DNA from: Patescibacteria group bacterium
Lineage (GTDB): Bacteria; Patescibacteriota; Patescibacteriia; SG8-24
Assembly (NCBI GenBank): GCA_018813785.1
Contig: JAHJAU010000070.1
Span: 1-36,462 of the forward strand
Direction: 5' to 3'
DNA: 36,462 nt
Shown here: piece by piece, positions 1 to 36,462 of the stretch
Layout: the number at the start of each line of letters is the position of its first letter
How positions within the stretch are numbered: the first letter of the stretch is position 1
The notes under the pieces: model-generated
Database searches by the model: none
The model's input: only the letters and a program-made list of their open reading frames with translations
Told to the model about the DNA's origin: nothing
Position numbers and translations under genes: made by a program

Positions 1-109
1 GCTGGACAAGTTGCAGTGTGCCCGGCTGGACTGAATGACGAAGCGAATCGTACTTAAAGGTACGATGAGCTAGGAGTAAGGGAAGCCGGGTGCAATGCAC
101 CCGATCCAG
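1..109. other. Long-stem structured element (possible ncRNA or palindromic repeat), possibly truncated by the window edge
   Basis: The 27-nt arms GCTGGACAAGTTGCAGTGTGCCCGGCT (start) and AGCCGGGTGCAATGCACCCGATCCAGC (about 83-109) are largely complementary (GCTGGA/TCCAGC, TGCA/TGCA, CCCGGCT/AGCCGGG). They enclose an inner hairpin ATCGTAC-ttaaag-GTACGAT. Strand undetermined. Confidence 0.5.
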
Positions 110-129
110 CACTTGCCTAAAACGAAAAT

Positions 130-157
130 CCCCCTGCCAGCCGAAGCCAGCAGGGGG
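130..157 (-). terminator. Rho-independent terminator-like hairpin downstream of the 182-1402 gene
   Basis: CCCCCTGC...GCAGGGGG 8-bp stem followed on the minus strand by ATTTTCGTTTT. Confidence 0.75.
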
Positions 158-181
158 AAAGAAGAAACTACGTGTCCCACA

Positions 182-1402
182 TCACTGATGGATGGGGAAG
201 AAGATGTCGTCCAGTTCGTCGTTCGTAACCCGCGGCAGACCGCTGGAGCCACGCGCGGGCGAACCGCGCTTGGCGGCCGGAGAACGCGGACGGTGTCGAC
301 GAGAACTCGCCGCGTCACCACTCCGATCAACCGGAGGAGGTGGCGGGAGATGCGAAGCACCTGCCGCGCGAGGTGATGGAGCCGGCTGGACAGCCGGAGC
401 TTTGGTCGGAGTCGGTGGCTCGCTGTCTCGCCTGGTACCGGCGATGAGCTGTTCGGCTTCACGCTGAAGCCGCCGATACTCATCCCGATCCTCAGGTGTG
501 CAAAACGCCCCGGTACAGTTCTCATCCAGAACGCGCTGCCGAATCTCGGCTTGTCGCGCCCGAACGATATCCAACCGTTGGGCATCTTGCACGTCTTCGC
601 GCTCGACCGCCTCACGCTCCACTTCGACCACCCGATTCTGCCGATCACCCCAAGAGGTGACCCCATCGACCAGACTGACGGTCCAGTTGCGTATCGAGTG
701 ATAAGCACTCGGCGCAGACAACTGGAAGATCAGGCCGGAGATGGCGCAAACCGCGAAGATGGTCAGGATGCGCCGTGGCCAGGGGCTGTTGTTCCAGCAG
801 GCAGACATGATGGCCGCCATCAACAGCAGTGCGCCGACCAAGAGCATGGCCAGTGTGATACTGCGATACACCGGCACATAGGTCAGAATCAGTAGTGCGC
901 CGATGTACCAGGCAGTCCAGCCTCGTAGCCAGACCAGAAAGGTATCGATGCGTGCCCGGGGAATAGCCGGGAACGCGGTGCTCATGGCTCGGGCACTCTC
1001 GGTGAGCAGCACCACTCCCTGGGTGTAGACCATGATCTTGGTCCAGAGGTAGGTGACCCCCAGAGCTCCGAGCAAGGAGCCCAGGGCGAACGCACCGGTG
1101 GCCGCTGTCTCCAGCCAACTCACCTCGAGCCAGACGCCGATGCGTCCAGCCGCCAGACCGATAACGAAAAGCACCATCGGCCCCAGAACCGAGACCCAGA
1201 GCAGGGACGTCAGACCGTCCCAGCGCGCCTGCATCTCATCCGCAGTCCAGTTGGCCGCATTGCGACCCAGGAAGGACGCTATGCCGGCGAGCGCCCGGCC
1301 GATGCGGCCGGTGTTCGAGGGAGGGTTGGGCGGAGGTGCGCCTGCACCGCCGCCAGCTGCGCCACCCGGTCCTCCGGGGGGCGGGTTCGGAATAGCTGCC
1401 AT
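182..1402 (-). CDS. Hypothetical multi-pass membrane protein with Pro/Gly-rich N-terminus and charged C-terminal tail
   Basis: Long ORF. Start MAAIPNPPPGG chosen because GAGGAGAG lies just upstream. Several hydrophobic segments. Confidence 0.75.
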   Translation of the reverse strand: MAAIPNPPPGGPGGAAGGGAGAPPPNPPSNTGRIGRALAGIASFLGRNAANWTADEMQARWDGLTSLLWVSVLGPMVLFVIGLAAGRIGVWLEVSWLETAATGAFALGSLLGALGVTYLWTKIMVYTQGVVLLTESARAMSTAFPAIPRARIDTFLVWLRGWTAWYIGALLILTYVPVYRSITLAMLLVGALLLMAAIMSACWNNSPWPRRILTIFAVCAISGLIFQLSAPSAYHSIRNWTVSLVDGVTSWGDRQNRVVEVEREAVEREDVQDAQRLDIVRARQAEIRQRVLDENCTGAFCTPEDRDEYRRLQREAEQLIAGTRRDSEPPTPTKAPAVQPAPSPRAAGASHLPPPPPVDRSGDAASSRRHRPRSPAAKRGSPARGSSGLPRVTNDELDDIFFPIHQ

Positions 1403-1504
1403 GTCTCTCTCCTCAGACAAGGATGAAACCTCGCCGTTGCAGTAGTGAGGATCAGCCTGGTCACCCGAAAGCAACCAGGCCAATCCCCCACCACGTCACT
1501 AAAG

Positions 1505-2518
1505 CTACAAACTCACCATGTTCTTGAGCCGCTGCCACAGGCTGGGTCTGAGCCGAGCGGTTCTCTGCTTGACCTCGGTCTCGAGCTGTTCGAGTGTGTC
1601 GGCGAGCGGCTCCAAGCCGTCGTCCACCTGCCCGGCAACTCCCTTCACCGCGTCTGCGACCTGCTCACCGGCCGCCACGACCGTGTCCTTCACCGCGCCG
1701 ACAGCCGAAGCTACTTCGCGGCGAACGATCGTCCGAGACGACTGATTTTCGAGCAGACGCAGTGTCTTCACGGCCGGGAATCCGGCCTTGAGACAACGCA
1801 CCAGAACTCGAGCTTCAGCAGCCGAGTCCAGGTGCACCGACAGCGTCTCGAGCTGCTTGGCGGACAGCTTAGCCACCCAGCCGAGCACCAGATCCTGATC
1901 AGCCTCATCTTCGAGTGCCGCGATGGCATCGAAGGCTGAACGAATCGGCACGGCTGGCTTCTTGGCCGCTGCTCCAGCCGGCTTCTCGAGCCTCTTCTGC
2001 AGCCACGCCGCACAACACGGCGACGGCAGTAGTTCACGCTCGATCGCCTTGGCCATTGTCACGCGTGTGCGTCGACCACCGGCCCGCAACATCTTGGGGC
2101 AAGTAGCCTCGTGCACGTGGTCGAACTGGTCCATGACCAGCTCCTCGGCCAGCAGCTCGTTGACCATGACGTCAACTTCAGCCGCCACCGCCGGCATTGC
2201 CCGACCATTCCGCTCGAACGCGTCAGCAAACTTGGTCATGAAACGGACGATGAAGTTCTTGACCGCGTTCGCTTGCTGCGGCGAACCGAACAACGAGTCC
2301 GGCAGGAAGAACCCCACCGCTCCGCCCATGGCCACCGGGCCGGCGTGCTTGATCGCGGCCAAGGTAGCCGGATTCAACCGACCGACCAAAGCCTGAACTG
2401 CACGCTGGTCAGTGACCATCGTCGCAATCCGCTCAGCTACCCGATCCAAGACCGGGTTCATTGCTTCGTCTGCTCCCCGGAACAACCGGAGGAACAGGCT
2501 CTCTCCCGTATCGGCCAT
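1505..2518 (-). CDS. Hypothetical soluble, helix-rich protein
   Basis: 337-aa ORF with strong RBS (GGGAGGAGG) and an upstream promoter-like element; no family recognised. Confidence 0.75.
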   Translation of the reverse strand: MADTGESLFLRLFRGADEAMNPVLDRVAERIATMVTDQRAVQALVGRLNPATLAAIKHAGPVAMGGAVGFFLPDSLFGSPQQANAVKNFIVRFMTKFADAFERNGRAMPAVAAEVDVMVNELLAEELVMDQFDHVHEATCPKMLRAGGRRTRVTMAKAIERELLPSPCCAAWLQKRLEKPAGAAAKKPAVPIRSAFDAIAALEDEADQDLVLGWVAKLSAKQLETLSVHLDSAAEARVLVRCLKAGFPAVKTLRLLENQSSRTIVRREVASAVGAVKDTVVAAGEQVADAVKGVAGQVDDGLEPLADTLEQLETEVKQRTARLRPSLWQRLKNMVSL

Positions 2519-2609
2519 TTCCAGCCTCCTCCCTTTCTTTCTGTTTGTGTATTGTCAAACGACCACGACACCATGCCGCGATCAATTATAGGCTTACCTA
2601 TAACGGCTA

Positions 2610-2638
2610 AATGTAGCATAATAAAGCGGAATTGTCAA
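2610..2638 (-). promoter_or_regulatory. Sigma70-like promoter for the 1505-2518 gene
   Basis: Minus strand TTGACA-17 nt-TACATT. Confidence 0.7.
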
Positions 2639-2643
2639 CCTTA

Positions 2644-4629
2644 ATGGCCAAAAAACTCCTCACTTGGATCGCTCTAAATGAAAAAACCATCCTTAGGCTG
2701 GCAATTTTGCTTTATTTGATCATCTTTTCTGCCATTTGCCTTTGGAAATATTCGATCTTCGCTTACGATGGTCTGGATCTGGCTATTTTTAATAATGTCT
2801 TCTGGCAAACAATCCACGGACAACCGTTCGCTCAATCAATTCATCCTCATTCATTTTTAGGCGATCACGCCGGGTTTGGTTTATTAATCCTGGTGCCAAT
2901 TTATGCCTGGTTTCAGGATCCAAGAACGTTATTAATTCTACAAACAGCGGCCCTGGCTCTAACCGCCTGGCCAATCTATCTACTGGCCAAGGCTCAAACT
3001 ATTCATCGGCCTTTATCGGCCGAGAAATTAACCGCCGCCACTTGTTGGAAGGAATCTTTTTCTGCCACGGAGAAAAATTATAGAAAATTATTTCCATTGA
3101 TTATTGCTTTGGCCTGGTTATTAAATCCGCTCGTCCAAAACATTAATCTCTTTGAGTTTCATTTACTGCCATTTGCTTTACTGCCGCTGTTTTTTATGTT
3201 GTTGGCTTACGAAAAAAATCAGCGCCGGCGATTTATATTATTCGCTATGGCGGCGATGATTTTCCGCGAAGATGTGGCATTGGTCGTGGCCGCAATTGGC
3301 CTACTGGCTGTACTCGAAAAAAAATCCTGGTGGTGGCGGCTGATACCAACTCTGTTTGGTGCGGCTTGGTTTCTCATGGCCACACGTGTGATTGCATATT
3401 TTGCACCGAACCATAGTTATAAATTTCTGATCTATTATTCTTGGTTGATCGAAACTCCCGGCAATCTATTCAATCATCTGCTGACTCTGGGAAATTTAGA
3501 GATGTTACTCGGCTTCGGCCTGCCGCTTCTTTTTCTTCCATATCTTGCACCCAAAAAACTGATGCTGACGCTTGGGCCGTTGTTACAAATTTTATTAAGC
3601 GCTCCGGGCGGAAGTTCGATCGTAATACAAACGCATTACGCCGTGCTTTTCTTGCCGGCGATTTTTTTGGCAACCATGACTGCAGTAAATAATATTGTGG
3701 TGACCAAAAAAGAAAATAAAAATCGACCCCGCGGCTTTTTTCGCTCGCCGGCATTGGTCGGTTTAATTTTGCTTTCTTCTGCCTATGGAGCTCTGTCTTT
3801 GGGTCCGTTACCAACAGCCTTAACCCATCTAATCTCCGGAGAGGGGCAGACAATTAAGCGCTCAGCCCAGCAAATTTTATCGCTAATTCCAGAAGACGCG
3901 GCAGTTATAGCCAGCTATGAACTATTGCCGCACCTGTCATCTCGCGCGCAAGTTTTTTCGGCTCACTATGTTTTTCTCGGCGTCGAACAATTTGCCACAG
4001 GGCCATATCAGCCATCAACCGACCAACCTCTCTGGCTGGCGTTTGCCGATCACGATTTGTTTACCTATCGGACACAATTCTTAAAAATCGCCTGGGCCAA
4101 ACCATATTACACCGGCGGACGAGAACGCTTGGCCGCGCAGGTCGGATCACTTATGGCTCGTGCTGGTCACTACTCGATTTATGGCCCACTTCAATCTTCA
4201 CTGACCATATCGCCGCCTTTTACTCAACCGCCTGAGCCGCTGCCCAACAAGCCATTAATTTTTGCCGACGGCACGACTATCAATGCTTACCAAACTGAGA
4301 TCAAACCCGACCGACTGCTGATACATTTCGATTTGACGCTCGGCCGGGAACCAAATGAAACAAAAATTTTTACTTTCACCCTAATCGATGCAACGGGAAA
4401 ACAACTCGAAATCGAATCACCGCTCATCAATGATTTGCATCAGCCGATCAACGCTGGTGCGGCCTATGAATTTGTTGCGGACTTTTCTTTCTATAAAAAA
4501 TTAGCCGAGAAAAGTCCGATCTCAATCAAATTAAAAACTCTCGAAGCAACGCAAATTCTTGATGCACTCGGCTCAACGGTCGCTCACCCTGATCAAGAAA
4601 CCAGTCTCGGAATATTTGAACTAGATTAA
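2644..4629 (+). CDS. DUF2079-like polytopic membrane protein
   Basis: Long hydrophobic ORF; N-terminal FAYDGLDLAIFNNVFWQTIHGQPF...HSFLGDHAGFGLLILVPIYAWF resembles DUF2079. ATG at 2644 preferred over the TTG at 2632. Confidence 0.8.
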   Translation: MAKKLLTWIALNEKTILRLAILLYLIIFSAICLWKYSIFAYDGLDLAIFNNVFWQTIHGQPFAQSIHPHSFLGDHAGFGLLILVPIYAWFQDPRTLLILQTAALALTAWPIYLLAKAQTIHRPLSAEKLTAATCWKESFSATEKNYRKLFPLIIALAWLLNPLVQNINLFEFHLLPFALLPLFFMLLAYEKNQRRRFILFAMAAMIFREDVALVVAAIGLLAVLEKKSWWWRLIPTLFGAAWFLMATRVIAYFAPNHSYKFLIYYSWLIETPGNLFNHLLTLGNLEMLLGFGLPLLFLPYLAPKKLMLTLGPLLQILLSAPGGSSIVIQTHYAVLFLPAIFLATMTAVNNIVVTKKENKNRPRGFFRSPALVGLILLSSAYGALSLGPLPTALTHLISGEGQTIKRSAQQILSLIPEDAAVIASYELLPHLSSRAQVFSAHYVFLGVEQFATGPYQPSTDQPLWLAFADHDLFTYRTQFLKIAWAKPYYTGGRERLAAQVGSLMARAGHYSIYGPLQSSLTISPPFTQPPEPLPNKPLIFADGTTINAYQTEIKPDRLLIHFDLTLGREPNETKIFTFTLIDATGKQLEIESPLINDLHQPINAGAAYEFVADFSFYKKLAEKSPISIKLKTLEATQILDALGSTVAHPDQETSLGIFELD

Positions 4630-4652
4630 AAACCAGCTCAGAAGAACCGGTT

Positions 4653-6281
4653 TTATCTTAGATAAAATATCTCAATATTCTCGGCAAAATAAACGCGAGC
4701 AAATACGGCATTGTCTGATAGAAAACCCAGGCGTCGCTCCGACGGACCAACAAAAACGTAATCGATCCCTTGCTGACGCATAAAATCGGCGCGTTGCTGA
4801 TCATCTAGCCCAGCAAAAAAACGCTGCATAATTTTCGTCTGACCAACAACATCACCAGAATTACTCCAGTGACCAACGAAAACCCGCCGATCAGCCCAGC
4901 CAACAATACTATTACCCGACTCCACCGAACTCATAAACGCTGCGTCAACCGGCGTATTTTGATTGATCCAATCCAAAGCTTGCCGTTCGGTCGGAGTAAA
5001 ATAAAAAATCGGGGGTTGATTGGTGAAAAATAAACGACAACTCCCCGCAATAACAGCAAAAGTCGAAGGCAGACAGACGACAAAAAATAAGGCGACCAAG
5101 GTGAGACGCGGATTAAACCAACGTGGTCGGCCGTGTCGCTCCAACCAATTTAAGGCGGCAAAAATCGTTGGCACGGCCAAAATAACCAAGGGAAACTCCA
5201 GACCCTGCAACATTCGACGCTGAAAAAAAACAGGTGAATAAACCAGCAGTGCTGTGCTGACAATCCAAGCAGACAAAAACAATTGATTAATTAGTGGTGT
5301 CTGTCGACGAATAATCCAAAGGCCCGCCGGCGCCAAAACAGATACCACACCAAAACCGATCAGTAATTGCAGCGGTGACGGCGTGATCATCGTATTTAAT
5401 CCCAACAACTGACGAGAAAAATCATCACTCCAAAGATGCCAAACATGATAAGCGAATGACCAAAATGAAATGAGAATAAAAACAACGACGTTCAACCAAT
5501 CGCGCCACTTGAATCGCCTGGCCAATGCCATAAAACACAAAAAGGTCAGCGCGGTCGCGTATAATGTCGGCGCGTGAAATGGATGAAACGAAAACAGGAG
5601 CAGTGCGGCCAAGCCGGCGAACACGGCATATCGACTGCACCCGGTACTGAACGCCAACAACAACATGAGGGTAGTCAAAATAATCAATGTCCAACCTGCA
5701 ACAAAATGCGGACTGTACAGCAAGCTCATAAAAGCATTGGCTTCGCTCACCCATAGATCAATCGGCCATTCATACGCGAAGAGCGAAGGTGTGTTGTGTT
5801 CAAAAAAAGGCGAAAAATACAGGCCAACCCCAGAACCGAATATCATTAACAAAAAAGCGACAAAGCGTTGACGTGGTACCGACCAAAAAAATGAAATCGC
5901 AATATAAACTATCGCGGCAAAAATCGGAATCAGCAAAACACGAGCCAGCTGAAACGCGGCGAGTGGTGTCAGTGCCAGCGCGGCGGCTAAACGACCGACC
6001 AGCCACCAAAAAAGATTTAATGACGGCGCGGTCGCTTCGACTGTAAATAAATTCTCAAATAATAATCGACCGGATTTAGCCTGACTAATATCTGACAAGT
6101 AAAAAGCCAGGTCGCCGGGCGAAAGCTGTAACAAGCCGCGCCATTCCAAGCCACGCATCGCCCCAAGCAACAAACCGAACAAAGCCGGCAGTGATGAAAT
6201 CACAACGGCCGCGACAGCAACCACGGCCACGATTCGCCACTCGCGCCGAGAAATGGATTTTATTAGCTCGGTCCAAGTCAT
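4653..6281 (-). CDS. Polytopic membrane protein, GT-C glycosyltransferase-like
   Basis: 542-aa ORF with many TM segments and a C-terminal soluble domain; overlaps the upstream GT2 gene by 4 nt. Confidence 0.75.
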   Translation of the reverse strand: MTWTELIKSISRREWRIVAVVAVAAVVISSLPALFGLLLGAMRGLEWRGLLQLSPGDLAFYLSDISQAKSGRLLFENLFTVEATAPSLNLFWWLVGRLAAALALTPLAAFQLARVLLIPIFAAIVYIAISFFWSVPRQRFVAFLLMIFGSGVGLYFSPFFEHNTPSLFAYEWPIDLWVSEANAFMSLLYSPHFVAGWTLIILTTLMLLLAFSTGCSRYAVFAGLAALLLFSFHPFHAPTLYATALTFLCFMALARRFKWRDWLNVVVFILISFWSFAYHVWHLWSDDFSRQLLGLNTMITPSPLQLLIGFGVVSVLAPAGLWIIRRQTPLINQLFLSAWIVSTALLVYSPVFFQRRMLQGLEFPLVILAVPTIFAALNWLERHGRPRWFNPRLTLVALFFVVCLPSTFAVIAGSCRLFFTNQPPIFYFTPTERQALDWINQNTPVDAAFMSSVESGNSIVGWADRRVFVGHWSNSGDVVGQTKIMQRFFAGLDDQQRADFMRQQGIDYVFVGPSERRLGFLSDNAVFARVYFAENIEIFYLR

Positions 6282-6991
6282 TGCAGTCGTTTTTTAAGTG
6301 AAATTAACCGAAACAAATATTCCACGGCGAGTCGTGGTGCCAAAACTCGCGACTTTCGACCGGCAATTGTTTGCTCCTGCCAAATCACCGGGATTTCTTG
6401 CAAAACAAACCCAGCACGCTCGGCTCGAAGGATTAATTCTGTGTCGAAAAACCAACGTCGATCCTCAACTTGCGGCACAATTTGCTCAAACACGGCACGT
6501 GAAATGGCCTTAAAACCACATGGAGCATCGGACACTGAGGTCTTAAAAAGCAAATGCAGTAATGTCCGATAACCAAAAGAATACCAGCGTCGAAATCGCG
6601 AACGCATCACTTTTGACTGCGGATGAAAGCGCGATCCACTGGCCACTCCACCGCCAGTGATGACCGCTTCATACAAGGACGGTAAAGCTTTTAAATCTGT
6701 CGACAAATCGATATCCATAAACGTAAAAACGTCAGCCGGAGCCGATTGCCAGGCGGCCAGTACCGCTCGACCTTTGCCCCGTTCAGTCAAACGCAGATAA
6801 CGAACTGATTGATTTTCTTGAGCTAAAAGTAAGCCAATCTCTTTAGTCCGATCGGTCGAACCATTGTCCGCAATTACAACCAGACACTCGACCCCTGGCA
6901 ATGTCAGGCGCACAGACTCAAGCACACGCTCTACTGAACGGCGTAACAATAATTCCTCATTCAAAACTGGCAGGGCTATGATCAGGCGCAT
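6278..6991 (-). CDS. Family 2 glycosyltransferase (dolichyl-phosphate glucosyltransferase-like)
   Basis: MRLIIALPVLNEELLLRRSVERVLE, VIADNGSTDRTKEI, FMDIDLSTDLKALP: GT-A/GT2 motifs. Start set at the internal Met. Confidence 0.88.
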   Translation of the reverse strand: MRLIIALPVLNEELLLRRSVERVLESVRLTLPGVECLVVIADNGSTDRTKEIGLLLAQENQSVRYLRLTERGKGRAVLAAWQSAPADVFTFMDIDLSTDLKALPSLYEAVITGGGVASGSRFHPQSKVMRSRFRRWYSFGYRTLLHLLFKTSVSDAPCGFKAISRAVFEQIVPQVEDRRWFFDTELILRAERAGFVLQEIPVIWQEQTIAGRKSRVLAPRLAVEYLFRLISLKKRLQ

Positions 6992-6998
6992 AATCCGA

Positions 6999-8585
6999 TC
7001 ATGGGAAAAGCATAAATATTTGTACTTCCTCATCTTCGTACACTAAACGAAAATCGTTGTCAGCCTCAACGGCACTTCGAAAATCTGCCTCAACTTTTCG
7101 CACTAGCACATATTGCGCATCGAAAGATTTAACCACGGCCGACAAATCCGGTGTCCGATTTTCGACCGCCGCGCGCCAAGCAATAAATCTGGCCGGATCT
7201 TTCAGATATAAAAAGGTTGGATCAAGACCGGCAATATAATGAAATTCTGGTGCTCGATAAAACAACGCTGGAAAATCTGCCCAATTGCCATGAAAAACCA
7301 TGGCATCAACCGGCAGATGTAACTGCATCCAACTCGTTGCTGATTCAAATCTAGTCCAGGGAGTACTTGGTTTGTCCCAATGAAAAGATTTCGTCACCAG
7401 GTAAACGTCGCGAATCGCTAGCAACGGAAAAACCAGACAGAGAAATAAGCCAGCTACTGCGACAAATCGTTGTGAACCACCGAAAGATAGCTGCCAAAGT
7501 CGCCGCAAATTAAATCGCCTAAATAACAAATCAAATGACGCGCCTGCCAGAAGCAGGGCGAACGGCACAAAATATTCCACGTGGCGCTGACTCTTAATTG
7601 CCAGCAATAAAAAAACAATGGAAATAATCGCGAGGGCAAAAACATGAGAACAACGCTCCGGCCAATCAGTCGGCACAACACTGCGTCGAACTTGCTCTTG
7701 CCACAGACGAGCACTCAACCACACCACAGCCGCAATGATGAGCAATAAAAAAACCGACCCGTTTTGTCTAAATAGACTGGATGGTTCATAGGGCAACCAC
7801 TCCTGACCGACATTAATCACATCAGCATAATTGATCAAAGCAGCGTGTACGGTCTGATACCAGTAAAAAAGTAAGTTCTGTGGAAAAAAAGGATTGATAA
7901 TCAAGCCGGCCAACGTACCGCCGATTGATGCGATCGGCAAGATCAATCTCTCTTTCTTAAATAATTTTTGTGGTTCCTTTTCCGTCAACCAAAAACAAAC
8001 CGTGATGAAAATCAATAATGGCCAACTGCCATGTGCCCAAACGTAAATAAAAGAAAGTCCGGCCAGAGCCAACCAATTCCGGCGGGCTAGCGCTGCCACT
8101 CCCAACATAAGCAAAACCACTGATAGTGAAGCAGCTTTGGCTAAATTCAGGCGAAACATGAAATTCATTGATGTCGCCAAGACAGTTGCAAGAACGAGCG
8201 GCAAAATGGAGTGCAAACGCAAGGAACGAGCGGCAAAATAAAAAGCCGTAATCGCCGCCGCACCAAATATCACTGCCGCCACTTTTAATCCAGCCAGCGA
8301 CCCGAATAACCAACCAAACGGAATGAGCAGTAGATGATAAAAAAAATGCTGATCGGCAAAAGTGTCGGCCAGTGTGGTAAATGGTAACCACGGAAACTCC
8401 GTTACCGGTGCGATCTGCTGAACAATCAACCGGGTGATCCCGGCATGATAAAAAGAATCGGGGTCTTTAAAGGATGGTTGAAGCTGGATCAAGGTATAAA
8501 GAGCTAAGGGAAGCAAAAAAACAGCCACGTATCCCAAACGGGGACGAGTTACAAATAAGCTTAAAAATGCTTTTACCTTGCTCAT
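6999..8585 (-). CDS. Polytopic membrane protein, oligosaccharyltransferase/GT-C-like
   Basis: 528-aa hydrophobic ORF with DPDSFYHAGITRL near the N-terminus (acidic first-loop motif typical of GT-C enzymes). Confidence 0.75.
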   Translation of the reverse strand: MSKVKAFLSLFVTRPRLGYVAVFLLPLALYTLIQLQPSFKDPDSFYHAGITRLIVQQIAPVTEFPWLPFTTLADTFADQHFFYHLLLIPFGWLFGSLAGLKVAAVIFGAAAITAFYFAARSLRLHSILPLVLATVLATSMNFMFRLNLAKAASLSVVLLMLGVAALARRNWLALAGLSFIYVWAHGSWPLLIFITVCFWLTEKEPQKLFKKERLILPIASIGGTLAGLIINPFFPQNLLFYWYQTVHAALINYADVINVGQEWLPYEPSSLFRQNGSVFLLLIIAAVVWLSARLWQEQVRRSVVPTDWPERCSHVFALAIISIVFLLLAIKSQRHVEYFVPFALLLAGASFDLLFRRFNLRRLWQLSFGGSQRFVAVAGLFLCLVFPLLAIRDVYLVTKSFHWDKPSTPWTRFESATSWMQLHLPVDAMVFHGNWADFPALFYRAPEFHYIAGLDPTFLYLKDPARFIAWRAAVENRTPDLSAVVKSFDAQYVLVRKVEADFRSAVEADNDFRLVYEDEEVQIFMLFP

Positions 8586-8747
8586 ATTTTGTAGTAACAG
8601 TATAGCGCGGCTTGAATTGAGGTGCTAATTTAGAAGTAAAGCTTAATTTTCTATTCTAATAACGCCGAAAAAGCTAAAACCTGTCACTCATTGACAAACC
8701 CACCTGGGTCTGTCATGGTAGAATGTCCTTCAAAAAGGAGATCGATT

Positions 8748-8960
8748 GTGGGACTATGGCGAACTACAACAACGCGAGAGGTAATCATTCGGGAAACGAC
8801 TGTTGAGGAACGTGAAGATGATGGGTTGCCGGCCGTTGTGACGGCCGCATCCCGGACGACTGGTACTGACATCGTTCCGGCAACCGTCGTCATCGTGGCC
8901 TGTCCGCCGCCGCTTCGGAGCGTTATCCAACTCCGAGCCGCACAAATCTACCGTACTTAA
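8748..8960 (+). CDS. Small hypothetical protein (70 aa, Thr/Val-rich)
   Basis: GTG start 6 nt after AAAAAGGAG; a strong terminator lies downstream at 9058-9115. Confidence 0.5.
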   Translation: MGLWRTTTTREVIIRETTVEEREDDGLPAVVTAASRTTGTDIVPATVVIVACPPPLRSVIQLRAAQIYRT

Positions 8961-9057
8961 TTCGTCCAGCCGTCAGGCTGTGACACCGTCAGGCTGTGAT
9001 GATAGGTACTCCGGAACGAGCCCACTGTTCCATTGATGTACCGCTCTTCCTCCTCCC

Positions 9058-9115
9058 GGGCCCCGAAGTAATGATCCGTAATGGTACGCATCTAACTTCG
9101 GGGTCCAATTTTATT
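9058..9115 (+). terminator. Terminator-like hairpin
   Basis: CCCCGAAGT...ACTTCGGGG stem followed by aattttattttta. Confidence 0.65.
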
Positions 9116-9190
9116 TTTACTCTGGTATCTCACCACGAAACGGCTTATACTAGGTTTGATAAACAATAATCAATTTCACTTTAATTACTC

Positions 9191-10108
9191 ATGGCTCGCG
9201 ATTCACGCCAACTCATGGTTATCTCTAGCCTAACGCTAACCCTGGCGGTTGGTTGGCTTGTCTATGGCGTGCGTTATGATGTGCTAGATGCGTATCGTGG
9301 TTGGCAGCGTGGTCCACTGCCAGTGGCCATACCGCGACTTGAATTTGAACGAGCGGTTTCTGGAGTACCAACCGCCCAGGCGGAGATGGATCAAATGGTT
9401 GAAACCACCTCAACAACCACGCTTGATTCCGCTGTTGCAGCCAATAACACGACAGCTGAATCAAAAACTGAAGAAGTGCCTCTTAAAATAGTCATAAATG
9501 AAGCTCTCCCAACTGCAGCTACGCCAAAAACTGAACCGGCCTTACCACCTGCGGTCAATCTAAAAATTCCGTTTATGGTGCAGGCACCAACTCAAAACTG
9601 GGATACCTTACATGGTGAAGCCTGCGAAGAGGCTTCGGCTATCATGCTGGCGGCCTATTATAATAATGAAGATGAAATTACGATCGAAGAAGCTGAGTCG
9701 CGTATTATGGACGCAGTAACTTTCGAAGCGGAAACCTATGGCTATCATCTGGACACCACCGCCGCAGAAACCGCTCGAACTCTACGCGAACACTTTGATA
9801 TCTCCGGAGCACGGGTGGTCACTCTCAACTCAATTGAAGATATAAAAGTCAGCTTGGCGGCCGGTCACCCGGTAATTGTTCCAGCTTACGGTAAGACCCT
9901 CGGCAATCCAAATTTCCGTAATGGCGGCCCCTTATATCATATGTTGGTTATCAAGGGTTACACAGAAACGCATTTTATTACCAACGATCCGGGTACCCGA
10001 CGAGGCGCCAATTATATTTACGATTTTCAAACGCTCTGGGACGCTATCCATGACTGGAATGGAGGAGATGTTCAAAGTGGAGCCAAAGTCATGATCGCAG
10101 TGAGATAA
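9191..10108 (+). CDS. C39-like (Peptidase_C39_2) papain-fold peptidase with N-terminal membrane anchor
   Basis: N-terminal TM segment; GEACEEASAIMLAAYY (Cys), GGPLYHMLVIKGY (His), TNDPGTRRG. Confidence 0.85.
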   Translation: MARDSRQLMVISSLTLTLAVGWLVYGVRYDVLDAYRGWQRGPLPVAIPRLEFERAVSGVPTAQAEMDQMVETTSTTTLDSAVAANNTTAESKTEEVPLKIVINEALPTAATPKTEPALPPAVNLKIPFMVQAPTQNWDTLHGEACEEASAIMLAAYYNNEDEITIEEAESRIMDAVTFEAETYGYHLDTTAAETARTLREHFDISGARVVTLNSIEDIKVSLAAGHPVIVPAYGKTLGNPNFRNGGPLYHMLVIKGYTETHFITNDPGTRRGANYIYDFQTLWDAIHDWNGGDVQSGAKVMIAVR

Positions 10109-10111
10109 AAC

Positions 10112-10153
10112 TGTCAGGCGGTTTTAAGTTAAAAACCATCAGACAGTTTTTAT
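10112..10153 (+). terminator. Terminator
   Basis: AAACTGTC...GACAGTTTTTAT, enclosing GGTTTT/AAAACC. Confidence 0.7.
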
Positions 10154-10246
10154 ATTTGCCTTATTTCATTAAATGAAACAGCTATTTTCAGGACTCTGTA
10201 CTCTTTATTTTTCGCTGACTCCGATGTTATACTCTTAGAGCAATTT

Positions 10247-11815
10247 ATGGCCTCGTCAAATGACAGCCCATCTTCCCGTAGACGGTTCATCCAGCAGAAC
10301 TGGCAGATTATTTATGCCCTGGTCCTGATCTTATTTGTATCCGTCATTGTTACAGCCAACACACTCTTCGTGATTGGTAATTTCCGGAATATCATTGAGG
10401 TTGGTTTACAACAAACTGCCCTGACTATGGGAAAAATGTTTGATGTGCTGAATGTTGGAGCTGACAATAACCCATCAGTATTACAAGAACGCAGTCAAAA
10501 AATTGCTACAGCCCTACCAGAGATTGTTAGTTTAGATATCCTCGCCAAAGACGGTGCGGATTTTTTTGTTGTAGCCAGCTTATATGAAGCGGGTATCGGT
10601 CGGCTGACGCGTGATGAAAAAAATATTCAGGCCTGGAATGACAATAAATCTCTGACCTATCTCACCATAAATCCACGCTCAGTCTCTACTAATCCAAAAC
10701 CAACTTCGGATGAAATTCAGAGCAACCAGCGCTTCGGAGGTGTAATCGTGCCACTGCACAACGAAGATGGCCAGATCAGCCACCTGCTGTCAGCCAAAAT
10801 ATCTTCGACGGCAACTGACTCACTGGTACGATCTGGCCTATTCTGGTCATATGCTTGGCTGACTATGACTCTGCTGATGGTGATGCTTATTCTGATCTTA
10901 AACACGCGTCTTTTAAAGTATGTTCGGCTACAAAAACGCCTGCGGGAAGCAGATAAGGTAAAAGATGATTTCATCGCCATGGCAGCGAGTGAGTTACAAG
11001 CCCCGCTAACCGCGATCAGAAGTAATCTGTCATTATTGCTCGAAGATGCCTTCGGCCAGATCGATAAAAAACCCCGGGAAATAATCGGTGTTACACGATC
11101 CTTAACCGATCGACTGGAGACGCTAGTTAACGATTTGTTGTGTGCTTCCCGTCTGGAGCAAGACCATGTTGAGTTCAACCCCAAAAATATTGATGCTGAA
11201 AATATTATTGAGGAGGTGATCGAGCAACTCCAACAACAAGCTAAAAATAAATCTCTTCAGCTGAAATATCGACGACCGAATCATAAATTGCCGCAAATCT
11301 GCGTCGATCCTCAACATCTCAAACAAGCGTTAATCAATATTTGCTCGAACGCAATCAAATTCACACCAAGCGGAGAAATAATCATTACCAGTTTGATTAA
11401 TGATTCACAGCGGGTGGAAATAAAAATAATTGATACTGGTATTGGCCTAAACGAGCAACAGCAGGCAAACTTATTTACCAAGCTTCACCGAATAAAAACC
11501 GAGCAAACCCAGGATATTCCAGGGGCAGGACTTGGTCTTTGGATTACAAAACGCCTCGTCGAAAAAATGAATGGAAAAATTTTTGTTGATTCCATTGAAA
11601 ATGTTGGAGTACAGGTTAGTCTGATTTTTCCGGCGGTGAAACTATTATCTAATTGGAGCATCGAAGAAGAATTAAAAATCACGCCAGGCAAACAACGGGC
11701 TCGCAAACCAAATTATCTGTTTGGTTCAGCGCTAAAATTGGACGAAGATGAAAAATTAATTAACAATGTTCCCAAACAAACCAATGCTGACAATTCAAAC
11801 AACCCTGACCATTAA
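10247..11815 (+). CDS. Membrane histidine-kinase-like protein with non-canonical H-box
   Basis: Two TM segments flank an extracytoplasmic region; HisKA-like MAASELQAPLTAIRSNLS; HATPase N box NICSNAIKFTP, G1 DTGIGL, G2 GAGLGLWI. Confidence 0.88.
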   Translation: MASSNDSPSSRRRFIQQNWQIIYALVLILFVSVIVTANTLFVIGNFRNIIEVGLQQTALTMGKMFDVLNVGADNNPSVLQERSQKIATALPEIVSLDILAKDGADFFVVASLYEAGIGRLTRDEKNIQAWNDNKSLTYLTINPRSVSTNPKPTSDEIQSNQRFGGVIVPLHNEDGQISHLLSAKISSTATDSLVRSGLFWSYAWLTMTLLMVMLILILNTRLLKYVRLQKRLREADKVKDDFIAMAASELQAPLTAIRSNLSLLLEDAFGQIDKKPREIIGVTRSLTDRLETLVNDLLCASRLEQDHVEFNPKNIDAENIIEEVIEQLQQQAKNKSLQLKYRRPNHKLPQICVDPQHLKQALINICSNAIKFTPSGEIIITSLINDSQRVEIKIIDTGIGLNEQQQANLFTKLHRIKTEQTQDIPGAGLGLWITKRLVEKMNGKIFVDSIENVGVQVSLIFPAVKLLSNWSIEEELKITPGKQRARKPNYLFGSALKLDEDEKLINNVPKQTNADNSNNPDH

Positions 11816-11817
11816 TT

Positions 11818-13101
11818 ATGCTCTCAAGTAGTTTACTGTTATTGCTATTACTTTTGGTTCTTTCTGCCGGATTCAGTTCAGCTGAAACGGCCATGTTTTC
11901 AGTCGAAGATATTCGCCTACAAACATTGGCTAAAAAGAAGCATCCTCGAGCAATACTGGTTAAAAAACTGCGCAGTGATCCCAAAGTATTGCTGGGTACG
12001 ATTTTACTCGGAAACAACGCGGCTAACGTTACAGCATCTGCTCTGGCCACCACTATAGTCATCAAGCATTTTGGTCAAGTTTGGATCGGATTAGCGACTG
12101 GCGTGCTAACTTTGATCATCCTGGTGTTCAGTGAATTTATTCCAAAAACCTGGGATGCCCATAATAGCGAAAGTGCGGCATTTTTCTTTGCCCGGCCAGT
12201 CTGGATTCTAACCCGAATTTGCGCGCCAGTTGTCCGTCTGTTCGATAGTTTGATGAGCCGAGTGCTTAAACAGGGTTTGGATTTTGGTGAAAATAAACGT
12301 GTGGGCGAAGAAGAGATAAAAACCATGGCTCAATTAGGTGCCGCGGCCGGTACACTTGAAGAACAAGAAAAGAAAATGATTGAGCGGGTTTTTTTGTTTA
12401 ATGATATTACTACTGAAGACGTAATGACCCCCAAAGAAGACGTGGAGTTTCTTAATGGTGGTTGGACTGTCGCTGAGGCAACGCCACTTATTACGAGTGA
12501 AAAATTTTCCCGTTATCCAGTGTTTGATGAAAACGATGAAGATGAAATGATTGGTATCATTCATGTTCGTGACATTTTCGAAAAATTGGCGGCCGATCCG
12601 CAGCATGCGCTAACTCAGCTGAAGATCAAGGATCTAGCCACTGATGCCATGTTTATCCCCGAATCAAAACCGATTGATGATCTATTCCATGATTTTCAAA
12701 AAGAACATATGCATATGGCGCTGGTCGTCAATGAATATGGATCCATGGTTGGCCTGGTAACGATTGATGATTTGCTGGAGGAATTGGTGGGTGAAATTGG
12801 CGATGAAACTGACGTAGAAGATGATGTCATAAAACGCGTTGATAAATACAACGTTCTGGTTCATGGCGACGAAGAAATTAAAGACATCAATGAATTCTTC
12901 AACATCAAATTACCAGGGCGACGAAATAAAACTATTAGTAAGATGATGCTGGATCTTTTGGGAAGTGTGCCTAATGTCGGCCAGAGCGTGGCACTGACTG
13001 AAACTGTAACCGCAACCGTTGAAAGAATGGATAAACTACGCATTCTTCGGGTTCGATTAAACAAAAAACCAGAGGAAGAGGGACAGCACAAAGAAACATG
13101 A
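11818..13101 (+). CDS. CNNM/CorC (HlyC/CorC) family protein: DUF21 + CBS pair + CorC_HlyC domain
   Basis: GFSSAETAMFSVEDIRL, DVMTPKEDVEFL, HMALVVNEYGSMVGLVTIDDLLEELVGEI. Confidence 0.95.
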   Translation: MLSSSLLLLLLLLVLSAGFSSAETAMFSVEDIRLQTLAKKKHPRAILVKKLRSDPKVLLGTILLGNNAANVTASALATTIVIKHFGQVWIGLATGVLTLIILVFSEFIPKTWDAHNSESAAFFFARPVWILTRICAPVVRLFDSLMSRVLKQGLDFGENKRVGEEEIKTMAQLGAAAGTLEEQEKKMIERVFLFNDITTEDVMTPKEDVEFLNGGWTVAEATPLITSEKFSRYPVFDENDEDEMIGIIHVRDIFEKLAADPQHALTQLKIKDLATDAMFIPESKPIDDLFHDFQKEHMHMALVVNEYGSMVGLVTIDDLLEELVGEIGDETDVEDDVIKRVDKYNVLVHGDEEIKDINEFFNIKLPGRRNKTISKMMLDLLGSVPNVGQSVALTETVTATVERMDKLRILRVRLNKKPEEEGQHKET

Positions 13102-14132
13102 TGAGATTTATCAAAAAATTACTAGGAGTAACTGCTGACCCGGAGCGCGTAACGCCCGGGTCATTGCCAATTGAAGGAAAAATGCCGGAGTTTGTTGGTA
13201 TTACCGGTTGGCTAAACTCGCCCCCTTTAGCTAAGGCTGATCTTAGCGACCGGGTGGTTCTGGTGAATTTTTGGACATTAAGCTGTATTAATAGTCTTCG
13301 TCCCTTGCCTTATTTAAAGACCTGGCATGAACGCTACACCACACATGGACTAACCATCATCGGCATACATTCACCGGAATTTGCTTTTGAGAACCGACGC
13401 GAAAATGTTGATGTGGCTGTGCAGCGCTTTGATCTTACATATCCCGTGGCTCTCGATCCTGAACATGCCACCTGGAATGCTTATCGTAATCATTATTGGC
13501 CGGCTTATTATTTTATCGATCGCGCTGGCAACATTCGTCATCATTTTTTTGGCGAAGGCAGTTATGAATACTCAGAACAAGTTATCCGCGCCTTATTGCA
13601 AGAAGATGGAACTAATCTGTCAGATCAACCAAAAACTGATTATATTTATGAGTCGGCTAAACAATCGACTAAAACTCCAGAGATGTACCTGGGATACGCT
13701 CGACTCGAATATCTTGGCTCGCCAGAATCGATCGCTATTAACGCCAGTCGTGAATACTCGGTAGTTAAACATCCGGCACTAAATATTTTCTATCTGGCAG
13801 GCGAATGGGAAATTAAAAAAGATTATGCTGTCGCCAGATCAGACGACGCACGTCTGGTTTTGCAGTACCAGGGAACGGAGGTAAATATTATTCTGGAGGC
13901 GGAAAACGAACAGTCAGACGCTAGCTTTGTTGAAATTAAACTGGACGGAAAATCACTCAATAAAAAAAATAGTGGGGCAGATGTTAAGATGGCGGCTGGT
14001 CGGTCAATGATCCGAGTAATCGGAGGTCGCTTATATCAAGCGGTAAGCACACCTGATCGAACAGGAACACACTTATTGGAGCTGGATTTCCCTCGGCCTG
14101 GCATTCGTTGCTACACACTAACTTTTGGATAA
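13098..14132 (+). CDS. Thioredoxin-like (TlpA/DipZ C-terminal type) protein
   Basis: VLVNFWTLSCINSLRPLPYLKTWHERY, YPVALDPEHATWNAYRNHYWPAYYFIDRAGNIRHHFFGEG; C-terminal DipZ-like beta domain. 4-nt overlap with the upstream gene. Confidence 0.88.
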   Translation: MMRFIKKLLGVTADPERVTPGSLPIEGKMPEFVGITGWLNSPPLAKADLSDRVVLVNFWTLSCINSLRPLPYLKTWHERYTTHGLTIIGIHSPEFAFENRRENVDVAVQRFDLTYPVALDPEHATWNAYRNHYWPAYYFIDRAGNIRHHFFGEGSYEYSEQVIRALLQEDGTNLSDQPKTDYIYESAKQSTKTPEMYLGYARLEYLGSPESIAINASREYSVVKHPALNIFYLAGEWEIKKDYAVARSDDARLVLQYQGTEVNIILEAENEQSDASFVEIKLDGKSLNKKNSGADVKMAAGRSMIRVIGGRLYQAVSTPDRTGTHLLELDFPRPGIRCYTLTFG

Positions 14133-14168
14133 AAGTGTCAGACTATTTTTTGAAATATCGATAGCCAG

Positions 14169-14327
14169 ACGCAATAAGCGTCTGGTTTTTGTTTATACCT
14201 GTCCCTTCTACCTGTCGAGGGTGACAGGCACTATTCTAGTGACAGGCACTACTCTATACGCAATAAGCGTCTGGTTTTTGTTTATACCTGTCCCTTCTAC
14301 CTGTCGAGGGTGACAGGCACTATTCTA
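14169..14327. repeat. 69-bp direct repeat, two copies offset by 89 bp, containing palindromic CCTGTC/GACAGG modules
   Basis: acgcaataagcgtctggtttttgtttatacctgtcccttctacctgtcgagggtgacaggcactattcta at 14169-14238 and 14258-14327; partial gtgacaggcac between them. Confidence 0.9.
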
Positions 14328-14388
14328 TTTGACATCCAGCAATAACTCATCTAATTTTTGAGAGGTTCTTTTGAAAAAGGAGAGTGTC

Positions 14389-15105
14389 GTGGCTTATATC
14401 GAAAATCCCAAGACCGCCGGAAGTGGAATTATTTGCGGTATTCCTCAGCGCGGAGTGTGTCCGGTTGGCTGTGCGGATTGCTTTTTCCAGTCCGGCCGCT
14501 CCTATCTGGAACCACTCGATGAAAAACTGCCCAATCTCCCCACACCGGAACAGGCGAAAGGCCGAATAGTTCGCCTAAATGACGGCAATGATTCCAACAA
14601 TCAACGCGTGCTAGTCATGGCCGCCGCTGATCAATACGAACATGTGTTTTTCAACACTTCAATCCCCAAGGATTTGGCGGGGTTTGGTCGACCGGTGGTT
14701 CTGACCGTCAATCCGGGCAAGAAAACTGATCGCAATGCGCATCTCCTGACTCCGCCACCGACCAATCTGATGTTCGTCCGGTTTCGAACCAACACCTGGA
14801 ATTTGGAGCTGTGCGACCGAGTAGTCGGACATTACGCCGCACATGGAATCCCGACCGTGCTGACTTTCATGGCCTATTACACTGAGTCTGTACCGAAAGA
14901 TCATGCCCAGCACTATACTTTCCGTCAGCGCACCCTAAACTCCTATTGGGTTATCACTCCGGCAGCTTGGGACAAGGTACTGACCCGCTACGCTGGAAAT
15001 CAATGGGTGTATCCGTGCGGCAAGGATGCCAACACCTTCAAGTGTCACCGTTGTGGCAACTGTCTGCGCGAATACTTCGCCACTCTGGAACGCATGGGTC
15101 GTTAA
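14389..15105 (+). CDS. Radical-SAM-like [4Fe-4S] protein with C-terminal Cys cluster
   Basis: CPVGCADC fits CX3CX2C; C-terminal CGKDANTFKCHRCGNC. GTG start at 14389 preceded by AAAAAGGAG. Confidence 0.65.
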   Translation: MAYIENPKTAGSGIICGIPQRGVCPVGCADCFFQSGRSYLEPLDEKLPNLPTPEQAKGRIVRLNDGNDSNNQRVLVMAAADQYEHVFFNTSIPKDLAGFGRPVVLTVNPGKKTDRNAHLLTPPPTNLMFVRFRTNTWNLELCDRVVGHYAAHGIPTVLTFMAYYTESVPKDHAQHYTFRQRTLNSYWVITPAAWDKVLTRYAGNQWVYPCGKDANTFKCHRCGNCLREYFATLERMGR

Positions 15106-15117
15106 TCATAAAAACCA

Positions 15118-15140
15118 CCACGCTTAGCGTGGTTTTTTGT
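15118..15140 (+). terminator. Terminator
   Basis: CCACGC-tta-GCGTGG followed by TTTTTT. Confidence 0.85.
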
Positions 15141-15237
15141 TTAACAAAATTCTCCGAACGCACTGCCAAAATTTTAAAACAAAAAAGAACTCGTCAAACT
15201 CAACGAATTCTTGAACATCAAAAATTCCAGACGCTTT

Positions 15238-16305
15238 TTACGGTTTTTCACTAGAAAAATCAAACAGCATTTTCCCGGCGTCCCACATTTCTGGATATCC
15301 CTGCGTCTTGAGCCAGTACCACCACTCCCCGCCCCAAAGATAAACCTCAAAAACTCCCATGCGCCGAGCGAAAGCCACATTGTCGTTCAAACGTTGTGGA
15401 TTCATGTGTTTTAATTGCTCGGCAATATCCCAATCCCGAATCGGTCCCGGTGACCAGGGCTCAGCCTGAAGTTCGGAAATAATAACTGCCTCAACCAGCG
15501 GTTGAACGATTTTAATTCGGGTTGAGTACCATTTTGGTGTCGAGGGCCAAAAAACATGCCCGACATATCGATTCCAAACATTACGATAAGTACTGATTCC
15601 AAGGATGTCGGCTATGGTTATGGCTCGAACCCAGTCAGACAATTCACCGGCATCAGTAATAATCACCGGTCGAGAATCAATCGACTTCACCAAATCCACT
15701 TCTCCCTGTAAAAACTTTCGATTGGGTTCAGGACAATTACCAAAACGGAAGAATGGTTCATTTTCTACCTGCCAATTAGCAAAATTAGACGATCGAGAAA
15801 GATGCTGTACAGTTTTCTGTAGCATGACCATGACACGACCGCGCAAAACATCTTCAGTTAAATCCTGGGTCCAGGCTGGGAAATGACACTCTGGCCAGCG
15901 GGGAACCTTCATCCCAACCACTAAAATAACCTTAACGCCACGCCGACCGGCTTCCTGTAGTTGCCAATCAACATCGGTGAACGAAAACTCCCCCGGCTTT
16001 GATTCTATTTCATCCCAGTAAACCGGAAGACGCAGAGCCCGCGCTCCTAAATCATCCAGCATGGCCAAGTATGTCTCTCGCCAATCAAGTCCTAGTTCAG
16101 CGGCATACTTCTTGGAAAACGTCATCCCTAACTTAATTTCGCGCTCTTCTAGTCCAAGATTATCTATCGCAATTTTGGTCAATAACATGCTGACCAATAA
16201 CACAATAACAATCGATAATCCAATAAAATAGGCACGGCGTTTATGCCAGCGCCAAGAAGCTTCAGAACGACTTAATCTTCCGCTTTTTGATCGATTTATA
16301 AACAT
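15238..16305 (-). CDS. Membrane-anchored glycoside hydrolase, TIM-barrel (clan GH-A-like)
   Basis: N-terminal TM; ALRLPVYWDEIE, WQVENEPF (Asn-Glu), ISELQAEPW (second Glu), YLWGGEWWYW. Confidence 0.82.
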   Translation of the reverse strand: MFINRSKSGRLSRSEASWRWHKRRAYFIGLSIVIVLLVSMLLTKIAIDNLGLEEREIKLGMTFSKKYAAELGLDWRETYLAMLDDLGARALRLPVYWDEIESKPGEFSFTDVDWQLQEAGRRGVKVILVVGMKVPRWPECHFPAWTQDLTEDVLRGRVMVMLQKTVQHLSRSSNFANWQVENEPFFRFGNCPEPNRKFLQGEVDLVKSIDSRPVIITDAGELSDWVRAITIADILGISTYRNVWNRYVGHVFWPSTPKWYSTRIKIVQPLVEAVIISELQAEPWSPGPIRDWDIAEQLKHMNPQRLNDNVAFARRMGVFEVYLWGGEWWYWLKTQGYPEMWDAGKMLFDFSSEKP

Positions 16306-16376
16306 AGTTACTTCCTTAGTATAGCGATAACCAGACGCGATGTCTTTTTTATTAACATATGTAGGTCAAATTATCT

Positions 16377-16405
16377 TTGACGCTAGCTCAGCAAACTGAT
16401 ATGAC
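16377..16405 (+). promoter_or_regulatory. Sigma70-like promoter
   Basis: TTGACG-17 nt-TATGAC upstream of the 16463 gene. Confidence 0.6.
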
Positions 16406-16462
16406 AAAAATGTACCTTGACCTTACAAAGCTGGGGTTTTCCCCTACTGCGCGGAGGAGACG

Positions 16463-17293
16463 ATGCGGACGATGAACAAGACCGTCGGAACAGTGATTTC
16501 TGTTCTGGCCACGCTGGCGATTGCGCTCGGCGCCTGCTCTGGCTGTCACCAAACCAGTGGTGGCAGTACCACACCTGAAGGGGAACATGAGTGTCCTCCC
16601 TGCCCACCCTATCTTGGCCAGGATCCAGAAATTGATCCACTGGCTGGTTCAACACTGGACGACGGCTTCACCGATGCTGAACGCACTCAGTTCATTCGAG
16701 ATAACGTTCAGTCTACAGTACGCATCGTGATCGCTAACCACAACAAAAACATCGGCCTTGGCTTTGGCGGTGGAACTGGTGTGGCAATCACGCCCGGTCT
16801 GGTGCTGACTGCAGCCCACGTGGTGGATGAATTTCGATTCATGTATGGCGTGCGACGACTGCTGGCTCGCGATAACCTAACCATTCTGCATCCACGCGCT
16901 CTGGATATGCGAGTCGCGGCTCAGACCAATGAACTGCGCGACGTAGCTCTGCTCGAAACCAGAGATGGAGAACAATTCGATCGACCGATACCCATGTCCC
17001 TAGGGCGAGCGATCAATGATGGTGATCTACTGTGGCAGTTTGGCCGAACGACCCGTTGGTCACGTGGTCGGGTGCTGAACGCAGCCAATCCACGATCGAT
17101 AAAAATCGAATTCACGGTGGCTGGTGGTGATTCCGGTGGCCCGGTGGTTCGACCTGATGGCACGCTGGCCGGCATCATTCTGAGCCGTAGCCTCGATCCA
17201 GAAGACCGTGTAGACGACAACACCAGTAATGTTGCTTTCTTCATCACGCTTGATGAAGCCCTTCGAGGCCTGAGTCAATCACGCCTTCGCTAA
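16463..17293 (+). CDS. Trypsin-like serine protease, predicted lipoprotein
   Basis: Signal with lipobox-like LGAC; LTAAHVVDE (His), LRDVALLE (Asp), AGGDSGGPVV (Ser). Confidence 0.9.
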   Translation: MRTMNKTVGTVISVLATLAIALGACSGCHQTSGGSTTPEGEHECPPCPPYLGQDPEIDPLAGSTLDDGFTDAERTQFIRDNVQSTVRIVIANHNKNIGLGFGGGTGVAITPGLVLTAAHVVDEFRFMYGVRRLLARDNLTILHPRALDMRVAAQTNELRDVALLETRDGEQFDRPIPMSLGRAINDGDLLWQFGRTTRWSRGRVLNAANPRSIKIEFTVAGGDSGGPVVRPDGTLAGIILSRSLDPEDRVDDNTSNVAFFITLDEALRGLSQSRLR

Positions 17294-17299
17294 AAATCC

Positions 17300-17325
17300 C
17301 CCCGCTGCTTAGCGGGGTTTTTTAT
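17300..17325 (+). terminator. Terminator
   Basis: CCCCGCT...AGCGGGG then TTTTTT. Confidence 0.85.
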
Positions 17326-17383
17326 TTTAACTCGCTTTGAATCTATCTCGGCCTAACCGATTTGGATTATCGATGGGCGGAGG

Positions 17384-17452
17384 GTAGCTGCAGAGTTTAT
17401 CTCTGCCCATCCGATTAAAATAATGATAGGCGGAGACAAGCTCCGCAGCTAC
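17384..17452. repeat. Palindromic MITE/REP-like element, copy 1
   Basis: GTAGCTGCAGAG...CTCCGCAGCTAC ends with internal TCTGCCCATCCGAT; related to 19941-20066. Confidence 0.75.
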
Positions 17453-17483
17453 ACGATTGTAAATTAAAATTTAAATAAAAACT

Positions 17484-17512
17484 TTGACTGCATTTTTTTT
17501 CGTTGGTATGAA
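17484..17512 (+). promoter_or_regulatory. Sigma70-like promoter
   Basis: TTGACT-17 nt-TATGAA upstream of the 17553 gene. Confidence 0.6.
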
Positions 17513-17552
17513 GAATGTAGATCTTTTTACTCTCAGCTAAAGGAGGTCTGGG

Positions 17553-18350
17553 ATGTATCATCCCAAACGAACGCTGACAAAGTTATTCTTGTCGGCTCTA
17601 CTTTTGACGGCAGCTTTTGCCGTCACGACATGCACTCACCCTCCAGGAGGCCGGATACCACGTTCACCAGAATGTGTTTACGTTCCGGATCCTCCCGAAA
17701 ATCCGCCCGAAGATCCGTTCGTTGCGGATCAGGATGACGATGGCCTGAATGAGCAACAACGCCTGGATTTTATTCGACGCGGTGTAGCCGCCACCATTCA
17801 AATTAGATCCCGGCGTTACTCAGCCAAGAATGGTTATTCCTTTCACAGTGGCTCCGGTGTTTTCATCGATGATTCACACGTGCTCACGGCTGAGCATGTC
17901 GTGCGCGATACTGTGGATCGCTATGCTATATTACGACGATTGGTCAGCGGCGGATTAAATATCGGTTATCTTCGCACAGAGCGCATCACGATCGTTGCGA
18001 CTAACGCAGAGCATGATGTGGCACTGCTCAGAGTTCACTCTCCGCCAGAAATGGCCTACCCACTTCCGACGGCCAGAAACTGGACACCGCAACATGATGA
18101 ATTACTCTGGCAATTCGGTGTCCGCACTGGTTGGTCTCGCGGCCGTGTAGTGCGACAAGTGCCAGATAATCTGCCGGTCAGCACTCATGGCTTGGTCGAG
18201 ATGAGAATACTTGGCCAGGCTGGTGATTCCGGCGGACCAGTATTGAATGTCCGCGGTGAAATCGTTGGCTTGGTGCTTCGGGGTAACACCGAAGCTGGAC
18301 GTCAATTCTTTGTACCGATCGATACGGCTCTGCAAGCAGTCGGCCGATAA
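17553..18350 (+). CDS. Trypsin-like serine protease, predicted lipoprotein (paralog of 16463-17293)
   Basis: Signal peptide ending in a Cys; LTAEHVVRD, EHDVALLRV, GQAGDSGGPVL; RBS AAAGGAGG. Confidence 0.9.
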   Translation: MYHPKRTLTKLFLSALLLTAAFAVTTCTHPPGGRIPRSPECVYVPDPPENPPEDPFVADQDDDGLNEQQRLDFIRRGVAATIQIRSRRYSAKNGYSFHSGSGVFIDDSHVLTAEHVVRDTVDRYAILRRLVSGGLNIGYLRTERITIVATNAEHDVALLRVHSPPEMAYPLPTARNWTPQHDELLWQFGVRTGWSRGRVVRQVPDNLPVSTHGLVEMRILGQAGDSGGPVLNVRGEIVGLVLRGNTEAGRQFFVPIDTALQAVGR

Positions 18351-18362
18351 TTAACAGCTCAA

Positions 18363-18390
18363 ATACCCGCTTTTTAAAGCGGGTATTCTG
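18363..18390 (+). terminator. Terminator-like hairpin
   Basis: ATACCCGCTTT-tta-AAGCGGGTAT. Confidence 0.65.
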
Positions 18391-18480
18391 TTATAAACTC
18401 GACTGACTGGTATTTAAAAAATATTTATATTACAAATAAGACTTGTTTGGCTCTTTTCAAAAGATCCGCTGGAGGTTGAC

Positions 18481-19254
18481 GTGGAAAAAATACAACGACC
18501 GATTGCAGCTTTTGATCTTGATGGCACAATATTTCGCGGTAGTCTATTGGATAAATTGACTGAACGACTGTGTCGCACTGGCTTCATACCGAACGTATTT
18601 GCCATGCATATGGTTCAGTTATTCATTCAGCAAAATGAACGACAAATTCCCTACCGCCTTTACGAGGAAAAACTGGTGCGCCTTTTGCTGGCAGCCCTGC
18701 GCGGCAAAAAACAAAGCGAACTAATCAAAATCGCTAATCTGGTTATGGCTGATGCTGCTGGCCAGACGTATTCTTTTACCACAACTCTACTGGCTCAACT
18801 TCGTCAAACCCATGACTGCATCGTAGTCACAGCCGGCATGTCTGAAACCGCTGATGATTTGGCGGAGTACTGGGGTTTTCAAACTTGCTTCTCAAGTGTT
18901 TTTGAAGTGAAGAACGGTCTTTATACCGGCGGAGTCGCTTCAACAGTGGCGCACGACAAAGGACAGACTCTCAAAACCAGACTGACCACTGCCAACCACA
19001 CTACGCTGACTGGTTCAATTGCGATCGGTGATTCGAGATCGGATATTCCGCTTCTTTCTGAAGTCGAACAGCCGATAGCTTTCAATCCGGATCACGAACT
19101 GATGAACCGAGCCGAGCGGGAACGTTGGCCGGTGGTGCTAGAGCAAAAAAATGTAATCTACGTTCTGCAATGTGGAGCCTGCACACAATTCTCTACTGAT
19201 GATGCCGTGAAGGCAGTGCGCTTGATTACCACCGAATGTCGTCAACTGCAATAA
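18481..19254 (+). CDS. HAD-superfamily hydrolase (HAD-IB, SerB-like)
   Basis: FDLDGTIFRGS, VVTAGMSETADDLAEYWGF, IGDSRSDIPLLSEV; GTG start with GGAGG RBS. Confidence 0.88.
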   Translation: MEKIQRPIAAFDLDGTIFRGSLLDKLTERLCRTGFIPNVFAMHMVQLFIQQNERQIPYRLYEEKLVRLLLAALRGKKQSELIKIANLVMADAAGQTYSFTTTLLAQLRQTHDCIVVTAGMSETADDLAEYWGFQTCFSSVFEVKNGLYTGGVASTVAHDKGQTLKTRLTTANHTTLTGSIAIGDSRSDIPLLSEVEQPIAFNPDHELMNRAERERWPVVLEQKNVIYVLQCGACTQFSTDDAVKAVRLITTECRQLQ

Positions 19255-19312
19255 AAATAACGCCGAAGCTGTCGGCGTTTTTATTTGTGAATAATCACCG
19301 TAAATTAAAAGA

Positions 19313-19879
19313 TCAGTCAGTCTTGGCTGCCTCTTCGGATAAAGATTCCGAGGCGTAAACGAAACCATGCTTGGCCGCTTGCTCGCGACAGCTAAGATCG
19401 ACCTCAGCCAATCGCTCGTCGAAATTATCCGCTCCGCCGAATAGTTCGGAGTAGAAATAATCGAGCGCCACTTCTTCGAAAGGTCCCTGAGGATCGGTTC
19501 CAACTAATACGTACTTACCGTCCGGATCATGCTTGGCGGTCTGAATCGCCGCCTGAAATTGAGGCAGGCCAGCGAACCAATACAGATCAGCTGAGCTCAT
19601 ATTCACTCTGACCACCCAGCATTGCAAATCCATGCGGACGATCGTAATCGGATCAACCACTCCCAAAAGACGCTGTCCGGTTAGTGGGTCAACTAACTCG
19701 TGCCGCTCTTCAGCTTCCCCCACCTCTGGCAATCGAATCTCCGGCGGTGGAATATTCGGCGGTTCTATTCTCGGCACATTCAAATCCGTCCTCTGTCGCG
19801 GCTGATACTTGCGCCAGAAAAAATAGACACAACCGCCCAAAAGTAATCCACCGACTAAAACAAAGATAAACCAAAACAT
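19313..19879 (-). CDS. Hypothetical protein with N-terminal TM anchor
   Basis: MFWFIFVLVGGLLLGGCVYFFWRK; RBS GGAGGTTCTTTA before ATG at 19879. Confidence 0.7.
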   Translation of the reverse strand: MFWFIFVLVGGLLLGGCVYFFWRKYQPRQRTDLNVPRIEPPNIPPPEIRLPEVGEAEERHELVDPLTGQRLLGVVDPITIVRMDLQCWVVRVNMSSADLYWFAGLPQFQAAIQTAKHDPDGKYVLVGTDPQGPFEEVALDYFYSELFGGADNFDERLAEVDLSCREQAAKHGFVYASESLSEEAAKTD

Positions 19880-19940
19880 TAAAGAACCTCCACTAACTGA
19901 GATTACTGGCAAGATTAAGAATGGTCAATTATACAACCGC

Positions 19941-20066
19941 TAGTGACTGCAGAGTTTACCCTGTCGCTCGCGAGCGACAGGGTTTATCTCTGCCCAGCCG
20001 ATCTAATAACGATGGATGGAGGCAAGCCACGTCGCTCGCGAGTGGCGTGGCAAACTCCGCAGCTAC
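19941..20066. repeat. Palindromic MITE/REP-like element, copy 2, with inserted palindromes
   Basis: CTGCAGAGTTT...TCTCTGCCCAGCCGAT...CTCCGCAGCTAC plus a perfect 24-bp palindrome CCCTGTCGCTCGCGAGCGACAGGG (19959-19982) and an imperfect one at 20027-20050. Confidence 0.75.
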
Positions 20067-20078
20067 ATTGCCGCAGAG

Positions 20079-20795
20079 TTAAATTTCTCCTGACAAATAT
20101 TTTTTTCGTCGAGACTCCGGAAATTTTTCAATGGCGTAGCGTAGCATGGTGCGCGGCATTTTCTGATAACGAGACCGCAGAAACTTCTCTTCAACTGCCC
20201 GATTCCGATTGCCAATCTCACGCAACAACCAACCAACAGCTTTATGAATCAGATCATGCTGATCAGTAAGCAGTCTCTCCGCGATATCCAGTGCTTCATT
20301 GAACTGACCCTGTTTGATGAAGGCAAAAGTAGCCAACATGGCGATGCGTCGATGCCAAAGATTTTTGGATTTAACAAGTCGTCGCAAAATCGCGCGCGGA
20401 TCACGTCCGGTCAATCGAAACCACTCGCCATAAATACGATCGGCGGACAAATCAACCAGATCCCAGTTGTTGATGTGATCCAGTTTCTTACAATATAAAT
20501 TAAACAGAGATTGGCGACCCAACTCATCCGCTCGTTTAAATTGTTCAGTCATTATAATAAGCGCGAATAATCGCTCCTCATGCCACGGTGAATCGAGTAG
20601 TCGCGCACAATCATTAAGCGCCAGATCACGATAGCCGCGAGCAATGCGTCGCTGTTCAACTACAGTCACCCCAAGAAACTTATCGCCTGCCCCATATTCG
20701 CCCGGTGCGGTTTTAAAAAAACGTTGCAGTACCAGAGCCTGGTCCGCGTTAGCTACTGCCCGCAATTCCTTTTTTAACTGATTCAATTTGGTCAT
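20079..20795 (-). CDS. DNA alkylation repair protein, AlkD-like HEAT-repeat glycosylase
   Basis: FFKTAPGEYGAGDKFLGV, LINNWDLVD-type HINNWDLVDLSADRI, RRIAMLATFAFIKQGQF. Internal Met (MTKLNQLKK) used as start. Confidence 0.88.
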   Translation of the reverse strand: MTKLNQLKKELRAVANADQALVLQRFFKTAPGEYGAGDKFLGVTVVEQRRIARGYRDLALNDCARLLDSPWHEERLFALIIMTEQFKRADELGRQSLFNLYCKKLDHINNWDLVDLSADRIYGEWFRLTGRDPRAILRRLVKSKNLWHRRIAMLATFAFIKQGQFNEALDIAERLLTDQHDLIHKAVGWLLREIGNRNRAVEEKFLRSRYQKMPRTMLRYAIEKFPESRRKKYLSGEI

Positions 20796-21142
20796 AAAAC
20801 TTGTCGTTACCGAGCTATGCCTTGTTTCGTGTTGGTTTTCAGCCGTTAAGCTAACCCGTTCGGGCTTCATCCCAATCCTAGTTACGTAGCAGATTTGGCA
20901 TGGTAGAGCCGTATTTTTGCGGTTCTCCTCCCCTGCATTTCGATTCGTGCGCCGCAAGTGGCAAAATCTTCATTCGCGATTAATATACGTCTGAATTATT
21001 GCTTCATAATTTACCCCCATGTTGAGCCAAAAAAATAGTTTGTTACCAACACGATTCAAGGCATAACTCTCATTACCCTGATAGTACACTGGGGGTCAAG
21101 GCTTTAATCTATAGTATAGGTTAAAGTTCTAACCACCTAATT

Positions 21143-21178
21143 AAAAAACCGGCCGCACCCCTGATGGATGCGACCGGC
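21143..21178 (-). terminator. Terminator
   Basis: Minus strand CCGGTCGCA...TGCGGCCGG followed by TTTTTT. Confidence 0.85.
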
Positions 21179-21185
21179 AAAGAGA

Positions 21186-21926
21186 CTAGTAACCAATGAG
21201 CAGACGCTGCCCCAGTTCCGAGGGCAGTCCCAGCTCGGCAATCTGACGAACTACAGCTGCGACATCGTACTCAACGCGTGGCAGACTGAAACTCCAGTCG
21301 CTGGTGTCGAGCAGGCCGTAACAGGCTCGCGGGTCATCGTCGCGCGGCTGACCAACACTGCCGACGTTGATCAAGAACCGCTCATCGCCGGACAATACCA
21401 GTTCGGTCTGGTGATAGAACGAACCGCTCCGTTCACCGAAGACCTGGGGCTCATGCGTGTGTCCGACGAAGAACACTCTCAGGTCATCGTGCGGCAAACG
21501 TTTGAGCTCAATTCCCGCGCCGACCGAACCCTCGACGTAAAAAAACGTTGCCGGATGAGAAAACGATGCATGGGTGAAAGCCAGGCCATGATCCTCATCC
21601 CAGAGACAGTCGGGCAGACCGTCCAGATAGTCGAGCTGAGGCTGTTGCAACGCGAGAGCGGTGAACCGAACCGCTTCTTTGGCGATTTGGTTGAAGTTAC
21701 GAGCCCAGCGCTCTGAATCGAGCACCGCAGCCTCGTGGTTACCGAGCACTGTCTTGATCCGCTCGAGCTGGATCCGGATCACACACTCTCGCGGTTGCGG
21801 ACCGTACCCGACCACATCCCCCAGACAGACCATCTGATCCACGCCGCCACGCGCGCGGATATCAGACAGGACTGCCTGCAGTGCGACGTAGTTTCCATGA
21901 ACATCAGAAATAATCGCGAACCGCAT
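21186..21926 (-). CDS. Metallophosphoesterase (calcineurin-like)
   Basis: FAIISDVHGNYVALQAVL, CLGDVVGYGP, VLGNHEA, FVGHTHEPQVF. Confidence 0.93.
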   Translation of the reverse strand: MRFAIISDVHGNYVALQAVLSDIRARGGVDQMVCLGDVVGYGPQPRECVIRIQLERIKTVLGNHEAAVLDSERWARNFNQIAKEAVRFTALALQQPQLDYLDGLPDCLWDEDHGLAFTHASFSHPATFFYVEGSVGAGIELKRLPHDDLRVFFVGHTHEPQVFGERSGSFYHQTELVLSGDERFLINVGSVGQPRDDDPRACYGLLDTSDWSFSLPRVEYDVAAVVRQIAELGLPSELGQRLLIGY

Positions 21927-21968
21927 GGCAGTCCTCCTTTCCTTGCGTTGTTAGCGCCGTTTCGTTTA

Positions 21969-22463
21969 TCAGCGCAAATTCAGATATTGCGAGGGCACTT
22001 CCCGGCCTCGCAACGAGAAAATCCCTTCGGCCTGAGCCATGGTCTCGACAGCGTGGTGGCAATGCCGCTCACGCACCGCGGCGATCGGGTCAGGCGTTTC
22101 TTCCTCGGTCTCCAGGATGGCGATGAGTGACGCGAGCAGTGTACCGGTTCGCCCATGTCCGGCGGTGCAGAAGCACAGCACTCGCTCCCCGGTCTGGTGG
22201 CATCTCGCGAGCAGCGGGATTACCCGCCCGCACAAGAACTCCACCCAGTCGTCCGGCACACCGCCGAAGTCCGGCAATTGAGCGGATAGCACCAGGAAAA
22301 AGTTGCCGATGCCCAGTGGGGGCAATTGTTCGGTGAGCGGAATCAGCACATCGAACTCGGACAGGATGTCCGGGTCGAGGTGCATGGCTCCAGCGACATA
22401 GATCGTATAGGGGCCAACCTGGATCGGCTGGCCGGTGTGTGAATGAGCATCCTTCTGTCTCAT
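21969..22463 (-). CDS. Protein tyrosine/dual-specificity phosphatase-like protein
   Basis: VLCFCTAGHGRTGTLLASLIA contains the CX5R P-loop (CTAGHGRT); ATG at 22463 with GGAGG RBS. Confidence 0.82.
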   Translation of the reverse strand: MRQKDAHSHTGQPIQVGPYTIYVAGAMHLDPDILSEFDVLIPLTEQLPPLGIGNFFLVLSAQLPDFGGVPDDWVEFLCGRVIPLLARCHQTGERVLCFCTAGHGRTGTLLASLIAILETEEETPDPIAAVRERHCHHAVETMAQAEGIFSLRGREVPSQYLNLR

Positions 22464-22602
22464 CTCGTCCTCCGCAGCTAATCCGTTACCCCTTGTAACA
22501 GATGAGCAGTGAGAGGGGGAAGCGCTGAAAAGATTCAACGCTTCCCCAGATGCCCCCGAGAGAAATCAGAGAGCGGTTGGGTGATCAGACCGAAACAAAG
22601 AT

Positions 22603-23013
22603 CTAGTAGGCCTCCTCCGCCTCGTCGTCGTCCGCCTCGTCCGCGGCCGACGACGAGCAGCACCCGGCCGCTGCCTGCTCGACGCGCTTCATGGCGGCCT
22701 TCACCACGACCACCTCTCCGCCGACCGCCTCGAGTGCGGCGCGCGCGATCCCGATCGCCTGGAGCAGCTCGCTGTCCGGGACCACGCACGAGAACCGGAA
22801 CTCCCCGTCGCTGGGCGTCTTCCAGCCGGCCGGGATGTGCGGCCGCATCATCTCGGCACCGATCATATCGGTCGGCTCCAGCCTGATCCGACTGGAGTCG
22901 CCACCGTCCAGGATACGCCGACTCAATCGGCCGGCCGCGTTCTCCGTCAGCAGCTGGTAGCTACCGGGGATCCCCTCGGTACCGGCGAACCGATACCTTC
23001 CGTTCTTTGCCAT
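22603..23013 (-). CDS. Hypothetical protein with acidic C-terminal tail
   Basis: 136-aa ORF; RBS AGGAGG upstream of ATG; no family recognised. Confidence 0.65.
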   Translation of the reverse strand: MAKNGRYRFAGTEGIPGSYQLLTENAAGRLSRRILDGGDSSRIRLEPTDMIGAEMMRPHIPAGWKTPSDGEFRFSCVVPDSELLQAIGIARAALEAVGGEVVVVKAAMKRVEQAAAGCCSSSAADEADDDEAEEAY

Positions 23014-23172
23014 GACTTCCTCCTTACCCGTCTCCTCCCCTTGAGAAGACGGCTAATAGAGGGAGAAGCGCCAAAAGGCGGGCGACGCTTCTCACTCAAG
23101 AAGATTTCCGAATCGCCAGACCAGGCGACCCAGAAAGAGCTTTATGATTTGAAAGAACTTGAGCAGGAGCCA

Positions 23173-25536
23173 CTACCACAGACCGCCGGCTTGTCCCTGA
23201 AGGTACAGCGTGGATATTTCCGGCGAAATGGTACCAGCCGCTTCGCCAGCAATAAATTTGTCGTACAACCCCCTGACGCCACCCTGGTGATCACGCTTGG
23301 TGTCCAATAGTTGATCCAGATGCCAAAGGTTTCCGACCAGAAAATCTTTGGTCTTGTTGAACATCCGACCACCGTTGTGTTGCAGATCGAAAGCGTGATC
23401 CACGAACACCGTGGCTGTAACCTTGCCTTCGAGCCACGACAGGGCGGCCGCGCAGATATCCGCCCACTTGATTCCACCAAACGACGTACTCCATTTCAAA
23501 TGGCGGAAGGCATTTTCTGCCCGCTGCAGAAAAATTATCTGTTGCTCGAGCGGCAGTAACTCCAATTGGTCAGCAACAGACCTCTGCGCTTCGATTCGAT
23601 CAACGCCTTCGTCAATCACCCCATACTTTTGTAGTTCAGCATGGACCAACTCTCGATCTAAGATCAGAGGGTTGCTATAGGCACTGCTTCGAACGTGACG
23701 CAACTCTCCGGCTGCTGCCAAGACGATATAAGTGGCCATCAACTCAGCGGCCTCCTGATGTTCTTGATGCTGGAGCTTTTGGACTGCTCTCGAAAGCTCG
23801 GCTGTGGCATTGAGACTACTACTGGCCGCAGCCATGGCTTCGATCAGGTAGAAGCTCCTCGCCAACTGCACCACGTTAATACTCTCGCCTCGTCGCTCGA
23901 GGGCGATTCGTGGGGCGTGAGCCCTTTTGTCAATCTCCGGCTGATGGATCCTCTTGTACCACCGCAGGAAAATTTTAATTTCTCTACGGTGGATGCCGAA
24001 CTCCATGGGCAGCTCACCCTGAAGCACCACACCACTCGTGCCGTCAACTGAAACCCACTGAAGGGGCGACAGCTTCAAGCATAAGTCCGCCTGAACACCC
24101 ACTACCGCCGGTTTGTTCAGACTCCGAGCCACCACCGCGGCATGCGATGTCGCGCCGCCGACTTCGGTGACGATAGCATCAGCCGCCAGCATCCCTGGTA
24201 GATCATTGGGTGAAGTCTCTGTCCGAAACAGCACCACCGAACAACCAGCTCCCTTCAATTGACGAGCTTGCTCCGAGGTAAGGGCCGGCCGGCCGGTCAC
24301 TGCTCCAGGCGAAGCCGGAATACCGCGAGCCAGAAAACGATTGGGGTCAGCCACAGCCTGAGCCAGCTCATTAGTCCGAAAGACTGACCGATCCAACTGT
24401 GCTAGCTGAGCTGTAGTCATCGCCCTTCGCTCAAGCGCTTGCTCCTTGGTGAAACGCTTTTCCCAAACCATCTGCACGGCATGAGAAACGGCCGCCACCG
24501 GGGTGCGCTTGGCCAGTCGAACCTGGAGAATGAACAGTCGGCCAGATTCGATCGTGAACTCTACATCCACGACGTCGTCAAAGTGCTGTTCGAGCAGTAT
24601 ACAGATCTGACTCAGCTCCTGATAAACCCCGGGATTCCAACTTTCGAGTTCAGCGATCGGTCGCGGTGTCTTAACACCAGCCACCACATCTTCGCCTTGA
24701 GCGTTTGGCAGCCACTCACCATAGAGCTCGCGCTCGCCGGTGGCGACATTGCGAGAAAAAACAACTCCAGTTCCGGAATCGTCTCCTCGATTACCGAACA
24801 CCATGGCTTGAATGTTAGCGGCGGTTCCGAGCCAACTGGGAATGTTGTTGGCTCGGCGATAAGCCCGGGCACGCTCTGACTCCCAACTGCGAAACACAGC
24901 ACGGCTGGCCATCGTTAACTGAGTCCAGACGTCGTCTTCCATGGAACCGGCGCGACGCTGAATCAGTTGCCGACAGTTGCGGCAGAACTTCTTCAGAGCT
25001 CTGACATGGAACGACTCACGATCGTGATCGCACCCGTTCTTCTGCCACAACTTATCAAACTCACTGGCTGCGATCCCATGAACCACGGTACCGTAACTGA
25101 CCAGAAATCGCCGATAGCAATCCCAAGCGAACCGTTCGTCTCCGGTTTCCCTGGCCAGCGCCAGAACTGTGTCCGGATTAAGTCCGAGATTCAGGATTGT
25201 ATCCATCATCCCGGGCATGGAGTGCTCGGCGCCGGACCTGACCGACACCAGCAGCGGCTTGACCAAATGACCAAAGCCACGACCAGTCGACTGCTCCAAT
25301 CCTTCCATTTCTCGAACGATCTGACCAAACTGCCGACGCGGCAGATGGCCATGCTGTAGTGACGACCGCCCCACGCTTGTGGTGACGGTGAAACCGGGCG
25401 GCATGGGTACACCAAGGTGCACCAGTTCCGCCAAGGAGAAACCCTTGCCGCCACGCTTGGCGGCTGACAGATGGGCGGAACTTTCGAATCCGCAAACCAC
25501 CTGACGATTCCGCCTGCGAGACGCTTTCTTTCCCAT
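23173..25536 (-). CDS. Pyruvate,phosphate dikinase-like protein: ATP-binding + phosphohistidine domains fused to an unrecognised C-terminal domain
   Basis: GGKGFSLAELVHLGVPMPPGFTVTT, PLLVSVRSGAEHSMPGMMDTILNLGLN, VEFTIESGRLFILQVR, GGATSHAAVVARSLNKPAVVG. The C-terminal ~270 aa show no PEP-utilising TIM-barrel motifs. Confidence 0.9.
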   Translation of the reverse strand: MGKKASRRRNRQVVCGFESSAHLSAAKRGGKGFSLAELVHLGVPMPPGFTVTTSVGRSSLQHGHLPRRQFGQIVREMEGLEQSTGRGFGHLVKPLLVSVRSGAEHSMPGMMDTILNLGLNPDTVLALARETGDERFAWDCYRRFLVSYGTVVHGIAASEFDKLWQKNGCDHDRESFHVRALKKFCRNCRQLIQRRAGSMEDDVWTQLTMASRAVFRSWESERARAYRRANNIPSWLGTAANIQAMVFGNRGDDSGTGVVFSRNVATGERELYGEWLPNAQGEDVVAGVKTPRPIAELESWNPGVYQELSQICILLEQHFDDVVDVEFTIESGRLFILQVRLAKRTPVAAVSHAVQMVWEKRFTKEQALERRAMTTAQLAQLDRSVFRTNELAQAVADPNRFLARGIPASPGAVTGRPALTSEQARQLKGAGCSVVLFRTETSPNDLPGMLAADAIVTEVGGATSHAAVVARSLNKPAVVGVQADLCLKLSPLQWVSVDGTSGVVLQGELPMEFGIHRREIKIFLRWYKRIHQPEIDKRAHAPRIALERRGESINVVQLARSFYLIEAMAAASSSLNATAELSRAVQKLQHQEHQEAAELMATYIVLAAAGELRHVRSSAYSNPLILDRELVHAELQKYGVIDEGVDRIEAQRSVADQLELLPLEQQIIFLQRAENAFRHLKWSTSFGGIKWADICAAALSWLEGKVTATVFVDHAFDLQHNGGRMFNKTKDFLVGNLWHLDQLLDTKRDHQGGVRGLYDKFIAGEAAGTISPEISTLYLQGQAGGLW

Positions 25537-25602
25537 TTCCCTCTCCTGGGTTTGACCCGGTGCACCGGGCGACTTTGTTTTGTTGTTGATTGTAAATATC
25601 TA

Positions 25603-25620
25603 AAACGCCTTAAGGCGTTT
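25603..25620. promoter_or_regulatory. 18-bp perfect palindrome in the PPDK-like gene leader
   Basis: AAACGCCTTAAGGCGTTT between the promoter (25697-25725) and start codon (25536). Confidence 0.6.
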
Positions 25621-25696
25621 GATTGGAATAGCCAAAAAGTTACAGCAATTTTCTGACTGACCCAACCAAGAGCCTAAGCCATTTTTAAAACTCTAA

Positions 25697-25725
25697 AATA
25701 TAGCAAATCTCTGCGTAATTGTCAA
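25697..25725 (-). promoter_or_regulatory. Sigma70-like promoter for the PPDK-like gene
   Basis: Minus strand TTGACA-17 nt-TATATT. Confidence 0.75.
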
Positions 25726-25742
25726 GATTATTAAACAAGTGA

Positions 25743-25767
25743 CCCAGCTCCAATTTCTGGAGCTGGG
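25743..25767 (-). terminator. Terminator hairpin ending the candidate ncRNA
   Basis: CCCAGCTCCA-5 nt-TGGAGCTGGG 10-bp perfect stem; the following tract TCACTTGTTT is only weakly U-rich. Confidence 0.6.
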
Positions 25768-27160
25768 CCGTAAGGTAACAAAAAAATTTTCTTAGTGGCC
25801 ATTTGTCATGCGCCCCCAAGGCCGTGCGGAGGCACTTCCGTTTTTCAGGTCAGCGCCATGACTGCGCTTTTTCGATCGAATGTAGTAGTTCGACATCGAA
25901 CGTCGATCTAGACCTGAAGCATCATCAGCCTGAACCAAGGCCGAGAATTGACATCCTCGTGGAAGTAGCGAGGCTGTCCAAGCGGCAAGAATCGCTTCCG
26001 TGGTGGTTTGGTGACCACCTTTTCCACTTTCCTATTTCTTGAAGGGCTTGTCGCAACGGGCTTTACCCATCGCCTAGGTTCATCCTTCAGCTAAAACCTG
26101 ACCAATCATAGACTCATCCACTCGTCTTGTATAACTTTTCAAAAGCGTTATACATCAGCGTGAATAAGCCAAGCACTCTTCTCCGCCCTTTATTAATTAT
26201 TTGCATTGAAAAGTGTTACTGATCAGGCCCTAACCCCGTCTGTCCGGGGTGCGGAGACGCCACTTCCGCTTCAGTTGTCCCATCAATCCAGTGATGGGCG
26301 TGAAATCGGTCGCTGGTAGAATGACAGACTCCAACCAACTCCACTGTTTCAGTGGCAGACACAGTACACCGCCATCAAACAGCTTCCCTCTTTTTAACGG
26401 TGCCTTCACCGAGGGAGATGAAAACACCGCATAAACTCACCTCACCAACGGTTTTATGAATTCCGCTGGCAAAATGATCGGACGGGGCCTATTCGGTCTC
26501 TATCATTCAGGCGATTTCCAACCGCCGGGTTGAAAAAACCTTTCGGGTACCCTTAGCCGCCAGGTGTCTAGCCGTCGGCTAACTCGATTCAGCTTTCAGT
26601 TGATGATTCAGTTCGGTTGCGAGCCGTACCAGATCGTCAATCTCGGTTCTTGATACCTGCCCGATTTAGGCATCAAGCAATAAACCGCAATGACCTCTGA
26701 ATCTTAAAGTCACCGTCTCTTTATCGACCCGCCGGTCGCGTAGGGAAAGAGACTACCCAGCTATTTGATGAAAGTTCTCTGATCGTCCTACCCAGGATGA
26801 TCCAACTCCCACCTTGATGGCCGATCCGGACACGCCGCTGCCCGACCTAATCACTCCTCGGTCTGCTTACCAAAAAGAAAATAGGTTTTAATTTGCTCGT
26901 TTACTCCTTGAGCTCAGTGTGCAGCGGGGATTTCACCCGCACTCCCTCCACGCCTGGTTTATAAAAATTTTTTACCAGGTTGAACGGATTCAGCTTTGGT
27001 CTGAACACACAAACGAGCGGACCTTTTTAAATAAGTGCTTAGAGCAGCGCACCTATCGAGCTGACTTTTTGTTAACGGGCTCCGTCAGCGATTGAGCCCT
27101 AGTAAACGCACATCCTAATCCTCCCTCTTTATCTGAACCTGCGACGACGTTGTCGCAGAG
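25743..27160 (-). ncRNA. Candidate giant structured noncoding RNA (~1.4 kb)
   Basis: No credible ORF. Promoter TTGACT-17-TATTTT at 27193-27165; 5' hairpin CTGCGAC/GTCGCAG right after the predicted +1; many local hairpins; long-range perfect helices 26895-26902/27011-27018, 26605-26611/26697-26703 and 25844-25851/25911-25918, each enclosing further hairpins; 3' terminator hairpin 25743-25767. Confidence 0.75.
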
Positions 27161-27164
27161 AAAA

Positions 27165-27193
27165 AAAATAACATAAAAAGTCGGATTAGTCAA
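27165..27193 (-). promoter_or_regulatory. Sigma70-like promoter of the candidate ncRNA
   Basis: Minus strand TTGACT-17 nt-TATTTT. Confidence 0.7.
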
Positions 27194-27208
27194 GATTGTG
27201 TTAGGTAC

Positions 27209-28321
27209 CCCCAATTCAATACATAACCGAACACTTCAGTGTAACATTGCCGATTAGGCATAACTGTAGTAATCATGTCAAAAAAGACGCATTTGAAGGA
27301 GTTCGAGAGGGAGAAGATCGAGTACTGGCTGAGGCTGGGGTTCGGCAACAACGAGATCGCCAGGAAGCTGGCTCGCAGCGGATCGTCAGTGTCCGACGAG
27401 ATCCGCCGCAACAGCAACCCAGACGGTAAGTATACGGCGGCGGATGCCCAGCGCCGAGCCGACCAGAGACGAGAGCGAAAGAAGGGTCGGAAGCTCGAAA
27501 GGGACGCCGTGCTACACGACTACGTAGTCTCCCTGCTCCGCGGCGACGGCATGCTACAGGGCTGGGCGCCGGACGCGATCGCCGGGCGGCTGAAGCACTA
27601 CCCAGAGCTGGTGCCGGAGGAGTTGCGGGGGAAGACCGTCTCGCACGAGGCGATATACCAGTACATATACGAAGGCGAGGGAAAGTGGGAGGCGCTGTAC
27701 CACCACCTGCCCAGGAAGCGCAGCCGCAGGAGGATCAAAGAGGGCAGGAAAACGCGTCAGCAGAGCAAAATACCGAACAGGGTGAGCATCCGGCTACGAC
27801 CGGCCGAAGTCAATGAGAGGAAGACGTTCGGCGACTGGGAAAGCGACACCTTCGAGGGTACGGGATCGGCGTGCGGATCTGTGCAGGTGGAGCGCAAGTC
27901 GAGGAAGATTCACCTGCACAGGACGGCGGACAAGACCAAGGAGGAGACCGAACGAGCCATCAGGCAGACCATCGAGTCATATCCGGAATACCTGCGGGGC
28001 GAGGCGTTCCGGACGATGACCCTCGACAACGGTGGCGAGGGCGCGAACCACGGGAAATTGAGGAGGGAATACGGCATCGACACCTACTTCTGCGACCCGT
28101 ACTGCTCGTGGCAGAAGGGCTCGGTGGAGAACGCCATCGGCCTCGTGCGGCTGAGGTTCATTCCAAAGAAAACAAATCTCTCGACCCTTTCGGATCGAGA
28201 GTTCATGCTCATGGAGGACTTCCTGAATGACATGCCCGGAAAGTCTCTCGGGCACCTTACGCCGAATGAGGTCGCGGCGCAATATTTGTGAGAGGTGTTC
28301 GGTTATTAGCTTGAATTTGGG
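27209..28321 (+). mobile_element. IS30-family insertion sequence
   Basis: Imperfect terminal inverted repeats CCCCAATTCAATACATAACCGAACACTTC and (reverse complement of right end) CCCAAATTCAAGCTAATAACCGAACACCTC flank the transposase ORF. Exact ends and target duplication not resolved. Confidence 0.85.
27275..28291 (+). CDS. IS30-family transposase
   Basis: MSKKTHLKEFEREKIEYWLRLGFGNNEIARKLARSGSSVSDEIRRN HTH; FGDWESDTFEG, TLDNGGEGANH, YFCDPYCSWQKGSVENAIGLVRLRFIPKKT. Confidence 0.96.
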   Translation: MSKKTHLKEFEREKIEYWLRLGFGNNEIARKLARSGSSVSDEIRRNSNPDGKYTAADAQRRADQRRERKKGRKLERDAVLHDYVVSLLRGDGMLQGWAPDAIAGRLKHYPELVPEELRGKTVSHEAIYQYIYEGEGKWEALYHHLPRKRSRRRIKEGRKTRQQSKIPNRVSIRLRPAEVNERKTFGDWESDTFEGTGSACGSVQVERKSRKIHLHRTADKTKEETERAIRQTIESYPEYLRGEAFRTMTLDNGGEGANHGKLRREYGIDTYFCDPYCSWQKGSVENAIGLVRLRFIPKKTNLSTLSDREFMLMEDFLNDMPGKSLGHLTPNEVAAQYL

Positions 28322-28457
28322 AATGTCAAAGGTAAGCTAAAAACTGACACCCCCCCAACCAGGATTTATATGTTATGGTATATGAGTTGACTTAAATAAA
28401 GACTCAAATCGTTGCTAACGATCGACGAGTCCGCTCTTTAAAAGATCGAGGTGTGTT

Positions 28458-28904
28458 TTGATTACAGAACTCAAAGAGTTGCTCGATGAGGTGGCGGCTA
28501 TTCCAGATGATCAAATTGAGGAGCCGAGCTTGAAGATTGCTCCAGAACATTTTGTGGTCGGTCGAATCGACGATCTAAAACTACGGCGCATTTTTACCGC
28601 CTATACACGTCGAGTTCGCGAACTGAGTCAATTGCATCAAGCGGTTCGTGGACCAATGTTAGTAGCGCGAAATATCCCTACTACAATCCAGACTAAAATG
28701 ATCGAATTACAGGACGAGCTGGATCTACTACGACAAATTTTTTTCTATGCTCTTAGCAAACGATTTGGTTTGTTCGGGCGACCGTTTATTCATGTTCACG
28801 TTGGCTGGCTGGTCAGTTGGTCGAATCGATCAACATCAACTCCGGCCTGCTCCGGTTCAGAAACGACGTTCGACAATGATAACAATGATCAAAACACCAA
28901 CTAA
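28458..28904 (+). CDS. Orphan small protein, tandem family member 1
   Basis: TTG start after GAGGTGTG; ELKELLDEVAAIP, DLKLRRIFTAYTRRVREL, ELDLLRQIFFYALSKRF, VHVGWLVSWS align with 29046-29522. Confidence 0.75.
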   Translation: MITELKELLDEVAAIPDDQIEEPSLKIAPEHFVVGRIDDLKLRRIFTAYTRRVRELSQLHQAVRGPMLVARNIPTTIQTKMIELQDELDLLRQIFFYALSKRFGLFGRPFIHVHVGWLVSWSNRSTSTPACSGSETTFDNDNNDQNTN

Positions 28905-28915
28905 ATCTTAAAACT

Positions 28916-28939
28916 ATCGGGTTTTGCCCGATTTTTTTA
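28916..28939 (+). terminator. Terminator
   Basis: ATCGGG-ttttg-CCCGAT followed by TTTTTT. Confidence 0.85.
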
Positions 28940-29045
28940 TTGAGTTACAGCCAACACTAAAACTAAACCCCGAAGCCTTGAATGAATTGACGATGTTCAG
29001 CCGCCATGTTAAAAAGCGGAAGGTGAAGTAAGCATACTTTGCTAC

Positions 29046-29522
29046 ATGGAGGTTCACTTGCCCAAACACAGAGATTTTGCCGAACTCAAAGACCTGCTGG
29101 CTGAGGTGCAAAAAATTCCCCTCAGTGAGGTGGTCGATATACCGTACGACCTTGAGGAGGGTCAGCATGCTTTCGCCACAGTGAAACACGCTGATCTCAA
29201 GCGACTCTACACGGCACAAGTAGAACGCATACAACGAGTGAAAAAATTACGCGTTCAATTACCGGAAAAACTGGCGGGTGATCCGAAGATCGCTGAAACA
29301 CTGATCGATCAAATAGAGAACGCGGCGCAAGAGGTCGAACTTCTGAAGCATCTATTCTTCTACTTGTTGCTGAAACGCTACGCACCACCCTCATATGAAA
29401 CGATCGGTGTCGCCCGTGGCTGGCAAATCTACTGGGAAGGGCCCAGGGCAAACGAAGAACTGTTCAGCCTGATCACCTTCTCTAACCTTGATAATCCGGA
29501 CGGCACAGAAGACCCGGATTAA
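29046..29522 (+). CDS. Orphan small protein, tandem family member 2
   Basis: ELKDLLAEVQKIP, DLKRLYTAQVERIQRV, EVELLKHLFFYLLLKRY, VARGWQIYWE. Confidence 0.8.
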   Translation: MEVHLPKHRDFAELKDLLAEVQKIPLSEVVDIPYDLEEGQHAFATVKHADLKRLYTAQVERIQRVKKLRVQLPEKLAGDPKIAETLIDQIENAAQEVELLKHLFFYLLLKRYAPPSYETIGVARGWQIYWEGPRANEELFSLITFSNLDNPDGTEDPD

Positions 29523-29543
29523 ACCTCTCGGACCAATCATCTC

Positions 29544-29568
29544 GCGCTGAGTTTATTAGCGCTTTTTT
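29544..29568 (+). terminator. Terminator
   Basis: GCGCT...AGCGC then TTTTTT. Confidence 0.75.
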
Positions 29569-29616
29569 ATTATTTTTTAACTATACTGAATAAGCACCTT
29601 TGCTTCGGAGTCTAAA

Positions 29617-30051
29617 ATGAAAAAATGTTTGATCGAAATTATTGGACAGCTGGAACGTGTCAGTCCAGAGGATCTCAAACTGTTTGCCCCACGTTTACCG
29701 ATCGGCCCAAAAGACGATGTGTTCGGCGAGTTGAACTCTGAACTTCGTCCGCTGTATGTGGTCGGACTGCAATTACAGCGCCTGATCGGACTCATCGAAA
29801 ATCTGGCCACCGACGAAGCACAGTTCGAGGATGTTCTGCCCGAGTTACGCCAACGGGCCACGGTGGTCAATGCCCTATTCTGGATCGCAGTCGCCGAGAA
29901 CTTCCCGCGTTTCCGCGATGGTGATATGGCGGTGATATTCAAAAACTGGCTCGTCGGACGACGTTGCGACTCTGTGGCCGGAGAAAAAATATTGGGTAGT
30001 AGTCAACAATTCACCTTTTCCAATTTCGGTGGCAATGGTATTGATGCCTGA
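29617..30051 (+). CDS. Orphan small protein, probable divergent family member 3
   Basis: LRPLYVVGLQLQRLIGLIENL...VVNALFWIAVAENFPRFRDGDMAVIFKNWLVG matches the layout of members 1 and 2. Confidence 0.7.
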   Translation: MKKCLIEIIGQLERVSPEDLKLFAPRLPIGPKDDVFGELNSELRPLYVVGLQLQRLIGLIENLATDEAQFEDVLPELRQRATVVNALFWIAVAENFPRFRDGDMAVIFKNWLVGRRCDSVAGEKILGSSQQFTFSNFGGNGIDA

Positions 30052-30102
30052 GACTATGAAAAGAACGTCTGCCTACCGCGCCAACACCTTGTCAAAAACA
30101 AG

Positions 30103-30125
30103 CCGTCAACTTTGACGGTTTTTAT
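30103..30125 (+). terminator. Terminator
   Basis: CCGTCA...TGACGG then TTTTTAT. Confidence 0.75.
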
Positions 30126-30229
30126 TATCCAACAAAATCTAGAGACTATTTTAACTAAAAAGTGTCGGAGACTTTAATAACCTAGACATAACTTTCTCCA
30201 CCCGCTACCTTAGCGACGAGGAGAATCAA

Positions 30230-30829
30230 ATGAATGCAACGATCTTTTCCGTGGATGTTGAGGCTACAGGTCGAACACCGGCCAGTGCCAGCCTGTTGTC
30301 GATTGGTGCCTGTGTTGTAGGTAGCGAACACGAATGTTTTTACTGCGAGCTGCAACCGATCAATGATGGTTATCTGGTCGAGGCGATGCGCATCGGTTGC
30401 CTGGGTCTTAGTTGTTTGCCAAAACGAATTGGCTTTGATCCCAGCAAACCATCGTTTCGTCCGGACTTGGTTTTGCAGCTGATGCGGAAAAACGGCCAGG
30501 ATACAGCGAACGCTATCCCTGAATTTTGCCGCTGGGTCAAAACTGTGGCCGGCAATACTGCAGCCATCTTTGCTAGTGACAATCCGGTCTTTGATGGTCT
30601 GTGGGTGTTCTATTATATTGATCGCTTTTCTGCGGATCCGAATCCGTTCGGTCACAGCGGCCTGTCACTCAACTCAGTGGCCAAAGGCGCGGCCGGAAAT
30701 TTACGCACTACCATGAAAAGAATGATGCGAGTTAAACAGCGGGGCGTAAAGCACAATGCGCTCGATGATGCTCGACATAATGCCAGGCTATTTGAAATCT
30801 TGGCCGAGCGATATCAAATCAAACTTTGA
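30230..30829 (+). CDS. DnaQ-like (DEDD) 3'-5' exonuclease
   Basis: IFSVDVEATGRTPASASLLSIGA (DxE), FASDNPVFDGLWVFYY, HNALDDARHNARLFEIL. Confidence 0.88.
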   Translation: MNATIFSVDVEATGRTPASASLLSIGACVVGSEHECFYCELQPINDGYLVEAMRIGCLGLSCLPKRIGFDPSKPSFRPDLVLQLMRKNGQDTANAIPEFCRWVKTVAGNTAAIFASDNPVFDGLWVFYYIDRFSADPNPFGHSGLSLNSVAKGAAGNLRTTMKRMMRVKQRGVKHNALDDARHNARLFEILAERYQIKL

Positions 30830-30832
30830 TTA

Positions 30833-30859
30833 AACACCAGCGCTGTCTGGTGTTTTTTT
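30833..30859 (+). terminator. Terminator
   Basis: AACACCAG-cgctgt-CTGGTGTTTTTTT. Confidence 0.85.
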
Positions 30860-30982
30860 ATTCATCAGACAAAGATAACTTGGCGTCTAGCCTGACCAAT
30901 TTAGACTGCTGGCATGAAACAAAATTTTAACTAGACAAAAAACCGCGCCGAAGCACGGTCTTTTATATTCTGGTCGCCGAAT

Positions 30983-31264
30983 CTACAATACAGCTTCTTT
31001 AGTCGGCTTAGAAACACGAAACTTCACAACGGTTTTAGCTGGAATTTTGATCGCTTCACCGGTAGCCGGGTTTCGACCCATACGAGCAGCGCGCTGTTGT
31101 CTGATCAGCTTGCCGATGTTCATCAATGGGAACTCACCGTTCTTTTTAACCTCGGAGAGAGCCATTGCCTCGTACATCTCGAGAAATTCCTTAATTTCCT
31201 TTCTTGGCTTTTCGGCCTTTTCGGCCAGCGCAGCAATAACCTGCGTTTTGGTCATCTTCGCCAT
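30983..31264 (-). CDS. HU-family DNA-binding protein
   Basis: MTKTQVIAALAEKAEKPRKEIKEFLEMY, FPLMNIGKLIRQQRAARMGRNPATGEAIKIPAKTVVKFRVSK. Confidence 0.95.
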   Translation of the reverse strand: MAKMTKTQVIAALAEKAEKPRKEIKEFLEMYEAMALSEVKKNGEFPLMNIGKLIRQQRAARMGRNPATGEAIKIPAKTVVKFRVSKPTKEAVL

Positions 31265-31491
31265 AGCGATATAAACTTTATTATGAATAACACCACTTAT
31301 AGATAAACGATTTAAGGCTAGCTGTGAAGGGGATAAGCTCTAAAGATATTCACAGGTAAAAATCTGAATCAATTTCTAATAACAATAATCCGATCAGCTA
31401 GCCAATTATTCCACGAAAGACCAGTTGCGATTTTATTGAACGACAGCTAACCTATAGCTGTTCCTTTTAATAAAAAGAAAGGCGGAGGCAA

Positions 31492-32394
31492 ATGACGGCT
31501 CCCAAAAACTCGTCAGCCGTCCGCTGGGCGGATCGCATTCTAATCAGTGGTGCCGTAGAAAATGAAGCGGATAAAATCAGACGCCGCTTGGCTGGCTCAT
31601 TATCCGATTGTTATGGTGTGGCAGGCCAGGAGTTGCGTAAAACTGCTTTTGAGTTGCAGGCTATTCAGCAAATCTCTGGTCTCCTGAATGTTATGGCCAA
31701 TTCAATGCAACTGACGCCGCGTGGTATCACATCGGCCCGAGTTCATTTGTTACAACCCAATGACTATCGTTTGTTCTTAGGTGATGAAGATAATGCGCGA
31801 ACTGTCCTGGGGCACACTTACATCGCACATACAACTGATAAAGTGGCTAAGATGTTTCTACTGACCCATGAGCTGGCTCATCTGGCTTCCTATTTGTGTC
31901 TACAAGTCAACGTCACACCGCGAGCTATTCACGTTACCTGGAAAAAATCTGGCTATAGAATGCAGGGTCAAAGAGGTAATCAATTCACCGGACTAAATGA
32001 AGCAGTAGCGGAGATTGTTGCAGGTTTGATTCGAGAGATAATCGTACGGCGCAGCGGCCTGCTAAATACTCCACAAAAAAAAGATCTGACCAGTAAATAC
32101 CTCTATGCACCCCAAGTACGGATAGTTCAGTGTCTGGTAGATCGAATTGCCAAACATGAGAATTGCGATGATGCTAATGCACTACTCGATGCAATTCGTG
32201 GATTCTTATCTGGCGGCGTTTCGTTTCTGCGACGAGCCAACCGAGCCGTGCCTGGTGCAGCAGCTATCCTGCGCGCCATGAATAACCAGCCGGAATCAGT
32301 GCTAATCGCGGCTTATGCTCTGGGCATGACCGATATCTATACCGAAATCAACGATGTTCTGCGCTCGCAAAACATCTTCGATATCGAAATCTAA
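31492..32394 (+). CDS. Putative HExxH zinc metalloprotease, copy 1
   Basis: FLLTHELAHLASY and downstream FTGLNEAVAEIVAGLIRE (gluzincin-like HExxH...NEAxxE arrangement). Confidence 0.75.
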   Translation: MTAPKNSSAVRWADRILISGAVENEADKIRRRLAGSLSDCYGVAGQELRKTAFELQAIQQISGLLNVMANSMQLTPRGITSARVHLLQPNDYRLFLGDEDNARTVLGHTYIAHTTDKVAKMFLLTHELAHLASYLCLQVNVTPRAIHVTWKKSGYRMQGQRGNQFTGLNEAVAEIVAGLIREIIVRRSGLLNTPQKKDLTSKYLYAPQVRIVQCLVDRIAKHENCDDANALLDAIRGFLSGGVSFLRRANRAVPGAAAILRAMNNQPESVLIAAYALGMTDIYTEINDVLRSQNIFDIEI

Positions 32395-32513
32395 AAAAGA
32401 CTCAGCTTAACGCCGGGTCATTTTTTTACAAAATGCTTTCTGATTTCAAGCCAAATTTTGCGATCAATAAAACACGTGCTAAGGTGGTCAGACCCTTTCA
32501 AAAGGAGCTGAAG

Positions 32514-33500
32514 ATGGCAAGGCAAACCGATATTTCGGTTAAGAACGGTCGCGTTTCGCGGCCACGTACTGTCGAACCACCGTTCGTAATACGAGTTCAG
32601 GGCATCGAAGGGCCGCCGCGTCGGGTGGTCGAACAGGATTTTCGTCAGAAATTGTTGAGCGGTCATTACGCCCAGAGAAATTTTTACGAGGAACCCAAGA
32701 CACGGTTTGATCGGGCGTTGATTCATGCCTCGATTCGGGCACTTAACGCAGTGCGTGGAAACCTTGGTCTAGAACCAATCGCCTTACCTCTCGAACATTT
32801 TCATCTTTTGTCGGAGGATGAATATATTCAAATGTTTGAGGGGGCGGCCGAGACCGGCGGATTGACGGCCTTCCGTGAAATGTATATCCGACACTGTTCA
32901 CGGCGTGCTGATCTAGCCAGGCGCATTACGCACGAACTGGCGCATGCAGCCTGTTTTCATCAGTACACGGTTGCGGCGCAAATAGTCGAGCCCAATGATC
33001 AAGACTGCGAAGCACTGGAAGATGATGACGACAATGAAGAAGATTGTGGCGGAGTGCTGATCAAATCAATCCGACATGATCGAAGTGGGTTGCAACTAGC
33101 AGGCAAAAAATTCCAAGGGCTGGATGAAGCGATAACAGAAATCCTGGCCTCCTTGATCCGTAGCCGTATGATTGCCGATCGCCATCCACTAAGTAAAGCA
33201 GCGGTTGAAGAATTGACAACTTACTGCTCCTATTTGCCTCAAATAAGCGTCATCTTTCGTGTTATCAGTGACCTGTATGAGAAGAGGGAAGTTGGTCTGG
33301 CTGTCCTGATCTGGGACTATCTGACTGGCAGTAACGATTTTTGCCGACGTCTGCGACGCAGGGATCGACAAATGCACGACCTGATTCGGCAGATGGGTGA
33401 CGAGCCGGAAGACGCTCTTCGAACTGCGCTGGCTCTCGGATATTGCGAGGAGGCAGAAGAAATCGCCGAAGATTTTTCTGACACTCCTGATGAAGAATGA
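32514..33500 (+). CDS. Putative HExxH zinc metalloprotease, copy 2
   Basis: RRITHELAHAACF and FQGLDEAITEILASLIRS; start at internal ATG preceded by AAAAGGAG. Confidence 0.75.
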   Translation: MARQTDISVKNGRVSRPRTVEPPFVIRVQGIEGPPRRVVEQDFRQKLLSGHYAQRNFYEEPKTRFDRALIHASIRALNAVRGNLGLEPIALPLEHFHLLSEDEYIQMFEGAAETGGLTAFREMYIRHCSRRADLARRITHELAHAACFHQYTVAAQIVEPNDQDCEALEDDDDNEEDCGGVLIKSIRHDRSGLQLAGKKFQGLDEAITEILASLIRSRMIADRHPLSKAAVEELTTYCSYLPQISVIFRVISDLYEKREVGLAVLIWDYLTGSNDFCRRLRRRDRQMHDLIRQMGDEPEDALRTALALGYCEEAEEIAEDFSDTPDEE

Positions 33501-33515
33501 AAATACGAGAGACTA

Positions 33516-33537
33516 ACGGCCGCCTGGCCGTTTTTTA
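33516..33537 (+). terminator. Terminator
   Basis: ACGGCC-gcct-GGCCGTTTTTTAT. Confidence 0.85.
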
Positions 33538-33650
33538 TTATTTTCGCCATTTTTTAGTTAACTACTGCTTTTACAAGAGATAGAGAAATCTAGTTAGAAC
33601 CTGTTAATTTCTTACGTCGGCAACTAACTTCGCCGAACATAGAGGATTAA

Positions 33651-34187
33651 ATGGCAGCTCCTTTCCAGCCCCCACCCGAGCCAATCAGCAAGTCAGACGA
33701 CGATCCAAAGTCTGGGTCAAATCGCCGCCGAAGGACGATCGGCGATATGTTCCTCTGGCTTTTGATTACGGTTGTCGCGATCTTCGTCATGTCTTCGATG
33801 GCTCTCTCCGTGTATGTGCATCACAATATCCGCACCAGCGGCAATGGTCAGGGCTCCTACCCACTGACCAATTCCATCGAGCTGATCAACAGCTACGACA
33901 GATTCGTACCGGTCGGCCAGGAAACCTACTGTTACGCCGAACGAGATGGCGCCAGCTTGCATCTGCTGGAACAGATCGAAGACCATGTCCTGGTCGAGTA
34001 TCGCACGCCAGTGGTGACAGAGTCTAGACTCTGGATCTACTGCTCCAACGGTATTCAAATCGTCATGACTCTTCGTGATTGGAACCGAAATGTCCGAGTC
34101 AATCAGTGGATGGCAGAGCAGCAGACCGCCGAGGCTCGGGCCGAACGTCGACGCCTGGAAATCGAACGACGCCTGCTGAACCGGTAA
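33651..34187 (+). CDS. Hypothetical single-pass membrane protein
   Basis: Charged N-terminus, TM MFLWLLITVVAIFVMSSMALSVYV, soluble C-terminal part. Confidence 0.7.
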   Translation: MAAPFQPPPEPISKSDDDPKSGSNRRRRTIGDMFLWLLITVVAIFVMSSMALSVYVHHNIRTSGNGQGSYPLTNSIELINSYDRFVPVGQETYCYAERDGASLHLLEQIEDHVLVEYRTPVVTESRLWIYCSNGIQIVMTLRDWNRNVRVNQWMAEQQTAEARAERRRLEIERRLLNR

Positions 34188-34229
34188 TCGGCGCCGGCCA
34201 GCCCTGGCCCGATGCTCAAACCACAACCG

Positions 34230-34255
34230 CGACGCAACTCTGCGTCGTTTTTTTA
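34230..34255 (+). terminator. Terminator
   Basis: CGACGCA-actc-TGCGTCG then TTTTTTT. Confidence 0.85.
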
Positions 34256-34356
34256 TTGCTCGGCAAACATAACGAATCGAAACTTATTGGAACTCAATTG
34301 ACAGCATTAAACAACGAGATTAAGATGCCTCGATGTTCCTTAATAAGGAGATTGAG

Positions 34357-34971
34357 ATGCTGATAGTCGGACTCACTGGCGGTATTGGTTGCGGAAAAAG
34401 TACGGTTCGTGAACTGCTGGAGCGGTTCATTGACACTCGGACATTCGATTGTGATGAGATCAGTAAACGTATTCTGTTCTCGCCGGACTTTGTGCCGGTT
34501 GCCGAACGCATTCTGGGGCGAAGCGCTTTCATCGATGGTCAGCCTGACACTAAGCGCATCGCTCAAATTATCTTCGGAGATGCCGAACGTAAAACCCGAT
34601 TCGAACGCCTGTTGCACCCACTGGTACGCCAAGCAATGAAGGTGGCTAAGGAACAAGCTGAGCAAGATGGTATCAAACTGTTTGTCGTGGAATCAGCCAT
34701 TATGTTCGAAAGCCGACTCAGCGACCTATGCGATGTGACGGTCTGTGCGACCTGTGGCGCGGAGGAGCAGTTGCGACGCCTGACGGCCATTCGCCAAATG
34801 ACAATCGAAGAAATTCAGGCGCGTCAGGCACAACAAATGCCTGACAGCGAACGTCAACTGCAGGCGAACATCCTTATCGGCACAGACTGTTCATTGGAGG
34901 CATTGCGTCGACGAGTCGGACATCTGCATACTTATCTGATTGATCTGGAGCTTCGTTTCAGCGCCCATTAG
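34357..34971 (+). CDS. coaE: Dephospho-CoA kinase-like protein
   Basis: MLIVGLTGGIGCGKSTVRELLE P-loop, FDCDEISKRI, RFERLLHPLVRQAM, FVVESAIMFES; start at internal ATG after AAGGAG. Confidence 0.85.
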   Translation: MLIVGLTGGIGCGKSTVRELLERFIDTRTFDCDEISKRILFSPDFVPVAERILGRSAFIDGQPDTKRIAQIIFGDAERKTRFERLLHPLVRQAMKVAKEQAEQDGIKLFVVESAIMFESRLSDLCDVTVCATCGAEEQLRRLTAIRQMTIEEIQARQAQQMPDSERQLQANILIGTDCSLEALRRRVGHLHTYLIDLELRFSAH

Positions 34972-34983
34972 GAGGTAAAAAAA

Positions 34984-35565
34984 ATGAACCGAATCAACGA
35001 ACCTCATCTGGAAATCCTGTTGCGCTCACGCTATGGCGAGCCGTGGCGGCACTATCATGACTGGGATCATGTGCGGCGCGTGCTACAGGAGTTTTCCCAA
35101 GTCCGGCACTTGGTCGGCCAACCAGCCCAGCAGGTAATCGTCTGGGCAATCAAGTTTCACGATGCTGTCTACGAACCAACCGCGCAAAACAACGAAGAGC
35201 GAAGTACTCAACTAGCTTATGCTTTTCTTGGACCGTTTCTGCCGTCCAACAAGGTACAAGAAGTGTGTCGTCTGATCAAGCTGACCAAACATCACAATCC
35301 AAAACCAGACGACATCAACGGTTGCATTATCTGTGACCTCGACCTGGCGGTAATGGGTTGGACGTGGTCAGAATTCAATCGTTTCGGTCAGCTCATCCGG
35401 TCGGAATACCGACATGTTCCAGAAGCTGACTTCCGCCGCGCTCGCCGCGAATTTATGGCCGCTTTTCTGCAGCGCCCTCATATCTTCAACCTTCCTTATT
35501 TCCATGATAAGTACGAGCAGCAAGCGCAGGAGAATCTGCGCCGAACAGTAGCTCTGCTGAGCTAA
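34984..35565 (+). CDS. Predicted HD-superfamily metal-dependent phosphohydrolase (COG4339-like)
   Basis: RSRYGEPWRHYHDWDHVRRVL, WAIKFHDAVYEP, DLDLAVMG; RBS TAGGAGG. Confidence 0.88.
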   Translation: MNRINEPHLEILLRSRYGEPWRHYHDWDHVRRVLQEFSQVRHLVGQPAQQVIVWAIKFHDAVYEPTAQNNEERSTQLAYAFLGPFLPSNKVQEVCRLIKLTKHHNPKPDDINGCIICDLDLAVMGWTWSEFNRFGQLIRSEYRHVPEADFRRARREFMAAFLQRPHIFNLPYFHDKYEQQAQENLRRTVALLS

Positions 35566-35569
35566 CTTC

Positions 35570-35598
35570 AACACCCCCCAGGCGGGGTGTTCTTTTTA
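35570..35598 (+). terminator. Terminator
   Basis: AACACCCC...GGGGTGTT followed by CTTTTT. Confidence 0.8.
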
Positions 35599-35674
35599 TA
35601 AAAACTGTCTAACACTTTTTGATTGCTGTTTCCGGCGCTTGTGCTAACGTGGAATCAGTCAAGGAGGTTTGAAG

Positions 35675-36241
35675 ATGAATCGATCTTTGACCTACATTGG
35701 AACGTTGTTGATTTTGTGGCTGACAGCATGTGCTCATCATTCAGGTGCGGTGAACGGTCAGTCTCCGCTGCCTAACATCAACCAACGGGTCGCCCCCATG
35801 CCGGTTCGAATTCCAGCCGGTTTTCAGGTTTCTGTTCCGGCCGGCTGGCACTTTTCGCCCGAAGGTCGCGGTTCGCGACCAACTCTTGAAGGACCCGGAG
35901 GAACCCGAGTTATCCTTCAGGTTGTACCGACCGCGGGACACACGCCACAAAGTGTTGTTGATTACTTTTTCCATGAACAATTAGGTGAGATGGTTCAGGA
36001 TCAAACACTAGAAATTCTTCGAGTGGCTTCTCTACCGATTGAAACCGGCGATCTCCATTATCTGGAAACTCGTAGCACTCGCTGGAATGATTCCTATACA
36101 ACCATCTATGCCTGTCGAACGCTCGACGAAAATTATCTGCTGACCGGAATCGGAATTTGGCCAAGCAACCACAATGCCGGACTGTTGCGACAAATGGCTG
36201 ATATTATGGCCAGCGTTCATATCACTGAGCAACTCCAATAA
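35675..36241 (+). CDS. Predicted lipoprotein of unknown function
   Basis: MNRSLTYIGTLLILWLTAC lipobox; RBS AAGGAGG. Confidence 0.75.
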   Translation: MNRSLTYIGTLLILWLTACAHHSGAVNGQSPLPNINQRVAPMPVRIPAGFQVSVPAGWHFSPEGRGSRPTLEGPGGTRVILQVVPTAGHTPQSVVDYFFHEQLGEMVQDQTLEILRVASLPIETGDLHYLETRSTRWNDSYTTIYACRTLDENYLLTGIGIWPSNHNAGLLRQMADIMASVHITEQLQ

Positions 36242-36301
36242 ACAACTGACTTAATCGAGCTCTCAAAGCCGCCCTCCTGGACGGTTTTCTTTTAAAGAAG
36301 T

Positions 36302-36437
36302 ACCTGTCACCCTCGACAGGTAAAAGGGACAGGTAGACCTTCAAATCTATTTTCGAAACCGCCCCTCTGGGCATTTTTCTTTTAACTAGGTGCCTGTCAC
36401 CCTCGACAGGCACGGGGGACAGGTAGACCTTCAAATC
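36302..36437. repeat. Two further copies of the CCTGTC-accctc-GACAGG palindromic repeat (inverted relative to 14169-14327)
   Basis: CCTGTCACCCTCGACAGG...GGGACAGGTAGACCTTCAAATCT at about 36303 and 36392. Confidence 0.85.
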
Positions 36438-36462
36438 TGACCATGCTTAAAGTTTCATTAAC

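Follow-up and report, generated by a model that had tools for sequence, protein, structure and literature searches.

The minus-strand region at 25743-27163 of the window (the whole 36,462-nt stretch of DNA analysed here) has an even chance of being the gene of an orphan, lineage-specific, free-standing structured noncoding RNA of ~1.4 kb, which may be a novel giant RNA. It is tentatively proposed, with a probability somewhat below even, that it stands for a new class of ~1.4-kb free-standing structured RNA, longer than GOLLD, unrelated to known RNAs and confined to a single lineage of bacteria with small genomes (probably candidate phyla). The orphan-RNA reading is favored by the ORF-free length, the GC content of 0.496, the strand-biased folding excess, the G-U-rich helices, the promoter-like site and the absence of repeats. 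Against it stand the lack of a homologue, the similar control windows, the missing GNRA tetraloops and the weak terminator. To our knowledge, there are very few bacterial noncoding RNAs above 600 nt, besides rRNA and introns. The large bacterial noncoding RNAs with a solved structure form RNA cages or oligomers. If the orphan-RNA reading is true, the question arises what a reduced cell with a streamlined 1.2-Mb genome gains from a 1.4-kb orphan RNA, and it would suggest that lineage-specific giant RNAs escape comparative methods.

Table 1. Coordinates of the candidate, its predicted structural elements and neighboring features in the window
Feature	Position	Strand	Basis or remark
Candidate ~1.4-kb structured noncoding RNA	25743-27163	-	no ORF, no Rfam match, fold z
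Promoter-like site TTGACT-17-TATTTT, extended -10 TG	27165-27193	-	expected start ~27158
5' hairpin CTGCGAC/GTCGCAG at expected transcript start	27139-27158	-	pair probability at least 0.97
5' domain, closing helix CGTTTAC/GTAAACG, span 211	26898-27108	-	predicted fold
16-pair hairpin in 5' half, 4 G-U	26845-26886	-	predicted fold
Central domain	25924-26825	-	predicted; composite helix of ~28 pairs, 26825-26794 with 25957-25924, span ~900
Nested long helix, 16 pairs, span 408	26368-26775	-	predicted fold
15-pair hairpin, 5 G-U	26437-26477	-	predicted fold
14-pair hairpin, 4 G-U	26397-26430	-	predicted fold
141-nt subdomain, 15-pair closing helix, two inner arms	26092-26232	-	predicted fold; covered by model R1
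3' hairpin, 13 pairs, candidate transcript end, without proper T-run	25741-25769	-	predicted fold
Promoter-like site of PPDK-like gene, strong, TTGACA-17-TATATT	25697-25725	-	11/12
PPDK-like gene, 787 aa, downstream in GC-rich block	23173-25536	-	
IS30-family insertion element	27206-28322	+	transposase 27275-28291; ends approximate
Palindromic repeat copies	17372-17452 and 19978-20027		also in many sampled contigs, e.g. L220, L232, L227, L224

The region does not code for protein in any recognizable way. Stop codons occur at chance frequency in all six frames of 25743-27163 (longest open run: 87 codons), the small frames have a codon-usage score of about zero or below, and 25566-27274 holds no ORF of at least 80 aa. 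Under translation table 25 (TGA = glycine) 25743-27163 is still without a long frame, which rules out a genetic-code problem as the cause of the missing ORF. The statement of the earlier note that there is no credible ORF for ~1.4 kb is thereby borne out. No pseudogene trace or tRNA was found in 25743-27163 either.

In the 508 kb (43%) of the genome examined, no other ORF-free stretch is as long as this one; of the remaining long ones, those inspected hold tRNA clusters, apparent small genes or a broken gene. The candidate is also among the most GC-rich intergenic regions of this portion (GC 0.496 versus an intergenic mean of 0.395 +/- 0.058), and a high GC content of an intergenic region is the signature that the GC-IGR pipeline uses for structured RNAs (PMC11109978). 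The candidate is single-copy in the genome and without internal repeats, and it does not contain the genome's palindromic repeat. The latter is a REP/BIME-like family of ~80 nt, of the GTAGCTGCAGAG...CTCCGCAGCTAC type, which is scattered through the genome. In the relative G007, the intergenic regions are likewise repeat-rich.

With ordinary shuffles, the minus-strand RNA of the candidate (-534 kcal/mol) reaches a z of -7.3, and the plus strand -4.7. The candidate is thus a long noncoding region that folds beyond its composition, but 3 of 24 other 1420-nt windows of the genome reach a z of about -7 to -9, so that fold strength alone is not decisive. After these control windows had shown the ordinary-shuffle z to be insufficient, local-composition shuffles (71-nt blocks) and rRNA yardsticks were added. 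The candidate then obtains a z of -10.4 on the minus strand versus -4.0 on the plus strand, and the former is the strongest value among the sequences tested, namely the SSU rRNA from a genome of the same order (-6.3), the PPDK coding region (-5.6) and a palindromic-repeat window (-8.7). The minus-strand RNA therefore folds at least as strongly as the ribosomal RNA of a relative. Its per-nucleotide folding excess and its share of well-defined pairs are within the range for the rRNA of relatives; some shuffled copies are equally well defined in pairing.

The fold model is a prediction from a single sequence. Its helices of 14-16 pairs that are rich in G-U pairs occur on the minus strand only, and it contains no GNRA tetraloop versus nine in the SSU rRNA. 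All hairpins that had been listed in the earlier note are present, including the 5' hairpin and those at 26715-26753, 27077-27099 (GGGCTC/GAGCCC), 26279-26298 (CCCATCA/TGATGGG), 26341-26355 (CCACTG/CAGTGG), 26233-26250 (ACCCCG/CGGGGT), 26129-26153 (GTATAAC/GTTATAC), 26953-26979 (CCTGGT/ACCAGG) and 25852-25868 (AGCGC/GCGCT), while GGTGGT/ACCACC is found at 26002-26019. The earlier note took the density of helices to suggest a selected fold. The candidate has 17 perfect stems of at least 6 pairs, versus 6.1 +/- 2.6 in shuffles, none of 200 of which reached 17; however, other windows of the genome hold 4-16 of them.

A promoter and a terminator of its own had also been proposed. The promoter-like site shows 9 of 12 consensus matches with a TG ahead of the second hexamer, a quality that chance alone would produce ~1.7 times in the 2.2 kb covered by the scan, and its expected start coincides approximately with the beginning of the first hairpin. 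The 3' hairpin is followed by the tail ACTTGTTTAA, which is no true T-run, whereas terminators elsewhere in the window (e.g. ~17300, ~28920 and ~30840) have clear T-runs. Because it lacks the T-run of the genome's usual terminators, the label of terminator is only partly supported. The separate promoter that the earlier note gave to the PPDK-like gene corresponds to a strong promoter-like site just past the 3' hairpin, which is better than that of the candidate.

Relatives of the candidate were searched for at several levels. BLAST against 193 relatives, 384 genomes of the same class and 384 of the same phylum, as well as against phages and plasmids, returned either the window itself or chance matches. 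The same-class matches (384 genomes, E 5) are ~20-40 nt long and are considered chance, as all 15 examined overlap ORFs of at least 70 codons; the single match in the phylum (28 nt, in G632) falls inside an ORF. In a 17-mer scan of contigs, none of 45 stretches could be extended, and eight pattern scans of IMG/VR gave isolated 18-19-mers and nothing else. Three single-sequence covariance models of candidate subdomains match the window alone. An ORF-free region of 1497 nt in G007 (L174:5600-7096) was rejected as a counterpart, as its composition differs and no model matches it. As a control, the same BLAST finds the RNase P RNA in members of the family (E 6e-85) and of the order (3e-31). A conserved RNA should therefore have been detected, and the candidate is restricted to its lineage among the collections searched. 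The homologue search that the earlier note had called for thus came back empty, and without a homologue in any of these collections there is no covariation.

The candidate does not belong to a known RNA class as far as the models can tell. Rfam gives no match for either of the two strands, even when the E threshold is set at 5 and the filters are permissive, and this includes the covariance models of GOLLD, ROOL, OLE, group I and II introns, RNase P, tmRNA and rRNA. ARAGORN finds no tmRNA and no tRNA in the window. In control searches with Rfam, RNase P RNA and tRNAs are recovered both in the relatives and in the candidate's own genome, and rRNA is recovered in the relatives. The comparison with GOLLD, ROOL and OLE made in the earlier note thus stands for kind (size and intricacy), not for membership. 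That the candidate would be longer than the first two was correct: it is ~1.6 times the length of GOLLD, and ROOL is less than half as long as the candidate. Like the candidate as proposed here, ROOL is a large structured noncoding RNA for which a protein partner is not known, but ROOL is linked to phages or prophages and its model does not match the candidate. OLE is large, free-standing and chromosomal, as the candidate would be. OLE, however, is ~610 nt long, conserved across Gram-positive extremophiles and adjoins the gene of its partner protein, whereas the candidate shows neither conservation nor a model match. GOLLD is a large (often >800 nt), intricate and free-standing RNA whose function is unknown (PMC12286853). 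The candidate would share these traits, but it has no recognizable conserved 3' region and lies outside a phage or tRNA-island setting, as the window is without tRNA and the phage collection holds nothing similar. Compared with SSU and LSU rRNA, folding excess and definedness are similar, but there is no rRNA model match and GNRA tetraloops are not predicted. As a separate observation, the 23S rRNA genes of relatives (L171:4308-7492 and L152:5143-8262) measure about 3.12-3.19 kb versus 2.93 kb for the model, which suggests insertions.

A working model can be proposed from these elements. Transcription would proceed leftward from the promoter-like site (27193-27165), and the transcript would open with a protective 5' hairpin. 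It would then form a 5' domain, followed by a large central domain that is shut by the long-range helix of ~28 pairs, and would end at the strong hairpin (25743-25767), just ahead of the site from which the PPDK-like gene would be transcribed separately. The RNA may act in trans as a folded scaffold, either as an RNA-only or as an RNA-protein particle. This role is a best guess by analogy with GOLLD, ROOL and OLE (PMC12286853).

The main rival, which is unlikely but carries real weight, is that of a non-functional or loosely constrained spacer between two insertions (the PPDK block and IS30), with a fortuitous fold and with any transcript being noise. This would agree with the lack of conservation in any relative, where RNase P RNA is readily found, with the few other windows of comparable fold z, with a promoter score at chance level and with the apparently acquired DNA on the flanks. 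However, the length and GC content are outliers among the intergenic regions of the genome, and a local-shuffle z that tops all sequences tested, with strand bias, is not what such a spacer would predict. It is improbable that the region is what remains of a mobile element or phage region in decay, or a series of palindromes acting at the DNA level, rather than an RNA gene. The region does adjoin an IS30 element with further copies in the genome, and palindromic repeat families occur in the genome and in relatives, but the candidate is free of internal repeats and genomic copies, falls outside the palindromic family, matches no phage or plasmid and has a strand-biased folding excess.

The region could also serve the PPDK-like gene as a giant 5' leader or as a cis-regulatory RNA, which is a shade less probable still. 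The candidate lies on the same strand and ends ~200 nt ahead of that gene, and the hairpin without a good T-run would permit read-through; yet the gene has a strong promoter-like site of its own past the hairpin and is located in a GC-rich block whose composition differs. A decayed protein gene is very improbable. Broken genes are present in the genome, such as the long GC-rich ORF-free region at L245:15128-16177, which looks like a gene broken by a TAG stop. In the candidate, by contrast, stops are as frequent as chance predicts, whichever of the six frames is read. The check for a decayed coding gene that the earlier note had advised found no counterpart of the read-through frames among the NCBIfam profiles (all six frames) or in Pfam (minus frames), and a tblastn search of the relatives gave none either. 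Least probable of all, the region could be a known type of RNA (GOLLD, ROOL, OLE, intron or rRNA fragment) that has diverged very strongly: size class and intricacy are comparable, but Rfam remains blank at E 5 while detecting the RNase P RNA of the same genome.

The GC-rich block at 21.0-25.5 kb, which holds the PPDK-like gene, looks like acquired DNA. The encoded protein matches only the first ~557 of the 865 positions of the PPDK profile and is unmatched after residue ~561, so that it either lacks the C-terminal PEP/pyruvate domain or carries another part in its place. Upstream of the candidate, the left end of the IS30 element lies ~15 bp from the promoter-like site. Two other copies of this element are located at contig ends (L241 and L242), and the contig join across the copy in the window is therefore worth checking. 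Further along, the window encodes two adjacent ORFan proteins (28458-28904 and 29046-29522) that match no family and are distant paralogues of each other (25% identity, E 5e-14).

Follow-up and report, generated by a model that had tools for sequence, protein, structure and literature searches.

To our knowledge, very few RNAs longer than 500 nt and of unknown function have been described from bacteria or phages, and most of these are without a known partner gene set. GOLLD, ROOL and OLE are large, densely structured and non-coding, and the first two are described from bacteria as well as phages (PMC12286853). On the protein side, the closest described system is pyruvate, phosphate dikinase (PPDK), a gene for which is also carried by Vibrio phages, where it has been described as metabolic (PMC12038007). 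Here we describe a locus in a 36,462-nt stretch of contig JAHJAU010000070.1 (assembly GCA_018813785.1), which we refer to as the window, from a Patescibacteria group bacterium with a genome of ~1.19 Mb (84 contigs, 97% complete). Judged from its sequence, the minus strand of the locus encodes what looks like a large structured RNA of a new kind, matching no Rfam family and placed directly upstream of phage-type phosphotransfer genes (Table 1).

Table 1. Features of the candidate RNA, its neighboring cassette and the adjacent insertion sequence, in window coordinates.
Feature	Position	Strand	Basis
Candidate structured non-coding RNA, ~1,426 nt, 5' end near 27158, 3' end near 25735	25735..27160	minus	fold z, no ORF
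Reported segment, part of 5' multibranch domain (RNA nt 143-266)	26895..27018	minus	folding
Rival closing helix AGTAAACG/CGTTTACT	26898-26905 with 27101-27108	minus	p from folding
Long-range helix, ~30 bp, RNA nt 336-367 with 1204-1237, closing a ~900-nt central region	25924..26825	minus	p 0.74-0.98
Repeated motif copy 1, CTGAA-N-CGGAAGTG-N-TCCGC	26251..26274	minus	shuffles
Repeated motif copy 2	25826..25848	minus	shuffles
Promoter-like site TTGACT-17-TATTTT, TG before -10, 9/12 matches	27165..27193	minus	motif scan
Terminator-like hairpin, 13 bp, short interrupted T tract	25741..25769	minus	p 0.99 in full-length fold
Second promoter-like site TTGACA-17-TATATT, 11/12, TG; between RNA and PPDK-C	25697..25725	minus	motif scan
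PPDK-C: PPDK ATP-grasp and His mobile domain, non-PPDK C-terminal domain (aa ~510-787)	23173..25536	minus	profile/structure matches
Small cassette protein, 136 aa	22603..23013	minus	homologs in phages L072 and L080
DSP/PTPase-like phosphatase of cassette	21969..22538	minus	homology
IS30-family insertion sequence just upstream of RNA promoter	27223..28306	plus	transposase 27275-28291, NF033563 E 1e-66; 28-nt imperfect inverted repeats

The candidate RNA occupies a non-coding stretch of ~1.7 kb between the PPDK-like gene and the IS30 element, and every ORF between 25565 and 27275 falls short of 80 aa. The insertion sequence is regarded as a neighbor rather than a part of the RNA. Elsewhere in the window, two adjacent trypsin-like protease genes (16463-18350, plus) are probably a tandem duplication. 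Folding of the 1,426 nt of the minus strand gives a minimum free energy of -539 kcal/mol, a significant result against dinucleotide shuffles (z -8.3), with a clear preference over the plus strand of the same stretch (z -5.8); for comparison, genes in the window have z values of -0.7 to -3.5 and its other stretches -2.1 to -4.5. Two of the latter fold moderately strongly (19300-20070, z ~-4.5, and 8600-9180, z ~-4.2). The predicted fold includes a long-range helix that would close the central region of ~900 nt, and a motif present in two copies is found twice in the window versus never in 100 shuffles of it, is absent from the rest of the genome and is confined to the candidate RNA. An excess of unpaired A residues was also considered as a strand marker and was dropped, the same level being reached in shuffles.

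It was within the 5' part of this region that the initial annotation had placed a domain of a candidate RNA, proposing that an exact 8-bp helix closes a multi-way junction. The complementarity is exactly as described (GCTCGTTT at 26895-26902 with AAACGAGC at 27011-27018), and the enclosed hairpins are present: GCGGG/CCCGC (26924-26928/26936-26940), CCTGGT/ACCAGG (26953-26958/26974-26979) and TTCAG/CTGAA (26989-26993/27001-27005). Taken alone, the minus strand of the 124-nt segment folds to -44.0 kcal/mol (z -3.6), a value reached by 1 of 500 dinucleotide shuffles; the plus strand gives -39.1 kcal/mol (z -3.2), reached by 2 of 500. When the surrounding 200 nt are shuffled, a perfect 8-mer pair across a long loop turns up in 4% of cases, and shuffling the 1.4-kb region raises this to 32%; the 8-bp match on its own is only mildly unusual and is weak evidence. 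Considering these rates together with the z values, the layout of the segment stands above chance as a fold, and the single helix is the weak element. Placement of the segment toward the 5' end of a large, structured RNA is supported, and the inner hairpins persist across the contexts folded, with pairing probabilities of ~0.9-1.0 for CCTGGT/ACCAGG and ~0.8 or more for GCGGG/CCCGC; TTCAG/CTGAA reaches only ~0.6 in the full minus-strand RNA. The exact 8-bp closure did not survive the addition of flanking sequence, its probability being ~0.99 only for the isolated 124-151 nt and 0.00-0.18 once the 5' flank is included. A rival helix, which shares five bases with the reported arm such that the two are mutually exclusive, is preferred over it both in the full-length minus-strand RNA (p 0.74 vs. 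0.18) and in a fold of 26850-27160 on the same strand (0.99 vs. 0.00). In these predictions either pairing would close a multibranch domain. With the rival preferred and the inner hairpins persisting, a multibranch 5' domain is likely and a two-state switch between the exclusive helices is possible; the multibranch character of the proposed junction is thus retained, whereas the closing helix given for it is disfavored against its rival.

A promoter-like site and a terminator-like hairpin bracket ~1.42 kb, and a second promoter-like site then follows ahead of PPDK-C. Taken one by one, the promoter and terminator matches are weak, the upstream promoter-like site because the region has three such sites where 1.5 are expected. 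Their order and orientation agree, however, and the promoter-terminator-promoter arrangement in the window favors a separate RNA.

The first gene downstream departs from an ordinary PPDK. The protein we term PPDK-C carries the N-terminal ATP-grasp and phospho-histidine domains of PPDK: residues 27-543 align with the solved PPDK structures 1KBL, 1DIK and 5JVL (E ~1e-109), and the His-domain motif TSHAAVVAR is retained. The pyruvate/PEP-binding barrel was not found, with no PEP-utilizers C-terminal match and with a TIGR01828 match that ends at residue 561 and is below cut-off. In its place is a domain predicted to be all-helical, for which a PDB fold search gave no match. Both halves of PPDK-C match phage families (phrog_18609 and phrog_20946), the C-terminal domain corresponding to phrog_20946, a family of unknown function. 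No known anti-phage defense model was matched by the cassette proteins in PADLOC.

Full-length PPDK-C was found in only one other place among 381 genomes of the class, a distant genome (G174), and in two phages in IMG/VR (L072 and L080). In all four loci, including the window, PPDK-C has genes for a PTPase-like protein and a small protein beside it and long non-coding DNA upstream, measuring 1.4 kb in the window, 1.13 kb in G174, 0.5 kb in L080 and ~0.37 kb in L072. Ordinary phage PPDK genes mostly have an upstream gap of <100 nt. The upstream stretch is clearly structured in two of the three other loci, with z -7.3 on the strand of the gene vs. -5.6 on the opposite strand in G174 and -5.4 vs. 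-3.9 in L080; that of L072 taken alone is not unusually stable (z -0.8), and it has no Rfam match at gathering score. The structured stretch of G174 (L048, 3860-4990, minus) may contain a short ORF (MHCLKQQTVGAEPTSQK) preceded by a good RBS. In L072, two LAGLIDADG endonuclease genes in opposite orientation (2625-4184) lie just before the upstream RNA.

These loci also bear on a different account, in which the PPDK-C operon would be controlled in cis by this RNA as a very long leader resembling a riboswitch or attenuator, with the RNA sensing a signal, the hairpin near 25741-25769 gating PPDK-C transcription and the two exclusive 5' helices acting as the switch. The structured stretch reaches the start of PPDK-C in G174 and in both phages with no terminator found between the two, a contiguity that favors a leader, and the window offers an attenuator-like hairpin just ahead of PPDK-C as well as two exclusive helices with one arm in common. 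We consider a leader possible but somewhat unlikely. At 1.1-1.4 kb it would far exceed every riboswitch known to us, it matches no cis-regulatory or riboswitch family in Rfam, and in the window the stronger promoter-like site follows the hairpin, so that PPDK-C need not rely on read-through.

Relatives of the RNA itself are scarce. No nucleotide relative of the window RNA was found in 57 related genomes, the family, the 381 class genomes, phages or plasmids, and a covariance model of the reported segment (R1) found only itself in the class genomes. Weak blastn matches in L003 and L004 (D-Ala-D-Ala ligase-like genes), L015 and L016 fall inside protein genes and were taken as chance. Scanning viral and genome collections for the two-copy motif gave 28 matches, nearly all under long ORFs and without wider RNA similarity. 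The block GGTTTTAGC..GGNTGAACCTA, common to the window and G174, is their best local match, and the alignment score lies within the shuffle range; the single viral match to this block falls in a coding gene. Smith-Waterman scores among the window, G174 and phage RNAs are likewise inside the shuffle range, a model of the L080 core did not find the window RNA and did not find that of G174 at significance, and a search with the G174 RNA across the 86 genomes of its order gave no convincing relative beyond itself. The upstream RNAs of the two phages (L080, 5504-6003; L072, 4120-4500) are homologous, as a single-sequence covariance model recovers one from the other at the same position (16.3 bits, E 0.0034 in 103 kb). 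Their shared position makes common descent of all four upstream RNAs plausible, but those of the window and G174 align neither with each other nor with those of the phages above chance.

The lack of homologs and of covariation is what would be expected if the region were non-functional, that is, DNA adjoining an insertion sequence and either decayed or biased in composition, with hairpins due to chance or to DNA-level structure. Promoter and terminator counts near background and the z values of -4.2 and -4.5 reached by other window stretches point the same way. Such an origin is nonetheless improbable given a z of -8.3 over 1.4 kb, the marked strand preference, the repeated motif and the failure to recognize a pseudogene; a pseudogene was rejected on the basis of a Pfam scan of five of the six frames of the stretch, which gave no match.

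Known RNAs were also sought at the locus. Rfam gave no match for the candidate RNA, whether at gathering score or with E relaxed to 10, and neither Rfam nor ARAGORN detected group I or group II introns, tmRNA, tRNA, rRNA, RNase P or other curated families. The GOLLD, ROOL and OLE models are among those without a match up to E 10, which weighs against the RNA being a member or close analog of these ornate RNAs, a self-assembling cage or oligomer sharing a mobile element with PPDK-C neighbors that would be incidental cargo. The candidate does recall GOLLD and ROOL in its size and structural density, in having separate transcription signals, in its link to phage-type genes and in its sporadic distribution (PMC12286853). 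However, four lineages pair these genes with long non-coding stretches, an observation difficult to reconcile with incidental cargo, and we regard membership in this group as improbable.

The explanation that we prefer, and on which our confidence is evenly balanced, is a phage-type cassette composed of PPDK-C, the small protein, the PTPase-like phosphatase and, as its non-coding part, the RNA. The minus strand would give rise to the ~1.4-kb RNA as a transcript of its own, which would fold into a large multidomain particle, with the 5' multibranch domain followed by the helix-closed central region. It may then serve as a scaffold, guide or substrate for PPDK-C, which would keep the transfer of phosphate from ATP to histidine, its pyruvate/PEP barrel having been exchanged for a domain that presumably binds an acceptor, and the PTPase-like phosphatase would reverse or limit this transfer. 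That the stretch is transcribed, that the transcript is independent and contacts the proteins, and what is phosphorylated, are steps that we infer. A broader proposal is that the loci represent a new class of giant RNAs that form one system with a re-purposed PPDK and a phosphatase, common to phages and bacteria with small genomes, where a phospho-histidine transfer enzyme would have the RNA as its scaffold or substrate; we put this forward as an unlikely extension.

Overall, the candidate RNA resembles GOLLD, ROOL and OLE in being large, densely structured and non-coding, with GOLLD and ROOL also reported from both bacteria and phages. It differs from them in having no Rfam match, in its length of ~1.4 kb and in its position upstream of a PPDK-C/PTPase cassette, and it is known here from sequence alone. 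With respect to the enzyme, PPDK-C and pyruvate, phosphate dikinase are alike in their N-terminal part, whereas the PEP/pyruvate barrel of the latter is swapped for the all-helical domain. A further comparison is provided by Vibrio phage vB_VneS_J26, Ares1 and their relatives, in which the PPDK ATP-grasp and His domains adjoin a PTPase gene and a protein resembling the C-terminal domain of PPDK-C; there this domain is a separate protein and, unlike in the PPDK-C loci, <100 nt of non-coding DNA precede the PPDK gene. If our explanation is true, some phage genes annotated as metabolic PPDK would be part of a phosphotransfer system that uses another acceptor. The candidate RNA comes with partner genes that are both conserved and biochemically tractable, and its role is therefore directly testable.
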